Assembly: GCF_001865575.2 (NCBI RefSeq)
Contig: NZ_CP017563.2
Coordinates: forward strand, 434,001-498,000
Direction: 5' to 3'
DNA from: Paraburkholderia sprentiae WSM5005
Lineage (GTDB): Bacteria > Pseudomonadota > Gammaproteobacteria > Burkholderiales > Burkholderiaceae
Length of the DNA stretch: 64,000 nt
Shown here: piece after piece, positions 1-64,000 of the stretch
Position numbering within the stretch: position 1 is the first letter of the stretch
Layout of the letters: each line of letters begins with the position of its first letter
Translations under genes and position numbers: made by a program
Notes under the pieces: generated by a model
Seen by the model: only the letters and a program-made list of their open reading frames with translations
Databases searched by the model: none
Told to the model about the DNA's origin: nothing

Positions 1-182
1 CACTCGATGTCGGCGGAGCACCGGTGCCCGAGGCGGTCGGCTTTGAAGCGGTGATGGCCGGTGCACGCGAACGCGCGTCGGATGACGATCAACTGTTCGA
101 TGAAATGAGCCGCGTACTTGATTTGGTCTACACGCACTTTGTGGCGACCACAAAAAACGCCAACGCGGGGCTCCGTTCATGA
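1..182 (+). CDS. chrB: Chromate resistance protein ChrB-like, C-terminal end
   Basis: Open from the window edge to a TGA at 180-182, giving about 59 codons that contain LDVGGAPVPEAVGF and VLDLVYTHF near the end. This resembles the C-terminal chromate-resistance domain of ChrB, a cytoplasmic regulator/sensor of chromate resistance operons. The stop overlaps the ATG of chrA in an ATGA arrangement, so the two were translationally coupled. Identity rests mainly on the chrA neighbour and remembered family endings; only the tail is visible. Confidence 0.55.
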   Translation, partial: LDVGGAPVPEAVGFEAVMAGARERASDDDQLFDEMSRVLDLVYTHFVATTKNANAGLRS

Positions 183-1353
183 ACACCACCACAGCGATGG
201 CGCCGGGCTATACCCTGGGCCAGATGATCCTGTACATGCTGCGACTTGGCGCGTTCGGGTTTGGCGGACCCGTGGCGCTCGTTGGCTATATGCACCGTGA
301 TCTGGTCGAGCGGCGTGGCTGGATCAGCGACGCCGATTACCGCGAGGGGCTGGCGTTGGCTCAAATGATGCCGGGGCCGCTCGCCGCGCAACTCGGGATT
401 TATCTCGGCTTCGTGCACTACCGCGTCGTCGGCGCGACGTTGGTTGGTATCGCATTCGTGCTGCCTTCGTTCCTGATGGTCGTCGCGCTGGGTTGGGCCT
501 ACGCGCATTTCGGTGGGCTCTCCTGGATGCAGGCGGCCTTTTATGGCGTCGGCGCCGCCGTGGTCGGCATCATCGCGATGAGCGCGTACAAGCTGACGAC
601 GAAGACGATCGGGACAGACCGGCTCCTATGGGCGATCTATCTGACGCTTGCGGTGGTGACCGTCGTCACCGAGTCTGAAATCGCGTGGCTCTTTATCGCG
701 GGCGGCCTGCTCAACTGGTTCCTGCGTGCTCCTCCGAAATGGCTCGGCAAGGGTGGGCTGAATGCGCTGGCAGCGACACAGGCGCCCGCTGTGAGCGGCG
801 TCCTCAGCGGTCTGGATCTGCCACTGCTCGGCCAGATCGGCCTTTTCTTCACCAAGGCCGGCGCATTCGTGTTCGGCTCAGGGCTCGCGATCGTGCCGTT
901 CCTCTATGGCGGCGTTGTGACCGAGCATCACTGGCTCAACGACAAGCAGTTCGTGGACGCGGTGGCCGTCGCGATGATCACGCCAGGGCCGGTCGTCATT
1001 ACGGTCGGTTTCATCGTTACCTGGTTGCGGGCTTTGCGGGCGCCTGCGTCGCCGCGCTCGGGACCTTCCTGCCCTGTTATCTATTCACCGTGCTGCCCGC
1101 GCCGTACTTCAAGAAATACGGCAAGCTGCCCGCCGTCAAAGCGCTTGTCGACGGCATCACGGCCGCAGCGGTCGGCGCCATCACTGGCTCGGTGATTGTC
1201 ATTGCGCGAAGATCGATCGTCGATTGGCCCACTATCGCGCTCGCACTTGCCGCGGCCCTGCTGCTATGGCGTTTCAGGAAGTTGCAGGAGCCCGTGATCG
1301 TCGTCGCGGCCGCATTCGTCGGCTTGATTGCCTACCCGCTTCTGCATCACTGA
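179..1353 (+). pseudogene. chrA: Chromate transporter ChrA, one-base frameshift
   Basis: CHR-family inner-membrane chromate efflux protein. The first frame (179 to about 1016) encodes the N-terminal CHR domain with FGFGGPVALVGYMHRDLVE and PGPLAAQLGIYLGF, then the second domain with MITPGPVVITVGFI. At about 1016-1017 the frame is lost: the continuation YLVAGFAGACVAALGTFLPC lies one base over and runs to the TGA ending at 1353. Restoring one G would read GFIGYLVAGFAG, the expected family sequence, and a protein of about 390 residues, the usual long-ChrA length. Either a real inactivating deletion or a sequencing error. Neighbours downstream are clearly decayed, which favours a genuine pseudogene. 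Confidence 0.85.
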
Positions 1354-1354
1354 C

Positions 1355-1735
1355 TGCCGCCGCGCATGGAGACATTGATGACCTATTCAGTGAACCCACT
1401 CGCCTGCGATCGCACCAGGCTCGCAGGCTTTCCGCCGCCGTCGGTGCGCTGGTCGCGGCACTGCCCGATTGGCTGGCGTCGCACACGGGCATGTCATTGC
1501 TTGCCGGCATGCGCGCCACGTTCGTCCTCTATGCGCTGACGGGCGTCGTGCTGTGGTTGCTGTATCTGCGCTTGCCCGGGCCTTCCGCACCGACGCGCGC
1601 TACTAGTGCGCCGCTCGGTCCGTCGCGCGGAATCGTCACGGCACTGATCGCATTGGGCTGGGCCGGTGCGCCACTGGTCGCGTGCGGCGTGCTCAAGATC
1701 ACCTACGACCTCTCGCTGCTTGGCGCATTTCGTGA
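1355..1735 (+). pseudogene. MFS transporter fragment (chromate operon type)
   Basis: One frame reads RRLSAAVGALVAALPDWLA, LLAGMRATFVLYALTGVVLW and, after an internal gap, GCVLKITYDLSLLGAFR-like sequence (GVLKITYDLSLLGAFR). These are internal and C-terminal pieces of the MFS transporter that commonly follows chrA in Burkholderiaceae. The N-terminal half and the middle are missing, and no convincing start is present. The fragment runs straight into the DUF1259 remnant, so a deletion joined the two. Family assignment is from recall of similar proteins; membrane-segment character is seen directly. Confidence 0.6.
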
Positions 1736-2374
1736 TGGGCGACACCGTGTTATTTGAAGACGAGGTGAATCCCGTCATGAGCGTCGCGCTCGATTCGGGA
1801 CTGGAGGTCACCGCGCTGCACAATCACTTCTTCTTCGATCACCCGAAGGTCTACTTCATGCATATCGGTGGCACAGGGGACCCGGCCCGGCTCGCCGAAG
1901 GTGTCAAGAAGGTCTACGACAAGATCGGCGAGATCCGTTCCGCGCACGCCGATCCGGAGAACGTCTTTCCCGGACATATCGCCAGCGCGAGCAGCCTCAG
2001 CCCGGTGCCGCTGGAGGCAGTGTTCGGATCGAAAGGGCAGACGAACAACGGTATGTTCAAGGTGGTCATCGGCAAAACAGCCAGCATGCATGGCGCCAAG
2101 GTCGGCAACGAGATGGGCGTCAACACTTGGGCTGCATTCGCCGGCACAGACGACGACGCTGTCGTCGATGGCGATTTCGCGATGCGTGAAAGCGAGCTGC
2201 AGAGCGTGCTAAAGCATGCGCGCATCGGGCATCAACATTGTGGCCATCCATCAGCACATGACTGACGAGCAGCCGCGCATCCTGTTCCTGCACTACTGGG
2301 GCAAAGGGAAGGCTGTCGATTTGGCAAAGGGCGTCAAGGCGGCGCTGGACGCGCAGAGCGCAAGCACGCAATAA
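1732..2374 (+). pseudogene. DUF1259 (LppY/LpqO, ChrL-like) protein, truncated and frameshifted
   Basis: The frame opening at about 1732 begins VMGDTVLFEDEVNPVMS and continues GLEVTALHNHFFFDHPKVYF and ENVFPGHIASA, typical of the LppY/LpqO-like DUF1259 family, whose ChrL members occur in chromate operons. The exported N-terminal region of about 100 residues is absent, replaced by the MFS fragment. Near 2215-2225 a second lesion shifts the frame: the ending GINIVAIHQHMTDEQPRILF and HYWGKGKAVDLAKGVKAAL is read one frame over to the TAA at 2372-2374. Two independent lesions make this a firm pseudogene. Confidence 0.8.
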
Positions 2375-2449
2375 CGCTGGATTTCAATGCGCGATGAAGC
2401 CGCTGCGCCTCGTACGCAGGGGGCGGTGGTCGCGCCGCGGGAGGGTTTC

Positions 2450-3496
2450 ATGAAAGCCTTGCAACCTTGGCGCTTGCGCTCAGCGGTCCTGTCGTACCTC
2501 GTCCTTCTCGTTTTATCCGCAGTTGTAGGCGTTGTGCTGTACAGGGTTCCACCCGCCGCCGCGCAAGCAGGAGCCCATGGCCTGCCGCTGACGCATGTCG
2601 CCGACATCCCGCTGCCGGGTCGCGCCACGCGGCTCGATTACGAAAGCTACGATCCCGTTCGCCATCTGCTGTTCATCGCCCACCTCGGCGACGGGGAAGT
2701 GATCGTCTTCGATGTGGGTGACTCGCGCGTGATCGCACGCATTGCTGGCGTCTCATCCGTTCACGGCGTGCTCGCCATTCCCGACCTGGCACGCGTGTTT
2801 GCTTCGGCAACAGGAACGGACCAAATCGTCGCCATCGACGAAGCGACGCTCAAAATAGTCGCCCGCATGCCAGGGGGGCATTATCCGGACGGCATGGCTT
2901 ACGCGCCGGAGGTGCACAAGCTCTACGTGTCAAACGAGACCGGCAATACCGAGACCGTCATTGACGTTCGCAGCAACCAGCGCGTCGCGACGATTCCGCT
3001 TGGCGGCGAGGTCGGCAATACCCAATACGATCCGCGATCCCATCACATCTTCGTCAACGTTCAGAGCCGCAACGAACTCATTGAAATCGACCCTGCCGTC
3101 GACCGGATCGTTGCCCGTTTCAGGCTTCCGGGAGCCGAACACAATCACGGGCTGCTGATTGATGCTCAGGATCGGCTCGCCTTTATCGCCTGCCAGGGAA
3201 ACGACAAACTGCTCGTTTTCGATATCGGAGCAGGGCGCATTATCCAGTCGTTCGGCATCGGCAGCGACCCGGACGTGCTCGCGTTCGATCCGGCACCGGG
3301 CACGCTTTATGTGGCGGGCGAAGCTGGCATCGTTTCGATGTTCAGCCTCAGAGGCGCGAATATCGAAAAGATCGGTGAGGGCCGTCTCGGACCGAATGCG
3401 CATGTCGTCGCCATCGATCCGGCTACACATCATTCGTTTTTTGCGCTGAAAGACGTCGGCGGAAGGCCAGTGCTTCGTATCATGTCATCGCCATGA
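2450..3496 (+). CDS. YncE/YVTN-type beta-propeller protein, membrane-anchored or exported
   Basis: 348 residues from the ATG at 2450, chosen because a GGGAGGG ribosome binding site lies just before it; an upstream in-frame ATG at 2387 lacks support. Residues about 10-30 are a hydrophobic segment (SAVLSYLVLLVLSAVVGVVL), a signal anchor or signal peptide. The rest is repeats of the type VIVFDVGDSRVIARI, IVAIDEATLKIVARM and LLVFDIGAGRII, the blades of a YVTN/YncE seven-bladed propeller acting in the periplasm. Substrate or partner unknown. It ends the chromate-operon remnant and is the only undamaged complete gene there. Confidence 0.8.
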   Translation: MKALQPWRLRSAVLSYLVLLVLSAVVGVVLYRVPPAAAQAGAHGLPLTHVADIPLPGRATRLDYESYDPVRHLLFIAHLGDGEVIVFDVGDSRVIARIAGVSSVHGVLAIPDLARVFASATGTDQIVAIDEATLKIVARMPGGHYPDGMAYAPEVHKLYVSNETGNTETVIDVRSNQRVATIPLGGEVGNTQYDPRSHHIFVNVQSRNELIEIDPAVDRIVARFRLPGAEHNHGLLIDAQDRLAFIACQGNDKLLVFDIGAGRIIQSFGIGSDPDVLAFDPAPGTLYVAGEAGIVSMFSLRGANIEKIGEGRLGPNAHVVAIDPATHHSFFALKDVGGRPVLRIMSSP

Positions 3497-3565
3497 CGCT
3501 ACGCACCCTTGATCAACAGAAGCTCCGCGGCTCAAGATTTCCCAAAAGTGCCGAACCAAGCCTTC

Positions 3566-3850
3566 TCAGGGCGTTGAGGCAGCCGGACTCGCCGTACGCA
3601 TTTCCGGTTTGGCAGCGTGAGTAGCGCGCGACGACGGATCAAAGCGCGCTTCCAGCAGCGGTTTAGCGTACAAAAAAATCCGCTTCTTGAGGACACCCCA
3701 AGTCACGCGCGGCATACGCAGCGAATACGGCCTCTCCACCCATTGCCAAACGACGTCGTCGTCCGAGAGATCGAACGCATGCTGCAAATACAGTAGCTCC
3801 GCAATCAGACGCGGCGAGCTCGCGTAATGTGCCAGGTTCCTGCGGGTCCG
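3566..3850 (-). pseudogene. IS5-family transposase N-terminal remnant
   Basis: On the minus strand, about 3850 to 3733 reads SPRLIAELLYLQHAFDLSDD then DVVWQWVERPY, the N-terminal region characteristic of IS5-group transposases (Transposase_InsH_N type). After WVERPY the sequence diverges and no catalytic DDE part remains. There is no start codon for the complete protein and no paired terminal repeats were found, so it is a relic rather than a mobile IS. Confidence 0.6.
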
Positions 3851-4008
3851 TCTATTGATCCGTTCCGATAGGGAATGCCTCCGGGGGCCTCAGCTCAGAC
3901 AATCCACCAGCTCTCGGCAGTGCCTCGCGCATGCACAGCTTCAATTGACAGCGTGGCACGTAGCTACGTTGTTGCGGCCGGTGCTCGGATGTTCAAGACC
4001 TCTCCGCC

Positions 4009-4740
4009 CTAACAAGCGAGATAGGCGCGCTCGCGCTCTTTTACCCATTCGCGTCCCGGCCAGCAGACAATCACGACAACCGGAGTAATAATGCAAAGGA
4101 GAATCGACATACTCATCGAGAACACGTCATTGTTTTCCATCAGCACGCGCGCAGCGGGATACGCGAGTAACATAGCCGAAAACAAGCTTATAAAAAACAT
4201 TTCATTGAAATGCTGTCGGTCCCGGCGAGTAGATACAAATCCAGGATCGTGCGCGAAAAAAAATGCCATGTTGCGATAGACAACAGGACACACCCAACAG
4301 TGAAAACAAGCCATTGAGATACGCCCCACGCAAACGCGATATGTCCCAAATCGCCATGCCTGGTAATCGAGCGAAGCGCGACATAGCTTATCAACTCTGA
4401 CAAATTGGTAACGTTGATCCAAAGTACGAAATAGAAAAAATAAGGCCAGCGTTTTATTTTGCTTGAATTCAGGAGGTGCAAGGAAAGCAGATGCAGTAGT
4501 AATGTGGCAATAAATGGCCCCGCGAAAGCTATCAACCTATGGCGAACTTATCTCCGAAAAGACATATCAGAAAAAAATTAACGTGCTCATTGATCCCGTC
4601 CACGAACAGTACGTTTTTCCAATTAAACCTGCCGTAATCGATATTTAACGGATTCAGTTTGTATCCGAGCAGCCATGCGGTCATCGAATGGGCGTACTCG
4701 TGCGGGAAAGCGGAGACCTGCGCTTCAACGTTGCAGGCGC
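4009..4740 (-). pseudogene. M50-like membrane metalloprotease, broken by frameshifts
   Basis: Three overlapping minus-strand frames give one membrane protein. The first piece has FPHEYAHSMTAWLLGYKLNP, an HExxH zinc-binding motif followed by the sequence style of site-2-protease-like (M50-related) hypothetical proteins of Burkholderia. The second piece (about 4535 to 4205) supplies hydrophobic segments such as WGVSQWLVFTVGCVLL, the third (about 4210 to 4009) MSILLCIITPVVVIVCWPG and the natural-looking end. Frame changes occur near 4535-4540 and near 4205. The start cannot be placed. GC content is lower than in the flanks, suggesting acquisition by transfer. Family naming is by motif and context only. 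Confidence 0.5.
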
Positions 4741-4839
4741 ACCATGCAGATCGTCGACCTGCATCTGCACGACTGACCGCAGACGAGAGCCGGGAACAGC
4801 TGCAGCGTCCGCTAAAAAATGGTCCGACCTGGGCGTCGT

Positions 4840-5553
4840 TCATACTGGCGAATCGCTGGCGGTCGTGCCGACCCGCTGATGGATGGCTTCGCAATGGCGC
4901 ACCAGCGACGGGCGGGAGACCACGTATTGCTTCAGCGGCGTATCGATCTGGTAAAAATAGATATTGGCGATGAAGCCATAAATCACTGCGTCAACGGTGG
5001 CAGGATCGCGGCCGAAAACATAGCCAGTGTCGCCGAGCATGTCAGCCACGACGCGCAGATCTGCGATACCTCGCGCATAAATCTGCTCCGGTTCATATCG
5101 GCCGATGCCCTGATAGTGGTACCGCAGGCGGTTGTACTCGCGCGCTGCGTCAAGATCGCTCGCGCGGACATCCGGGTGCGCGGCAAGCACGGCGTCGCGA
5201 AAGGACGGCCAGAAGCGCTCGTCGCGCCAGCGTGAAAAGCTCATGGACCAGTACAGGTCGTCGAGCGTTCGACGGACCATGAAGTCAAGGTTCAGATCTT
5301 CCCGCGAAAGCGCGCGGTCGATACGCAGATCGTATTGACGTGTCAAGTGAGCGATGATGCTGTCGCTGTCGCCGATTGTCTGATCGCCGTCGACAAGGTA
5401 CGGCAGCTGGCCACGCGGCGCGAGGCTTGTGTCGAGGACGTGGCGATGGTCAAAGGCGAGCCCGCACAATCGCATGAACGCAAATACCTTCAGACCAAAA
5501 GGGTTGTTATCGGCGACGCCGAAGAGATCCGGATAGGAGTAGAGCGTCAGCAT
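4840..5553 (-). CDS. Glutathione S-transferase-like protein (metaxin/FAXC style)
   Basis: 237 residues from the ATG at 5553, preceded by AAAGGA; the longer reading upstream has no ribosome binding site. Starts MLTLYSYPDLFGVADNNPFG with a thioredoxin-fold N-terminal domain, includes GQLPYLVDGDQTIGDSDSII (the cis-Pro glutathione-binding region and SDS contact), and a helical C-terminal domain with GYVFGRDPATVDAVIYGFIA. The NNPFG and GDSDSI features match the GST subgroup related to metaxin/FAXC rather than classical GSTs. Cytoplasmic; substrate unknown. It is intact and isolated between two pseudogenes. Confidence 0.8.
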   Translation of the reverse strand: MLTLYSYPDLFGVADNNPFGLKVFAFMRLCGLAFDHRHVLDTSLAPRGQLPYLVDGDQTIGDSDSIIAHLTRQYDLRIDRALSREDLNLDFMVRRTLDDLYWSMSFSRWRDERFWPSFRDAVLAAHPDVRASDLDAAREYNRLRYHYQGIGRYEPEQIYARGIADLRVVADMLGDTGYVFGRDPATVDAVIYGFIANIYFYQIDTPLKQYVVSRPSLVRHCEAIHQRVGTTASDSPV

Positions 5554-5628
5554 GAGCAATCCTTTTTTGTGCCACAGGAAAGAGGTCACCAAAGCCACAG
5601 TAAAAATACTGGACATTCGTTGGCTACG

Positions 5629-6036
5629 CTATTGCGGTCTGCCCATCCCAAGGGACAACCGGCCGCTATGCGTAGCGACCGGCATTTGGAACCGGACGAA
5701 CCTGCGTTCGACGCGATTTCCGGCCAGCACTAACTGGAACTGACGGCGCGCGCGAACCCGGATTATCACTTTCAGCGCCGCGATCACTTCGCAGTAACGC
5801 TCGAGCTCAGGTTGCTTCAGGACGCGGGGCTTGCCGTAGCCGGCCCGATGCGCGGAATGTGGTTGCTGGAGCTGATGTAACGGGCGGTAGACGCTCGTCG
5901 CCGACACACCGTACAGATCGGCGACCGCTCCGACCCGAGCGGCCCGTTCGGGACTTTTATGCGGCAGACGGTCGAGCCGCTGCCGCAGCTGCATCAGCGA
6001 GTCAGGCGGAATCGCCTTACGCCGCCCGCTGGGCAT
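5629..6036 (-). pseudogene. Mu-type transposase/integrase, N-terminal fragment
   Basis: The first about 92 residues (IPPDSLMQLRQRLDRLPHKS, ARVGAVADLYGVSATSVYR, ELERYCEVIAALKV) match the N-terminal helix-turn-helix region of the long Mu/IS21-like rve transposases often found in Burkholderia. After residue about 92 the reading becomes unrelated arginine-rich sequence and stops, so the catalytic rve core is missing. It abuts the resolvase remnant, which suggests one collapsed mobile element. Confidence 0.55.
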
Positions 6037-6039
6037 TGC

Positions 6040-6320
6040 GTTCTGACTCGGTCAAATAGTTGTACGAGTCGCTTCTTGCGTCCGCCTTTATGACCACGGG
6101 CGCGGGCGGCCGAGAGGCCGGCGCGGGCGCGTTCGCGGACCAGATTGCGTTCGAACTCAGCCAATGCGCCAAACAGGTGAAACACGAGTCGACCACGATC
6201 GATGCGGTGTCAATTCTCCTGCACGCTTCGCAGGCCGACGCTGGCGGCGTCAAGCCGCTCGACCAGGTAGATCAGATCTTTCAGCGAGCGACCCAGCCGG
6301 TCTGGTTCGGTTCACTATTC
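6040..6320 (-). pseudogene. Tn3-type serine resolvase, frameshifted C-terminal part
   Basis: Minus strand, from about 6320, gives DLIYLVERLDAASVGLRSVQ, then after a frame change MFHLFGALAEFERNLVRERA and GLSAARARGHKGGRKKRL, the classical catalytic-domain end and start of the DNA-binding domain of Tn3/gamma-delta resolvases. A lesion near 6200-6215 breaks the expected ENIDT-GRLVFHLF join. The N-terminal catalytic serine region and the final helix-turn-helix are missing. Confidence 0.7.
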
Positions 6321-6363
6321 ATCTGTAAGCTCGTCGCCAGACGACAGCACGGCCGTGTGTCAC

Positions 6364-6885
6364 ATGGTGCCTAACCGAATCATCCCGGTGATTTTTGTGC
6401 CGGGAATAATGGGAACGAATCTGGCAACCAAAAACTTCGGGCAATCGCAGCCAGTCTGGCTTCTCGACAGCACGGCAACGGTTAAGTCATGGATGACGAA
6501 GGGTCCAGCTTATCGCCAGCGGGTTTTGGATCCGGAAAAAACTCAAGTTCATGACGGCGGTGTGATTCCGTCCGGCACGGCTCAATCGGAAACCGAGCTT
6601 CGCCGGCGCGGCTAGGGCGAGGTCGCGGCCATGAGCTATGGCGAGTGGCTGGTCTGGCTTGAAAACGCCGATTACGGGCGCAACGGGTTGCGCGAGAGTC
6701 TGTGTCATATCGTTACTCCCGGCCTTGAGAAACTGGATCGGGCAGAAGTTTCGCTGTCATACAAGTACCAGTTTCCGGTGCATGCGGTTGGCTATAACTG
6801 GCTGCAATCCAATGCGGTTTCAGCGGCCCGCCTGGCGGGCAGGATCGATCAAATCACGGCTTACTACCGCGAGCAGTTCCCGCTA
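6364..6885 (+). pseudogene. Alpha/beta-hydrolase lipase fragment with nonsense mutation
   Basis: From ATG 6364 the protein begins MVPNRIIPVIFVPGIMGTNL, the oxyanion-loop start of LCAT/PGAP1-like lipases seen among type VI secretion lipase effectors. A TAG at 6613-6615 interrupts the frame where TGG (Trp) would give RRGWGEVAAMSYGEWLVWLE; the frame then continues cleanly with YKYQFPVHAVGYNWLQSNA and RLAGRIDQITAYYREQF to about 6880. The nucleophile and the rest of the hydrolase fold are lost because an SRAP fragment follows directly. The T6SS effector link is inference; no vgrG or tss gene is in view. Confidence 0.6.
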
Positions 6886-6887
6886 CC

Positions 6888-7538
6888 GAGAGCAAGCGCA
6901 TTGCCGCAGGCAAGATCGACGCGACGATCCGCCGACTCGACGATCTCCGGCGTGTCGAGCTGCAGGACCGCGACTCGCGAATCTTTCCCGGCACCTACGC
7001 GCCGGTGATGGTCGTGGAGGAAGGCCAGCGGGTGATCAAACCCATGCGCTACCAGTGCCGGCCGGCTGGCAAACCGAAGTTCTACGACACCAAATATCCC
7101 GGCACCTACAACGCGCGACGGGACAACCTTGAGGGCTTTTGGAAGGAGTTATTCGGCTACTCACACGACCTGATGGTCGTCAGCGCGTTCTACGAGAACG
7201 TCAGCCGCGCCAAGATGGAAGGGCGCGATCTGCAGGACGTCGAGCAGGATGAAAACGTGGTGCTGGAATTCCGGCCGAACACGAGCGGCCAGATGCTGGT
7301 CGCCTGTCTGTGGTCACACTGGAAGGCACCTGGCGAGGCGGATCTGCTGTCGTTCGCTGCGATCACGGACGAACTGCCGGCGGAGGTTGCCTCGGCTGGC
7401 CACGACCGTTGTATCGTGCCGATCAAGCCAGAGAATATCGATGCTTGGCCAAATCCGGATCCGGCGAATCTGACGGCGCTTCACGCGATCCTGGATGATC
7501 GATATCGACCGTACTACGAGCACCGATTGGCTGCGTGA
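6888..7538 (+). pseudogene. SRAP/YedK (HMCES-like) protein, N-terminally truncated
   Basis: In the frame ending at the TGA 7536-7538 the open region begins at about 6888 with ESKRIAAGKIDATIRRLDDL and runs through MVVEEGQRVIKPMRYQCRPA, YPGTYNARRDNLEGFWKELF, LLSFAAITDELPAEVASAGH and the family end DDRYRPYYEHRLAA. SRAP proteins bind abasic sites in single-stranded DNA through a catalytic Cys2; that N-terminal part, with the Cys, is missing. Internal starts at 7005 (GTG) or 7008 (ATG) exist but would make a non-catalytic protein. Joined head-to-tail to the lipase fragment by deletion. Confidence 0.75.
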
Positions 7539-8100
7539 CGGGACACCGGTGCGGGTATAACCGTCGACCGTGCGCCTAGGGTGGATGGCGGTCCAGCGGC
7601 AGGAGGTGGCCAGGAACTGTCATTCGCGCACGCGATCGCTTGGACATTCAGGCGTCCCTTCCACTCAAATAACAGACCTTCGTGCTCGGATCGGGCGATG
7701 AACCAACCAAGCATATGAAACCGAGTTCTGCCCGCTTGAAGTGCGCTCTGGCGTCGGCGCGCAGAGGCGCAGAGCCTGCGTTTGCGTCACAGCGAACATC
7801 ACCCGTTTTTTGCAGAGCAACGGCTTGCTGTCAATGGCGGCTTGGCCGACCCGGTTGTAGCCGGCCAAATCGCATCAGAACCTGAAGATCGCATTCAGGC
7901 TTCGCCGCAGTGGTGGCAAGGATTGAGGCGCGCGCATCGCTAGCTCGCCGGGTCTGAGTTGTCCGTATCCACACTCGGATACGTCCGCATACCGGAAGCG
8001 GCACGGTACGATGGTGGCCCTGAGGCAACCGTCAGTCTCTTGACCTCGCATACATCGTTGATGGGCGCAGCCCTGCGAATATGCCCCAGAGGAGTAGCCC
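7539..8100 (+). other. Intergenic, no recognisable gene
   Basis: 562 bases between the SRAP remnant and the AraC gene. Short open frames exist on both strands but none has a ribosome binding site with family-like sequence. The last 12 bases carry CCAGAGGAG, the ribosome binding site of the AraC gene. Confidence 0.5.
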
Positions 8101-9072
8101 ATGCCGTCCGAGCACGCCGATGTCTTGTCACAGGTACTCAGGCTGATTCGCCTTCGCGGAGATCATGTTTTCCACGGCGAGTTGGGAAGTTCCACCGAAG
8201 TGATTTTTCCGCCAGGGCCGGCAACGTTTTTGCATCTGCGTGCCGGCGAACTGTCGGTGTCTCAACGCAATGGCCCCTCCGTGACGCTGCGGTCAGGCGA
8301 CTTCGTTCTTTTGCCACATGCGGACGGACATGCGATTCGAAGCAAGCCGGGCCGGAAAGCACATCAACGCTTCGAGGCGGCGGTGGACTTTACCCCCAGC
8401 AGAGATGCTCGGACGTTCAAATGGGCGGCTGATGACGGCATTGCAGGATCCTTTCTCGCAGGATCATTCTATTTTGACGGGGCGCCGTTACGCTCTTTGC
8501 TCACCGGGCTTCCCGGTCTGATTCATCTGACATGCGACAAAGTCAGCGAGCCCCCTTGGCTGGCCTCTATCTCACATTTCCTTGACGTGGAATCGCGTAG
8601 CGCCGGCCCAGGGTCATCGCTGATGATCTCGCGGCTTATTGATCTACTCGTTATCCGCACCTTGCGGATGTGGGTCAGCCAGCAAGGCGATCGGCTCGGC
8701 TGGCTGTCCGGACTTAGCGACGAACGCGTAGGCCGTGCGTTGAACGCAATGCATTTGGAACCTGACCGTGCATGGACGGTCTCGGCCCTCGCCGAGACGG
8801 CGATGATGTCGCGATCGACGTTCTCGGATCGCTTCACGGCGGTGGTGGGACTGCCACCGTTGCGTTACCTGACACGATGGAGATTGACAATCGCAGCAGA
8901 CTTGCTAAGGGGAGGGACCCTGAAGGTGACCGAAGTGGCCCACGGTGCCGGCTATGGTTCGGACGCTGCCTTCAGTCGCGCCTTCAAGGAGGAGTTTGGC
9001 TATCCACCGCGTGACGCGCATCGAATCGCACAGACCGGAGTCTTTGTCGCGCGAAGTGCGGAACTCCTCTGA
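8101..9072 (+). CDS. AraC-family regulator with N-terminal cupin domain
   Basis: 323 residues, start set by AGAGGAG 7 bases upstream. Residues about 1-190 form an AraC_binding_2/cupin_6-like sensor region (HLRAGELSVSQRNGPSVTLR, GDFVLLPHADGHAIRS). Residues about 215-315 form two helix-turn-helix motifs: ALAETAMMSRSTFSDRF and VTEVAHGAGYGSDAAFSRAF followed by the signature FGYPPRDA. Acts as a cytoplasmic transcription factor. Likely targets are the rightward enzymes that follow (hydrolase, AhpD-like, RidA), but the nearest is 580 bases away, so the link is weak. Confidence 0.9.
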   Translation: MPSEHADVLSQVLRLIRLRGDHVFHGELGSSTEVIFPPGPATFLHLRAGELSVSQRNGPSVTLRSGDFVLLPHADGHAIRSKPGRKAHQRFEAAVDFTPSRDARTFKWAADDGIAGSFLAGSFYFDGAPLRSLLTGLPGLIHLTCDKVSEPPWLASISHFLDVESRSAGPGSSLMISRLIDLLVIRTLRMWVSQQGDRLGWLSGLSDERVGRALNAMHLEPDRAWTVSALAETAMMSRSTFSDRFTAVVGLPPLRYLTRWRLTIAADLLRGGTLKVTEVAHGAGYGSDAAFSRAFKEEFGYPPRDAHRIAQTGVFVARSAELL

Positions 9073-9654
9073 GAGTCCTCTTTACACTGTTGGCTTGATT
9101 CGTCAGTTGAAACTGTCATTGCGGCGGTTTCCTTTCAATGACATCGCGTCGGTCCCCAGGCGGCGCCGATCTGCTCGCTTGTCCGAGTGCGTCGATCGTA
9201 CGATGGATCATGCATATCAGACGCCGAGATATGGTCAGTCTCGAATACATTCTTTAGAGTGGATAGCCAAGGTCCTCCGGTATCTGAATAGGAGGAAAGG
9301 CTCTCACGCACTATGGTTCGGATCTCTCATGCTCAGGCAACTCAGACGGTTTGCGATAACACTTCTCGTTGCAGCACCCACGCTTCCGTCATGCGTCTGG
9401 ATCGGAAGCTGAAGCGGAGCCGCTAGCTTCACCGTCGTATAGGCGGCATGAAGGCCGGGCATGCCGCGATGCATAAGTAACGTCGGCTGATCTCGGGCAA
9501 TTCGTCGATCGGGTGCAGTTCAGTTCCGTCACAACATAATAGAGTTCTGGATTCCCAAACGGAATCGAGAGATCGAGGCATGCCCACGGATCTTTCAAAT
9601 GCAGGTTTCAATTCACGACATCGGCACCGATGTCTCTTCAAGGAAGCAATGTAG
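9073..9654 (+). other. Intergenic; one tiny lipoprotein-like open frame
   Basis: No full gene is apparent. At 9328-9411 a 27-codon frame MLRQLRRFAITLLVAAPTLP-SCVWIGS reads like a lipoprotein signal peptide ending at a lipobox (LPSC) and then stops; an AGGAGG lies about 35 bases upstream at 9290-9297, too far to serve it. It may be the decayed start of a lipoprotein gene. The remainder shows nothing recognisable. Confidence 0.3.
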
Positions 9655-10443
9655 ATGAAACTCATCCTCGCTGTTCTCGCCATGTCAGCATTCGCCTTTG
9701 GTACCGGTGCGATGGCTGCGGAAAAGCCCCCTATCGTTCTGGTCCACGGGGCTTTCGAAGACGCCCAGGTCTGGGGTTATGTCACATCCAGGCTTCAAAC
9801 CGACGGCTTTAAGGTGGTGACTGTTGATCTGCCAGGGCGTCCGGGCGCGCCAGCCACACCGGACAAAGTCAGCCTTGACCTCTATCGCGACACCGTGGTC
9901 GCAGCGCTGAACAAATCCCATCGCCCGGCCGTCGTGGTCGGTCACAGCTTCGGCGGCATCGTCATCGCCGACGCCGCGGAAACGGCACCGAAGAAGATCA
10001 AGACCTTGGTCTTTGTTGCTGCCTACCTGCCGCAAGACGGCGACTCGCTCGTTTCAATGGCCAGTAAGGATGCCGACGCCAAGATCGGCCCGCACCTGCA
10101 GATCGATAAGGAAAAGGGCATTGCCTCCATCGAATATCCGGCACGTGCCGATCTGTTTGCCAATGGAGGTCCTGACAAACTACGCGAGGCAATCCCGGAT
10201 CTGATCCTGGATGAACCCGTCGGCCCGCTGGCTACGCCTGTACACGTGACTTCCCCCAACTTTGGTCAGGTCGACAAGGTCTATATCCACACAGCCATGG
10301 ACCAGGTCATCAGCCCCTCGTTCCAGGCCGAGATGGTTGCCGCCACCCCCGTGAGAGCCGAGTACTCCCTGCCGACCGGTCATACGCCGTTCCTCACCGA
10401 TCCCGACGGTCTGGCAAAGGCGATCGAGGCCGCTGCGAAATAG
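9655..10443 (+). CDS. Exported alpha/beta hydrolase (esterase/salicylate-esterase-like)
   Basis: 262 residues. Residues 1-22 are a Sec signal peptide ending at GAMAA. The mature part begins PPIVLVHGAFEDAQVWGYV, has the nucleophile elbow VVGHSFGGIV (Ser about 110), acid region HTAMDQVISP and catalytic His in LPTGHTPFLTDPDGLAKAI. Layout matches the AB_hydrolase_6 group that resembles plant methyl-salicylate esterases. AGGAAG precedes the ATG at good distance. Works in the periplasm; substrate unknown. Confidence 0.85.
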   Translation: MKLILAVLAMSAFAFGTGAMAAEKPPIVLVHGAFEDAQVWGYVTSRLQTDGFKVVTVDLPGRPGAPATPDKVSLDLYRDTVVAALNKSHRPAVVVGHSFGGIVIADAAETAPKKIKTLVFVAAYLPQDGDSLVSMASKDADAKIGPHLQIDKEKGIASIEYPARADLFANGGPDKLREAIPDLILDEPVGPLATPVHVTSPNFGQVDKVYIHTAMDQVISPSFQAEMVAATPVRAEYSLPTGHTPFLTDPDGLAKAIEAAAK

Positions 10444-10665
10444 GCGGCTTACGGTCGGTCCGGGGAAGCGAAGGCGGGAGGCTTCGTCATCCCGCGCTTT
10501 GCCTTCGAGAGTGTTGCTCCGGGCAGAGGGCTGCTATATCCGGGCTTCCGCGTACCGTCCTGCAGGCCGCTCTTCGATGGTCTGTGCCGGGATGCTCTTT
10601 CCAATAGAAGCATACGCGTCCGTTGTCTTCGACAATTTCTCGTGTTTTCAAAAGGCAGAACCGAT

Positions 10666-11247
10666 ATGTTCCGTCTTCAGATACCCGCCACGATCAAAGC
10701 TGCACCAGCTGCTTCTCAGCCCTTCCTGGAGGCCGTCAACAAGAAACTGGGTGTTGTACCGAATCTGTTTCGTCTGATAGCCAATAGCCCCGCGGCGCTA
10801 GAGGGGTACCTCGGTCTGGCCGGAGCCTTGGAAAAAGGTGCACTTCCAGCACAAACCGGCGAACGTATAGCTCTCGCCGTCGCCGAAATCAACGGCTGCG
10901 ACTATTGCATGTCGGCGCACAGCTATTTAGGAAAGAACGTGGCGAAGCTTGACGATGCGGAAATGTCCGCCAATCGAAATGGCGGCTCGAATGAACCAAA
11001 GGCTGCCCCTGCCGTGCAGTTCGCCGCGAAGGTCGCGCACGAACGTGGCCGCGTATCCGACGAAGATCTGCGCGTCCTCAAGGAGGCCGGCTACACTGAT
11101 GCGCAGATCGTCGAGATTGTCGTGCACATCGCACTGAGCGTCTTGACGAACTACGCCAACGTCGTTGCAAACACGGAGATTGACTTTCCCGTAGTGCGTA
11201 CATATCAGGGCCCGAACAACGGGACTCGCACGCTTCTTGATACGTGA
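10666..11247 (+). CDS. AhpD-like carboxymuconolactone decarboxylase family peroxidase
   Basis: 193 residues from ATG 10666. Contains EINGCDYCMSAHSYLG, the CxxC-x2-3-H redox motif of AhpD-type alkylhydroperoxidases, within a CMD fold (AVAEINGCDYC, IVEIVVHIALSVLTNYANVV). Such proteins use the paired cysteines to reduce peroxides or act as thiol reductants in the cytoplasm. The start at 10642 would add 8 residues and is less likely since FRLQIP begins the family. Same direction as the hydrolase upstream and RidA downstream, but gaps of about 200 bases suggest separate promoters. Confidence 0.85.
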   Translation: MFRLQIPATIKAAPAASQPFLEAVNKKLGVVPNLFRLIANSPAALEGYLGLAGALEKGALPAQTGERIALAVAEINGCDYCMSAHSYLGKNVAKLDDAEMSANRNGGSNEPKAAPAVQFAAKVAHERGRVSDEDLRVLKEAGYTDAQIVEIVVHIALSVLTNYANVVANTEIDFPVVRTYQGPNNGTRTLLDT

Positions 11248-11424
11248 TGCGTTGACCGAACTGATCGATTGCGTCAATGCATCGTACGCAGGACAAGCAT
11301 CCGCGAGCGTATCGAGCCTCAACCGACGAACGTCGTTCGGTGTATCGGACGGTTGAGCTCACTGCATCGCGCTAATTTCATCAGGCCAAGTCCATTTCCT
11401 TTTCACGTTACGTTGAGCCCGAAC

Positions 11425-11880
11425 ATGAACGTATCCGAACGCCTCGCGCAAGCGGGCCTAAAATTGCCATCGCCCATCAACCCACTTGGGTCCTATCGAA
11501 CGGTTTCCGTTTCGGGGAATCAACTGTATGTATCGGGGCTCGGCCCTTTCGAGGATGGCAAGCCAATCGTCGGAATGGTCGCCCGCGATATTTCTCTGGC
11601 ACAGGCTCAAGACGCGGCGCGCCTAACGATGCTCATGATCTTGGCCTGTGTCGAACAGGCCTGCGGACTCGACAACGTCCGGCGATGCAGCCGGCTAACA
11701 GTTTACGTGCGTGCAGCACAGTCGTTCACCCAGCATCCGCAAGTGGCCAATGGCGCCAGTGATCTGTTGCTGACGCTGTTTGGGCAAGACAATCTGCCGG
11801 CTCGAAGCGCGCTGGGAGTGCATTCGTTGCCGATGGGTATCCCGGTTGAGATTGACAGCATCTTTGAGTTGAAGGGGTGA
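11425..11880 (+). CDS. RidA/YjgF-family protein (YoaB-like)
   Basis: 151 residues, from ATG 11425 (MNVSERLAQAGLKLPSP). Family features are GNQLYVSGLGPFEDGKPIVG, AQDAARLTMLMILACVEQAC, the strand SRLTVYVRAA and LPARSALGVHSLPMGIPVEI. RidA-type proteins hydrolyse reactive enamine/imine intermediates of PLP enzymes; this longer Rid subgroup (RutC/YoaB style with R in PARSALG) keeps the arginine that binds carboxylate. The upstream open extension to 11269 lacks family similarity. Confidence 0.85.
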   Translation: MNVSERLAQAGLKLPSPINPLGSYRTVSVSGNQLYVSGLGPFEDGKPIVGMVARDISLAQAQDAARLTMLMILACVEQACGLDNVRRCSRLTVYVRAAQSFTQHPQVANGASDLLLTLFGQDNLPARSALGVHSLPMGIPVEIDSIFELKG

Positions 11881-12022
11881 CCGGCATGGCTCGACGCCGC
11901 GCACATACGAGCGCAATGACGCGAAATCCGCATCCCCAGCGGGAGGAGTTAAGCGCACGCCAGAAAACGGATGTAGGGAATTTAAAGTTTTCCGATCAGC
12001 CAATCGAATATGCTGGGCCTTG

Positions 12023-12133
12023 TGTCCCGAGGTGGTCGTCCAACTCTACGACGCGATGCTCGAACTCTACCCCGACCACGCTAATTCGGGCTCGCTCTGG
12101 GGCGCGGCGAACTCCGCCAGGAACGCCGCGTAG
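12023..12133 (+). pseudogene. MBL-fold metallo-hydrolase, C-terminal scrap
   Basis: 37 codons ending in TAG 12131-12133 read PEVVVQLYDAMLELYPDHAN then SGSLWGAANSARNAA, closely resembling the extreme C-terminus of Burkholderia MBL-fold hydrolases. Upstream in the same frame no MBL sequence follows, so only the tail remains. Low certainty because of the short length. Confidence 0.35.
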
Positions 12134-12184
12134 GATTGCTCCGCACCACAACGAAGCTATGGAATCCCCAAAGGAATGCTGACC

Positions 12185-12712
12185 ATGCACAGGACGTTAT
12201 TGGCCGCTGCCATCACCTTGACCGTCTCCGCCGGATCTCTCGCGGCTGCTCCTGCCGCTTACAAGGAGCCGCTGGACGCTCAGGCCTTGAACACGATCAA
12301 ATCAGAGTTCGGCGAACTCATGGAATTAGCCAACCGACACGATTTCAAGGCTCTGCACGAGATGTTCTGGCAATCCCCCTCGGCCCTTCTCGTCGCCAAA
12401 AGCGCAATTCCCTCCGAGGGGAACTGGGCAGGCTTCTGGGGCAACGAGGCAATCGATCGGAAGCTGCACGACATCGGCACCTCCGGCCCGGTCGTCCTCC
12501 GACCGGATTACTCAAAGCTCAAGGTCGTCGGCTTGACGCCGGACGTAGCGCAATCCTACGCGCCGGTGAACATCACGGTCTCGTATGCAGGGCAGGACGG
12601 AACTCCCAAGCCGTTTCTGATGATCATCAACTGGATAAAGGTCGGGAAGGACTGGAAGGTTGCTTCTGAGATCATCCTGCCCGTACCTCCTGCACCCGTC
12701 GCAAAGAGTTAG
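12185..12712 (+). CDS. Exported NTF2/SnoaL-like protein
   Basis: 175 residues from ATG 12185. Two ATGs are possible (12176, 12185); AAAGGA at 12170-12175 is directly against the first and 9 bases from the second, so the second is preferred. A Sec signal peptide (LLAAAITLTVSAGSLAAAPA) leads to a single compact domain of the cystatin-like NTF2/DUF4440 fold: FGELMELANRHDFKALHEMF, MIINWIKVGKDWKVASEIIL. Periplasmic; function unknown. Confidence 0.7.
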   Translation: MHRTLLAAAITLTVSAGSLAAAPAAYKEPLDAQALNTIKSEFGELMELANRHDFKALHEMFWQSPSALLVAKSAIPSEGNWAGFWGNEAIDRKLHDIGTSGPVVLRPDYSKLKVVGLTPDVAQSYAPVNITVSYAGQDGTPKPFLMIINWIKVGKDWKVASEIILPVPPAPVAKS

Positions 12713-13254
12713 GCTTTCGCCTGCCGGTGTGCGGAATCCAGACTGAGACCTGGCTGCTGGCAGCAGGTTTCGCTCTATTTGACGTCCGTGAGCTGCAGTA
12801 TCGAGCGACGGCTCAACTCCGACACCCGCCGTTGCACCTCTGACCGCTCGACTGTCAGCAATGGGTCCGAATTCTGACCGACGCGGCCGGGTCGACGATG
12901 CCCCGTCGCCACGCCACGCATCGGGCTGTAGTCGGCCAGGAAGTGTCATTCGCCGCTACTGTTGACCAGACATTTAGACGTCGGTTCTGCAGCCGCCAGC
13001 GGCCATTGGCCACCGGAACACAACTGATCTTCCTGGTCCGCCTTCTTCGGGTTCGGTATATCTACAGCCTTGGTTTGGACCTTCCCTTGTTTCCCTTATG
13101 GTTACCGCGTTCTGACCTGGCGAAGTGGCACAAAAGTCCCCATAAGAAGGTGCCAAACGCTGAGATATCGGCATGCATGCGCGACGCCAACTGCTATTCT
13201 TCAGACACGGCGACTCACGCGTCTCCGGTCGGCTCCGCGGGTCGTTGGCGGCCA
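12713..13254 (+). other. Intergenic upstream of first exoprotein, shared promoter-like blocks
   Basis: No gene seen. The last 110 bases resemble the corresponding stretch before the second exoprotein (16030-16141): both carry TATCGGCATGCAT (from 13167 and 16053) and GCTATTCTTCAGAC (13192 and 16081). Conserved blocks in otherwise divergent noncoding DNA suggest a common promoter or leader. Confidence 0.45.
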
Positions 13255-13272
13255 TTCCGCATGCATGCGGAA
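13255..13272 (+). promoter_or_regulatory. Palindromic hairpin just before the ribosome binding site of exoprotein 1
   Basis: TTCCGCATGCATGCGGAA is a perfect 18-base palindrome. It ends where the AAAGGGGG ribosome binding site begins (13270-13277), 11 bases before the ATG at 13283. The second exoprotein has a different sequence but the same hairpin position, so structure appears conserved. Confidence 0.6.
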
Positions 13273-13282
13273 AGGGGGCTGT

Positions 13283-15732
13283 ATGTCACGTGCAGAACCA
13301 CCGCGGTCCGCGCGACGCGCACCGCATCGTCAACAGTCAAACGGACGCATCTGGCTCGCCATTGGCATTTCGCTGACTGGACTTTGCCTGACACCCGTGG
13401 CGTTCGCGGCGGGCAGCCTGCCGCAGGGCGGCCGTTACGTCGCCGGCACGGGCACGATAGCGGGCGCGGGCAACAGCCTCGTGATCACCCAACCCGGTTC
13501 GACCCGCGGTGTGATCGACTGGAACAGCTTTTCGGTCGGCGGGAACAACAGCGTTACGTTCGTCAACGGCACGGGCGCGACCTTGAACAGGGTCACGGGC
13601 GGCTCGCCGTCGGCCATCCTCGGCAGACTTGGCGCAACAGGCAGCGTGTATGTGATCAATCCGCAGGGCATCGTCGTGGGGCCATCGGGCGTGATCAGCA
13701 CGGGAGGCCGATTCGTCGCGTCTACGCTCGATGTCTGCAACTGTGCGTTCATGAAGGGTGATGCGCTCACGCTGTCGGGAGATTCCAATGCGAGCGTGAT
13801 CAACCTCGGCAAAATCAGTTCGAGCGGCGGCGATGTCTTCCTGATCGCGCGACAGGTGGTCGTCAACGCGGGCACGATCAAAGCGCCTGCCGGCACGGTG
13901 GAACTGGCGGCAGGTGATCAGGTGTTGTTGCAGGACTCGACCAGCAGCAGACAGGTTTTCGTGCAGACGGGCAGCGTTGGTCCGGTCGTCAACAGTGGGC
14001 GCATCGCAGCCGCGCAGATCAGCCTCCAGGCCGCCGATGGCAACGTGTATGCGCTCGCAGGCGGCGGCACGCGCATCCGCGCGACGGGCACGGCAAGCCG
14101 CGACGGACATGTGTGGCTCGTCGCCGACAGCGGCCGGGTCGAGCAGTCGGGCGTGATCACGGCCAGGAACGCCGACGGCAGCGGCGGGACGGTCGATACT
14201 GACGCGGCACAACTGGCGTTCGGCGCCAAGGCAGCGGTCCATGCGGGCGAATGGAATCTCTCGACGCCTGCATTCACGATCGATCATTCCGCTGCACGCG
14301 CACTGCGTCGCAGCCTGAATTCGGGCACTTCTGTCGATGTCGCCACGACAGGCGCGATGGGCACAACGGGCGATGTCGATGTCGCCTCGAACCTGCGCTG
14401 GCGCGGTCCTGCGTCGCTGACGCTCGCCGCATACCGCGACGTGTCGGTCGAAAGCGGCGCGACGATCGCGAACAATGGCGCGGGCAATCTCGGCTTGCGC
14501 GCCGACGCAACCAGCATCAACAACGGCGGCGGCGTCGTGAACAACGGCACGCTCGACTGGTCGAAGAGCACCGGTGCGCTGAGCGCTTTCTACGACATGA
14601 ACGGCACCTACGTTGCCGGTACCCAGCTGAGCAACCCGGCGTGGACGCCTCCAGCCTTCAGCGGCCTCGTTACGCAAATCACCGCGTACAAGCTTGTGAA
14701 CTCGCTGACCGATCTGTCGAACGTCGCCAACGATCTCACCGGAAACTACGCGCTCGGCAAGAATATCGATGCGAGCGCGACGAGCAACACGCCATTCGTT
14801 CCGATCGGCAACGTCGACACACGATTCACGGGCCAGTTCGACGGACAAGGCAATACGATTAGTTCGCTCACGCTGGGCGAGTGGGTGGGTACCAGGGCCG
14901 AACGGCCACAGATGGGCATGTTCGGTGTGATCGGCACCCAAGGTGTCATACGCAACCTCGACGTTTCGGGCACGGCGAACCTGTCTAACGTGAGCGTGGA
15001 CCTCGAGTACCCAACCCTCGATATGGGGTACTCGCCGGCGCGAACTTCGGTACCGTCCTGCGCGTGAGCACGTCCGGCACGGTGGTGGTGAACAGCAGAC
15101 CCGAGGCCGCTGTTATGAGCGACGGTTCGATAGCCGGTGGGCTCGTGGGCGCTAACGCCGGCTCAATCCAGCGTTCTTCGAGCAGCGCCGCCGTGACCGC
15201 GGGGCATGTGCTCGGTGGTCTGGCGGGCGCGAATAGCGGCCTGATCAACCAGTCGTTCGCCACGGGTCCTGTCGTTTCGCTGAGTTATATCAATGAGGGC
15301 GGCGGCGGCCTTGTCGGCGATAACAGCGGCACGATCAACCAGTCTTATGCAACCGGCTCGACAACGCTTCGGGGCTATTGCCGAGGTGCTTTCGGTACGC
15401 CATGCGGTGGCGCGGGACTCGTCGTTACGAACGAAGGAACGATCAGCCAGTCATTCGCAACCGGCCTCGTGACGCAGCCGTTGTATGGACCGATCGGTAT
15501 CGCGCGGGCCAATACCGGCACGATCGGGAACGATGTGTACTGGGACACCGACACCACGACCGCCACAGTCGGCGTCGTGTACGGCACGCCGATTCCCGCG
15601 GCGAACGGGCTGACCACCGCGCAGATGAGCACACCGGCATCATTCGTGGGTTATGACTTCAGTCCGACGGGGGTGTGGGCGATGCCTGCCGGCGCGACGC
15701 ATCCGGTGCTGCGCTGGCAACTGGCGCAATGA
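13283..15732 (+). pseudogene. Two-partner-secretion exoprotein (TpsA, hemagglutination domain), frameshifted
   Basis: ATG 13283 follows GGAAAGGGGG. Residues 1-37 are an extended signal peptide ending PVAFA. Residues about 40-150 are the TPS secretion domain (GGRYVAGTGTIAGAGNSLVI, STRGVIDWNSFSVGG, VYVINPQGIVVGPSGVISTG, VASTLDV), then beta-helix repeats and C-terminal GLUG-type repeats (SIAGGLVGANAGSI, GGLAGANSGLINQSFATG). The frame breaks near 15024-15027: DLEYPTLDMG is followed, one base over, by VLAGANFGTVLRVSTSGTVV to TGA at 15730-15732. Adding one G to the GGGG run restores a protein of about 816 residues, matching the intact paralogue in design. No TpsB transporter gene is in view. Confidence 0.8.
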
Positions 15733-16141
15733 CAGACGTGGAGTCAGTCATAGGGCTGTAAGCGGGGTTTTCGACGCGGGATCATCTTGCCCACATATTT
15801 GCTTCAAGGCGCAGCCCGAATTCGGCTCAACGTTCGAACGATCTGTTGGATTCGTTGGCCCGGGTTCGGCCAATTCGAACACGTCGGCCCAACGTCACTG
15901 CCTAGTGTCCCCGTTCTTTCGGCATCAGGCGCGGTAACGGGGCGCATTTGATTCGCCGTCGAGCAGTTTCGAGCCGATTTCGCAAGCGCGTCAAAAGATC
16001 CCACACGAGAAGCGGCCACAAACGGCGAGTCAAGCAGGCGCAAAAAGCAGAGGTATCGGCATGCATTCGCGACTCCAGCGGCTATTCTTCAGACGCTGGG
16101 ACTAACGCGTTCCAGGACGGCTCGCGCGTCGTCGTCAGCCA
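15733..16141 (+). other. Intergenic between the two exoprotein genes
   Basis: About 410 bases with no gene. No strong terminator follows the first exoprotein. The final about 90 bases contain the promoter/leader-like blocks TATCGGCATGCAT and GCTATTCTTCAGAC shared with the first gene. Confidence 0.5.
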
Positions 16142-16160
16142 TTCCGCGCCCCACGCGGAA
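16142..16160 (+). promoter_or_regulatory. Hairpin just before the ribosome binding site of exoprotein 2
   Basis: TTCCGCG and CGCGGAA pair around a CCCCA loop, a 7-bp stem. It is followed directly by AGGGGG and then the ATG at 16171, the same geometry as before the first exoprotein although the loop and inner stem differ. Confidence 0.6.
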
Positions 16161-16170
16161 AGGGGGTTGT

Positions 16171-18507
16171 ATGTCAAATCTAAAACTACCTCGGCCCGCG
16201 CTACGCGCACCGCACCATGGCCAGTCACACGGACGCCGGTGGCTCGTCATCGGCGGCGCGCTCACCGGACTGTCCTTTACCCAGGCGGCGCTCGCGGCGG
16301 GCACACTTCCACGAGGCGGCACTTATGTGGCGGGCACGGGCACGATAGCCAGCAACGGGAACGGTCTCGTCATCACGCAACCCGGTTCGACGCGCGGCGT
16401 GATCGACTGGAACAGTTTTTCGATCGGCAGGCACAACAGCGTGATGTTCGATAACGGCTCGGGCGCGACGCTGAACCGGGTAGCGGGAGGCTCGCCGTCG
16501 GCCATTCTCGGCAGGCTCAGTGCAACGGGAAGCCTCTATGTGATCAATCCGCAAGGCATCGTTGTGGGCCCATCGGGCGTGATCAGCACGGGCGGCCGCT
16601 TCGTCGCGTCGACGCTCGATGTCTGCAACTGTGCATTCATGACCGGAAGCAGCGCGCTTACATTCTCGGGCGACTCCGCTGCAAGCGTAATCAACCTGGG
16701 CAAGGTCAGTTCGAGCGGCGGGGATGTGTTCCTGATCGCCCGGCGTGCCGCCATCAACGCGGGCACTATCACCGCGCCCAACGGTACGGCGGAACTGGCT
16801 GTCGGCGAGACCGTGTTGCTGCAGGACTCGGCCAGCAGCAGGCAGGTGTTCGTGCAGACGGGCAGTGAGGGCACCGTGGTCAACAGGGGGCCCATCAACG
16901 CCGCGCAGGTCAGCCTGCAGGCCGCCGATGGCAACGTGTATGCGCTCGCAGGCGGCGGCACGCGCATCCGCGCGACGGGCACGGCAAGCCGCGACGGCCA
17001 TGTATGGCTGGTCGCCGACAGCGGCCGCGTCGAGCAGCTCGGCAAGATCGCCGCAAGCAACGCGGACGGCAGCGGCGGAACGGTCGATACACAAGCGGCA
17101 CAACTGACGTTCGGCCAGCACGCGGTGGTCGATGCAGGCCAATGGAATCTCTCGACGCCCGCTTTCACGATCGATGACGCCGCCGCGCATGCGTTGCAGC
17201 GCAGTCTGAACGCGGGCACTTCGGTCGACGTGACCACGACGGGCGCGAACGGTGCAACGGGCGACCTCGGCGTCGCGTCGAGCCTGCGCTGGTCCGGTCC
17301 GGCTTCGCTCACGCTTGCCGCGTACCACGATGTCTCGGTAGCGACGGGTACGACCGTCGCGAACTCCGGTGCGGGCAACCTGACGTTGCGCGCCGACGCG
17401 TCGGGAATTGACAACGGTGGCAGCGTCATCAACAACGGCACGATCGACTGGTCGAAGAGTACGGGCATCGTCAGCGCGCTCTACGATATGAACGGTAGTT
17501 ACAGCCCCGGCACGCTTGTCGCCAATTCGGTATGGAGCGCACCGCTTTACAGCGGGCTCGTGACACAGATAACTGGTTATCAACTCGTCAATTCGGTGAC
17601 AGACCTGCAGAATGTCGCGAACAACATGGCCGGCAACTACGCACTCGGCAAGGACATCGATGGAACCAATTTCGCGTTCGTAACACTCGGTGTTCCTCCC
17701 CCTGAGGTTCCGATTTTGTTCACCGGCCAGTTCGACGGTATGTGGCATACGATTTCCAACGTCGTGCCGAGCCGTCTCGCGATCTTTCAAGATATTGGCG
17801 CAACCGGTGTCGTGCGCGATGTGAACGTCATCTCGAACGTCAGCCCCACGGCTCCCCCTGTAACCTTACCCCTCGGCGCCGGGATACTGGCCTTTTATAA
17901 CTACGGAACGATCGCCAACGTCTTTACCTCCGGGGCCTTTGGCACACAGGTCAGCAATTCATACACCGACATCGCCGGACTTGTCGCTGAGAACGACGGG
18001 CTGATCGCCCGCTCGGGCAGCAGCGCAACCCTACAGGGGGCTGGTGCCGCCGGGCTGGCCATCACTAACGGGGGCACGATCACTGAGTCATACACGACCG
18101 GATCAGTCACCGGATCTGAACGTTCCTACGTCTCCGCGGGAGGACTCGTGTTGAGCAACGAAAGTGTAATGTACGTGGGACACGTAGGAACGATCATACA
18201 AGGAACGATCACTCAGTCTTTCGTTGCGGGTCCCGTGAGTTCGGGCACGACCGGCAGTTCGACCGCGACCGGCGGCATCTGCGCACCCGGTTGCGGTGGC
18301 ATCATTGGGAGCGACGTTTACTGGAACGTACAGACAACCGGACAGTCGTCGAGCGGCGGCAACCTGCCAACGTCGAACGGGCTCACTACGGCCCAAATGA
18401 GCGACCCGGCCAGTTTTGTTGGCTGGGATTTCGGGCCGAACGGCGCATGGACGATGCCGCCCGGAGCGACGCACCCCGTTCTGACCTGGCAAGTCACCGG
18501 GCACTGA
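16171..18507 (+). CDS. Two-partner-secretion exoprotein (TpsA, hemagglutination domain), intact paralogue
   Basis: 778 residues. Signal peptide of about 38 residues ends ALAAG-type (TQAALAA). The TPS domain has GGTYVAGTGTIASNGNGLVI, STRGVIDWNSFSIGRHNSV and LYVINPQGIVVGPSGVISTG; the central part is a right-handed beta-helix and the C-terminus carries divergent GLUG-like repeats and ends HPVLTWQVTGH. Such proteins are exported by Sec and secreted across the outer membrane by an Omp85-type TpsB that recognises the TPS domain; no tpsB is near, so the partner must be elsewhere. Both copies have an unusual CNC (VCNCAFM) after VASTLDV. Strong terminator downstream. Confidence 0.85.
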   Translation: MSNLKLPRPALRAPHHGQSHGRRWLVIGGALTGLSFTQAALAAGTLPRGGTYVAGTGTIASNGNGLVITQPGSTRGVIDWNSFSIGRHNSVMFDNGSGATLNRVAGGSPSAILGRLSATGSLYVINPQGIVVGPSGVISTGGRFVASTLDVCNCAFMTGSSALTFSGDSAASVINLGKVSSSGGDVFLIARRAAINAGTITAPNGTAELAVGETVLLQDSASSRQVFVQTGSEGTVVNRGPINAAQVSLQAADGNVYALAGGGTRIRATGTASRDGHVWLVADSGRVEQLGKIAASNADGSGGTVDTQAAQLTFGQHAVVDAGQWNLSTPAFTIDDAAAHALQRSLNAGTSVDVTTTGANGATGDLGVASSLRWSGPASLTLAAYHDVSVATGTTVANSGAGNLTLRADASGIDNGGSVINNGTIDWSKSTGIVSALYDMNGSYSPGTLVANSVWSAPLYSGLVTQITGYQLVNSVTDLQNVANNMAGNYALGKDIDGTNFAFVTLGVPPPEVPILFTGQFDGMWHTISNVVPSRLAIFQDIGATGVVRDVNVISNVSPTAPPVTLPLGAGILAFYNYGTIANVFTSGAFGTQVSNSYTDIAGLVAENDGLIARSGSSATLQGAGAAGLAITNGGTITESYTTGSVTGSERSYVSAGGLVLSNESVMYVGHVGTIIQGTITQSFVAGPVSSGTTGSSTATGGICAPGCGGIIGSDVYWNVQTTGQSSSGGNLPTSNGLTTAQMSDPASFVGWDFGPNGAWTMPPGATHPVLTWQVTGH

Positions 18508-18539
18508 ACCTTAGCCACCGCACCGACGCTTGCATGAGC

Positions 18540-18573
18540 GTCTGCCGCGTCGCGAGACGCGGCAGACAGATTT
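18540..18573 (+). terminator. Rho-independent terminator after exoprotein 2
   Basis: GTCTGCCGCGTC and GACGCGGCAGAC form a perfect 12-bp stem closed by a GCGA (GNRA) tetraloop, followed by AGATTTTT. It lies 33 bases after the exoprotein stop codon. Confidence 0.9.
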
Positions 18574-19031
18574 TTCGCGAGTTTCGCCCTGCCGTGGTCG
18601 TTCTTCCCGGCGGATGACATGCACCGATTCACGCAGCGCGTACGACCGAAAGCCGTCTTGCTACCCGTACGCATGGCCGGGAATCGCGAACGTTCGTTGG
18701 CGAAGCACAATCGGCCAACGATCCGCCTGACACCGATCAATTGGAAGGCCGATATACTCTGCGAACCGCCATTCGGTCGGCGACAGCCCGAGCGGCCGAG
18801 AAGGGTCGCTCTGCGTCCCTCCGCGCTTCAAATTTCATCGCCGGAAAGCGGCCATTGGAATTCAGCTGCTCCGAAGCGGCCAGTCGGCAGTGCGTATTCC
18901 GACCTTGTGAGACTCTCACTTAGAGGCGCCTCGAATGTCTGTTCACCGCATTACACAAGCCACACCTAGTAGCGAAGCCTAATCAAGAATCTCACCGCTG
19001 GCGCACTTTGACGGTGAGTGGCTATCGCAAG
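18574..19031 (+). other. Intergenic, nothing recognised
   Basis: About 460 bases between the terminator and the end of the leftward LysR gene. Short open frames on both strands have no family-like sequence. Contains a GCCGGAAAGCGGCCATTGG stretch, a kind of degenerate intergenic sequence seen at several places in the window. Confidence 0.4.
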
Positions 19032-19991
19032 TTAGTCTAGGTTTTCCGACACGGATGGCGAGGGTATCCCTGCCAGGATGCCCTCGGATATCGCACGCTG
19101 GAAGCGGTCGACCAGGAAGTCCAGTAGCACCCTCACGCGTGGAGTCATATACCGATTTCGGTTCAACACGGCATAAATGCCGGGCTCACTTTCGACCCAT
19201 TCCGGCAACACGACCTGAAGTTTGCCGGCACGAATGTCCGCTGCGGCGTCCCAGATCGTCTTGCGGGCTATACCAAATCCGGAAAGTGTCCACGCGCGGG
19301 CCAAGGCGCCATCATTTGTTTCCCATGCGTTTTCCATTGCTACGGTGTGATTCCAGCGCTTGCCTTGGGACACGAAGTGGAAATCGTTCAACGGGCCTGC
19401 GGCCGTAACCAGAACGACAAACTGATGCGCAACCAGGTCAGCTGGGACTCGCGGCGTGCCGTGGTTGGCCAGATATTCAGGAGACGCACATAGCACTCGC
19501 CAGTTCGGTGCAAGTTGCCGTGCGATCAGTGAAGGGTTGTTTGGCCATCCAAATCGGATTGCAAGATCCACGTCGTCTTGTAGCAAGTCGGAGAGGGAGT
19601 CGGTCAGGTTAAGGGCGATTTTCAACTCGGGTTGCGTGCGGACGAAGGCCTCCAGCCAGTGAGTCAGTAGATTACGGCCGAAATCGGCCGATGCCGAAAT
19701 CCGAACCTTGCCACGCGCTGCCTCCTGGCCCGCGTTTAGTGCGGCCTCGGCATCCTCGATGGCCCTCAATGCGATACGGCAGTGGTGGAGGTACAGCCGG
19801 CCCTCTTCGGTCAGTCGCAGTTGCCTCGTATTGCGGTCGAAAAGCCTTGTCGAGAGTGCAGCTTCCAGTTTGGTGAGCCGCGCGCTCGCTGCTGCCGGTG
19901 AGAATCCCAGCTTACGACCGGCAGCGGACAAGTTGCCCAGTGCCGCCGCCTCCACGAACAAACGCATGTCGCCCAGCCGATCAGTTGCCAT
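19032..19991 (-). CDS. LysR-family transcriptional regulator
   Basis: 319 residues. N-terminal winged helix-turn-helix (MRLFVEAAALGNLSAAGRKL, GFSPAAASARLTKLEAALST, RLFDRNTRQLRLTEEG) and a periplasmic-binding-fold effector domain (VRISASADFGRNLLTHWLEA, LAIRFGWPNNPSLIARQLAP). Belongs to the CrgA/AaeR-like LysR subgroup. It is divergent from the MFS exporter gene beginning 106 bases away, so the exporter is its likely target. Confidence 0.92.
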   Translation of the reverse strand: MATDRLGDMRLFVEAAALGNLSAAGRKLGFSPAAASARLTKLEAALSTRLFDRNTRQLRLTEEGRLYLHHCRIALRAIEDAEAALNAGQEAARGKVRISASADFGRNLLTHWLEAFVRTQPELKIALNLTDSLSDLLQDDVDLAIRFGWPNNPSLIARQLAPNWRVLCASPEYLANHGTPRVPADLVAHQFVVLVTAAGPLNDFHFVSQGKRWNHTVAMENAWETNDGALARAWTLSGFGIARKTIWDAAADIRAGKLQVVLPEWVESEPGIYAVLNRNRYMTPRVRVLLDFLVDRFQRAISEGILAGIPSPSVSENLD

Positions 19992-20097
19992 TCTTCATCC
20001 GGATTTGAAAAGTATTCAAATGTATAGCCAATTATCAAATCTATGTTTACCAGGCAGACTGCCACTCTGCAAGCCCCCAACGGGGATAGACGGTGAA
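19992..20097. promoter_or_regulatory. Divergent LysR/MFS promoter region
   Basis: 106 AT-rich bases between divergent starts. It holds near-symmetric T-N11-A style sequence around ATTCAAATGTATAGCCAATT and ATCAAAT at about 20013-20040, candidate LysR operator sites. Exact boxes cannot be fixed by eye. Confidence 0.4.
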
Positions 20098-21321
20098 ATG
20101 GAGAACAAGATGGATGAAAATTGCGGGGAAGCGAGCGTTGGTCTCGGATGCGCGGCGACGGCAAATCGTCTCCCCGTGGGAGCGTTGTTTGCGCTGGCAA
20201 TGGCCAGCTTCATCGCCACAGCGAACGAAACGGTACCGGCCGGCTTGCTTCCAGAGATTGCACAAGGGTTTCACATCAGCGAAGCCTGGGCGGGGCAACT
20301 TGTGACCTTCTGCGCGCTTGGGTCAGGTATTGCAGCTATTCCGCTGACCGCAGTTGTCCGTAAGTGGCAACGGCGGCATGTCTTGTTACTGACGTTGGCC
20401 GCGTTTTTGGTTTGCAATGCGATCACCGCGGTGTCGACGAATTACGTGCTGACGCTGGCTACGCGCTTTGCTGTGGGACTCGCCACCGGACTGACATGGT
20501 GCCTTTTGGCGTCATACGCGCGGCGTATGGTTCCCGCTTCGATGCAGGGACGCGCGCTTTCAGTGGCGATGATCGGCATCCCTTTGGCGTTGTCGGTCGG
20601 AGTACCGTTAAGCGTCTGGCTCGGCAGTATGGTCGGCTGGCGCAACATCTTTGGCATTATGTCCGGGATGTCACTAGCGTTGATGGCCTTGGTGTGCTGG
20701 AAGGTCCCCGATTATCCCGGCGAGATGACGAACCACCGTTTGCCGATGTGGCGAGTCCTCATGATGCAGGGTGTGCGACCCGTGCTGTTTGTGGTGATGG
20801 CCTGGATTCTTCCACACTACATTCTTTATACGTACATCGCGCCTTACCTGGCATCGGTCGGACTCGCGAGCGATGTGGATTCTGTGCTGCTGATCTTTGG
20901 TATCTCTTCCATGCTCGGCATTTGGCTTATTGGTTCTCTCGTTGACGGGTGGCTTCGTCTGTTGGTACTGGCTGGGCTCGGAGCGTTCGCCTTCGTTTCG
21001 CTGATATTCGGGTTGGGTGCCACGTCACCCACGGTCATCTGCGTTGGCGTTGTGATCTGGGGCTTCAGTTTCGGTGGAGCGCCGACACTTCTTCAGACCG
21101 CTTTGGCGGATGCAGCCGGCGAAGGCGCTGACGTCGCGCAGTCCGCATTGGTGACGGTATTCAATCTTTCGTTTGCTGGCAGTGGAATCGTCGGCGGGGT
21201 ACTACTCGAGACTGCAGGTGTCGCTTCTTTTCCGTGGGTGGTCGCGTCGCTACTAGTGATTGGCGTGTTCGCGGCATGGCGATCGAAGGCCCATGGCTTT
21301 CCGCCTGGGAAGCGCCTATGA
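20098..21321 (+). CDS. MFS exporter (AraJ/YdhP-type drug or sugar efflux)
   Basis: 407 residues from ATG 20098; an in-frame ATG at 20110 has the better placed GGAG and may be the true start. Twelve hydrophobic segments; features include ANETVPAGLLPEIAQGFHIS after helix 1 and the motif YARRMVPASMQGRALSVAMI with GIPLALSVGVPLSVWLGSMV, typical of the DHA1 family members AraJ/YdhP. Inner-membrane efflux of a small molecule. Divergent LysR regulator upstream indicates inducible efflux. Confidence 0.88.
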   Translation: MENKMDENCGEASVGLGCAATANRLPVGALFALAMASFIATANETVPAGLLPEIAQGFHISEAWAGQLVTFCALGSGIAAIPLTAVVRKWQRRHVLLLTLAAFLVCNAITAVSTNYVLTLATRFAVGLATGLTWCLLASYARRMVPASMQGRALSVAMIGIPLALSVGVPLSVWLGSMVGWRNIFGIMSGMSLALMALVCWKVPDYPGEMTNHRLPMWRVLMMQGVRPVLFVVMAWILPHYILYTYIAPYLASVGLASDVDSVLLIFGISSMLGIWLIGSLVDGWLRLLVLAGLGAFAFVSLIFGLGATSPTVICVGVVIWGFSFGGAPTLLQTALADAAGEGADVAQSALVTVFNLSFAGSGIVGGVLLETAGVASFPWVVASLLVIGVFAAWRSKAHGFPPGKRL

Positions 21322-21493
21322 GTCGAACGGCAGGTCGCTACCCGCAAGTCGCGAATGAACGATGGCGGAGGTGAAGCCGCCGTACAAACGTCTGGTCAAA
21401 CGCCCAAGTGAGCGTCGCCTCTTGGCCGATCAGAGCCTCATGCCACCGCCCGCGATCGGACCCGTAGCGGACGCGTGTCGATCCGCCCGGATG

Positions 21494-22369
21494 CTATTTG
21501 CCGCAGTCTAGCGTCGCTTCGATCCAGGCCAGTACCGCCGACACGCGCGCGAGGTGCCGCACATCCGGGTGGGTCAACGTCCAGATTTCCCGCTCGGGAA
21601 GTACTCGGCCGCCTGAGTCAACGCGAACGATTCCAGCCGTGCGATCGGCAACCACAACGGGCAATAGTGATTTCCCGAGTCCGGATTGCACACATTGGAG
21701 GACCGACTCCGCATCGTTGACTGCAACCGCGGCGAAACCGCCACAGCATGGAGCTGTTTCGTCGATCCACTGCGCTTGAGGCAGCGTGGACATCGCTTCT
21801 TCGTACGTCACCCAAGGGAGTTGCAGCGCTTCTTGCCGGCGAGAGACGGACGCATACACGGCATAACGAAGCGTGCCGATCCGACGGGCGAATACGCGAT
21901 TGCCAACGGCGGTGCCGGGCCTCGCGAGACGCACGGCGATGTCAGCATCGCGTCGGCTGAGATTCACGTCGTGCGCATCCGCGATCAGCTCGATTCGCAA
22001 GTCGGGGAATTGGGCGAGCAACGTAGGCAAGGCGGGAACAAATACGCGATTGACAAGCACCGGCACGGCGGTCACTCGTACGCAGCCACTCACGGCGGCA
22101 TTCACGCGCTCGACGATCTCGCCCAGGCCTCCAAGCTGTGCCTCGACTATTCCCGCGCGTTCGATCACCACTTCACCGGCTTCAGTCGGGCGCATCTGAC
22201 CGTCCGTCGCGCGCTCAAAGAGTTTCGCGTTCAGAGCCGACTCGATGGCACGCAACCGCCGCGCGACCGTCGTCGCATCGGCGTTCAGGCGTCGCCCGGC
22301 TGCGGCGTAGGCACCGTCGCGGGCGACCGCCAGAACGTACTGAAGATCGTTCCAGTCGAGGGCAGGCAT
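21494..22369 (-). CDS. LysR-family transcriptional regulator
   Basis: 291 residues from ATG 22369 (MPALDWNDLQYVLAVARDGA); the upstream 14-residue extension is not family-like. Winged helix-turn-helix at residues about 5-65 (AAAGRRLNADATTVARRLRA, ESALNAKLFERATDGQMRPT). Effector domain follows (CVRVTAVPVLVNRVFVPALP, ADIAVRLARPGTAVGNRVFA). Divergent from the YciI-like gene, whose start is 90 bases away, the probable regulated partner. Confidence 0.9.
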   Translation of the reverse strand: MPALDWNDLQYVLAVARDGAYAAAGRRLNADATTVARRLRAIESALNAKLFERATDGQMRPTEAGEVVIERAGIVEAQLGGLGEIVERVNAAVSGCVRVTAVPVLVNRVFVPALPTLLAQFPDLRIELIADAHDVNLSRRDADIAVRLARPGTAVGNRVFARRIGTLRYAVYASVSRRQEALQLPWVTYEEAMSTLPQAQWIDETAPCCGGFAAVAVNDAESVLQCVQSGLGKSLLPVVVADRTAGIVRVDSGGRVLPEREIWTLTHPDVRHLARVSAVLAWIEATLDCGK

Positions 22370-22459
22370 TTTTGCAGTCTTGATCGGCGGTTTTCTACGT
22401 TGAAGCGGCAATGATGCCGTATTAGCCTGAGCACTTCTACTGTTACCGGAGATATCACA

Positions 22460-22759
22460 ATGCTGTTCGCCGTTTTATTTGAAGACAACGACGACTGCGC
22501 AGACGATGTGCGCAGCCGGTACATGCCAGCGCATCTGGAATTTCTGACGAGACATGTGTCAATGATCAGGTCTGCCGGGCCCCTTCGCAACCAGGAAGGT
22601 TTGGCCGCTGGCGGGCTCTGGCTGGTAGAGGCTGATGCGCCAGACGCAGTCGACCGGTTGGTGCGGGACGATCCGTTCTGGCCCACCGGTTTGCGCCGAT
22701 CGGTTCGCGTGCTGACATGGAAGCAGGTCTTCGCAGACGGCGCACGTGTTGGCGCTTGA
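22460..22759 (+). CDS. YciI-like protein
   Basis: 99 residues with a GGAGAT ribosome binding site. The dimeric alpha+beta barrel YciI pattern is visible: MLFAVLFEDNDDCADDVRSR, HLEFLTRHVSMIRSAGPLRN, GGLWLVEADAPDAVDRLVRD DPF-type (LVRDDPFW) and a final strand VRVLTWKQVF. The central HxxFL with the later DPF loop are family hallmarks. Catalytic role of the family is largely undefined. Paired with the divergent LysR gene. Confidence 0.85.
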   Translation: MLFAVLFEDNDDCADDVRSRYMPAHLEFLTRHVSMIRSAGPLRNQEGLAAGGLWLVEADAPDAVDRLVRDDPFWPTGLRRSVRVLTWKQVFADGARVGA

Positions 22760-23120
22760 TTGCAACGAGCACGGACGGCGATGCGTATTCCACCGTCGTT
22801 TCCAGAGTGGGCGATTGGCCCAACTGGCACGCATATGTCAACGTACCCAGAGCATAGCTATTGTTGACGACCTAGAGCCTGCGTTCGAGTGGCCGGAAGT
22901 CGCCCGACCTCTGTCTAATGCAATCAGCATGCACAATCGGATCTATTAAGACTACGACCGCCGGTACTCAACCCACTCTAGCCCGTCGCCGTTTCCCAAA
23001 GCGGTCGTTCGATCCGCTGCCTCTGCATTCGACTGGCTGGAGACTTTAAATTCGTTTAGCCAGACAATATGGCAAAATCAGGTTGCCGCGCGAATCTTCT
23101 AAAAATTCAGTGAATAAAGA
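22760..23120 (+). other. Intergenic, nothing recognised
   Basis: About 360 bases without a supported gene. The final part is AT-richer (around 23040-23115) and probably holds the LysE-type gene promoter; no clear -35/-10 pair could be fixed. Confidence 0.4.
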
Positions 23121-23756
23121 ATGTCCTTTCATACCTGGTTTCTTTTTGCAACGGCATATCTGGTCACTACGATTTCACCAGGTCCCAATGTGCTACTTGT
23201 TATCCGTAACACGGTCAGGTACGGAGGCCGGGGCACCGCTCCCACAATTGCCGGGAACCTGTTGGCTCAGTTGGTGGTGGTCGTCCTTGTTGCCCTAGGC
23301 GTGGGCGCAGTGCTGGCTGCGATGCCGCCGCTGTTCGTCGGCATGAAAGTGATCGGTGCGGTCTATCTCATGTACCTCGGCCTGAAGCAGTTGAGAAGTC
23401 CCGCGCCTGAGGTGACACGTTCTGTCAACGCGCAGTTTGCGCACGTATTAAACAAAGGAAAGATTTTTCGGGAAGCGATTCTGGTTTCGGGCAGCAACCC
23501 CAAGACACTTATTTTCCTTTCAGCCTTCTTGCCACAGTTCATCACGCATGACCGTCCGGTGCCCGAGCAGTTCATCGTCATGTATTTGACCGTAGCGGCA
23601 ATCGTGGCGCTTGTTCACACGATCTACTCGGTGAGCATTCGTGGAATTCACAACGGACTTGGAAGCAGCAGCCGATGGCTAGGGGTAGCGAAACGCAGCA
23701 CAGGACTGATCTTTTTCTCTCTTGGTATCAAGCTGTTGACGGCGAAGCGTCCTTGA
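23121..23756 (+). CDS. LysE/RhtB-family amino-acid exporter
   Basis: 211 residues, six predicted membrane segments. Opens MSFHTWFLFATAYLVTTISP then GPNVLLVIRNTVRYGGRGT, the PGPN motif near the N-terminus diagnostic of LysE/RhtB exporters, and GMKVIGAVYLMYLGLKQLRS in the middle. The loop between helices 3 and 4 has the usual NPKTLIFLSAFLPQFI. Exports an amino acid or related compound across the inner membrane. AAGAATG spacing around the ATG leaves the ribosome binding site weak. Convergent with the GST gene. Confidence 0.9.
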   Translation: MSFHTWFLFATAYLVTTISPGPNVLLVIRNTVRYGGRGTAPTIAGNLLAQLVVVVLVALGVGAVLAAMPPLFVGMKVIGAVYLMYLGLKQLRSPAPEVTRSVNAQFAHVLNKGKIFREAILVSGSNPKTLIFLSAFLPQFITHDRPVPEQFIVMYLTVAAIVALVHTIYSVSIRGIHNGLGSSSRWLGVAKRSTGLIFFSLGIKLLTAKRP

Positions 23757-23836
23757 CGCCTATCGTCAAATTTTCAACACTTTGGCCTCTTAGATCGAGT
23801 GGCTGAACTTGGCCGTTGCGTGCCGCACGCGGTCAA

Positions 23837-24499
23837 TCACGGCTGTGTCCGGAACATGCTGTCGCGGGTCGTGAAGCGTTGCCACCAGTAGATCAATTTT
23901 TCGCAACCGTCCATTAGTGGACCGGCCTCAGGCGCCTGCATGAAGCATGCGAAGATCGGCGCAGCGTACAGATCAGCAAGTGTCACGCTGTTGCCGACCA
24001 AGAACCCCCGGTCGTCGGACAGGCGGGCCAGCTCAGATAAACATACACCGGCACGCGGCAGCGCCGCGGCGATCACCTGCTCATTTGCGAACCGGCCTTC
24101 GCGAGTTGACGCCACGCGCTCGACGTATATGTCCCAAACGAGCGTGCGATATGCATAGGCGTCCAGTATCCCAACAATCTGGTTTACCTTGGCGCGAGCT
24201 TTCGGATCTGTCGGCTGAAGTTTGCATCCGGGAAAAGCCTCGTCGATGTAGCGAACAATCGCGCCTGTCTCATAAAGATGGAAATCGCCATGCTCAAGGG
24301 TCGGAATGCGGCCGAACGGGTGACGTTTCAAATGCTCCTGTGGAACGCCGGTCGCCGCGAATACATCTACCTCGACTAAGTCGTAGTTAATCTGCTTCTC
24401 TTCCAGCGCAAGCCGGACGATCCGCACATACACACTCCATGCGGCTCCGTATAGTTTCACCACTTCAGTTGCCGGCACAGCATCGCCCCAGTCGCGCAT
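23837..24499 (-). CDS. Glutathione S-transferase
   Basis: 220 residues. Thioredoxin-fold N-domain (KLYGAAWSVYVRIVRLALEE) with the cis-Pro strand GRIPTLEHGDFHLYETGAIV, then an all-helical C-domain with GNSVTLADLYAAPIFACFMQ, the N-capping/hydrophobic staple region of GSTs. The sequence SVYVR in place of a Ser/Tyr/Cys start motif resembles phi/theta-like bacterial GSTs. Cytoplasmic detoxification enzyme; substrate unknown. An internal start a few residues later (about 24463) is possible. Confidence 0.88.
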   Translation of the reverse strand: MRDWGDAVPATEVVKLYGAAWSVYVRIVRLALEEKQINYDLVEVDVFAATGVPQEHLKRHPFGRIPTLEHGDFHLYETGAIVRYIDEAFPGCKLQPTDPKARAKVNQIVGILDAYAYRTLVWDIYVERVASTREGRFANEQVIAAALPRAGVCLSELARLSDDRGFLVGNSVTLADLYAAPIFACFMQAPEAGPLMDGCEKLIYWWQRFTTRDSMFRTQP

Positions 24500-24847
24500 G
24501 GGAGGCGCGGACTCGACAGTTTAAGCTAACGGAGCTTGAGACATCCGATTCGGCTCGACCTACCTCGAGCATCAATTGAACGATCTATGTGCCGACGTCG
24601 AGTGTCCCTTCGTGGCCGAATTGCGCCCTTGATAGCCAGTGATTGGCGGCTTGAAGCGTACTTCAACTGGACGTCAGGCCCGCTCTCGAAGCACGTCAGA
24701 CTACAGTTGGTTTCGTTATTGGCTGTCGCTGCTTCCCGGCCGCCCAGGCCGCCAATCTGACAGCGTCGGCGCTCGCGCGCGAAAAAGTCCGAATCTTGAG
24801 AGCACCCCGAATCACTCAGCGCAGAGATCAAGCCTCTATTCATCTGA
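24500..24847 (+). other. Intergenic, nothing recognised
   Basis: About 350 bases. A stretch at 24781-24815 (AAAAAGTCCGAATCTTGAGAG...) loosely resembles 3676-3705 in the IS5 relic, so a shared mobile-element end is conceivable, but the match is imperfect and no transposase sequence is here. Confidence 0.3.
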
Positions 24848-25159
24848 TACAGCGTACATATAACGGTTCAGGCGCGTGACCGAAGCACGACCGGCGCACT
24901 GACGCTCCTGACCGCTACATCGGGATACACGAACGCGGCTGGCAGTCTTGTTATCCCCGTGAATGTAGGTGTCTGCCAAGGACAAGGAACCTTCACAGGC
25001 ACTTTTGCAACCACCGCTGTACCGGCCGACCATTGGCAGATCACCTACAACCCTAATTCATTCGTGGTGGCCTATCTCGACAATGGTGCTCTAGATTCCA
25101 ACTCGTCGTACTCGTACTTCACACACGTTTGCTCAGAAACGCATCTCGGCCGCTACTGA
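24848..25159 (+). pseudogene. C-terminal fragment of an unidentified secreted-type protein
   Basis: Open from 24848 to the TGA 25157-25159 with no credible start (only an internal GTG at 24959). The translation is rich in T, S, G, N and Y (TATSGYTNAAGSLVIPVNVG, TFTGTFATTAVPADHWQITY, PNSFVVAYLDNGALDSNSSY) and ends HVCSETHLGRY. Composition suggests the beta-rich end of an exported protein. Not recognised. Its stop is immediately followed by a strong hairpin, as expected for a genuine gene end. Confidence 0.4.
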
Positions 25160-25165
25160 TGGAAG

Positions 25166-25187
25166 GTGGCCCGCTCGGGCGGGCCAC
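25166..25187. terminator. Hairpin between convergent genes, probable bidirectional terminator
   Basis: GTGGCCCGC and GCGGGCCAC form a perfect 9-bp stem around TCGG (a very stable tetraloop type). It lies between the stop at 25159 and the stop of the leftward gene at 25193. No U-tract follows on either strand, so termination efficiency is uncertain. Confidence 0.6.
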
Positions 25188-25192
25188 TATGC

Positions 25193-26011
25193 TCACGCCG
25201 TCTGCGAAAATCCCAATGACGTGGTTCCCGAGTCCGGAAAGAAGCCAGGGATCACGGAAGTATTCTGGAAGATATCCATCCGGCCGCCATAAAGCGTCTT
25301 GCCGGATGTCGAAACGAAGCTTGATGTACCGTTTTCAGCCGCCTGCGCACTTTTCGAGAACAGCAGAAAACCCGCTGCGCTGGTCGGGTCCTGGCCGAGA
25401 TTCATCGTGCTCCCGTCCGCCAACTCGTAATTGCCGTCCTGCATCTGATATTTCTGCGCATCCTGTCCGAGCGACTGGAAAAGCGACATGAAACCCCCAA
25501 GTCCATCCGCCTTCTTACTAACCGCGTCAGACTGCGATTGGGTGAGAGGGGTTCCATCCGCTTCCGCCCACTCCGCATAGCCGCTAACAGCGTCATCGTG
25601 AAAGGCCTTTACAGAGGCGACCAGTGAAGTATTGCCGTTCAGCTTGCCCTGAAGCCACGATATGTCGCTCGCGCTCATGTCTTGCGATGTAATCTGAACT
25701 GAACCGTTACTTGAATGGAAATCAAAATGTGCATCGGCGAGGTCCGGCCGCTCCGACACCACTGACTGCATCGTGGAAGTTAAGGCGTTAGCGACGTTTC
25801 GCGCGTCGTTCCCCATCTTCAACGGTGCATCTAGGGCATCGAGATACTTTGCGACGCGAGCCGCTGTAGCAGACGGGTCAACGACGCTCACCGTGGCTTG
25901 CGCCGGCGAGGTTTCCGTACCTGGCACAGACTGCATCAACGCGGGAGAACCGAGCGTGAGCTGGGTCAAGGTCGCCGCGTTCGGACCTGCCGAGCTGATT
26001 GATGTGCTCAT
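25193..26011 (-). CDS. Unrecognised 272-aa protein, Ser/Thr-rich N-terminus
   Basis: ATG 26011 follows GAGAGAGGAACGA, a good ribosome binding site. No signal peptide or membrane segment. The first about 45 residues are rich in S, T, A and P (MSTSISSAGPNAATLTQLTL), the type of disordered N-terminus found in type III secreted effectors; the rest is mixed helical (LDALDAPLKMGNDARNVANA, LGGFMSLFQSLGQDAQKYQM) with an inner DGNYELADGSTMNLGQ stretch. No family is recognised, so function is not assigned. It sits alone in the mobile-remnant patch. Confidence 0.65.
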   Translation of the reverse strand: MSTSISSAGPNAATLTQLTLGSPALMQSVPGTETSPAQATVSVVDPSATAARVAKYLDALDAPLKMGNDARNVANALTSTMQSVVSERPDLADAHFDFHSSNGSVQITSQDMSASDISWLQGKLNGNTSLVASVKAFHDDAVSGYAEWAEADGTPLTQSQSDAVSKKADGLGGFMSLFQSLGQDAQKYQMQDGNYELADGSTMNLGQDPTSAAGFLLFSKSAQAAENGTSSFVSTSGKTLYGGRMDIFQNTSVIPGFFPDSGTTSLGFSQTA

Positions 26012-26087
26012 TCGTTCCTCTCTCTTTGTCCCGTAACCGGATTGACGACGATTTTCAGGAAAAACTTGAGTCTCGAAGGCGAAAGCG

Positions 26088-26549
26088 TCAAATGAATGGT
26101 GTTGAGTTCAACGAGCCGCCGATCGACGCGCCATACCACGACGCCGGCGCGCGCTCCGTTTCCTCGAGGGCCCCCTTTGCGCATAGGCGCACGGCGATGC
26201 CCGGGGTTGCACGGTGACGGTTGCCGATGACGAGTGCCATCTTCGCGTCATGCCGGTCATCGTCGTTGTCGGTCGACGAAAAGTACGCCGGATGCCTGCC
26301 ATGCGAATGGCAGTCCATCACCAGCACTTCGTTGCCCACCAGAGCCGGGGGCTGACATTTCAGCGAGCCGCCGTTACGCGCGCCGGCGGCTCGACCATCA
26401 GCGATCGGCAGAACGCGACCCTCGGCGGACGTTGGAACTCGCAAGAAACGAGCGGCGGCTTCCGAGCTCTTTCGGGACGTCCACCTCTTCACGCCCCACG
26501 TGACGAGCAATAATCGCCCATTGTCGACGCTTTCGCGGCACAAGTTCAC
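26088..26549 (-). pseudogene. PRTRC system protein A-like JAMM/MPN protein, remnant
   Basis: The minus-strand frame contains VLVMDCHSHGRHPAYFSSTD, a complete JAMM zinc-protease motif HxHx7Sx2D, followed by DNDDDRHDAKMALVIGN and AVRLCAKGALEE. This is the layout of PRTRC protein A, part of a plasmid/ICE-associated gene set (ThiF, ParB, JAB proteins). The family protein is about 230 residues or more; here the N-terminal region is poorly conserved, no start with a ribosome binding site is evident, and no other PRTRC gene is nearby. Hence a remnant. Confidence 0.55.
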
Positions 26550-26681
26550 TTGGCAACCAAACGACTGTCACAAGGGCATTTCGGCTTCGGTGATGCAATT
26601 CGATGCGGGTCGTATTTGGTATCTTCTCCTTGGCAACAATATAGCGCCGTCTGCACCTAACGACACGGGCAGGGGAATGAG

Positions 26682-27289
26682 ATGAAAGCAAATTTTAAGC
26701 TTTTGGGGATCGGAATTATCGCCGCGTTGGCCTTCGGGTGCACACAGAGTCCCTCGAATGACAAAGCAGGGATTGAGATTGAAGCCTTGAAGAAGCAGGT
26801 CAGTGATCTGACAAACAAGCTGCAAGCTACACAGCAAACCGAAGCGATCTATCCAAACGCGTAGGTGTGCTTGAGTTCTATCGTGCAACCGAAGAGGAGA
26901 CTTCGACGGTGCTCGATCCAGCGTCGAAGCAATACGGCATAGTAAAAACAAACCTCGGCGAACTGCTCGTTTCAATTGATAATCTCACGCCCCATGGCGA
27001 TGGGTACAAACTTCGACTAATGATTGGCAATCCAAACATGGCGACCTATAACGGAGCAAAGCTGAAGATCCAATGGGCTGAGAAGCCTCGATGGGGCGCA
27101 AGCGATTTTGATGCTTCTAAATGGAACAATTCCATTCAAACGAAGGACGCGGACATCGTGAATCAGCTTCTTCCTGGCACGTGGAATCCAGTGGAGATCG
27201 TGATCTCGCCGGCGAACGCAGCTCAAACAGGTTATTTGACCCTCAGCGCCGAACTAAATAGTCTCTCTCTGCGCCGTGCATCCTATTAG
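26682..27289 (+). pseudogene. Lipoprotein of DUF3251/YajI-like type, frameshifted
   Basis: MKANFKLLGIGIIAALAFGC is a lipoprotein signal with lipobox AFGC, followed by a coiled coil (IEIEALKKQVSDLTNKLQAT). The first frame stops at TAG 26862-26864; one frame over, RVGVLEFYRATEEETSTVLD, KTNLGELLVSIDNLTPHGDG and LRLMIGNPNMATYNGAKLKI continue to TAG 27287-27289. The join lies at about 26840-26855. The combined about 200 residues resemble the YajI/DUF3251 lipoproteins. GC content is lower than the flanks. Could be a one-base sequencing error as well. Confidence 0.6.
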
Positions 27290-27453
27290 TTGTCGGGACT
27301 GCGGCAGCAAATGTCCTCCAGGCTGATCGACAAGCGAGTCGAACATACAGATGTAAAAATGCCGAGAAACGTCAGAGAGTCAATCCGATGTGCCTGAGCG
27401 ATAGTTGACCTATCAGCCGGGCGTTACCTTTCCTCGATCACAAGGGAGCCATC

Positions 27454-28149
27454 GTGCGCAAAGTCGTTTTGGAGAGCTTTTCTGCGTTCGTAAACGAAAC
27501 CGAAGTATTCGATCTTGTCGCTACTCTCGTGCTATTCCGGGGCCAAGCAATCGAAGGCGGACTTTTACCCGGGATCGCCCGAATCAACCCCCGGACTGAT
27601 ACGACGGCCCAGGAGAAAGAGGCGCTCGCTCAACTCAAGCTGATGGGAGCCTCTTTTCCAGACTTGAATCAACCGACGCAGCTTGACCTGCTAGTCGTCG
27701 CTCAACATTCTGGTCTGAGGACAAGACTACTGGACTGGACCAGTAACCCGTTAGCGGCCCTCTGGTTTGCTTGTGCGGATCTGAGGGATGGCGATACCTA
27801 CGTCTACGCCTTAGCCGCTGACAAACTCCAGAAGACAGGCCTATATGAAGTCAAAGATCCTTTCTCGGTGCCGGTCACGCGGGCGTTTCAACCTCGTTTA
27901 AACAACCCGCGGATTCTGGCGCAGCATGGATGGTTCACCCTTCACAGGTATGCGCCGGGCCCTGGCGCATTTGTTCCTCTAGACGTCAATCCGAAAACGA
28001 GAGGCGAACTGACGGAAATTCGAATCCCTGCTCAAAACCGGGCAGATATCTTACGCTCACTCGATCGTTATGGCATCAGCCGACGAACTTTGTTTCCCGA
28101 CGTCGAGGGGTTGTGCAGATTCCTCAACTGGAAATTTGATTTAAATTGA
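27454..28149 (+). CDS. FRG-domain protein
   Basis: 231 residues from a GTG start at 27454, supported by AAGGGAG six bases upstream; no ATG is placed suitably. Motifs of the FRG domain are clear: LVLFRGQAIEGGLLPGIARI, LDLLVVAQHSGLRTRLLDWT SNP-type (RLLDWTSNPLAALWFAC), QPRLNNPRILAQHGWFTLHR and RADILRSLDRYGISRRTLFP. FRG proteins are recurrent single-gene or modular cargo of mobile elements and phage-defence neighbourhoods; the biochemical activity is unsettled. Intact within a decayed patch, so it may be the current functional cargo. Confidence 0.85.
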   Translation: MRKVVLESFSAFVNETEVFDLVATLVLFRGQAIEGGLLPGIARINPRTDTTAQEKEALAQLKLMGASFPDLNQPTQLDLLVVAQHSGLRTRLLDWTSNPLAALWFACADLRDGDTYVYALAADKLQKTGLYEVKDPFSVPVTRAFQPRLNNPRILAQHGWFTLHRYAPGPGAFVPLDVNPKTRGELTEIRIPAQNRADILRSLDRYGISRRTLFPDVEGLCRFLNWKFDLN

Positions 28150-28405
28150 CCATCGGTAACGGTCTCATTTTGCTGGTCGATCGACCACTTGCTAGTATGG
28201 ATCAGCAGTCTGAGTGTCCGAGCGACGTAGCAGACGAAGGTCCGCTTCTGGCCGAACCCGGAAGTTCGTCGTCGGTCGGTGACCCGCGGTCCTCCCGTGG
28301 TGCTGAGCTTCCGCAGTCGACCCATTGCCGACGGTCGACGAAGCGTGACGTCATCGGCAGCTTTCAGGGTGTAGCGGTCATCGTTTTCTTCAAGCGCGCT
28401 AGTAA

Positions 28406-29140
28406 TCAGACCAGCACGCCACCGCCGTCCACAATTATGGTCTGTCCCGTAGCATAGCGATTGGTCATCAGATAGACGTACGTTTGCGCGAGGTCCCCCG
28501 CCTCGCCGACACGACCGACTGGCAGGGCCGCGCCGCTCGCGGCGTAGAGCGCTTCGCGCTCGAGTTCGGGCAAGTCATCCCACAACGGCGTGCGCACCAA
28601 ACCGGGACTCACGAGGTTGACGCGAATGGGCGCCAACTCCACCGCGAGTGCCCGTGTGAGACCTTCATTCGCGCTGCAGACGCTGGCCAGCGCCGCCCAC
28701 CCCTTTTGTGGCCGCAAGCTCGCAATACCGCTGGTCAACACCACGGAGCCGCCGGGACGGAGATACGGCGCCGCATGTTTGACGGCGGCAATGGCGCCGA
28801 AGACTCGCAGTTCGAAAATCTGACGCACCGTAGCGAGGTCCATGTCGGCGAGCGCCCCGCTTCGCAACGAATCCCCCGCGCTGTAGATCAGATGGTCGAA
28901 AGCGCCGATTTGCCCGAAAAGCGCGCGCACGGCGGACTCGTTATTCAGATCGACCGTGTATCCCTTGACCCGGTCGCCGAGTCTCGCGACGGCTTTGGCC
29001 ACTCGCTCACTGCGCGATGAAACAACGCTCACCGAGGCGCCGGCTGCCAGCGCGGCTTCAGCCGTGGCAAGGCCGATTCCTGAGGTGCCGCCCAGCAGGA
29101 CGACCTGTTGATGCCGAAGCTTCATGCTTGCAATAGTCAT
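28406..29140 (-). CDS. SDR-family oxidoreductase, atypical active site
   Basis: 244 residues from ATG 29140, preceded by CGAGGACTC; the longer start at 29194 is unsupported. The NAD(P) motif GGTSGIGLATAEAALAAGAS is present, with the N-x-x-G equivalent replaced by YSAGDSLRSG, then VVLTSGIASLRPQKGWAALA. The catalytic YxxxK is not seen: the segment WAALASVCSANEGLTRALAV lacks both Tyr and Lys. The ending GQTIIVDGGGVLV is standard. It belongs to the group of SDRs lacking the Tyr. Divergent LysR starts 110 bases away and probably controls it. Confidence 0.85.
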   Translation of the reverse strand: MTIASMKLRHQQVVLLGGTSGIGLATAEAALAAGASVSVVSSRSERVAKAVARLGDRVKGYTVDLNNESAVRALFGQIGAFDHLIYSAGDSLRSGALADMDLATVRQIFELRVFGAIAAVKHAAPYLRPGGSVVLTSGIASLRPQKGWAALASVCSANEGLTRALAVELAPIRVNLVSPGLVRTPLWDDLPELEREALYAASGAALPVGRVGEAGDLAQTYVYLMTNRYATGQTIIVDGGGVLV

Positions 29141-29250
29141 GGTTGAGTCCTCGCTGTGGTTTGTAGTTGAAGCCATGACCCTAGTATTATTCATTAGCTT
29201 GACTTGATAAACTCGGAATCTTTTCGAACACTCATTAATAGAACTTTGGA

Positions 29251-30156
29251 ATGGATCGATTCAGCAGCATGGCAATATTTGTACGCGTGGTAGAACGCGG
29301 CAGCTTTACCGCCGCGGCCGAAGGCAGCGGTATGACGCCCACGATGGTCGGCAACCATATTCGCGAGTTGGAGCGACGCCTCGAAGGCCGGCTGCTGAAT
29401 CGCACCACGCGACGTCAAAGCCTGACCGAACTCGGCATGCGCTATCACGCGCGATGCCTCGAAATTCTGGCGATGGTGGATTTCGCCGAGCTTGATGCGC
29501 GAGAAATGCAGAGCAGCCCGCGTGGCCGGTTGCGGGTGAGTTGCCCTGCTATCTATGGCACGCGTGTGCTCGTACCGGCGCTTGCCACGTACCTCGACCG
29601 CTATCCTGAGGTTCAGGTCGAGCTGTCCCTAAGCGATCGCTTCGTCGATCTGGCGGAAGAAGGTTTCGACGCCGCCATCCGCGCCGGTGTACTGCCGGAC
29701 TCGGGCTTGATTGCGCGGCCGTTGACCCATTCGCCGCGTATCGCCTGCGCATCACCGGCCTATCTGGCGCGCCATGGGCAGCCGCTGGTGCCAGCCGATC
29801 TGGTGCAGCACAACTGCCTCGCTTTCATGGTCGCGACTGGACCCGAACGTGAATGGCGTTTCCTACGTCCCGATGGCAATGGCGTGGAGCGCATCGCGGT
29901 GCGTGGGCGTCTCGACGTCAATGGCGGCCTAGCGCTTCGCGAAGCCGCGCTCGCGGGACTGGGGGTGATTTTTCAACCTCAGGTAATGCTGCAGGAAGAT
30001 CTAGACGCGGGCCGGCTCGTTCGTCTTTTCCCCGACTGGCCGGCGCAGACCTGGCCCATCCATGTGGTGCACCTGCCCGATGCGCACATGCCACCGAAGC
30101 TGGCGAGTTTTATCGCCTTTCTCCAGGAAACGTTGGGGCACGATAGCGAACCGTAG
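29251..30156 (+). CDS. LysR-family transcriptional regulator
   Basis: 301 residues. Helix-turn-helix at residues about 5-62 (MAIFVRVVERGSFTAAAEGS, GMTPTMVGNHIRELERRLEG, RLLNRTTRRQSLTELG), effector domain from about 90 (GRLRVSCPAIYGTRVLVPAL, FDAAIRAGVLPDSGLIARPL). The subgroup is that of DmlR/AaeR-like regulators. Divergent from the SDR gene, forming a classic LysR-target pair across a 110-base promoter region. Confidence 0.92.
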   Translation: MDRFSSMAIFVRVVERGSFTAAAEGSGMTPTMVGNHIRELERRLEGRLLNRTTRRQSLTELGMRYHARCLEILAMVDFAELDAREMQSSPRGRLRVSCPAIYGTRVLVPALATYLDRYPEVQVELSLSDRFVDLAEEGFDAAIRAGVLPDSGLIARPLTHSPRIACASPAYLARHGQPLVPADLVQHNCLAFMVATGPEREWRFLRPDGNGVERIAVRGRLDVNGGLALREAALAGLGVIFQPQVMLQEDLDAGRLVRLFPDWPAQTWPIHVVHLPDAHMPPKLASFIAFLQETLGHDSEP

Positions 30157-30352
30157 ACCGGCCATGTTATGGGCTTGAATGGCGAGTCTGGTCGATCACA
30201 CGCCTAACACTCTCGGCTCGCGAAAGTCCGCTGCTTGAGCGGAGCCGCCGCTCGAATGACGTGTAGCGGCGACGGCGAATGGCGGCTCCTGGGCCGCTTG
30301 TAGCCGCTCGGTGTTTACGACCAAGGTGCGATTCGGGCTCCGCTCGCCGTCA

Positions 30353-30610
30353 ACGGTTCAATTCGTTGGACAGGTAGGCGTGGCGTTGCTTGCTGCCCTT
30401 CGTCATCGAACCATCAAGGTTGATTTCGTCCAACAGTTCGCCATCGACATTTAGCACATGACGTATCCGATGCGACGCCATCTCTTTCGCGCGCAGCCCG
30501 AGACCGAATGAGCAGTACAGGAGAGCGATGTTTCGCTGCGCGTGGACTTCTTTCTTCACAGCGTTGACGACGCGACGGAACTCCGATTTCGGTCAGTACC
30601 TTTGCCTGAC
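30353..30610 (-). pseudogene. Tyrosine site-specific recombinase fragment
   Basis: Minus-strand reading KKEVHAQRNIALLYCSFGLG then LRAKEMASHRIRHVLNVDGE and SMTKGSKQRHAYLSNE, the arm with the first catalytic Arg (LGLRAKEMA) of phage-type integrases of the XerCD-like group. A lesion at about 30560 separates it from the upstream LTEI start. The remaining catalytic H-R-Y part is absent. Marks a former integration site or element end. Confidence 0.55.
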
Positions 30611-30834
30611 CTTCCCGCACAGATCACCCCGAAAATATTTACAAGGTGTTCGACTGCCGAAATTTAAAGGCATTCTATCCAGTCCCTGTGGCCTCGTACA
30701 CTGGCAAGGTGGCTCAGGCATTCGGAATGTTTTCCTTTTTGTATTTCCTAAACATTTTCCAATTCATGCCGATATTTCTCTCTATGGCGACCATGCCGTA
30801 CGCGAAGATCAATCAAAATTAGTGGAAATCGTCC

Positions 30835-31584
30835 ATGTGGAAGAAAAACCCCCGAAAAGAAAATTTACCGAAACCAAGAGTTTTCAAATCCCGGCTAACG
30901 ACGATTCGGACCCAGCAGGGTAAATCGACCGAGTCGAAATCGAATCTTGTCGGCAGACTGACGTCGATCGCAGCATTCGTGAGCCTGATGATTTCCGTTC
31001 CGCTTGGATTTAAGTCGCTTTACGATGGATTCAAGACGAAGTCGGACGAACTGTCAATCCGGATTACATCGTATGAACCTGACGGAAAATACGTCAACAT
31101 CGGCGTGGTTTACGACAACACAGGAGATTATTCGGAAGTAATCAATGGTGTCACGTCCTCAATAGGAGTTGCCGTTCATGGTGATTCGGCCCCAATGACA
31201 TTCGAGCAAGGGCGCTGCATCAAACCGATATTACTTAAGCCGAACGAAACCGCCATGGTTCGATATCGCGTTCCGTTCGACACGAACGATGAAAAAATTC
31301 CCAATCTCCTGGAAATAGACAAAACGAAATTTTCCGCCACATTAAATTTCGACATAGTCAACAGAAAGAGGGGTGTCATGCACGCCCCCATTTATATTGG
31401 TGACTTGAAGCCTTGGCGCGAAGGTCCGTTTAAAGACGATGTCAACTATGAATTCGAGACCATCGACTTTCCTGTGAATTTTTCCATAGGTGCACCGCGA
31501 ATCACTCTCGGAACATATCCGCAGTCGCCGGAATTTATACTTCCGGATACATGCGGCAGCTCTTCCCAGTCCGCCTCGAATTAG
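30835..31584 (+). CDS. Unrecognised protein with one membrane segment
   Basis: 249 residues. Basic N-terminus (residues 1-38), a hydrophobic segment at about 42-60 (RLTSIAAFVSLMISVPLGF), then a soluble beta-rich domain (SDELSIRITSYEPDGKYVNI, SVVINGVTSS-like EVINGVTSSIGVAVHG, PNETAMVRYRVPFDTNDEKI) presumably in the periplasm. The composition is AT-richer with higher Lys/Asn than neighbours, a sign of transfer. No family recognised. The ribosome binding site before 30835 is weak, and a later start (residue about 32) is possible. Confidence 0.6.
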   Translation: MWKKNPRKENLPKPRVFKSRLTTIRTQQGKSTESKSNLVGRLTSIAAFVSLMISVPLGFKSLYDGFKTKSDELSIRITSYEPDGKYVNIGVVYDNTGDYSEVINGVTSSIGVAVHGDSAPMTFEQGRCIKPILLKPNETAMVRYRVPFDTNDEKIPNLLEIDKTKFSATLNFDIVNRKRGVMHAPIYIGDLKPWREGPFKDDVNYEFETIDFPVNFSIGAPRITLGTYPQSPEFILPDTCGSSSQSASN

Positions 31585-32474
31585 AGGTATACCACTAGAC
31601 AACAGGCCAGCTGCCTAGATCGCCGTCAGGGACGGCCGGGCGGCCGGCCGGCCGGACAGGTCAATTCAGGCTGGCTGGGACACTATCGCAAGCCGCAGGC
31701 GGACCTTGGAATCGACCCCATATACAAATTCAAGCGTGTCACTCATTGAAGGAAAAAGTGCTACTTGAAATGCTTGTTGAAACGATCCCATTCGACACGC
31801 TGCCCGGTGGCGCCTGCGTCTCATGCTGGACAGGAAGCCGACGTTCGTAAATCTCGTCTGAGCGACTGAAACTGGCCGACTCGTGCCCGACGACCGAGCC
31901 CCAACGCCGCCCCGAGGTGCCCTGCGAGACTTCGGAGTCTCCCCGAGTCATGCTGCCTGGTGCGCGCACCGCGTCCCTGCAGATGCACCGCCGACCGCGC
32001 GCACGTGCTGTTCTGGAAGGTTGACGAACGAAGGCCGCCTGACGAACACTCGACTCGACACGTTTCTTTACCATTACGTTACGTGTCGATGCGAACGATG
32101 GATGGAGCCCGCGTTCGGTGCACGGTCGCCCACAGCCTCCAGCAGGTTCGAGGATCACCATATCGCGGAAGTTTTCGACGACAAGGGCATCGGTGTCTGT
32201 CGATGCGGCCTGAATCAGCTGCGATGCACGAAGCGGCGGTTGTCCATTGATGGCCAGTCGCTGCACGTTGTGTCCGCCGTTGCCGTGTCGTCCGCGTGCA
32301 GATCCGCTTCCGCTTGCCCATACGCATTTTTCTCTGCTTATACTCATAGTCACCTGAACGACTCACGCCCAGGTCCCACGCTGCATGCCGACAAAAAGCC
32401 ACGACGTCAGTCGAAAACTGGCACGCGAATCACGTTTCGGAACCGCAGTACTTACATATCAGGTGGGACCTCTT
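31585..32474 (+). other. Long intergenic region, degenerate coding character
   Basis: About 890 bases. It includes a GGCCGG-repeat palindromic stretch at 31634-31655 (CGGGCGGCCGGCCGGCCGGA). A minus-strand open frame covers 31739-32353 but has no recognisable domain, no ribosome binding site and cysteine/arginine-rich composition, so it is not called. AGGTGGGA at 32461-32468 is the ribosome binding site of the next gene. Confidence 0.45.
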
Positions 32475-33542
32475 ATGCTAAATCGTGCTTTTGGTGCTGC
32501 AATTTCATCGTTGCTGGTGGCAGGCGCAGCAGTTGCACCGGCCATCGCACATCCCGACGACAGCTTCGCGCAGGACGACGGCGCGTCGCACGGCCGTCCG
32601 GTCAAGGTGATGATCATTTCCATGTTCGGTCCGGAAGGCCAGGTGTGGCTCGATCATCTCGGACCATGGCAGGACATCTCCGTAGCGGGTCTGTCCGCCG
32701 ACTACCCGGCCGTACACTGCAATCACCAGGAGGTCTGCGTGATGACGACGGGCATGGGGCACGCGAATGCCGCCGCGTCGATCATGGCGCTGACGTTCTC
32801 GCCGCGTTTCGACTTGCGTCATACGTACTTCATGGTGGCGGGCATCGCTGGTATTGATCCGCTTCAGGGGACCGTCGGTTCGGCTGCGTGGGCGAACTGG
32901 CTCGTCGACTTCGGGATTCAATGGGAAATCGACGGACGCGAAATTCCGCCGGGCTGGAACACCGGCTACCTCGGCATCAACACGACGGGCCCGACGCAGA
33001 AGCCGCCGCTCGACTATCGCACCGAAGTGTTCCAGCTCAACCCGGCGCTTTCGCACGCGGCATTCGCGCTGTCGCGCAACGTGACGCTGACCGACGACGC
33101 ACAGGCGCAGGCTGCCCGTGCCAAATACAGCTATGCGCCCGCAAACCGTCCGCCGACCGTGATCCAGTGCGACACGCTGGCGGGCGATACCTGGTGGTCG
33201 GGCACCGATCTGGGCGAGCGCGCGCGGCAATGGACGAAGATCCTGACGGACGGCAAGGGCACCTATTGCACGACCCAGCAGGAAGACAACGCGACCTTCG
33301 AGGCGCTGACGCGCGCGGCGACCGTGCATCGTGTTGATCTGAACCGTGTAGCGGTGCTGCGCGCTGGCTCGGACTTCGACCGCCCGTATGCGGGCCAGTC
33401 GAGCGCGGACAATCTGCTCAACTACTCGTCGCAGGGCGGCTTCACGATCGCGATCAACAATCTGTTCCTCGCGGGTAATCCGCTCGTGCAGGACATCGTC
33501 GCGCATTGGGGCGAGTGGCGCGATGGCGTACCGCAGCGGTAG
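32475..33542 (+). CDS. Purine nucleoside permease (NUP family), exported
   Basis: 355 residues from ATG 32475, placed 6 bases after AGGTGGGA. Signal peptide MLNRAFGAAISSLLVAGAAV to AIAHP. The NUP domain covers nearly all of the mature protein: VKVMIISMFGPEGQVWLDHL, VMTTGMGHANAAASIMALTF, TYFMVAGIAGIDPLQGTVGS and LRAGSDFDRPYAGQSSADNL. The fold is nucleoside-phosphorylase-like, and family members are linked to purine nucleoside uptake in fungi and bacteria. Periplasmic location is inferred from the signal peptide. Single-gene unit. Confidence 0.9.
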   Translation: MLNRAFGAAISSLLVAGAAVAPAIAHPDDSFAQDDGASHGRPVKVMIISMFGPEGQVWLDHLGPWQDISVAGLSADYPAVHCNHQEVCVMTTGMGHANAAASIMALTFSPRFDLRHTYFMVAGIAGIDPLQGTVGSAAWANWLVDFGIQWEIDGREIPPGWNTGYLGINTTGPTQKPPLDYRTEVFQLNPALSHAAFALSRNVTLTDDAQAQAARAKYSYAPANRPPTVIQCDTLAGDTWWSGTDLGERARQWTKILTDGKGTYCTTQQEDNATFEALTRAATVHRVDLNRVAVLRAGSDFDRPYAGQSSADNLLNYSSQGGFTIAINNLFLAGNPLVQDIVAHWGEWRDGVPQR

Positions 33543-33793
33543 CGTGTTTGCGAGCGGGTGAAGGGTACCGCGTGCCGGTCCGAGCAGCGATCGTGTGCAC
33601 CGTTGTCGTCGGCTGCCGCTCGGCGAGCGGTGGCGACGGCTACGCCAGCGCGACCGGTGGTGCGCTCGGAGCACCGGCATGCGCCGTCACGCGATCTGAC
33701 GAAGCCATCTCAGCATTTGTGCTCCTACCTCACCGTAGGCCGCAGAAAATCTGTCAACACCCGGATGTTGATGCGGGGCAGGGCCTTTGCCAG

Positions 33794-34201
33794 TCATGCA
33801 ACGCGCAGCGTTGTGTCGATGCGCGTGCCGCGCTTGATGAAAAGCGTGACCGGCGTCTTTTCGCAGATTTCGGCAAGGCGCGCGCGTTGCGCCTCTTCAA
33901 GCGGTCCGTCGACGGCAACGCCGCGGCGGATGTACTGGGTCCCGTCGTGATCGGCATGCAGGCTGACCTCAACGGCGATCGTGGCGGCCGGCCAGGTCTT
34001 GCGCTGCATGTACATGCGGAGCGTGGCGGCCGTGCAGGCGGCAAGCCCGGAGAGCACGAACTCGAATGGCGCGGCGCCGCGATCCTGGCCGCCTTCGTGC
34101 GGGCCTTCGTCGCCAGTTAGTGGGTGGTGACCCGCCTCGATGGCGACGACGTAGTTGGGCGCGTCGGCGGCAAGGCGCGCAGTAGCGGAGGCTAGCGGCA
34201 C
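33794..34201 (-). CDS. OsmC-family protein
   Basis: 135 residues from a GTG start at 34201, chosen because GAGGAG lies 6 bases upstream and because the protein then has normal OsmC length. Sequence includes VVAIEAGHHPLTGDEGP, FEFVLSGLAACTAATLRMYM (the reactive-Cys helix, LAACTA) and RRGVAVDGPLEEAQRARLAE with ICEKTPVTLFIKRG (second Cys). OsmC/Ohr-type proteins reduce organic peroxides through the two cysteines. The open frame extends upstream to 34543 but that part is not OsmC-like. Confidence 0.88.
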   Translation of the reverse strand: MPLASATARLAADAPNYVVAIEAGHHPLTGDEGPHEGGQDRGAAPFEFVLSGLAACTAATLRMYMQRKTWPAATIAVEVSLHADHDGTQYIRRGVAVDGPLEEAQRARLAEICEKTPVTLFIKRGTRIDTTLRVA

Positions 34202-34511
34202 TTGTAGCTCCTCGGTGTGGTGCGGTCTTGCGGGCGATATCAGCGCGAAACGCCCATCAAGATCCGCCAGTTGAAGTTCTTGGACAATATCATCGAACAA
34301 GTCCGCGATCACGCTGCGTACTCGTGGCTGCTCGGGTTCAAGTATCTCGGGTGCGCGCGAGCCGAAGCTCAAGTAGCTGAAAATGACATGGATGATGGGC
34401 GGTGTCACGTTCATCGCCGCTGATAAACACTTCGCGCTCCCGCAAATCGGGCGTGGTAAAGGAAAACGGGCGCCCGCGCAAAAGCGCCTTCGTCGAAACG
34501 ACGATGGGCTA
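34202..34511 (-). other. Gap between OsmC and DUF3331 genes
   Basis: 310 bases. The OsmC frame stays open through this segment but the translated sequence (for example IIHVIFSYLSFGSRAPEILE) shows no known domain and the OsmC ribosome binding site sits at its left end. Probably untranslated; holds the OsmC promoter. Confidence 0.4.
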
Positions 34512-34916
34512 CTAGCAACATGAATCAGCGAAGGCACGGTCAACTGCGATCACGAGCATCATGGCAGCGGCATTGGCTGGCGGTGGGGTGGTCTTCGAGG
34601 GGCGGTAGATCGCATCGCCAGCAACGATGGGTTGTCCGCTCAATGCGCAGATGCCCGATCGTCTTGCTGTGGCAAGACGCCAAACCTGTTCGCCGTATCT
34701 GCAGCCTCGTGGATCGCTCCACGAGACGGTGGTCGTTCGCGGGCTGATTCGATCAAGCACAGTGATCGCAACGGCGCCGTTATCATTCGACTGAGGGCTC
34801 CATGCGTACGAATCGACCATATGCCTGACGCGAGCCGTCATTTGATGGGCACAAGCGGCATCAAGCTGGCCGACAGTGCACTGCCATGTGATGTTTTCCG
34901 TCATGTACTGATCCAT
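34512..34916 (-). CDS. DUF3331-type protein
   Basis: 134 residues from ATG 34916; ATG 34904 is an alternative and neither has a strong ribosome binding site. Core sequence is ITVLDRISPRTTTVSWSDPR, CRYGEQVWRLATARRSGICA LSG-type (GICALSGQPIVAGDAIYRP) and a C-terminal AMMLVIAVDRAF, matching DUF3331, a small family largely restricted to Burkholderiaceae. Conserved cysteines in CRYGEQ and CALSG suggest metal binding (inference). It starts 33 bases after the NDH-2 stop codon in the same direction and may be co-transcribed. Confidence 0.75.
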   Translation of the reverse strand: MDQYMTENITWQCTVGQLDAACAHQMTARVRHMVDSYAWSPQSNDNGAVAITVLDRISPRTTTVSWSDPRGCRYGEQVWRLATARRSGICALSGQPIVAGDAIYRPSKTTPPPANAAAMMLVIAVDRAFADSCC

Positions 34917-34948
34917 TCCCGTGCTTCTGTAAAAATGTGAGCTGGCCT

Positions 34949-36241
34949 TCAATTCAGTCGTATCTTCGGTCGCACGAGGCCGTTGATCCGCTCTGCTGTC
35001 CACAGCAGCGTGGCCTTGCCGAAACCGTGCAAAGCCTGCTGATGCTGCCGGTAGAGCATGGCGTGGCTGAGTTGCGCAAAACGGCCCTTGATAAAGCCGC
35101 CACGGAAGAACCCGAACTGGCCGAGCGTCCCGAAAGCGTTGTAGTCGCTCAGCGACACGAGCGCGCCGAAGTCGTGAAATGCAAAGTCGGGCAATGAGCC
35201 TCCAGCAAGCCACCCCGGCAAGTGCTTCGCAAGAAACTGGGCCTGTTGCGTGGCAACCTGCGCGGTGGGCGCAAGCGGGCGCTCATTGCCGGTTAGCGTC
35301 AGCGTCGAGCAGTCTCCGAGAGCGAATATCGTGTCGTCATCCAGCGCCTGCAACGTTGGTCTGACGCTGATCTGATTGGAACGATTCGCCGCGATCCCAT
35401 CCAGCTTGCCCAGAAAATCAGGCGCCTTGACGCCCGCCGCCCATACCGTCAAATCTGCCTGCTGCATGCTGCCGTCGCCGAGCCGGAGTCCATCCGGTTC
35501 GGCAGCGGTCACTCGCGTGCCCGTTCGCACCGTGAAACCGATATGCCGCAACTGTGCCTCGCTGGACTCCGACACCGCCGGCGGAAACGCCGCCAGTACG
35601 CGCGGTGCACTTTCATAAAGCGTAAGGTTTAGGCGTGAGTGGATGCCAGGGTCGCCATAACTCGCGGCCACTTCGAGCAAATGGCTCAATTCCGCTGCCA
35701 GTTCGACCCCGGTCGCCCCGGCGCCGACAATCGACACTCGCAACGGGCTATTCGTTACGACACTCTGGAAGATGCGGGTGCGCAAGGCTTCGTTGAAGAC
35801 CTCGGCCTGTGCCTGACTGTCGATGAAATGGCAATGCTCGAGTACGCCTGGTGTGCCGAAATCGTTGGCCTGGCTACCCAGCGCAAGAATCAGCACATCG
35901 TATTCAACCGTGCGCGGACCGATGACGACTTCGCCAGATGGCGATCTGAGTTCGGCCAGCCTGATGACGCGCGCATCGCGGTCCAGGCCTTCCATTTCGC
36001 CTGGCTGGTAGTCGAAACCATGGTCGCGGGCGTGGGCGAGATAGATGACCTGCTGTTGCTGGACATCGCGGGTGCCAGCCGCGATGGTGTGGAGCATGGG
36101 CTTCCAGATGTGCGTTGCGCTTTTGTCGATCAACGTGATGTGGGCGAGACCGCTGCGACCAAGCGTGTTGCCCAGCCTGGTTGCCAGCGGAAGTCCTCCA
36201 ATGCCGCCACCGACGATGACGATCCGGGAGCGTTGATTCAT
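34949..36241 (-). CDS. ndh: Type II NADH dehydrogenase (NDH-2)
   Basis: 430 residues. Two dinucleotide folds: FAD motif IVIVGGGIGGLPLATRLG at the N-terminus and NADH motif VSIVGAGATGVELAAEL at about residue 170. FAD contacts TIFALGDCSTLT near 290 and APTAQVATQQAQFLAKHLPG, both signatures of NDH-2/NAD(P)/FAD oxidoreductases. Transfers electrons from NADH to quinone at the inner face of the cytoplasmic membrane without proton pumping. DUF3331 gene follows at 33 bases. Symbol is by family; the housekeeping copy may be elsewhere. Confidence 0.88.
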   Translation of the reverse strand: MNQRSRIVIVGGGIGGLPLATRLGNTLGRSGLAHITLIDKSATHIWKPMLHTIAAGTRDVQQQQVIYLAHARDHGFDYQPGEMEGLDRDARVIRLAELRSPSGEVVIGPRTVEYDVLILALGSQANDFGTPGVLEHCHFIDSQAQAEVFNEALRTRIFQSVVTNSPLRVSIVGAGATGVELAAELSHLLEVAASYGDPGIHSRLNLTLYESAPRVLAAFPPAVSESSEAQLRHIGFTVRTGTRVTAAEPDGLRLGDGSMQQADLTVWAAGVKAPDFLGKLDGIAANRSNQISVRPTLQALDDDTIFALGDCSTLTLTGNERPLAPTAQVATQQAQFLAKHLPGWLAGGSLPDFAFHDFGALVSLSDYNAFGTLGQFGFFRGGFIKGRFAQLSHAMLYRQHQQALHGFGKATLLWTAERINGLVRPKIRLN

Positions 36242-36376
36242 GTAAATATTCTACGGTTGATGAATTAATGCGATACTACAGGTTCGAGGCGCTCAAGTCA
36301 AACCAGGCGCCGCAGTCATGCGCGCTGCGGCACCAGTTAAACTTCCGGGCTTTGCCTGAACAGATCTAGCATCCTT

Positions 36377-37048
36377 ATGAAACACTCGAACGATAACGCT
36401 GACAACGTTAGGACCGCAGCCTCGCCGCGCCGGCCGCGTGGTCGCCCGGCCTGCAATGACGCGGGCGGCGCGGATGCATTGCTTCGAAGCGCGCGTGGCG
36501 CGTTCGCGAGAGGCGGCTACGAGGCGACGAGCGTGCGCGAAATTGCCAGAGCGTCGGGTGTCGACCCAGCGCTTGTCGCGCATCATTTCGGTTCGAAGGA
36601 AGCGCTGTGGCTCGCCGTGGTGGATCAGATCGCCGACGAAACAGCGCGAATGATCGCGAAGATCGCAGCGCTACGGGGGATGCCCGATCTGGCGCCGCGA
36701 GCGCGCGTCAAGGGGGCGGTGTCGGTCCTGATAGATCAGGTGTTTTTGACACCGGACGTGGGGATGTTCTTTTCGACTGCTGCGACGGAAACCGGGGAGC
36801 GCCTTGACGTGTTGATCGAGCGGGTGGTGCGGCCGTTTCACGATGTGTTCGTGCCACTGCTCGCTGACGCGATTGACGCAGGCGAGGTCCCTCAACAGGA
36901 TCCCGAAATCATGTTCTCGCTGCTGGCCAACGGCATCAGTAAAACCGTCGCGTATAGCCACGTGCTGAGCCCGTTTTCCTCGCTGCCAAGGCGGCCGAAA
37001 GCATTCAAGCAGGCTGTGCTGGCAAGTGCACTGGCGATGCTAGGCTGA
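36377..37048 (+). CDS. TetR-family transcriptional regulator
   Basis: 223 residues. Residues about 30-80 form the TetR helix-turn-helix: ALLRSARGAFARGGYEATSV, REIARASGVDPALVAHHFGS KEALW-type (HHFGSKEALWLAV). The C-terminal ligand domain resembles TetR_C_11-like (VFLTPDVGMFFSTAATETGE). Divergent from NDH-2, with 135 bases between starts, so it may regulate the NDH-2 gene. The ATG at 36377 has no strong ribosome binding site; basic proline-rich leader (PRRPRGRPA) precedes the DNA-binding domain. Confidence 0.88.
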   Translation: MKHSNDNADNVRTAASPRRPRGRPACNDAGGADALLRSARGAFARGGYEATSVREIARASGVDPALVAHHFGSKEALWLAVVDQIADETARMIAKIAALRGMPDLAPRARVKGAVSVLIDQVFLTPDVGMFFSTAATETGERLDVLIERVVRPFHDVFVPLLADAIDAGEVPQQDPEIMFSLLANGISKTVAYSHVLSPFSSLPRRPKAFKQAVLASALAMLG

Positions 37049-37083
37049 ATCGGGTGGCGATGCATCAAGGAAGCGCGGTTGTG

Positions 37084-37836
37084 ATGACCGGTGAAGCGGT
37101 ACACCGTTTTGGCCAGATCCGCGACATTTCGCGGTATTGTGCGTGAAGACGGCCGTGTGGCAACGCGCAATTACATCGGCATCCTTACCTCGGTGAATTG
37201 CTCGGCGACGGTCGCGCGAGCCATTGCCGACTATTTCCGCCGCGACACGCATCCTGACGCGCTGGCCGCGTTTCCGAACGTCGATGGCGTCGTCGCGCTC
37301 ACCCATGGTTCGGGTTGCGCCATCGACTCCGAAGGCGACGGTCTCGCGATCCTCCAGCGCACCCTTGGCGGCTATGCGTGCCATCCCAACTTCGCGAGCG
37401 TGCTGGTTATCGGCCTGGGCTGTGAAACGAACCAGATTTCTCGGCTGCTCGAAACCCAGCGGCTCAAAGAACACGAACGGTTGCGAACCTTCACGATTCA
37501 GGACACCGGTGGCACGACCCTGACAATTGCAAAGGGTATCGAACAGGTCCGGCAGATGTTGCCCGACGCGAACGACGTTAAGCGGGAAACGGTTTCGGCA
37601 AGTCATCTCACCATCGGCCTTCAATGTGGTGGGTCGGACGGATATTCCGGCATCACGGCCAATCCCGTACTGGGTGCAGCCGTCGATCTGCTCGTGCGGC
37701 ACGGCGGTACTGCGATTCTGTCGGAGACGCCGGAGATTTATGGCGCCGAGCACCTGTTGACCCGCCGCGCAGTAACGCCCGAAGTGGGACAGAAGCTGGT
37801 CGATCGCATCCAGTGGTGGGAAGCATAAGGCACTAC
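37084..37836 (+). pseudogene. UxaA-type dehydratase fragment, duplicated from the 58-kb gene
   Basis: Near-identical at the DNA level to part of the gene at 57842-59413: about 37089-37120 equals 58039-58068 (GGTGAAGCGGTACACCG), then about 125 bases are skipped and 37119-37830 follows 58195-58903 with about a dozen substitutions. The protein reads FRGIVREDGRVATRNYIGIL through LSETPEIYGAEHLLTRRAVT and stops at TAA 37826-37828, so the C-terminal third and the SAF domain are gone. The deletion also shifts frame relative to the SAF reading. An open frame from GTG 37091 exists but would make only the middle domain. Confidence 0.85.
37113..37833 (+). repeat. Duplicated segment, copy 1 (other copy 58190-58906)
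   Basis: Direct repeat of about 715 bases in the same orientation as the second copy 21 kb away. Differences noted by eye are scattered third-position changes such as GAACGG/GACCGG near 37475 and GTAACGCCC/GTAACGCTC near 37772. Confidence 0.85.
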
Positions 37837-38637
37837 GCGGCAGGCGAATGAAAGCTTTCCAATAGACTGTGCTTCCCAAGCTTGATCTTTGCGAACGCAA
37901 TGCCGAACCTATTCATGCCCCGATCTTTCATCGCTGTGTGCGTTTCGCTGTCGGCGCAACACGATTGCGTGATTTACACACTGTTGGCTACTGGGGCGAC
38001 GTGGCGGTTCAGGGATGCCGAAGTTCCGGTCTCGGGTAGAGGATTCGGATCAACTCCCCGGAAGCTGCCCGCGAATCTGTTAGCGCGGGTCTCGGGATCG
38101 GGCAGGGGCCAGCATGGCTGTTCGAAGAGGGACTTAAGCCGGTCGTCTCCAGGTCGTGCTAGCTGACTTTGCCGCCCCTGCCGTTCCGCTGCAAATAGGT
38201 CTACGCAGCAAACCGCCTCGTCCCAAAGAGGGCGATCGCGTTCATGATTTTATCGCCGAAGCGTTCGCGAAAATTCCACAACCCAATACCGGACGCCGGC
38301 CGCTTGTCTAATCCTCCAGTCAAAAACTGCCTCTTGATCTCGGAGGCAGAGCAAGGGCCTGTCTCTCGAAGTTGTTGGCTTTGAACAGGCAAAAGGTGGA
38401 GTGCGTTACCCGGCAGCGGAATTCGCCGAGATTACACCTGCAGCTAACTCAGGAGCGATTCTCGATGCGCGCCCGTCTTCATGACGCCACATTGAACCAC
38501 ATCGAGAGGCCACGGGATTGGTGACCGACCGTCGGCGCCCGCCGTACCGTTCCAGACTTAACGCTGGCGTTTCAGTGGCTGTTGCCGAAGCATGCATTTG
38601 CGGCTTCCGCCGGCGACAGGCCTGCGTGGAAGTGGTC
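37837..38637 (+). other. Long intergenic region after the UxaA fragment
   Basis: 800 bases with scattered short frames on both strands and none resembling a known protein. GC content is moderate. Likely degraded sequence that travelled with, or received, the duplicated fragment. Confidence 0.4.
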
Positions 38638-39093
38638 CTAGAGACGCTTTATGATCGTCGCATCAGGGTGATACGACGGGTGCACAAGATTCGCCGCGAC
38701 AGCTTCGTCGTACCAGGCACACGTCCACACCTCCAGCTCTCGAGCATATTCCAGCGTTAGTCGTTCCGACTCATCAAGCATTTTTTGCCCTCCACTCCAT
38801 TCCTGGACTCGCCAGGCGTTGGATCGCTGCGCAGATCCCGCAATCGTGCTGCACTCCGGGGAAACACTCATCGCCGGTCGTACGGGCTCGGGCGGGAATA
38901 CGCACCACGCACCGTCATTGTGGCGGAAGAAGAAAATTGCAAGCGGACCTGCAGGTCTCGATGTCTCAACGCAGACATAACCTCTCGGACTCGAGCCTGT
39001 CCGACTGAATCGGGTTATGCGAACCGGCATTGCCGGCGTGGGCGCAAACCTTTTCTCGATCAGCGAACGCAAGGACTTCTCCGCGTTTTCCAT
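38638..39093 (-). CDS. Unrecognised 151-aa protein
   Basis: Start at ATG 39093, with GAAGGGA 7 bases upstream; an upstream start at 39144 is not supported. Sequence includes SLRSLIEKRFAPTPAMPVRI, LAIFFFRHNDGAWCVFPPEP and a C-terminal LEYARELEVWTCAWYDEAVA with a final HPDATIIKRL. Soluble, no signal peptide. It reads like a real, conserved hypothetical protein (even codon use, aromatic-rich strands) but no family is named. Confidence 0.6.
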   Translation of the reverse strand: MENAEKSLRSLIEKRFAPTPAMPVRITRFSRTGSSPRGYVCVETSRPAGPLAIFFFRHNDGAWCVFPPEPVRPAMSVSPECSTIAGSAQRSNAWRVQEWSGGQKMLDESERLTLEYARELEVWTCAWYDEAVAANLVHPSYHPDATIIKRL

Positions 39094-39281
39094 CGGCCAT
39101 CCCTTCGAATTCGTTCCGGTTGACGCAGCCGCGGCCTGTTGCAATCGCCACTACACGGCTTGTACCGCCTGAGTTCGATCACTTTGCACGTTTCGCCGGG
39201 GGGTATCGCGACAACCTGCGGATGGTCACCATGACGTATACCTTGACGTGCGGCAGGCCCATACATCATGTCTAGTGCCGT

Positions 39282-40181
39282 TCACCTTAACGTCAGGCTT
39301 TCTGCGGCAAGCAGGTTCGTCGGATCGCCGAAACCGTAAAGTCTCGCGGGATTATCTACGAGGATCTGACGGCGGGTGGACGCGCATCCAGTCCATCGGT
39401 TCAGACCGGCAATAATGTTTGATGGCTGCGGACCGGGCCTCATTGACGTATGTGGCCAATCGCTGCCCCAGACCAGGCGATCCGGAGCAACACTGATCCA
39501 GTGTTGGGCCATCACGTCCATATCCGAAAACGTGCCGGCCTCTCCGATCAGTGAGTCGAGATAAGGTGCCGACAGCTTGAGCCACGCGCGACCAGTCGTG
39601 AGCCATCGTTCGACAAGTCCTCTGGCTGGGTGCGCTAGTCCAGCCCGTATTGGCAGCCGGGCCAGATGATCGAACACGAACTCGGTAGGAATGCGATCCA
39701 GCAAATTGCTGTACTCGACGATCTGGGCGGCAGTCCAGTGCAGCTGTAAATGCCAGCCGAGCTCATGCACCCGGTGGCTCAACGTCTCGACCATTTCAAA
39801 ACTGGTGGGCGCATCGTCGGATGTGTAGAGCGTGAACCGGATGCCGCGAATGCCGCCAGCGTTAAGCGCATCAAGTTCGCCATCGGTGATGTCTGGCCGG
39901 ATGGTCGCGATGCCGCGTGCCCGGTCGATGCCTAGCTGGCGGATAGCATCCAGAGTAACGGTGTTGTCTACATCGTAATTTCGCGGGGTGACAATCACGG
40001 TGCGGGTCGTGCCGAAGCTCGGCTGAACCTGCCGATAGTCGTCAACGGTTGTCGGCACCGCCGACATATCATCAGCAGCAAGCGTTTGCCTGAACCTGGC
40101 GTCGAAGATATGGATGTGTGCATCGCATGCGTCGGCGGGTACGTGGTGCTGCACCTCGGTTGAAGCGGCCTGTCTTTTCAT
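39282..40181 (-). CDS. Amidohydrolase-2 family hydrolase (lactonase-like)
   Basis: 299 residues. Metal-binding DAHIHIFDARFR at residue about 20 (HxH), His in HWTAAQIV region, FVFDHLARLP at about 170 and WGSDWPHTSM near 240 (catalytic Asp). This is the layout of TIM-barrel lactonases such as 2-pyrone-4,6-dicarboxylate lactonase and galactarolactone isomerase. Last gene of a leftward operon; its ATG overlaps the stop of the aldolase gene by 4 bases (40178-40181), so the two are translationally coupled. Cytoplasmic; the true substrate is unknown, perhaps a lactone or cyclic derivative of the imported compound. Confidence 0.88.
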   Translation of the reverse strand: MKRQAASTEVQHHVPADACDAHIHIFDARFRQTLAADDMSAVPTTVDDYRQVQPSFGTTRTVIVTPRNYDVDNTVTLDAIRQLGIDRARGIATIRPDITDGELDALNAGGIRGIRFTLYTSDDAPTSFEMVETLSHRVHELGWHLQLHWTAAQIVEYSNLLDRIPTEFVFDHLARLPIRAGLAHPARGLVERWLTTGRAWLKLSAPYLDSLIGEAGTFSDMDVMAQHWISVAPDRLVWGSDWPHTSMRPGPQPSNIIAGLNRWTGCASTRRQILVDNPARLYGFGDPTNLLAAESLTLR

Positions 40182-41263
40182 GCCTGCCCCTGCTTTTCTA
40201 ACACTTGTGCGAACGCGTCGACGGTGTGACTGATATCGGCATCGTCAATATGGCGATGGGTCACGCACCGGATAGTTTTTTCGCCCCACGGACGAGTCAG
40301 TACGCCCAATTCGGCTAGCGCTTTGACCCATTGATGACTGGACATTCCTGTTCCCCCGACGTGCACCTGCACGATATTGGTTTGAGGTTCACCGGCGGCA
40401 AAGGGCAAGGGCGCGCCTAGCGCGTTCAGACGCGTGCTAAGCACGCGCGCCTTGGCGTGGTCGTCCGCAAGTCGCTTGCTCATGGTCCGCAGGGCTTCAA
40501 GGCCGGCGGCGGCCATGATGCCTGCCTGGCGCTGCGTGCCGCCAAGCATCTTGCGATATGCCCGCGCTCGCGCAATTGCGGCATCGCTCGCCGCGAGCAC
40601 CGCGCCAACAGGTGCGCTCAGGCCTTTGGAGAGACACAGCGAAACGGATTCCGCATGTTGCGCAAGCGTCGCCGCGGGCAGGTTGAGTGCGGCCGCCGCA
40701 TTCATCAGGCGCGCGCCGTCTATGTGCACGGATACGCCGGCCCCCCGCGCAATCTGATGCGCACCCTGCATATGTGCGAGTGGCAATACAGCGCCGCCGG
40801 CATTGTTGTGTGACGTCTCCATCGCGATGAGGCCAACTCGGATCCTGTGGGAACCGGGCCTGACGGCCGCCTCGAGCCGGTCCAGATCCATCGCGCCGGC
40901 CTTGCCTTCGATTGGCGTGTAAGCAAGGCCAGCAAGCAACGAGCCGCCGCGCTCGGTGGTGAACATATGGGCGCTCGATTCGAGCAGTACCTGTTCGTGC
41001 CGTTGCGTATGAGCAAGCACTGCGAGCAGGTTCGCCATTGTGCAGGTGGGCACATAGAGCCCGGCGTCCTTGCCTAGCATCGCCGCAACGGCGGTTTCAA
41101 GCGCATGGACGGTCGGATCGCCATCGAGACCATCATCGCCGACTGGCGCCTCACGCATGCACGCATACATGGCCTCGGTCGGGCGGGTGACGGTATCGCT
41201 GCGCAGATCTGCCAGCCGCGCGTGATGTGCGTGGCGGGAATCAAAAATGGGAAAGTCCTGCAT
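40178..41263 (-). CDS. Threonine-aldolase-like PLP enzyme (beta-eliminating lyase family)
   Basis: 361 residues. Fold type I PLP enzyme of the low-specificity L-threonine aldolase group: ADLRSDTVTRPTEAMYACMR at the N-terminus, EAPVGDDGLDGDPTVHALE, VHIDGARLMNAAAALNLPAA and the PLP lysine in SLCLSKGLSAPVGAVLAASD. The family cleaves beta-hydroxy amino acids to glycine and an aldehyde. It lies 17 bases after the ABC ATPase gene and overlaps the amidohydrolase gene, so it processes what the importer brings in (inference). Substrate could also be a phenylserine-like or beta-hydroxyaspartate-like compound. Confidence 0.9.
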   Translation of the reverse strand: MQDFPIFDSRHAHHARLADLRSDTVTRPTEAMYACMREAPVGDDGLDGDPTVHALETAVAAMLGKDAGLYVPTCTMANLLAVLAHTQRHEQVLLESSAHMFTTERGGSLLAGLAYTPIEGKAGAMDLDRLEAAVRPGSHRIRVGLIAMETSHNNAGGAVLPLAHMQGAHQIARGAGVSVHIDGARLMNAAAALNLPAATLAQHAESVSLCLSKGLSAPVGAVLAASDAAIARARAYRKMLGGTQRQAGIMAAAGLEALRTMSKRLADDHAKARVLSTRLNALGAPLPFAAGEPQTNIVQVHVGGTGMSSHQWVKALAELGVLTRPWGEKTIRCVTHRHIDDADISHTVDAFAQVLEKQGQA

Positions 41264-41280
41264 ATCGGCTCTTTGAAAGG

Positions 41281-42015
41281 CTAGTGATGGAGGATCTTCG
41301 ACAGGAAATGACGCGAGCGCTCGCTGCGTCCCGCGGTGCCGCCAAAGAAGTCGTCCTTGCTGCAGTCTTCGACGATGCGGCCGCCGTCCATGAAAACGAC
41401 GCGATCGGCGACGCGTTGCGCAAATCCCATCTCATGAGTGACGACCATCATCGTCATGCCATCGCGGGCAAGATCCGTCATCACGTCGAGCACTTCGTTC
41501 ACCATTTCCGGATCGAGTGCCGACGTCGGCTCGTCGAACAGCATGACGGCTGGATCCATCGCCAGCGCCCGGGCGATGGCCACGCGCTGTTGTTGACCAC
41601 CTGAGAGTGCTGCGGGATATTTGTCCCGATGCGCCGCGAGACCGACCCGTTCAAGAAGCTGCATGGCCCGTTTCTGGGCCGCGCCGCGATCGCGTTTGAG
41701 TACGCGCGTCTGGGCGAGGCACAGGTTCTCGAGGACGCTTAGATGCGGAAACAGTTCGAAGCCCTGGAAGACCATGCCTGCGCGTGAGCGGATCTTGCCA
41801 AGATCGACGCGAGGTCCGGTGACGCCGATCCCGTCGATATGGATTTCGCCTCGCTGGACAGTTTCGAGACCGTCGACGGTCTTGATAAGCGTAGATTTGC
41901 CCGAGCCGGACGGACCGCACACCACGACCACTTCGCCTGCGGCCACCTGCGTGCTGCAGTCGGTCAGCACCCGGAAGGCGCCATACCACTTACTGATATT
42001 TTCAATCTGGATCAT
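41281..42015 (-). CDS. Polar amino-acid ABC transporter ATPase (GltL/GlnQ type)
   Basis: 244 residues. Walker [20 protein letters not shown]-loop [17 protein letters not shown], signature [20 protein letters not shown], Walker [21 protein letters not shown] and switch His in [10 protein letters not shown]. Energises uptake of a polar amino acid or opine-like compound. Starts 18 bases after the second permease gene; fourth gene of the operon. The C-terminus ([19 protein letters not shown]) is the usual amino-acid ATPase ending. Confidence 0.95.
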
Positions 42016-42033
42016 AGAGATTGGTCAGCCGGA

Positions 42034-42720
42034 TCAGTGCGCGTGCCGCGCGGTTTCGAAACGTTTGATGAAACGCGATGCGCCAAAGCAGATAACGAAA
42101 TAGACGAGCGCGGCCAACACGTACATCTGCACCGTGCTGCCATCGCGAGCCGCGATTTCGGAAGCTGCGCCGAAGAAATCGGTCATCGAAAGCACATACA
42201 CGAGGGACGTGTCCTGGAACAGCGTAATCACACGCGTCAATAATGCAGGTGTCATGTTGCGCACGGCCTGAGGCAGCACGACCGTGATCATCGTCTGACG
42301 ATAACTGAGCCCAAGCGCGAGACCTGCCTGCACCTGTCCTCTTGCGATGGACGCAATGCCGGCGCGCATGATTTCGCAGAAGTAAGCGGACTCAAAGAGC
42401 GTGAACGTGATGACAGCGGAGCGATACGCGCCGACGTCGACCGGAGTGGGCGAATGTACGATCCATGCACCGACGTACGGCGCGAGGAAAAAGAACCAGA
42501 AAATCACCAGCAGCAGCGGCACGGAGCGCATGCCGTTGACATAGAGCGTTGCTGGCGTAGAGAGCAGCCTGGATGGCGACATCCGGCACAGCGCGAGCAG
42601 CGTACCGAGCATCAGGCCGAACGCGGCAGCGAGTGCGGTGAGCGTCAGCGAAAAAGTCAGGCCGACTTTCAGCAGATACGGCAACGAGGCGGCAATTTCT
42701 TTCAGTCCGAGGAAGGTCAT
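42034..42720 (-). CDS. Amino-acid ABC transporter permease (GltK type)
   Basis: 228 residues, about five membrane segments. HisM-type permease motif EAA is visible as GQVQAGLALGLSYRQTMITV VLPQA. The N-terminal LLKVGLTFSLTLTALAAAFG and NGMRSVPLLLVIFWFFFLAP regions are characteristic. Forms the heteromeric membrane channel with the permease encoded upstream, 10 bases away. Confidence 0.93.
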   Translation of the reverse strand: MTFLGLKEIAASLPYLLKVGLTFSLTLTALAAAFGLMLGTLLALCRMSPSRLLSTPATLYVNGMRSVPLLLVIFWFFFLAPYVGAWIVHSPTPVDVGAYRSAVITFTLFESAYFCEIMRAGIASIARGQVQAGLALGLSYRQTMITVVLPQAVRNMTPALLTRVITLFQDTSLVYVLSMTDFFGAASEIAARDGSTVQMYVLAALVYFVICFGASRFIKRFETARHAH

Positions 42721-42730
42721 GATGTCTGTC

Positions 42731-43507
42731 CTAAGATTGCTCGACTTGGGACAGCGGCGACGCGGACGATACCTTGCGCGAGCCGGCCGACGGCGCCGCT
42801 AACCTACGCTCGACAAGCATCAGCCCATAGACGACCACGCTGTTGATCGCGAAGTAGATCAGCGTCGCGGCGCTGAACGCTTCGAAGGTGTGAAAACTGA
42901 ATTCCTGCATCGACCGCGCCGCTCCCGTCAGTTCGAGCAGGCCGATCGTCATCGCGACCGAAGAGTATTTGATCGTCGCCATCAACTCGGACGTGAGCGG
43001 CGGCACCACGACCCGAAACGCCTGCGGCAGGATCACGAAGCGGTACGCCTGGAATCCGGACAGACCAAGCGCGAGCGCGGCCTGCCGCTGGCCCGCGCGC
43101 AGCGACCGGATGCCGGAGCGCAAGGTTTCCGCGATGCGCGCCGTGCCGTAGAAGCCGAGACAAAGCAGCGCGGGGAAAAACTGGCCGCACGGCTGCTGGA
43201 TCTGTTTGATGGCGGTGCCGAGTGACCTGGGAAGCAATTCCGGCAGCACGAAATACCAGAGAAACATTTGCACCAGCAGCGGCACGTTGCGGAACAACTC
43301 CACGTACGTCGCAGCAATAGTTCGCGCGATCTTCGAATCGACCGTACGCATCACGCCAATGATCGAGCCGAGCAGCAGCGCGATAGCATAGGCGCTCACC
43401 GCGAGTGCAACGGTCCAGCATGCTCCGATCTGCATCGTCTGCAGGTAGGTATGGACACCGTCGGGCGAGAGGTCGTTGAAACTGGCCCAGTTCCACTGAT
43501 AGTTCAT
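42731..43507 (-). CDS. Amino-acid ABC transporter permease (GltJ type)
   Basis: 258 residues. Longer of the two permeases, with SAYAIALLLGSIIGVMRTVD, ELFRNVPLLVQMFLWYFVLP, the extra periplasmic loop RSLGTAIKQIQQPCGQFFPA and the EAA motif RAGQRQAALALGLSGFQAYR FVILPQAF. Separated by 36 bases from the binding-protein gene upstream. Ends in a charged cytoplasmic tail. Confidence 0.93.
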   Translation of the reverse strand: MNYQWNWASFNDLSPDGVHTYLQTMQIGACWTVALAVSAYAIALLLGSIIGVMRTVDSKIARTIAATYVELFRNVPLLVQMFLWYFVLPELLPRSLGTAIKQIQQPCGQFFPALLCLGFYGTARIAETLRSGIRSLRAGQRQAALALGLSGFQAYRFVILPQAFRVVVPPLTSELMATIKYSSVAMTIGLLELTGAARSMQEFSFHTFEAFSAATLIYFAINSVVVYGLMLVERRLAAPSAGSRKVSSASPLSQVEQS

Positions 43508-43543
43508 GGCTGCGCGGACTTGAAGTAGGGTTGCTTAAGTGGC

Positions 43544-44473
43544 TTATTGATAGGCCGCGGGATCGCCGGAATCGGACGGATGTTCGAAGGCATGTTTAAG
43601 CTCGGCGCTCATCGGATACTTCAGATTGATGCCATTCGGCGGCACCGGCGCGTTGAACCATTTGTCGTACATCGCGTAAATCTGTTTTGACTTCATGAGC
43701 TCGAGTACCGCGCCGTCCACGGCCTGCTTGAAACGGGGATCGTCCTTGGGTTCGACGATGCCGTACGGCGCGAGCAGCATTGCCTTCGTGCCAATCACAT
43801 AGTCCTGTGGCTGGTCTGACGTTGCGACCAGACCGTAGGCGAGCCCGTCGTCCGTCGAGACGGCCATCGCGCGGCCGGTCTTCACCGCGATGAAAGACGC
43901 CGCGGTGTCGTTGACCGGGAGCACCGAAATGTTCAGATGTTGCTGCGTGCTGATCTGCTGGATGACCTGCAGGTCCAGGCCCCCCGCAAGGCTCGTCACA
44001 GTCTTGCCCCTGAACGCGGCGGGCGTGTTCACATCGAGCCCACTGTCCTTGCGGGCCATCAGCACGACCTTCGCGACGTACGTAGTCGGTGCGAACGAGA
44101 CGAGCTTGTGGCGCTCGACCGTGTTGGTGGTGTTGCCGCATTCCAGATCGATTGTGCCGTTCGCCAGTAGAGGCAGACGCGTGGCCGACGTCACGGGCAG
44201 ATAGCGGATTTTCAGATCGGCAAGGCCAAGCGTGCTCTTGAGACTGGCAGCGATGCGCTGGCATATTTCGACCGAGTAGCCGACCGGTTGATGGGCGTTG
44301 TCCAGATAGGCGAACGGCAGCGAGGTGGTCGGATAGCCGACGGTAATCGTGCCGGTTTCCTTGATGCGATCGAGCCGGCTGGAGCTATCCGCATAAGCTG
44401 TGCTCGTCAGGCCAAGTCCTGCGTAGAACCCGGCGAGCGTCATCGCAGCGGTCAGGATAGAGGAAAGTTTCAT
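43544..44473 (-). CDS. Periplasmic amino-acid binding protein (GltI/FliY type)
   Basis: 309 residues from ATG 44473 (AAGGA upstream); the reading from 44536 has no signal. Signal peptide MKLSSILTAAMTLAGFYAGL to STAYA. SBP_bac_3 fold: RIKETGTITVGYPTTSLPFA, VGYSVEICQRIAASLKSTLG, TNTVERHKLVSFAPTTYVAK (signature IDLECGNTTNT-like). Captures the ligand in the periplasm for the GltJKL-like transporter. First gene of a six-gene operon; divergent LysR gene 155 bases upstream likely controls it. Confidence 0.93.
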   Translation of the reverse strand: MKLSSILTAAMTLAGFYAGLGLTSTAYADSSSRLDRIKETGTITVGYPTTSLPFAYLDNAHQPVGYSVEICQRIAASLKSTLGLADLKIRYLPVTSATRLPLLANGTIDLECGNTTNTVERHKLVSFAPTTYVAKVVLMARKDSGLDVNTPAAFRGKTVTSLAGGLDLQVIQQISTQQHLNISVLPVNDTAASFIAVKTGRAMAVSTDDGLAYGLVATSDQPQDYVIGTKAMLLAPYGIVEPKDDPRFKQAVDGAVLELMKSKQIYAMYDKWFNAPVPPNGINLKYPMSAELKHAFEHPSDSGDPAAYQ

Positions 44474-44628
44474 GTCCTTAGTTTCCCTTAGTGATCGATA
44501 TTGACCGCGATTCCGGACCGCTGCAGTGCGATTCAAAACAACGGAACCTGCTGAACTACGAACTAAATATCGGTCACCATTATGCTAAAGTCCAATGCGT
44601 CTCTCGCATTGAACGATACAGAAACGAT

Positions 44629-45558
44629 ATGCAGAAGCTAAAGTTAGGATTTCGCCACATCGAGGCTTTCCGTGCGGTCATGTCGTCAAACTCGATGACG
44701 AACGCCGCTCGCGTCATGCATACATCGCAGCCGCAGGTGAGCCGCCTGATATCGCAGCTCGAGAGCATTACGGCGTTCCCGCTTTTCGAACGTAACGGTA
44801 GCCGGCTCAATCCCACCCAGGACGGATTGCGTTTTCATCGCGAAGTGGAACGGACCTTCGCCGGGCTGGCGGAACTTGAATCGGTGGCTGCCAACATCCG
44901 TTCGTTCAGCGCAGCGCGGCTGAGCATCGCCGCGATGCCGCGGCTGGCGGGCGATCTGCTCGTTAAGGTTGTCGCTGAATTTCACGCTGCGCACCCGGAT
45001 GTTCTGGTGTCAATTCACTCTGGCAACGCGGTGAATGTGGAAGAGTGGGTCCGCTCCGGCTTCTGCGATACGGGACTGGCTCTGCTCACCGGGGATGCGC
45101 CTCACATCCGCCGCGAGACGATCGCGACTCTCCGGTGCGTCGCGGTGCTGCCGAAAGACCACCCACTTTGCCGCCTGCGCAGGCTGAAACCCGCGCACTT
45201 CGCAAATCAGCGGTTCATCGCACCCACCGGAGAAAGCGCGCTCAGATCCACGATTGACGATGTATTCGCGGCCGGGCATGTGTCTCGTCAGATCGTCGCG
45301 GAGGCAAGTCTTGGTTCGTCGGTGTGCGCGTTGGTGCGCACAGGCATGGGCATCAGTCTGGTCAACCCGCTAGCAGCTCGCGATGAGTTTGTTAATGGAG
45401 GGATCGAGGTGCGGCCCTTCGCGGTGAATATACCGAGCGAGGTTGCGCTGCTGTTCCCGCCCTACCAGGCTCAGACCCGCCTGGTAAGTGCATTTGCACA
45501 GATAGCGCGTCCGGTTATCCGCGAAGAGATGGAAGTGCTGAATAAAATGTACACGTAG
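44629..45558 (+). CDS. LysR-family regulator (OccR/NocR-like)
   Basis: 309 residues from ATG 44629 (MQKLKLGFRHIEAFRAVMSS); the upstream extension to 44491 is not family-like. Helix-turn-helix NSMTNAARVMHTSQPQVSRL with ISQLESITAFPLFERNGSRL, effector domain from about 90. The MTNAARVMHTSQPQVSRLI style is close to opine-catabolism regulators OccR/NocR, which control adjacent opine ABC importers. Divergent from the GltIJKL-like operon, its probable target, with a 155-base promoter region between. Confidence 0.9.
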   Translation: MQKLKLGFRHIEAFRAVMSSNSMTNAARVMHTSQPQVSRLISQLESITAFPLFERNGSRLNPTQDGLRFHREVERTFAGLAELESVAANIRSFSAARLSIAAMPRLAGDLLVKVVAEFHAAHPDVLVSIHSGNAVNVEEWVRSGFCDTGLALLTGDAPHIRRETIATLRCVAVLPKDHPLCRLRRLKPAHFANQRFIAPTGESALRSTIDDVFAAGHVSRQIVAEASLGSSVCALVRTGMGISLVNPLAARDEFVNGGIEVRPFAVNIPSEVALLFPPYQAQTRLVSAFAQIARPVIREEMEVLNKMYT

Positions 45559-45737
45559 CCGGCGATGGATAGCCTGAAGCGCCGACGCCGTTGCGGAAGG
45601 AAAGAATGCCGGGCAGGGCTGCTGCGTTGTCCGAAAGAACCACTGCCGCGACGAGGCAGCAGGCGTGTCAAAGCGCTGCGCGATCGAAGCGGCCGCCATT
45701 GGACATTGACCGCTTCGAGATCGACGCCTTCGTTAGT

Positions 45738-46952
45738 TCAAGTTTCGATCGCCTGCGCAAGCGATTCCGCCGTTGCGGCGGACAGGGTCCAACCGAGATG
45801 GCCATGTCCCGTGTTGTAGAAAACGCCTGGGCGCTTGCCGCGTCCGACTCGCGGCAACATGCGTGGCAGCATAGGGCGCAGGCCCGCCCATGGAATGACC
45901 CGCGCGGTGGAGACTTCCGGGAACAGGCGGCGGGTCCATTCGACCAGCGGCGTCACGCGGTCCGCACGAATGTCGCGACTGAAGCCGTTGATTTCAGCCG
46001 TGCCCGCCACGCGGAAACGATCGACGCCGAGCCGGCTCGTGACAATCTTGGCTTTGTCGTCGAGCAGGCTGACCCAAGGCGCCGCGCGGCGGCTTTGTTC
46101 GTCGTCGAGGCAGACGGTGATTGAATAACCCTTCACCGGATAGACGTTGACGCGGTCGCCCAGCATGGCGCCGAACGCGCGACTGCCGACACCTGCGCAA
46201 ACGACGATCTGTTGGAAAACGTCCACGTTCCGTGCACCCGCGTTCGTCGCGTCGATGGTGAAGTGTCCGTCACCGCCTTGCTTGATCGAGTCGATCGACG
46301 TGTCGTAACGGAATTCGACACCGCGACGCACGCACGCGTCGGCCAGACCGCGCGTGAACTTGTGAATGTCGCCCGTCGAATCGGACGGTGTGAAAAAGCC
46401 GCCGTAAAACTGGCCCTGCAACGCCGGTTCGATGAGACCAATTTCGTTCGCGCCGACGGCATAACGATCCAGGCCGCCTTCACGCAGCAGCACGTTCACT
46501 CGCGCGGCGGCGTCATAGTCCTTGCGATGCGCATAGATATGCAGGATGCCGCGGCGCTCCAGATCGAACTGGATGTCTTCGCGCTCCGCAATCGAAAAGA
46601 GATGCTCGCGTGCGGCCAGCGCGAGGCGTACCGTTTCGATGGTATTCACGCGGTAGTTCGGGATCTGCCGCAGGAATTCGCCCATCCACGAATACTTGTG
46701 CCATGAAGGAGACGGATTCAACAGGAGCGGAGCGTCGCGCGTCAGCATCCAGCGCAGTCCTTTCAGGACGGTGGCCGTATGGTTCCAGACCTCCGCATTG
46801 CTGACCGAAAGCTGTCCCCCGTTCGCAAACGAGGTTTCCATCGCCGCATAGCGATGGCGTTCGTAGACGGTGACATTGAAGCCGCGGCGGGCGAGGGCGT
46901 AAGCGGTCGTGACGCCGGTGATCCCGGCGCCGATAATGGCGATTCGTGACAT
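45738..46952 (-). CDS. dadA: DadA-type D-amino-acid dehydrogenase/glycine-oxidising flavoenzyme
   Basis: 404 residues from ATG 46952 (MSRIAIIGAGITGVTTAYAL); the frame runs upstream into the riboswitch but that part is not coding. FAD motif GAGITGVTTAYALARRG, the DAO-family RHRYAAMETSFANGGQLSVS, mid-domain VVCAGVGSRAFGAMLGDRVN and C-terminal RPMLPRMLPRVGRGKRPGVF with YNTGHGHLGWTLSAATAESL. DadA enzymes oxidise D-amino acids to 2-oxo acids, passing electrons to the quinone pool at the membrane. A tandem glycine riboswitch precedes it, so glycine is a likely substrate or signal. Family-level symbol. Confidence 0.88.
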   Translation of the reverse strand: MSRIAIIGAGITGVTTAYALARRGFNVTVYERHRYAAMETSFANGGQLSVSNAEVWNHTATVLKGLRWMLTRDAPLLLNPSPSWHKYSWMGEFLRQIPNYRVNTIETVRLALAAREHLFSIAEREDIQFDLERRGILHIYAHRKDYDAAARVNVLLREGGLDRYAVGANEIGLIEPALQGQFYGGFFTPSDSTGDIHKFTRGLADACVRRGVEFRYDTSIDSIKQGGDGHFTIDATNAGARNVDVFQQIVVCAGVGSRAFGAMLGDRVNVYPVKGYSITVCLDDEQSRRAAPWVSLLDDKAKIVTSRLGVDRFRVAGTAEINGFSRDIRADRVTPLVEWTRRLFPEVSTARVIPWAGLRPMLPRMLPRVGRGKRPGVFYNTGHGHLGWTLSAATAESLAQAIET

Positions 46953-47033
46953 AAGATGGTCCAGATCGAGTTGAGCATCCCCGGTTGGCTGCGATCGCGA
47001 TGCTTCGCGCAAGACGGCCTCCGGCGTTTGATG

Positions 47034-47210
47034 CCCCATCTGTTCCTGTACCTGAGAGTTTCGCCCGGCCGACAAGGTCAGGCTCCCCTTCGGTGGACGC
47101 ACGCAGCGTCACTCTCCAGATGTTCCTGCAGCACAGTCCTTTTGCCTGAGAGTTTCCGGGGCGGTTGCTCCGTCGGCGTCGCTCACTGAACGATCTCTCC
47201 CGTGCTGCAT
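47034..47210 (-). promoter_or_regulatory. Tandem glycine riboswitch upstream of dadA-like gene
   Basis: Read on the minus strand, the first aptamer has CACGGGAGAGATCG, the arm GACGCCGACGGAGCAACCGC and the core GAAACTCTCAGGCAAAAGGAC (split here at 20: GAAACTCTCAGGCAAAAGGA). The second has CTGGAGAGTGACG, CACCGAAGGGGAGCCTGACC and GAAACTCTCAGGTACAGGAA followed by CAGATGGGG. Two successive glycine-aptamer consensus cores (GGAGAG...CCGA-GGAGCAA/GGGAGC...AAACTCTCAGG) separated by a short linker are diagnostic. It ends 81 bases before the dadA start; those bases form the expression platform. Likely an on-switch for glycine use. Confidence 0.95.
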
Positions 47211-47494
47211 AGGTGGAACCGCATGACGTTACATGACAACGCGGGCCGCTACAAGCATCCAATAACTTGGTTTGCCGTTTGACGTTTGATGCGCAAGCGC
47301 CGAGCAGGAATCGTCTTTGGCCCGGTTACTGGTACGCGGGCAAATGAAGACTCTGGATGACCGGCGGACTCTTGGCGTCGTACGAACTTTTGGGTTATTC
47401 GGTATCGAGGTGAAACTTTCAACGCATTCTGTACCGGCCAGACCGGGGCAATACCGGCCCCACGCTGGCCGGTCAGCACACCCATAACCCGCAG

Positions 47495-47745
47495 CTAACC
47501 GGTTACGTAGCCATAGTCGAGATCCCGTTTCACGAGGGACGGCTCACGCAGTCTCGGATCGCCAAAGCCTCCTCCTCCCGCTGAACGCAGCGTCAGCACT
47601 GCTCCGGGCATCAGCGTCGCGTTGGCGTCTTTGCTGCCTAGCGTGACAGTTTCGCCGCCCTGTTCGATGGTGTAGTGATGCACTGCCCCTGGCTGTCCGC
47701 CTTGGAGGCCATACGGTGCGATAACTTCACCGCTTGGTGCGATAA
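47495..47745 (-). pseudogene. Hydantoinase B/oxoprolinase, C-terminal fragment
   Basis: From about 47745 leftwards the frame reads SGEVIAPYGLQGGQPGAVHH, GAVLTLRSAGGGGFGDPRLR and REPSLVKRDLDYGYVTG, the C-terminal end of hydantoinase B (HyuB) proteins, where GGGGFGDP is characteristic. The N-terminal hundreds of residues are absent; instead the frame is fused to an MHS transporter start. The fragment lies immediately left of the duplicated block. Confidence 0.75.
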
Positions 47746-47910
47746 TGGCGACCGTTGGATTGTCAGGCGGGAAGAAGATCGGCGGGAACGCCAACGACGC
47801 CGCAGTCGCATGGATGAAGAAGTCGTAATGCTCCAATGCCGAGCCAATCGAGCCGCTGGTGCGGCGATCTTCCGCTGGCGCTGGTCGTGGGGCTTAACCA
47901 GGGTGTTCCG
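47746..47910 (-). pseudogene. MHS-family transporter, N-terminal fragment (diverged duplicate)
   Basis: Translation MEHYDFFIHATAASLAFPPI with FFPPDNPTVAIIA copies LEYYDFFIYATAASLVFPQL FF-type sequence of the gene at 52970-54403. At the DNA level 47745-47910 aligns with 54231-54405 with many substitutions and a few indels, and its upstream end (MNRNTLVKPHDQRQRK) is frameshifted relative to the rest. Only about 55 codons remain before the hyuB fusion. Confidence 0.8.
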
Positions 47911-47928
47911 ATTCATGCCTGTCTTATT

Positions 47929-48741
47929 ATGAGAGTTGTCAAGGGAGCAGTTGACCGGTCGCTGCAGGCGATCGAGTTGCTCGCACGTGAGGCGCGCTGG
48001 ATGCGTATGTCCGATATCGCCGCCGAACTCGGGCTGGAGAAGGGCCCCGCCCATCGGGTGCTCGCGCAACTGTGCGAGCAGGGTTGGGCGGAACAGGATG
48101 AACAGACGTCGCAGTACCGTTTGACCTTGAAGCTGTCCCTGCTCGGTCAGCGGTACCTGCATGGGCTCGGTCTGCCGGGCCTGGTGCAGCCGATCCTTGA
48201 CGAAGTCGCCGCCCAGTGCCGCGAGCTGGTCCGGCTGACGGTGGTCAACGAAGGAACACTCGCGTGGCTGGCAGCGTCCCAGGGCGCGGCACCGGGCCTG
48301 ATGTATTCGCCGTCCATGCACAGTCCCATCGTCTTGCACGCCACCTCGGTTGGCAAGGTGTGGCTGGCTGGAATGCCGAACGACCAGGCGATCGAATACG
48401 CCCTGCGTGGCGGACTGGGGAAAGCGTCCGCCGCCGGCGCATGGACGCCGAAGGCCATCACCAGCGTCGAGCAGTTGATTCCGGAGTTGGAGCGGACCAG
48501 GCAGCGTGGCTATGGTCTTGTCGTTGAAGAGGCCGAGCCGGGCGTCGTCGCATTGGCCGTGCCGGTGCGTTCGCTGTCTGACGATGTGGTGGTGGGCACC
48601 ATGAGTATTGCCGGACCGGTCACGCGGTTTCAGCCGGAGCGTTACGAGGCCTTTTACGCGCTATTGCAACAAGCGTCCGCGAAACTGGGTGCCGTATGGC
48701 CGCGCCAGAGCGTCGGTGCGCATGAGAATGAGGCGGCATGA
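47929..48741 (+). CDS. IclR-family regulator, duplicate copy A
   Basis: 270 residues, almost identical to the protein at 54488-55300; I see only two residue differences near the C-terminus (F/V in TRFQPE, E N/V S in HENEAA). N-terminal winged helix-turn-helix AIELLAREARWMRMSDIAAE LGLEKGPAHRVLAQLCEQ, then the IclR effector domain (PIVLHATSVGKVWLAGMPND). Intact, but the about 66-base divergent promoter region of copy B is missing here: only GTCTTATT separates it from the MHS start. It may be unexpressed or use another promoter. Confidence 0.9.
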   Translation: MRVVKGAVDRSLQAIELLAREARWMRMSDIAAELGLEKGPAHRVLAQLCEQGWAEQDEQTSQYRLTLKLSLLGQRYLHGLGLPGLVQPILDEVAAQCRELVRLTVVNEGTLAWLAASQGAAPGLMYSPSMHSPIVLHATSVGKVWLAGMPNDQAIEYALRGGLGKASAAGAWTPKAITSVEQLIPELERTRQRGYGLVVEEAEPGVVALAVPVRSLSDDVVVGTMSIAGPVTRFQPERYEAFYALLQQASAKLGAVWPRQSVGAHENEAA

Positions 48742-48835
48742 ACATGCCGGGCGCAGATCAGCCTATCGAGCGACTCACCGGTTTCGATGAACACGCAGCA
48801 CGCCTTCTCGTCGCGGCGCGCCGGCAGGACAAGCG
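48738..48835 (+). pseudogene. 2-keto-pentenoate hydratase, N-terminal fragment
   Basis: ATG overlaps the IclR stop (ATGA) as in copy B. Reads MNMPGADQPIERLTGFDEHA ARLLVAARRQDKR, matching MNTQGADQALERLTAFDEHT ARILVTARRQGTL of the intact gene at 55297, then leaves homology at about 48835. Nothing of the hydratase fold remains. Confidence 0.75.
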
Positions 48836-49232
48836 GCGCTCACGCTTATGCAATGGGGCTGACTCGTCACACCGACAACCGATAGTCTAGGGTGCCCTGG
48901 CAGCGCCACTTTTTTTAACGCGCCGGGGATTCACTTCGGACTGCGAAGCGGACGCTTCCAGTCGTCCCGCTGCGCTTCTGTGTCGCAACGGGCCTTAGCG
49001 CCAGCTCGCTTGATCCACTGAACGGCCAAAACGAGCACCGCAGCGACAAGACCATCGGGCGGACGCTCAAGGCCGACGTGAGAGCAGCGTCAGCGTCACG
49101 TTCGGCCGCCGCACGGCGACAGCAACGCCGCGTCGCCGAACGGAACATGGTCGTTGCTCGAAAGACATGTTGTGTAGGTCCAGCTCAATAGCGAGGCGCC
49201 GGACGTAGGGGCGCCGTATTGTCCGGTCAGCA
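48836..49232 (+). other. Intergenic, nothing recognised
   Basis: About 400 bases between the duplicated block and the hydrolase gene. Short frames on the minus strand are arginine-rich and match no family. Likely degraded. Confidence 0.4.
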
Positions 49233-50354
49233 TCACCTGGAGGTGCGGCGTGGGGCTGATTGCAGCAGTTCCTGCAGCTCAGCTTTGTAAAAACGAGCCA
49301 GGCCGGTGGTGCCGTGGCCGCACGTATCCTCGCTGGCAGGGATCAAAAGCACCCGGCCGTGGCGCACATGCTGCATCGCGCGCTCCATCAGACCGGTCTC
49401 GGGCGGATAGCGTTCGTCATCGGCCGCGTTGATGGCGAGCACCGTAGCCCGGATCTGCTCCAAGCCGGACGCCGGGTTATAGCCGCGCGAGGCACCCCAT
49501 TGATATAAGAAGTCGTTGGCATCCAACCTGAAAGGCTGGGCCAACAGGGTGTCCAGGAAGTTGTCGGCCAACTCCATTGTCGGAGCCGCTTTCTGGTAGG
49601 CCAGCGTTCCGCCGTTGGTGGCCAGCGCGAAGAACGCGCTGGCAATGCGCAAGGAGCGGGGCGGGCTGGCGTAATTGCCATCAAGGTACTCCGGGTCGTC
49701 GCGGACCATCTCGGTGAGCATGCGGCGCAGCATCCAGTTGCGGCCGGACATCTCGGTCGGTTGCGACGCCATCGGCACCAGCGCGTCCATGAAGTCCGGA
49801 TATCGCACCGCCCAGATCCATGCGTGCATGCCGCCCATCGAGTTGCCGATCAGCAGGCGCAAGTGCCTGATGCCCAGCCCCTCGGTCAGGAGCCTGTACT
49901 GCGCGAGCACCATGTCGTCGTAGTTGTACGCCGGGAACCGCGTGCGCAGTCGGTCCGACGGCCTGGACGATCCGCCGGCTCCAATTCCGTCCGGGAGAAC
50001 GATGAAATAGTTGTTGGCATCAAGCGGCTGTCCCAGCCCGAACAACTCTCCCGCGAAGGCGGGCGTCAGCATGCTGGCGCCTGTGCCCGTCGTGCCGTGC
50101 AGGACCAGGACCGGCTCGCCGGACGGGTCGCCGATGGTTCGGTAGTGTAGCCGCAGCTCCGGCATCACCTCCCCGGTGTGGAAACGGAAGTCTCGCGCGA
50201 TCCAGTCGCCTTCCTTCGGTGCAGGATAATCGGCCAATTGCAATATCTCGTTAGCGGCATAGGCGTGCGACGCAATCCGATGGCCTGGATTACCCGGAAA
50301 TCGATTCAAGAGTCTGAAGCGCACCGCCCTGCCGAGCAGAAGCGTAGGCCGCAT
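49233..50354 (-). CDS. Alpha/beta hydrolase of the homoserine O-acetyltransferase-like group, odd N-terminus
   Basis: Up to 373 residues. The conserved part starts ANEILQLADYPAPKEGDWIA RDF, includes VLVLHGTTGTGASMLTPAFA, the nucleophile elbow LLIGNSMGGMHAWIWAVRYP (Ser about 170), Asp in AINAADDERYPPE and His in EDTCGHGTTGLARF. Members of this MetX-like group are normally exported; here the residues before ASHAYAANE (arginine-rich, RFRLLNRFPGNPG) are not a functional signal peptide, and they overlap the end of the upstream dehydrogenase gene by 65 bases. The true start may have been lost by deletion, or translation may begin internally. Confidence 0.75.
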   Translation of the reverse strand: MRPTLLLGRAVRFRLLNRFPGNPGHRIASHAYAANEILQLADYPAPKEGDWIARDFRFHTGEVMPELRLHYRTIGDPSGEPVLVLHGTTGTGASMLTPAFAGELFGLGQPLDANNYFIVLPDGIGAGGSSRPSDRLRTRFPAYNYDDMVLAQYRLLTEGLGIRHLRLLIGNSMGGMHAWIWAVRYPDFMDALVPMASQPTEMSGRNWMLRRMLTEMVRDDPEYLDGNYASPPRSLRIASAFFALATNGGTLAYQKAAPTMELADNFLDTLLAQPFRLDANDFLYQWGASRGYNPASGLEQIRATVLAINAADDERYPPETGLMERAMQHVRHGRVLLIPASEDTCGHGTTGLARFYKAELQELLQSAPRRTSR

Positions 50355-51309
50355 CCATGACCTGCATCATCGCCTCGGCGTCGCGCAATGACGCGATCGG
50401 CTTTGCACCTGTGCGGCATTCAGCAAGTACCCGCTTGACGAACAGTGGGTAGTAAATGTCAGTCTCTAACTGGAGACGGCGACTTCGAGTGCCGGCGGCA
50501 AGATTGTTCCGGTCGCGAATCTCGATCCGGTCGGGGCCCGATTTCGCGTACATACGATCGGATGAAAGGGTGAAGGAGAATTCGCGCTGCTCGTCTTGAG
50601 TACTGGGAAAGCTGTATCCGGTCTCAACAAGCCCGATCACGCCGTCTTCGGTTTGCATTGTCAGCAACGAGTAGTCCTCGACGGCGCCTCGATGCGTTCG
50701 GGAGTTCATGGTGGCGGAGACTCGCGCGACCTCCTTACCGGTCAGTAATCTGAAGAGATCGATGAAGTGGGTCGCGACATTGATCGTGGATCCGCCTCCG
50801 GAAAACACCGGGTCGAGCGCCCAACCCGCGCCTGCAGCTTCATAACGACCAGGCGGACCGACAATGAAACGGAACGACATGTAGTTGAAGTCCGACGGTA
50901 TGCAATCCTCTGCATCCTCCAGTGCGCCGAGCAACTCGCTCATCCGGAAGATCAACGGTACGGCGCAATAAAGATTGGCTTCCTCCGTCAGTTTTCGCAG
51001 CCGCGTGACCTGCGACATGTTTACGCCGCAGGGTTTCTCCAGCGCGAACGGAATTTTTCGTTCGATCACCGCCTCCGCGAGCGTCGGCATTTCGGAATGC
51101 CGCCCAAACACAAACGCGAAATCGACGTCCTCGCGCTCGAGCAACTCATACGCCGACGAGTACAACGTGCTCCCAAAGCGCGCGGCAATTGCCTGTCCTT
51201 TTACTTGCTCCGCATCTGAAACGGCTACCACCTGGATACCGGGCGCCTCGAGCGCATCGAGATAGAGTGGGACATGCCAATGGCTGGCCTCCAGCAATGC
51301 GACTTTCAT
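50290..51309 (-). CDS. Gfo/Idh/MocA-family oxidoreductase
   Basis: 339 residues. N-terminal NAD(P) fold (MKVALLEASHWHVPLYLDAL EAPGIQVVAVSDAE) with the family lysine in IPFALEKPCGVNMSQVTRLR, then the alpha/beta C-terminal domain including GGGSTINVATHFIDLFRLLT (catalytic His) and ETGYSFPSTQDEQREFSF. Such enzymes oxidise or reduce sugars and cyclitols. Leftward gene in the catabolic cluster, 172 bases after the shikimate-dehydrogenase-like gene. Probably the step that makes a keto or lactone intermediate. Confidence 0.9.
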   Translation of the reverse strand: MKVALLEASHWHVPLYLDALEAPGIQVVAVSDAEQVKGQAIAARFGSTLYSSAYELLEREDVDFAFVFGRHSEMPTLAEAVIERKIPFALEKPCGVNMSQVTRLRKLTEEANLYCAVPLIFRMSELLGALEDAEDCIPSDFNYMSFRFIVGPPGRYEAAGAGWALDPVFSGGGSTINVATHFIDLFRLLTGKEVARVSATMNSRTHRGAVEDYSLLTMQTEDGVIGLVETGYSFPSTQDEQREFSFTLSSDRMYAKSGPDRIEIRDRNNLAAGTRSRRLQLETDIYYPLFVKRVLAECRTGAKPIASLRDAEAMMQVMDAAYASARQGGALQTLESISG

Positions 51310-51481
51310 GCGTGTTCTCCCTTCGCACCGTCGACGAATCGACTCCGTGCTTGCGCGATGCGCGCATCAAAGCTGGCCGCACATACCAATGTGGAAACGT
51401 TGAAACTGTTCATCGCATCTTCCCTCCATTCAAACTGGTAAAACTGTCGATTCCGGGCGCTTTCTCAGAGGCGTTAGGGCA

Positions 51482-52345
51482 TTAACGACTTGCGTTCGTT
51501 GCAGGCGCGAAAAGCACGCCGTCGTCTGGTGCTGACCTTCCAGCAGGGCGGTAATCGAACCCAAGGAAGCGTAGGGCATGCACTGCCTGCCCTTCATGCA
51601 TCGGCCCCCCGTCCTGGGTACGACAGCCGCGCGCATGCGCGGCGCGGCGAAGCTGCGTCGGCTCTGGCGCATTGATGATGTCTACGACGATGGTGCCGGG
51701 TGCGAGCCGCTCGGGATTGACAGGCATGGCGTCATTCGCGTTCATGCCGAGCGGTGTGGCATTGATCACGACTTCGAAACCGTGCGGGTCGGGAGGTCCG
51801 GAATGCGTGATGCAACCGGTTTCGGCAGCAACGGATTTCGCGAGATCGGCAGCCCGCTGCTCGTCGACGTCGGATAGCGTTAACGTTCGGGCGCCCGCCG
51901 CCGCGACGGCAAATGCGATGGCCCTGCCTGCGCCTCCGGCACCGACGAGAAGAACGGACTTATTCGCCGGATGATTGCCTTCCCATTGCATGCCAAGCAC
52001 ACAGCCGACACCATCGAATATGGCTCCCACCCAGCGTCCATCTTCTTCGCAACGTATCACGTTGAGTGCGCCGACCCTGGAAGCAGTGGGATGGAGTTCG
52101 TCGACATAGTCCAGCATCCGTTGCTTATGAGGCATCGTGACCAGCAGGCCGGAAAGATTGCGTAACGCTCGTGCGCCGGCGACGAATGCGGACAGATCCT
52201 CCGCCTTGACCCAAAACGGAACGCAGACTGCGTCCGCGCGCTGTTCGATAAAAATCTGGTTCAGCAGTTGCGGCGACTTGGCTGCCGTCAGCGGATCGCC
52301 CACTAACCCGTAAAGTCGCGTTCTTCCCGTGATATGTGGATGCAT
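51482..52345 (-). CDS. Shikimate/quinate dehydrogenase-like protein (AroE family)
   Basis: 287 residues from ATG 52345, with GAGG 6 bases upstream; ATG 52384 is an alternative. N-terminal substrate domain GRTRLYGLVGDPLTAAKSPQ (the S-x-S substrate motif is changed to AKSPQ) and LLVTMPHKQRMLDYVDEL (catalytic Lys in PHK). NADP fold LLVGAGGAGRAIAFAVAAAG, then NATPLGMN and the ending DGGPMHEGQAVHALRFLGF. The AroE paralogues in catabolic clusters act on shikimate- or quinate-like compounds. Same direction as cupin and MHS genes. Confidence 0.88.
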   Translation of the reverse strand: MHPHITGRTRLYGLVGDPLTAAKSPQLLNQIFIEQRADAVCVPFWVKAEDLSAFVAGARALRNLSGLLVTMPHKQRMLDYVDELHPTASRVGALNVIRCEEDGRWVGAIFDGVGCVLGMQWEGNHPANKSVLLVGAGGAGRAIAFAVAAAGARTLTLSDVDEQRAADLAKSVAAETGCITHSGPPDPHGFEVVINATPLGMNANDAMPVNPERLAPGTIVVDIINAPEPTQLRRAAHARGCRTQDGGPMHEGQAVHALRFLGFDYRPAGRSAPDDGVLFAPATNASR

Positions 52346-52394
52346 TGTGGCCTCATGTCCGATGTTGACGGAAGGTGCAGTCATCGCGTACTGC

Positions 52395-52847
52395 TCACTT
52401 CCAGGGTGCCGGGGCTTCGGCGAGATCCCATGTTCCGTAGACAGCGGGCTCGTTAATCTCGATGACTTCGAGGTCGTCGGAGCGCCAGATCACATTGTGC
52501 GGAACGCCGGCGGGTTGCGAGAGGTCGTCTCCGGCGTTGAGCGTCACATCGCCCTCTACGCCGGCGAAACGGAACGTCACCGATCCGCGCAGCACATACA
52601 GATAGTGCGCAGTCATGTCGTGCCAATGCCAGCCCGTGGCATCGGTGAACGGGGTCAGTGCGCGAATGTGCTTGGCGCCGATGCGACCGTTGGTCACCGC
52701 GGCGAGTCCGAGGTCGCGATACTCGGAGTCCGCGCGCAGCCCTTCCTTGTTCCAGACGGCTGCGGATGCGCTCACACGTGCGAATGGAGTCAGGGATTGC
52801 GCGAGTTCGCGCGGGCCATCGTAACGTGGCGTACTTTGGTTGTGCAT
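52395..52847 (-). CDS. Small cupin protein
   Basis: 150 residues. Single cupin barrel: TDATGWHWHDMTAHYLYVLR (HWH metal ligands), GSVTFRFAGVEGDVTLNAGD DLSQPAGVPHNVIWRSDDLE (third His). Probably a metal-dependent isomerase or a sugar-acid binding enzyme, cytoplasmic. Ten bases of separation from the dehydrogenase gene start (52384/52395) point to one transcription unit. GAAAGA lies before the ATG. Confidence 0.85.
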   Translation of the reverse strand: MHNQSTPRYDGPRELAQSLTPFARVSASAAVWNKEGLRADSEYRDLGLAAVTNGRIGAKHIRALTPFTDATGWHWHDMTAHYLYVLRGSVTFRFAGVEGDVTLNAGDDLSQPAGVPHNVIWRSDDLEVIEINEPAVYGTWDLAEAPAPWK

Positions 52848-52969
52848 GTGTCTTTCTCCTGTGTGGCATCAGATATTGGCGAGTGCCGCAGCCGCGTGTT
52901 CCTGCCCGGCTCGTCCGAACAGCGTAAGTTGCGCCGGGCGGTTGCTGCCGATATGGCCCCTGCTTTCGG

Positions 52970-54403
52970 CTAGGAGCGCAGTTGGTTCGTCAGGTCCTGT
53001 GAGTCGGCTGTTCCGGTCGCCTCACGCAACATCTCGACGCGCAGACGATCGTATTCGCCTTTGGGTACAGGGACCGCGTTGCGGTCGCCGAGATCGTGGA
53101 GCCGGACCCGGTACGTCTCGCGGGTGGTAAAGGCGGCGATCGCGGCCACGACACAGATGCCGAATGTCAGGGCTCCGATCTTCAGTGGAATATTGGCGGA
53201 GCCGGGGGGCGCGACCGCGACGAAGAATGCCGGGAGCAGCGCGGACAGCGTCGTCCCGACGTTCTGCCCAATGGCCATCCCGGACACACGCACGCGTGTG
53301 TGGAACAGTTCGGAGAACAGGCTCGGGAATACGCCGTTGAAGCCCTGATAGGCGATGCCCCACATGAGCACCGAGAGAACCATCGCCAGCCACACGTTAT
53401 GGATGCTGATAGCGTACAGATACACGAACGAGAGCAGTCCAGCGCTGAGGGTGCCGACAAGGACTGGCGGCCTGCGACCAATCCTGTCCGAGAGGTTGCC
53501 GACGAAGGGAATCAGGATCACTGCGCAGATATTGCCCAGAACAGGGATCCACAGATACATGCCGGGAGGGAAGCCGATGCCGTACGCCGGCTGAACCGCG
53601 TAGGCGGTGCCGAAGACCGCGGCGACAAGGGCGATTACGGCGGTAAGCGCCATGCAGACCACGCGCACGACATCGTCCCAGCTCTGCCGGAGCACTTCGA
53701 CGACTGGCGAGGCGGGAATTTCGCCATGCACGCGCTCCTCGGCGAACGCCGGGGTCTCATCGACTTTGCGGCGAATGATGTAGCCCGCGATGAGAACGAC
53801 AATGCTGAGCAGGAACGGAATCCGCCAGCCCCAGGAGGTGAACTGGTCCCTGGGCATGAAATGCGCGAGAGGCAGGAAGATCGCTGCCGCCATGAGCTGT
53901 CCGGCCTGCACCCCCTGGAGGGTAAAGCTCGCGAAGTAGCCGCGCCGACCGAACGGTGCGTGCTCGAGAATCATTGAACTGGCGCCGGAGAGCTCCCCGG
54001 CGACCGCGAAGCCCTGGATGAGGCGAAGAACCACGAGCAGCACCGGCGCCCAGATGCCGACCTGCTTATAGGTTGGCAGGACCCCGACGGCCATCGTTGA
54101 AAAGCCCATGAGGAACATGCAGAGGAGCAGCACCGTCTTGCGGCCATGGCGGTCGCCCCAGTGGCCGAGGACGACGGCGCCCACCGGGCGGGCGATATAG
54201 CCGACACCGAAGGTTGCCAGTGAGGCGATGATGGCGACCGTTGGACTATCAGACGGAAAGAAGAGCTGCGGGAACACCAGCGACGCCGCAGTTGCGTAAA
54301 TGAAGAAGTCGTAGTACTCCAGCGCCGAGCCGATCCAGCCGCTGGCCGCGGCGATCTTCGACTGGCGCTTGCCGTGAGGCTTAACCCGGGTGTTCCGATT
54401 CAT
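52970..54403 (-). CDS. MHS-family MFS transporter (organic acid/proton symporter)
   Basis: 477 residues from ATG 54403, preceded by TGGAGACAAGC; ATG 54415 is less well placed. Twelve membrane segments. Signature of the metabolite:H+ symporter family: SALEYYDFFIYATAASLVFP and GAVVLGHWGDRHGRKTVLLL, RLIQGFAVAGELSGASSMIL EHAP. These carry shikimate, citrate, proline betaine or alpha-ketoglutarate. Divergent from the IclR gene, so it is the likely uptake step of the cluster and probably under IclR control. Confidence 0.92.
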   Translation of the reverse strand: MNRNTRVKPHGKRQSKIAAASGWIGSALEYYDFFIYATAASLVFPQLFFPSDSPTVAIIASLATFGVGYIARPVGAVVLGHWGDRHGRKTVLLLCMFLMGFSTMAVGVLPTYKQVGIWAPVLLVVLRLIQGFAVAGELSGASSMILEHAPFGRRGYFASFTLQGVQAGQLMAAAIFLPLAHFMPRDQFTSWGWRIPFLLSIVVLIAGYIIRRKVDETPAFAEERVHGEIPASPVVEVLRQSWDDVVRVVCMALTAVIALVAAVFGTAYAVQPAYGIGFPPGMYLWIPVLGNICAVILIPFVGNLSDRIGRRPPVLVGTLSAGLLSFVYLYAISIHNVWLAMVLSVLMWGIAYQGFNGVFPSLFSELFHTRVRVSGMAIGQNVGTTLSALLPAFFVAVAPPGSANIPLKIGALTFGICVVAAIAAFTTRETYRVRLHDLGDRNAVPVPKGEYDRLRVEMLREATGTADSQDLTNQLRS

Positions 54404-54487
54404 GCTTGTCTCCATCGTGATTGACTTTCCGGTGCTGTTTGTCTATTGTTGTAACACCGTTCCACTAAGAACCATGTTACGTCAATT
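54404..54487. promoter_or_regulatory. Divergent MHS/IclR promoter with inverted repeat
   Basis: 84 bases between the two starts. Contains an imperfect inverted repeat around GGTTCTTAGTGGAAC (minus strand; plus GTTCCACTAAGAACC, 54459-54473), a plausible IclR-type operator. This segment is missing from duplicate copy A. Confidence 0.5.
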
Positions 54488-55300
54488 ATGAGAGTTGTCA
54501 AGGGAGCAGTTGACCGGTCGCTGCAGGCGATCGAGTTGCTCGCACGTGAGGCGCGCTGGATGCGTATGTCCGATATCGCCGCCGAACTCGGGCTGGAGAA
54601 GGGCCCCGCCCATCGGGTGCTTGCGCAACTGTGCGAGCAGGGTTGGGCGGAACAGGATGAACAGACGTCGCAGTACCGTTTGACCTTGAAGCTGTCCCTG
54701 CTCGGTCAGCGGTACCTGCATGGGCTCGGTCTGCCGGGCCTGGTGCAGCCGATCCTTGACGAAGTCGCCGCCCAGTGCCGCGAGCTGGTCCGGCTGACGG
54801 TGGTCAACGAAGGAACACTCGCGTGGCTGGCAGCGTCCCAGGGCGCGGCACCGGGCCTGATGTATTCGCCGTCCATGCACAGTCCCATCGTCTTGCACGC
54901 CACCTCGGTGGGCAAGGTGTGGCTGGCTGGAATGCCGAACGACCAGGCGATCGAATACGCCCTGCGTGGCGGACTGGGGAAAGCGTCCGCCGCCGGCGCA
55001 TGGACGCCGAAGGCCATCACCAGCGTCGAGCAGTTGATTCCGGAGTTGGAGCGGACCAGGCAGCGTGGCTATGGTCTTGTCGTTGAAGAGGCCGAGCCGG
55101 GCGTCGTCGCATTGGCCGTGCCGGTGCGTTCGCTGTCTGACGATGTGGTGGTGGGCACCATGAGTATTGCCGGACCGGTCACGCGGGTTCAGCCGGAGCG
55201 TTACGAGGCCTTTTACGCGCTATTGCAACAAGCGTCCGCGAAACTGGGTGCCGTATGGCCGCGCCAGAGCGTCGGTGCGCATGTGAGTGAGGCGGCATGA
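54488..55300 (+). CDS. IclR-family regulator, copy B
   Basis: 270 residues. Winged helix-turn-helix (residues about 5-60: AVDRSLQAIELLAREARWMR, SDIAAELGLEKGPAHRVLAQ) and IclR effector domain (SMHSPIVLHATSVGKVWLAG, GYGLVVEEAEPGVVALAVPV). No clear ribosome binding site precedes ATG 54488, suggesting a leaderless or weakly translated message. Its stop overlaps the ATG of the hydratase gene (ATGA, 55297-55300). Likely autoregulates and controls the MHS gene and the rightward catabolic operon. Confidence 0.93.
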   Translation: MRVVKGAVDRSLQAIELLAREARWMRMSDIAAELGLEKGPAHRVLAQLCEQGWAEQDEQTSQYRLTLKLSLLGQRYLHGLGLPGLVQPILDEVAAQCRELVRLTVVNEGTLAWLAASQGAAPGLMYSPSMHSPIVLHATSVGKVWLAGMPNDQAIEYALRGGLGKASAAGAWTPKAITSVEQLIPELERTRQRGYGLVVEEAEPGVVALAVPVRSLSDDVVVGTMSIAGPVTRVQPERYEAFYALLQQASAKLGAVWPRQSVGAHVSEAA

Positions 55301-56109
55301 ACACGCAGGGAGCAGATCAGGCTCTCGAGCGACTCACCGCGTTCGATGAACACACAGCACGTATCCTGGTCACGGCGCGCCGGCAAGGCACGCTCGCGGA
55401 GCGCCTTCCCATCGAACTGCGGCCCACGAATGTGGACGAGGGTTTCGCGATCCAGCAAAAGGTGGGCGATCAGCTCGGTTGGCAGACTGGCGCGTGGAAA
55501 TGCGCGCTGCCGCCGGCGGGCAAGCTCATCGCTGCGCCAATCTATGACGCCGTCATCTATCGAGGCGCCCAATGCCGCATTCACGCCAGGCTTGCGCAGT
55601 CTTGTGTAAGGGCAGAGCCCGAACTCGCCTGTGTGCTGGCTCGCGATCTGCCGCCTCGGCGTGAAGCGTATGCCGAAGCGGAGGTGCTCGACGCTCTCGG
55701 GAATGTTCACCTCGCGCTCGAACTGCTGGGCAGTCGCTATGCGCATCCAGAATCGCTGACGTTCCCTGAATTGCTGGCAGACGGTCTGTTCAACGCCGGT
55801 CTTGTCATTGGGCCGCGCGTTCAATTGCCCGAGGGCGCGACGCCGGCCGATCTCCCGATCGAATTCCCCATCAGTCTGACTCGCGCCGGACACGACACGG
55901 TCAGTTTTGCTGGCCGCCACCCTGATCGCAGCGTGCTCGCGCCGATCGTGTGGCTCGTCAATTTTCTCCGCGTCCGCGGGCTTGGATTGCATGCCGGCCA
56001 GGCTGTGATCACGGGCTCTTACGCGGGCGTGCTCGAGTTGCCGATTGGTTGTGAATTGCATATCGGCTTTGGTGATCTCGGCACGTTGCCGATACTTTTT
56101 TCGTCTTGA
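55297..56109 (+). CDS. 2-keto-4-pentenoate hydratase-like enzyme (FAH superfamily)
   Basis: 270 residues. Hydratase/decarboxylase family pattern: RPTNVDEGFAIQQKVGDQLG, GAWKCALPPAGKLIAAPIYD, metal-binding RAEPELACVLARDLPPRREA (ExE), GSRYAHPE, and the end GQAVITGSYAGVLELPIGCE. Adds water to 2-oxo-alkenoates or acts on related 2-keto acids with divalent metal. Translationally coupled to the IclR gene, followed after 13 bases by the FAH gene; first enzyme of the rightward operon. Confidence 0.88.
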   Translation: MNTQGADQALERLTAFDEHTARILVTARRQGTLAERLPIELRPTNVDEGFAIQQKVGDQLGWQTGAWKCALPPAGKLIAAPIYDAVIYRGAQCRIHARLAQSCVRAEPELACVLARDLPPRREAYAEAEVLDALGNVHLALELLGSRYAHPESLTFPELLADGLFNAGLVIGPRVQLPEGATPADLPIEFPISLTRAGHDTVSFAGRHPDRSVLAPIVWLVNFLRVRGLGLHAGQAVITGSYAGVLELPIGCELHIGFGDLGTLPILFSS

Positions 56110-56122
56110 TAGGAGTATTCAA

Positions 56123-57016
56123 ATGCGTCTCGTCCGTTTCGGCCAGGCTGGTCAGGAGCATCCCGGTGTCATCGATTCAAGCGGCGCGATCCGCGATCTG
56201 ACCGGCGTCGTCGACGACATCGACGGAACGACTGTTTCGCCTGCGGCCCTTGCGAAGCTGAGCGAACTCGATCTGAATCGCCTGCCCGTCGTGGAAGCGG
56301 GCACGCGCCTCGGCGCCTGTATCGGCAATGTCCGTAACCTCGTCTGCATTGGTCTGAACTACTCAGATCATGCCGCTGAAACCGATACGCCGATCCCGCG
56401 GGAACCGGTCGTGTTCAACAAGCATACGGGTTCGATCAGCGGTCCGAACGATCCCGTCATCTTGCCGGCAGATGCGCAAAAGCTGGATTGGGAGGTCGAA
56501 CTGGGCGTGGTAATCGGCAAACCGGCCTGGCAGATCGACGAAGCCGCCGCGCTCGATCATGTGGCGGGTTACTGCCTTGCCAATGACGTTTCCGAACGCG
56601 CGTATCAGCTCGAACGCGAAGGTCAGTGGACCAAGGGCAAAAGCGGCTTCTCTTTTGCGCCGCTCGGCCCGTGGCTCGTGACGCGTGATGAAGTGCCCGA
56701 CCCGCAGGTGCTCGACCTGTGGCTCGACGTCAACGGCACCCGTCGTCAGACGGGCAACACACGCACGATGATCTTTAACGTCGCGCATATCGTGGCGTAT
56801 CTCAGCCGCTTCATGCCACTGATGGCTGGCGACGTCATCATTACCGGGACGCCTCCCGGCGTCGGTCTCGGTCAGAAGCCGCCCATCTTTCTGAAAGCGG
56901 GCGACACCATGACCCTCGGCGGCAGCGGACTCGGCGAGCAGCGCCAGAAGGTCGTGCCGTACGCGGATTCGCTTGGCGCGGCATGGGGCCGCGGCGAATA
57001 TCCGTTGGCAAGATAA
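56123..57016 (+). CDS. Fumarylacetoacetate hydrolase family protein (ureidoglycolate-lyase-like annotation group)
   Basis: 297 residues from ATG 56123, with AGGAG 7 bases upstream. MRLVRFGQAGQEHPGVIDSS N-terminal cap, then FAH core: VRNLVCIGLNYSDHAAETDT, EPVVFNKHTGSISGPND, metal ligands in LDWEVELGVVIGKPA (ExE) and GYCLANDVSERAYQLEREGQ, closing DVIITGTPPGVGLGQKPPIF. This subgroup includes 2,4-diketo-3-deoxy-L-fuconate hydrolase, so it probably cleaves or hydrates a 2-keto-3-deoxy sugar acid. Cytoplasmic. Confidence 0.9.
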   Translation: MRLVRFGQAGQEHPGVIDSSGAIRDLTGVVDDIDGTTVSPAALAKLSELDLNRLPVVEAGTRLGACIGNVRNLVCIGLNYSDHAAETDTPIPREPVVFNKHTGSISGPNDPVILPADAQKLDWEVELGVVIGKPAWQIDEAAALDHVAGYCLANDVSERAYQLEREGQWTKGKSGFSFAPLGPWLVTRDEVPDPQVLDLWLDVNGTRRQTGNTRTMIFNVAHIVAYLSRFMPLMAGDVIITGTPPGVGLGQKPPIFLKAGDTMTLGGSGLGEQRQKVVPYADSLGAAWGRGEYPLAR

Positions 57017-57047
57017 AACGATTGAACCTGAAGAAGGAGGAGGAGAT

Positions 57048-57743
57048 ATGAGCCTTGCTGGAACGGGCGTCGTCGCAATCTGGCATGACCTGCTGCCGGA
57101 AGCGAAGGATGAATTCTACGAGTGGCACAACCGCGAGCACATGCCGGAACGCGCCGGGATTCCTGGGTTCAGGCGCGGCCGGCGCTATATTGCGCTGGAT
57201 GCGGGCCCCGAGTACTTCAATCTGTATGAAGCCGACACCGTGGAGGTGCTTGGCGCGCAGGACTATCTGCTTCGGCTCAATTCACCGACGCCATGGACGA
57301 AGCAGGTCGTCGCCTCGTTTCGCAGCGTGGCCCGCTCGATCTGCCATGTGGCGTATTCCGACGGTGTGGGGCAGGGCGCCAGTCTCATGACAGTGCGCTT
57401 CGATGTGCCTTCGGCGGCGCGGGCCGATGTCGTGAAGGGATTGCGTCAGCAGGTCTTGCCGCCGCTCGCCGATCGGCGGGGCATCACGGGCGTGCACCTG
57501 TGTCTGGCCGATGAGGCCGTCAGCAAGGTGGAAACCGCCGAGAAGAAGGCGCGTTCGGAAGGCACCGAGGTGCCGACATGGATCGTGATGATCGAAGGAT
57601 GCCGCGCCGACTATGTCCGCACAGCAGTGGACGCTTTCTCTGCCGGGCTCGCTGCTTTGCCCGGGGCCGCTGCGATTGCGCCGGACGCCACGCTCTATCA
57701 ACTGGAGTACACGCGCTGCAAGACGCCGTGGAGCGCTGGCTGA
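57048..57743 (+). CDS. Dimeric alpha/beta-barrel-like protein (DUF4286-like)
   Basis: 231 residues from ATG 57048, 6 bases after GAAGGAGGAGGAG, one of the strongest ribosome binding sites here. Two ferredoxin-like halves: VVAIWHDLLPEAKDEFYEWH NREHMPERAGIPGFRRGRRY and DVPSAARADVVKGLRQQVLP followed by GITGVHLCLAD. The EWHNREHMPER and GIPGFRRGRRY motifs resemble DUF4286/EthD-like small catabolic proteins. Located between FAH and UxaA genes. Function undefined, perhaps an accessory or isomerase step. Confidence 0.65.
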   Translation: MSLAGTGVVAIWHDLLPEAKDEFYEWHNREHMPERAGIPGFRRGRRYIALDAGPEYFNLYEADTVEVLGAQDYLLRLNSPTPWTKQVVASFRSVARSICHVAYSDGVGQGASLMTVRFDVPSAARADVVKGLRQQVLPPLADRRGITGVHLCLADEAVSKVETAEKKARSEGTEVPTWIVMIEGCRADYVRTAVDAFSAGLAALPGAAAIAPDATLYQLEYTRCKTPWSAG

Positions 57744-57841
57744 AGCGTCGCTTGAACACGGCTGCTTGGCGCGTCACGCGCGACGCGGCGCGGCCGGCCC
57801 TGAAACTGTTCTCACGCATTGAGAAACGAAGGAGTAGTTCC

Positions 57842-59413
57842 ATGTCGTCCCCTGTTGCGGGCAAGTCCGTTGAATCGGCCGCGGTTAGACCGGTTCGCGT
57901 CATTCGAGTCGATCCAGCTGACGATGTCGTCATCGCCCTCGATCAGCTTATGTCCGGCACGGTGTTGGATGGGGAAGCGGTCACGGTCTCGGGATTGATC
58001 CCGCCCGGCCACAAAGTGGCGACACGCGACATCGATGAAGGTGAAGCGGTACACCGCTATGGCCAGATCATCGGCTTTGCGAGTCAGCCGATCCGCGCGG
58101 GGCAGCACGTTCACACTCATAACCTTGCGATGGGCGAATTCGCCCGTGACTATGCATTCAGTCAGGGCGTACGTGCCACCGTCCCGTCAACTGAATCCGC
58201 GACATTTCGTGGCATTGTGCGTGAAGACGGCCGTGTGGCAACGCGCAATTACATCGGCATCCTTACCTCGGTGAATTGCTCGGCGACGGTCGCGCGAGCC
58301 ATTGCCGACTATTTCCGCCGCGACACGCATCCTGACGCGCTGGCCGCGTTTCCGAACGTCGATGGCGTCGTCGCGCTCACCCATGGTTCGGGTTGCGCCA
58401 TCGACTCCGAAGGCGACGGTCTCGCGATCCTCCAGCGCACCCTTGGCGGCTATGCGTGCCATCCCAACTTCGCGAGCGTGCTGGTTATCGGCCTGGGCTG
58501 TGAAACGAACCAGATTTCTCGGCTGCTCGAAACCCAGCGGCTCAAAGAACACGACCGGTTGCGAACCTTCACGATTCAGGACACCGGTGGCACGACCCTG
58601 ACAATTGCAAAGGGTATCGAACAGGTTCGGCAGATGTTGCCCGACGCGAACGACGTTAAGCGGGAAACGGTTTCGGCAAGTCATCTCACCGTCGGCCTTC
58701 AATGTGGTGGGTCGGACGGATATTCGGGCATCACGGCCAATCCCGTACTGGGTGCAGCCGTCGATCTGCTCGTGCGGCACGGCGGTACTGCGATTCTGTC
58801 GGAGACGCCGGAGATTTATGGCGCCGAGCACTTGTTGACCCGCCGCGCGGTAACGCTCGAAGTGGGACAGAGGCTGGTCGATCGCATCCGGTGGTGGGAA
58901 GCGTATGCACAGCGGCAAGGGGCGCAGATCAACAACAATCCGTCGGCGGGCAATAAGGCCGGCGGCTTGACGACCGTCCTCGAGAAATCGTTAGGCGGCA
59001 TTGCAAAGGCAGGCTCGACGAACCTTATCGAGGTGTACGAATACGCCCAGCCGGTTAAGGCGCGCGGCCTGGTGTTCATGGACACGCCTGGCTACGACCC
59101 GGTGTCGGCTACCGGCCAGGTGGCTGGCGGTGCGAACCTGATCTGCTTCACGACAGGACGCGGTTCGGCTTATGGCTGCGCGCCCTCGCCATCGGTCAAG
59201 CTCGCGACAAATACCGCACTGTGGCAACGTCAGTCCGACGATATGGACCTGAACTGCGGAGAAGTGCTGGAAGGGAACACAACGATCAAGCAACTCGGCG
59301 GAGTGCTGTTCCAACTGCTGCTCGACGTGGCCTCCGGGAAACGTTCCCGCAGTGAGCAGCACGGTTACGGACAAAACGAATTCGTCCCTTGGCAAATCAG
59401 CGCAATTATGTGA
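57842..59413 (+). CDS. UxaA-family dehydratase (altronate/galactarate dehydratase type)
   Basis: 523 residues from ATG 57842, 7 bases after AAGGAG. N-terminal SAF domain (residues about 18-100: DDVVIALDQLMSGTVLDGEA, HKVATRDIDEGEAVHRYGQI), then the UxaA catalytic domain: FRGIVREDGRVATRNYIGIL, HGSGCAIDSEGDGLAILQRT, GLGCETNQI (Fe-binding Cys), LQCGGSDGYSGITANPVLGA and the C-terminal GYDPVSATGQVAGGANLICF with TTGRGSAYGCAPSPSVKLAT. Removes water from an aldonic or aldaric acid to give a 2-keto-3-deoxy acid. The middle third is duplicated at 37.1 kb. Confidence 0.93.
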   Translation: MSSPVAGKSVESAAVRPVRVIRVDPADDVVIALDQLMSGTVLDGEAVTVSGLIPPGHKVATRDIDEGEAVHRYGQIIGFASQPIRAGQHVHTHNLAMGEFARDYAFSQGVRATVPSTESATFRGIVREDGRVATRNYIGILTSVNCSATVARAIADYFRRDTHPDALAAFPNVDGVVALTHGSGCAIDSEGDGLAILQRTLGGYACHPNFASVLVIGLGCETNQISRLLETQRLKEHDRLRTFTIQDTGGTTLTIAKGIEQVRQMLPDANDVKRETVSASHLTVGLQCGGSDGYSGITANPVLGAAVDLLVRHGGTAILSETPEIYGAEHLLTRRAVTLEVGQRLVDRIRWWEAYAQRQGAQINNNPSAGNKAGGLTTVLEKSLGGIAKAGSTNLIEVYEYAQPVKARGLVFMDTPGYDPVSATGQVAGGANLICFTTGRGSAYGCAPSPSVKLATNTALWQRQSDDMDLNCGEVLEGNTTIKQLGGVLFQLLLDVASGKRSRSEQHGYGQNEFVPWQISAIM

Positions 59414-59492
59414 GCCGCGGGTGTCCGGCATACGTAGAGCGTGCACCGCACGGATGCTCGGCAATAACGCATACCAGGTTGGAGAAAGATAG

Positions 59493-60680
59493 ATGCCATT
59501 GAATGACCGCTCCGCGTTGCCTCACGATCTGGAGCAGGCTGTGCTCGTGGGGCGCGCGTGGTGTCCCGATATCGCCGCGCCGCGTCCTGTCGCTGTTATC
59601 GGTGGCGAACTGGTGGATGTGTCGTCGTTCGCGCTGACGACCAGCACGCTGCTTGAGCAGCCAGAAATCGACCTTCGGCTGAAGGAGGCCGCTGCGAACC
59701 TGCCGAGACTTGCGACACTGGACCTGGTTCTTGCCAATTCCGCCTTCGATCGACGCGATCCGTCCACTCCCTGGCTCCTCGCGCCATGTGACCTTCAGGC
59801 GGTCAAGGCGAGTGGTGTGACGTTTGTCGAAAGCCTTCTGGAGCGGGTGATCGAGGAGCGCTCGGGAGGCGACGCGAGCCGGGCCGATGAAGTGCGCGCG
59901 CGTGTCATGTCCGTGCTGGGCGATCGGCTCGCAAGCGTTCGCCCAGGATCTGCGGAAGCCGGGGCGGTGCGACAGGTGCTTATTCAGGAAGGAATGTGGT
60001 CGCAGTATCTGGAGGTCGGCATCGGTCCGGATGCGGAGATTTTCACGAAAGCGCAGCCCATGTCCGCCGTCGGCACCGGCAGCGAAATCGGCATTCATGA
60101 AAATTCGCAGTGGAATAACCCGGAGCCAGAAGTCGTGCTGGCGGTGACCAGCCGGGCCGAAATCGTCGGCGCCGCGCTTGGGAACGACGTCAATCTTCGG
60201 GACTTCGAAGGCCGCAGTGCACTGCTGCTCGGCAAGGCGAAGGATAACAACGCATCGGCCTCCATTGGCCCGTTCATTCGCCTCTTCGACAGTACATTCG
60301 GTCTCGATGATGTACGGGCTGCGGAGCTTTCGCTGCGTGTAGAAGGAACAGATGGCTATGTTCTGACCGGGGCGAGTTCCATGAAACGCATCAGCCGGGA
60401 CCCGTCAGAACTCGTTGCGCAAGCGATGGGCGCTCACCATCAATACCCGGACGGCATGATGCTTTATCTCGGAACACTGTTTGCACCGACTGCGGATCGT
60501 AGCGTGCCAGGGCAAGGATTCACGCATCAGATCGGCGATACGGTGACGATATCGAGCCCGCGATTCGGTGCGCTTGTCAACACGGTCAACTATTCGAATC
60601 GCATTGCGCCGTGGGAGTTTGGGGTCGGCGCGTTGCTCGCTAGCATTCTTCGCCGGCATACGGGGCAAGCGAAGTCGTAG
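59493..60680 (+). CDS. FAH-superfamily dehydratase/hydrolase (AraD1-like)
   Basis: 395 residues, with TTGGAGAAAG before the ATG. A long N-terminal region (LVGRAWCPDIAAPRPVAVIG, FDRRDPSTPWLLAPCDLQAV), then the FAH core: WSQYLEVGIGPDAEIFTKAQ PMSAVGTG, NNPEPEVVLAVTSRAEIVGA (ExE), LGNDVNLRDFEGRSALLLGK AKDNNASASIGPFIRLFD. Such AraD1-type enzymes dehydrate 2-keto-3-deoxy sugar acids to the semialdehyde of alpha-ketoglutarate. Together with UxaA it gives two consecutive dehydrations. Last gene before the IS. Confidence 0.88.
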   Translation: MPLNDRSALPHDLEQAVLVGRAWCPDIAAPRPVAVIGGELVDVSSFALTTSTLLEQPEIDLRLKEAAANLPRLATLDLVLANSAFDRRDPSTPWLLAPCDLQAVKASGVTFVESLLERVIEERSGGDASRADEVRARVMSVLGDRLASVRPGSAEAGAVRQVLIQEGMWSQYLEVGIGPDAEIFTKAQPMSAVGTGSEIGIHENSQWNNPEPEVVLAVTSRAEIVGAALGNDVNLRDFEGRSALLLGKAKDNNASASIGPFIRLFDSTFGLDDVRAAELSLRVEGTDGYVLTGASSMKRISRDPSELVAQAMGAHHQYPDGMMLYLGTLFAPTADRSVPGQGFTHQIGDTVTISSPRFGALVNTVNYSNRIAPWEFGVGALLASILRRHTGQAKS

Positions 60681-60795
60681 CCGCTTCATTGGCCGCAGAA
60701 GTCGTGTGACAACCGTTCGGTTTGGAATGGTCGGCCAAAACGGTGATCACCGACATCGTTTTATAAAGCTTGGATCAAAAAGCTCTGACACGAAG

Positions 60796-62468
60796 TGTCG
60801 AGGCCATTTCAAGATGTCGCTGCGGCAGCCAAATAGAAATGTCGTGTTTTTAAGCGTTAAAGGGGTTGTCTCTAAAGGGTTACAGTTCACGCGGTGTTGA
60901 AGGACAGTGCCTGAAAAAGCAGGGCGCTTACGTCCGTTCAGACAGCACGTGCAGACCGACGGCCAGGTTTTCTGGATGATTTGGGCTGCCTGCGTTGCGC
61001 CAGATCCACGACCACTTCGTTGATGTCGGTCTGAGTGAATTCGCGCTGCTTCTTCGTGCCCGACAGCTGCTTCGGCTTGCGCACCGCCTGACCCTGATTC
61101 GTTCGGGAAGGGGAGCCGGAGATGCGCCGGTTGTCGCGCTGCGCCTGCAGCGCCTGGGCGACCTGCAGCGCGTGACTGAGTCTCTTGTGCTCAATCACCG
61201 CGCCCTGATCGACGTCAGCCAGCTTGTCGTACAGCCTGCAGGACAGAACCCTGTCATCGGCGCGGATCTCGATGCGTCCGTCCGGGTACTCCCACACGTC
61301 GATGTACCGGTGGATCAGCTCGCGGGTCGCCGGCGTGTCATCCAGCAGGTACATCACCCGGTCGTACTGCACCGTCAGCGACTTCGATACGCGACGCGTC
61401 TCGCGCCAGGTCAGCAGCAGGTCCAGACTCTCGTCAGCGCGCAGCGGCCGGTGCGCATTGAAGTCGCTCTTCGGCGGTTTCGCGAAGCGCACGTTATACG
61501 CTGCAATGAAGGCGGGCGCATAGGCGTTGGCGTCGACGATCGTGCTGATGCCTCGCAGTCTCAACTCCTTCACAAGGCGGTCCTGCAGCGTCAGGTGCGC
61601 GCGCTCGACACGTCCCTTGGCCGGGCTGCTGTTCGCGCAGAACGTATCGATGTTCAGTTCGTACATTGCGCGGCCGAAGTGCGTCACGCTGCGACCAGTC
61701 TTGCTGGCTGCCGTGCTGCGAAACACGCTGGCTTTATCGCTGTACAGCGCGACCGGCTTGCCATGATGCTCGATATACGCGCGCGTCGCCTCGAAGTAAC
61801 TGAAGGTCGATTCATTCGCCGTGAAATGCAGGCGCATCAGCCGGCTCGTCGCGTCGTCGACGTACACCAGCAGCGTGCACGCCGGCGCGCGTTCCTCGAA
61901 CCAGCGATGATCGCTGCCATCGATCTGGATCAGCTCACCCAGGCATGCGCGCCGCGCACGCGGCTGGTAGACCTTCGGTGGACGCTGCCGGCGCGGTATC
62001 CACAGGCCCGTGTCCGTCATCAGCCGTCTGACCGTTTCCCTGGCCAGGCGAATGCCGTGGCACTCGTACAGCTTCTCGCAGGCCAGCGTCGGGCCAAAGT
62101 CGGCGTAGCGCTCACGGATGATCGCCAGCGCCCGCTGGGCCAGATTCTCGTCCAGACGCCGGTTACCCTGGCGGCCACGCTTGCGCGAGGCCAGTCCAGC
62201 CGCGCCCGATTCCTGGTATCGGATCACCAGACGCTCGATCTGCCGCACAGTCAGACCCAGCCGTTCAGCCGCGCGTCCGGGCTTCAGCCCCATGTCCACC
62301 ACAGCCTGGATCACCTTCAACCGGTCGAGTTCGCGCATGTTCAATGTCACCAGTGTGGCTGGATGCATCGCCGGCTCCGTAGTCCCACGAGGAACCGGCA
62401 AGCATACCGAGGTCCAAACACGACATTTCTAAATGGCTAGAACACGACATTTCTATAAAGCTACTACA
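60796..62468 (-). mobile_element. ISNCY-type insertion sequence with 5-bp target duplication
   Basis: 1673 bases. Left end starts TGTCGAGGCCATTTCAAGATG and the right end, reversed, starts TGTAGTAGCTTTATAGAA: imperfect inverted repeats that align over about 55 bases and share the inner block TAGAAATGTCGTGTTT (60835 area and 62410-62450). Direct repeats CGAAG flank the ends (60791-60795 and 62469-62473). Carries a single intact transposase. Element appears complete and probably recent. Confidence 0.8.
60938..62401 (-). CDS. ISNCY-family transposase
   Basis: 487 residues as the longest reading; translation may start at ATG 62368 or 62335 (MRELDRLKVIQAVVDMGLKP). N-terminal helix-turn-helix GRAAERLGLTVRQIERLVIR and winged linker GLASRKRGRQGNRRLDENLA, then DDE core with IQIDGSDHRWFEERAPACTL (first Asp), ALYSDKASVFRSTAASKTGR (second Asp) and SSPAKGRVERAHLTLQDRLV (Glu). 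Acts in cis on the element ends. Undamaged, so transposition activity is plausible. Confidence 0.9.
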   Translation of the reverse strand: MPVPRGTTEPAMHPATLVTLNMRELDRLKVIQAVVDMGLKPGRAAERLGLTVRQIERLVIRYQESGAAGLASRKRGRQGNRRLDENLAQRALAIIRERYADFGPTLACEKLYECHGIRLARETVRRLMTDTGLWIPRRQRPPKVYQPRARRACLGELIQIDGSDHRWFEERAPACTLLVYVDDATSRLMRLHFTANESTFSYFEATRAYIEHHGKPVALYSDKASVFRSTAASKTGRSVTHFGRAMYELNIDTFCANSSPAKGRVERAHLTLQDRLVKELRLRGISTIVDANAYAPAFIAAYNVRFAKPPKSDFNAHRPLRADESLDLLLTWRETRRVSKSLTVQYDRVMYLLDDTPATRELIHRYIDVWEYPDGRIEIRADDRVLSCRLYDKLADVDQGAVIEHKRLSHALQVAQALQAQRDNRRISGSPSRTNQGQAVRKPKQLSGTKKQREFTQTDINEVVVDLAQRRQPKSSRKPGRRSARAV

Positions 62469-62690
62469 CGAAGTTTGTTGATAATTTATCTTATGTCAAA
62501 TACCACACAGCACGGTGACCCGTCGCCCGCTTATCGTTACGTCGCCAAGCCATCGCTTCGGTGCTAACCGCCGGTGCCTGACCAATGACAATCTGGCACC
62601 GCGGTGTAATATCTTGGTCACAAGGTCCTCCGTGAGCGGCGCTTGGTTTACGACCACCAATCGACCTCGATGGAGCCCATGGGGAACAGC

Positions 62691-63824
62691 ATGAGGGGCT
62701 TCCTTCTGGCATTGGCATGCGGGTGTGTGCTGTCGGTCGTCACGATGCAGGATCTGTTGCCTGCCCCCGCGCCCGTAGCCCCGGTCGGCGGCAAAGACTT
62801 CCTTGCCGAGGCGAAGCGAGTGGTCGATGCCGCCACGCGACCCGCCGCACCCTGGAGCGGGCCGCGCAGCGGGCCGCGCGCGCAATCCGGGAAACGCATC
62901 GCCGTCGTCGCCGAGGATTTGCGCAACGGCGGCATCCTCGGTGTGGTCGACGGCGTGCTGGAGGCGGCCAAGGTCGTGGGCTGGAGCGTGAAGATATTCG
63001 ACTCCGGCGGCGCGGCTGACCTGCGGCTGAAGATGCTTGCGAATGCGCTGGCAAGCCGCCCCGACGGTCTGATCATCGCGGGCGGCGACGCACACGCCCT
63101 GCTGCCGGGTTTGCGGCCTTTTGCCGAGCGAAGCATTCCGATCGTCGGCTGGCATGTCGCGATTCAGCCCGGACCAGTGCCAGGTACACCCGTCGCGATG
63201 AACGTGTCCACGGATCCGCTCCAGGTCGCGCGGGTGACCGCGCTGGCGGCCATCGTGCAGTCCGGCGGGCATGCGGGCGTCGTCATCTTCACCGACAACA
63301 GTTTCCGGATTGCACAGGAGAAGGCCGATACGATGGCTGCCATCGTGCGCGCGTGCAGCGGCTGCACCCTGCTCGAAGTGCGCGACGTGGCGATTTCGCA
63401 CAGCCAGCAACTCATGCCCGGCACCACGCGCGCCCTGCTCGCGCACTACGGCTCGCGCTGGACCTGTGCACTGGCGATCAACGACATCTACTTTGACTAT
63501 GCCGTCCCGGTGCTAACCCAGGCGGGAATGCCGAACGCTGCAATGATCATGCTGTCGGCCGGCGACGGCAGCGAGTCTGCCTTCCTGCGCATCCGCACGG
63601 GCACGTTCCAGACGGGCACCGTGGCCGACCCCCTGAATCTGCACGGATGGCAGATGGTCGACGAAATGAACCGGCTCTTCGCCGGGGAACGCGTCACGGG
63701 TTACGTGAGCCCGGTGCATCTCGTGACGGCGGACAACATCGCCGCGGACGGCGGCGATCGTCTACTCTACGACCCTAACAACGGCTATCGCGACATCTAC
63801 CGTCGGATCTGGCAACGCCCGTGA
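62691..63824 (+). CDS. Periplasmic sugar-binding-like protein (RbsB/Peripla_BP_4 type)
   Basis: 377 residues from ATG 62691 (GGGGAA 6 bases upstream); ATGs at 62670 and 62679 are alternatives. Signal peptide MRGFLLALACGCVLSVVTMQ. Two-lobe binding fold: RIAVVAEDLRNGGILGVVDG, ANALASRPDGLIIAGGDAHA, SIPIVGWHVAIQPGPVPGTP, FTDNSFRIAQEKADTMAAIV and the late MIMLSAGDGSESAFLRIRTG. No ABC ATPase or permease follows; the stop overlaps the GTG of a membrane sensor (GTGA). So it is probably the ligand-binding partner of a two-component sensor rather than a transport receptor. Confidence 0.8.
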   Translation: MRGFLLALACGCVLSVVTMQDLLPAPAPVAPVGGKDFLAEAKRVVDAATRPAAPWSGPRSGPRAQSGKRIAVVAEDLRNGGILGVVDGVLEAAKVVGWSVKIFDSGGAADLRLKMLANALASRPDGLIIAGGDAHALLPGLRPFAERSIPIVGWHVAIQPGPVPGTPVAMNVSTDPLQVARVTALAAIVQSGGHAGVVIFTDNSFRIAQEKADTMAAIVRACSGCTLLEVRDVAISHSQQLMPGTTRALLAHYGSRWTCALAINDIYFDYAVPVLTQAGMPNAAMIMLSAGDGSESAFLRIRTGTFQTGTVADPLNLHGWQMVDEMNRLFAGERVTGYVSPVHLVTADNIAADGGDRLLYDPNNGYRDIYRRIWQRP

Positions 63825-64000
63825 AACTCCCGCTCCCACAGTCCCTCACCGCGCAGTTCGCGCTCGTGGTTTCCTGCCTCGCCGCATTGGTGGTCATGGT
63901 CGGTGCCACGACCATCTACTCGTTGGCCGGTTCGGCCCACTCTATCCGCCAGCTGGCCGACGAGCGGCTCGCCCGCCTCGCGGATGCGCAGGATCTGGCG
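63821..64000 (+). CDS. Start of a membrane sensor protein, probably histidine kinase (partial)
   Basis: GTG start at 63821 overlapping the previous stop by 4 bases; 60 codons to the window end. Begins VKLPLPQSLTAQFALVVSCL with a membrane helix (FALVVSCLAALVVMVGATTI) and then a helical periplasmic stretch LAGSAHSIRQLADERLARLA. The layout fits the N-terminus of a sensor kinase of the type paired with a binding protein. The catalytic part lies outside the window, so the call is inference. Confidence 0.5.
   Translation, partial: MKLPLPQSLTAQFALVVSCLAALVVMVGATTIYSLAGSAHSIRQLADERLARLADAQDLA

Follow-up and report, generated by a model that had tools for sequence, protein, structure and literature searches.

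Why should a glycine-sensing RNA stand in front of a gene whose protein family bears the name D-amino acid dehydrogenase? The question is raised by a 64,000-nucleotide stretch of the Paraburkholderia sprentiae WSM5005 genome (hereafter the window; positions 434001–498000 of contig C3 in genome G000, which comprises 7.84 Mb in five contigs), and its answer bears on how this bacterium and its relatives may dispose of glycine.

The tandem riboswitch and the gene that follows it

A covariance search with the Rfam glycine riboswitch model (RF00504, gathering score 32 bits) places aptamer 1 at 47124–47212 on the minus strand (70.3 bits, model positions 1–94 of 94, E = 1.2e-12 for the 64-kb window) and aptamer 2 at 47030–47129 on the same strand (54.3 bits). 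Both scores lie above the cut-off, and the initial annotation, which had read tandem glycine aptamers on the minus strand at 47034–47210 from the sequence alone, was correct to within 4 nt. The window-level search drops overlapping matches and therefore displays aptamer 1 alone; the second aptamer comes from an RF00504 search of the organism's own genome, where the pair lies at C3:481124–481212 (70.3 bits) and C3:481030–481129 (54.3 bits). The two model matches are adjacent, with an overlap of 6 nt, and a single gene start lies further on, as for a tandem before one expression platform. This start, an ATG at 46952, is 77 nt past the end of aptamer 2. Among the matches listed in the own-genome search there are four aptamers, making up two tandems, and the second tandem (C1:3534714–3534997) is directly upstream of gcvT. 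The earlier statement that the riboswitch does not serve the glycine cleavage system thus holds for the gene in the window but not for the genome, which also has a tandem before gcvT. The tandem considered here is genuine and suitably positioned, and it exists besides the one at the usual target.

The gene downstream (45738–46952, minus strand) encodes a 404-aa DadA-like FAD amino-acid dehydrogenase of the PRK12409 family. The protein matches NCBIfam NF009074 with 723.4 bits, above the cut-off of 494, and the DAO domain PF01266 with 239.3 bits, in agreement with the DAO/DadA flavoenzyme expected at this position by the initial annotation. It misses the models for canonical DadA (NF001933, 338.6 bits against a cut-off of 383) and for ThiO (TIGR02352, 128.6 bits against 250.8). 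A 424-aa predicted protein (P0001) implies an in-frame TTG start at 47012. We rejected the TTG as the usual start because it is not kept in aligned relatives, among which the ATG at 46952 is kept. The same genome also encodes a canonical DadA (C1:2531985, NF001933 708 bits), and the region upstream of that gene (L164) is without an RF00504 match.

Similarity to a near relative (G025) stops at 47325, which is 113 nt upstream of aptamer 1. Further on, a 113-aa ORF (47495–47836) starts like an MFS transporter, but its end matches the C terminus of hydantoinase B; it is therefore probably a rearrangement junction. A 901-base duplication (47926–48826 and 54485–55385, 98% identical) bears an IclR-type regulator gene, and the stretch adjoining it (47739–47924 versus 54225–54411, 85% identical) contains the 5′ portion of a gene for an MFS transporter.

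The predicted expression platform

No terminator-like site is present between 46900 and 47500, and folding of this leader and of its relatives' leaders points to control at the level of translation. The 3′ strand of the aptamer-2 P1 helix (CAGAUG, 47037–47042, minus strand) is able to pair either with the 5′ strand of P1 (CAUCUG, 47117–47122, minus strand), the predicted ON state, or with sequence ahead of the start codon, the predicted OFF state. The OFF hairpin would occupy 46958–47049 on the minus strand and include AUCUGGACC (46966–46958) just before the start codon. An unconstrained fold of the leader has the 3′ arm of P1 paired to the bases immediately preceding the ATG, and in the folding model it costs 1.7 kcal/mol to force P1 (−104.0 versus −102.3). 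With P1 forced, the unpaired probability of AUCUG (46966–46962) rises from 0.02–0.22 to 0.41–0.64, and that of the GA following it falls from 0.88/0.87 to 0.04/0.12 as these two bases close. The mean unpaired probability across the ATG and the 14 nt before it rises only from 0.52 to 0.61, and because this change in accessibility is modest we hold our overall reading of the locus slightly less firmly.

We compared the platform across an alignment of 29 Burkholderiales leaders, 28 of them distinct. Of the alignment cells, 92.8% are paired as the OFF hairpin requires, versus at most 43.0% when the pairing partner is slid, although the structure was derived from one row of the alignment and is therefore favored over the slid controls. 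Relative to shuffled alignments (mean 90.0%) the excess of paired cells is slight. Changes on both sides occur in 2 of the 17 hairpin pairs, a number that 219 of 500 shuffles also reach, and the pair types are no more numerous than in shuffles (371 of 500 match); the covariation score, in contrast, was matched by none of the shuffles. In this alignment the covariation of the OFF hairpin is modest. Pairing of the arm to the ribosome-binding region, counted at four or more pairs, is found in 30 of 30 Burkholderiales leaders and in 64 of 81 leaders overall, for which shuffles would give 33.3, and 17 of the 81 fall short. RNAalifold was unusable on the whole platform alignment, where it paired into the conserved coding region.

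These predictions make a translational ON switch likely. Without glycine, the 3′ strand of aptamer-2 P1 would pair with the ribosome-binding region ahead of the ATG; once glycine is bound, P1 would close and the ribosome-binding region would be freed.

Distribution of the riboswitch–gene pairing

The genus was surveyed in 58 genomes, with the gene called at E = 1e-150 or better. The gene is present in 34 of them, and 31 of these 34 have two aptamers within ∼200 nt upstream among the matches listed, part of which came from a search with stricter filters. Another two (G008 and G048) have one aptamer among the matches listed, and the G048 locus carries two core motifs. At least one aptamer is therefore directly upstream in 33 of the 34 homologs; the gene in G010 is without one, as confirmed by Rfam on its locus. 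Two aptamer core motifs were also found upstream at all 80 named loci (the best 80 of 595 confirmed stretches), a count made by core-motif match rather than by covariance search, on a sample that favors close relatives.

A draw of 299 genomes across the phylum, with five candidates scored per genome, gave 16 in which the PRK12409 family is above its cut-off. An RF00504 match lies upstream in 14 of the 15 family members that were fetched, or 15 of 16 with the window included. In G105 the family gene sits directly behind an amino-acid permease gene and there is no aptamer within 3.2 kb. As controls we took 45 DadA-type genes below the family cut-off, of which three have RF00504 upstream. Forty-four of these were taken in list order and the other, a paralog from the organism's own genome, out of order; the own canonical DadA is included among the 45, and two rows were skipped, G709, whose gene is close to the beginning of a contig, and the second of the G585 genes.

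In a tree of 45 rows with corrected frames, from which the short L097 sequence was left out, the three aptamer-bearing controls (L138, L144 and L147) group together as one clade (support 100/99) that is distinct from the PRK12409 side (100/100). The names Xylophilus and Variovorax are attached to close relatives of one of the three. By eye, the 5′ aptamer in this clade looks degenerate. The riboswitch state requires at least four changes on this tree, two of which are the exceptions G010 and G105, so that two separate gains, one on the PRK12409 side and one in the other DadA clade, would fit; alternatively, an old gain may have been followed by losses. Judged from these genome comparisons, the pairing of riboswitch and gene is a family trait that recurs in many Pseudomonadota.

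Several further loci came to light in the course of the survey. In two relatives (L104 and L105) glycine aptamers precede partial dadA-like matches, in L105 together with an IS66 transposase gene. At L107 (419–1385), also from a relative, a glycine aptamer pair stands before a membrane-protein ORF that, on reading by eye, we take to belong to the glycine-transporter-like UPF0126/YadS family. A 4.09-Mb Acinetobacter baumannii record in a plasmid collection (L100), probably a chromosome to judge from its size, contains a dadA-like gene with a glycine aptamer upstream.

The substrate of the PRK12409 enzyme

The solved structures nearest to the DadA-like protein, both by sequence and by fold, are the glycine oxidases 7cyx and 4ysh. 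We draw no conclusion about the substrate from the fold search because the identity is only ∼20% and the mean pLDDT of the AlphaFold model, 79, indicates moderate confidence. The genome encodes a glyoxylate carboligase (1184.8 bits, cut-off 711.2), which means that glyoxylate has an outlet.

A further indication comes from Cupriavidus necator. In the portion of PMC11879842 available to us, dadA6 is deleted as the glycine oxidase gene and the check primers are printed; its deletion in strain CRG6 improved neither growth rate nor yield any further. In that portion the word riboswitch occurs once, for a cloning tool, and no enzyme assay appears. The part of PMC12421819 available ascribes a substantial contribution in engineered C. 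necator to the native glycine oxidase. The primer dadA6-for has an exact match in one of 398 family genomes, G362. G362 belongs to Cupriavidus, as another genome of its genus (G311) is 100% identical to C. metallidurans CH34 DNA along a stretch of 1152 bases. In G362 the PRK12409 match stops 310 nt short of the end of contig C170. The dadA6-for site is on contig C166, close to the contig start and pointing toward it, and dadA6-rev is found with one mismatch upstream of the PRK12409 gene. These positions at contig ends, together with the site of the second primer, led us to reject chance as the source of the dadA6-for match. The original source of the DadA6 result is reportedly the 2020 study of Claassens and others.

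When up to two mismatches are allowed, dadA6-rev matches at 30 sites, spread over 27 of the 60 Cupriavidus genomes searched. Twenty of these sites, in 20 genomes, are directed toward the PRK12409 gene from a position 1152–1535 nt upstream; the other 10 lie elsewhere. The family occurs in 47 of the 60 genomes, in 51 copies, and all 20 of the 51 copies that were examined have two aptamer cores upstream. The primer sites that face the PRK12409 gene, together with those in G362, indicate that the Cupriavidus ortholog of the gene in the window is probably dadA6, a link made through sites with one or two mismatches and unjoined contig ends. The Cupriavidus copies are only ∼62–63% identical to the window protein. 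The initial annotation had proposed the enzyme as a candidate glycine dehydrogenase or oxidase, and the conserved riboswitch pairing and the primer link to C. necator dadA6 make it a good one.

Could the protein still be what its name implies, a true dehydrogenase of D-alanine or other D-amino acids, with glycine serving only as a signal of a mixed amino-acid or cell-wall-derived supply? The NCBIfam name and the DadA-type relatives would fit such a role, as would Burkholderia vietnamiensis G4, where an alanine racemase gene lies two genes downstream of the homolog, with one hypothetical gene between, an arrangement suited to the use of D-alanine. However, a canonical DadA is encoded elsewhere in the genome and lacks a glycine aptamer in its upstream region, the riboswitch tracks PRK12409 (15 of 16) and not DadA-type genes generally (3 of 45), and the dadA6 gene is named as a glycine oxidase gene in the available text of PMC11879842. 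We consider this alternative unlikely, if deserving of more weight than the two that follow.

The neighborhood of the gene suggested a different source for the signal. A LysR-family regulator gene (44491–45558, plus strand; PF03466, PF00126) is convergent with the dadA-like gene and separates it from a same-strand block (39282–44536, minus strand) that encodes a solute-binding protein, two permeases, an ATPase, a GntG-type aldolase and an amidohydrolase; regulator and block are both neighbors outside the unit. The threonine-aldolase-like enzyme and the amino-acid importer pointed out in the initial annotation therefore exist, the former as a GntG-type PLP aldolase (40178–41263, minus strand; NF041359, 342.4 bits, cut-off 230) and the latter as the ABC importer genes of the block. 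It had been suggested from them that glycine made by the aldolase from an imported substrate may induce its own oxidation in a local pathway. The aldolase gene does end ∼4.5 kb from the dadA-like gene, and a homolog (49–52% identity) occurs in the fetched flank at two Bradyrhizobium loci (L046 and L066) of 90, in flanks of ∼4 kb that could miss more distant cases. Yet the aldolase sits in a separate block and is near the gene in just 2 of the 34 genus members that have it, namely the organism itself and G025. We therefore rejected the aldolase as the reason for the riboswitch, and with it that part of the earlier argument. A conserved partner gene of any other kind was rejected as well: a Pfam search (E = 1e-10) of 52 of the 103 neighboring ORFs at 34 loci revealed no dominant family (LysR 7, MFS 3 and BPD transporter 3 among the first 25 of 44 families), and the dadA-like gene retains its riboswitch across these varied neighborhoods. 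A local aldolase circuit is thus very improbable. Least credible of all is that the riboswitch is a relic that no longer regulates the dadA-like gene, as the aptamers before partial matches in L104 and L105 might suggest, since both aptamers score well above the cut-off, the platform is conserved in related leaders and the aptamer is retained directly upstream in 33 of 34 genus members.

The reading we favor, and judge to be probable, is that glycine induces translation of a PRK12409 flavoenzyme whose oxidation of glycine, with glyoxylate as product, supplements gcvTHP as another route. It builds on what was observed directly, namely the riboswitch, the gene family, their conserved pairing and the location of the dadA6 primer sites. 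High glycine would act through the tandem to turn on translation of the flavoenzyme, which would oxidize glycine to iminoglycine or glyoxylate and ammonia. Electrons would probably enter the respiratory chain, to which other DadA enzymes pass theirs, and the glyoxylate would be used through glyoxylate carboligase. The whole would amount to an oxidative overflow route for glycine alongside gcvTHP, and the distribution of the riboswitch suggests that the true function of the PRK12409 enzyme is the disposal of surplus glycine in the form of glyoxylate. On balance, we also lean toward a broader proposal, that PRK12409, which carries the D-amino acid dehydrogenase annotation throughout Pseudomonadota, is really a glycine-inducible glycine dehydrogenase forming a second, oxidative branch of glycine breakdown controlled by the glycine riboswitch, and that the separate DadA clade with relatives in Xylophilus and Variovorax was brought under the same control independently.

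If glycine oxidation by PRK12409 is correct, a large protein family bears a misleading name, and many soil and plant-associated bacteria have an oxidative route of glycine breakdown that responds to glycine itself. The same reading would be relevant to why engineered formate-assimilating C. necator strains oxidize glycine, because the glycine made by the engineered pathway would itself switch the gene on.

Relation to known systems

A limited search of open-licence papers, covering main texts and the titles and abstract openings listed, found no statement of a pairing between the riboswitch and PRK12409 or dadA. In that literature, no paper was found to combine glycine riboswitch with D-amino acid dehydrogenase, and one unrelated paper combined it with amino acid oxidase. 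The words dadA, oxidase and oxidoreductase are absent from the main text of PMC3766115, oxidase and oxidoreductase from that of PMC6944388, dehydrogenase and oxidoreductase from that of PMC2211319, and dadA and dehydrogenase from that of PMC2258182. Glycine oxidase appears once in PMC12452182, for thiO under TPP riboswitches. The locus presents a known riboswitch class before an unusual but conserved target.

Among enzymes, canonical DadA (NF001933) shares a superfamily with the DadA-like protein, and the organism's own copy is 37% identical to it, but canonical DadA belongs to a clade apart and the own copy has no aptamer upstream. The ThiO glycine oxidase has the DAO fold in common with the protein, but at ∼20% identity and with a TIGR02352 score below the cut-off. 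In the case of C. necator DadA6, the sites of the primers that check its deletion point, within Cupriavidus, to the PRK12409 gene preceded by two aptamer cores, although these candidate copies differ from the window protein to the extent given above.

Among riboswitches, the tandem before gcvT or gcvTHP likewise places two aptamers before one platform, and has the ON logic for glycine breakdown that is predicted for the leader in the window; the available part of PMC13104608 describes such tandems as ON switches of gcv operons, those of Burkholderia among them. That system is present in the same genome, whereas the dadA-like target is one flavoenzyme gene that does not belong to the cleavage system. 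A glycine riboswitch also precedes the malate synthase gene glcB, mostly in SAR11 sequences of metagenomes, according to the part of PMC2211319 available. There too a glycine riboswitch is placed on a glyoxylate-linked enzyme, but the glcB product consumes glyoxylate, whereas the DadA-like enzyme is proposed to make it.
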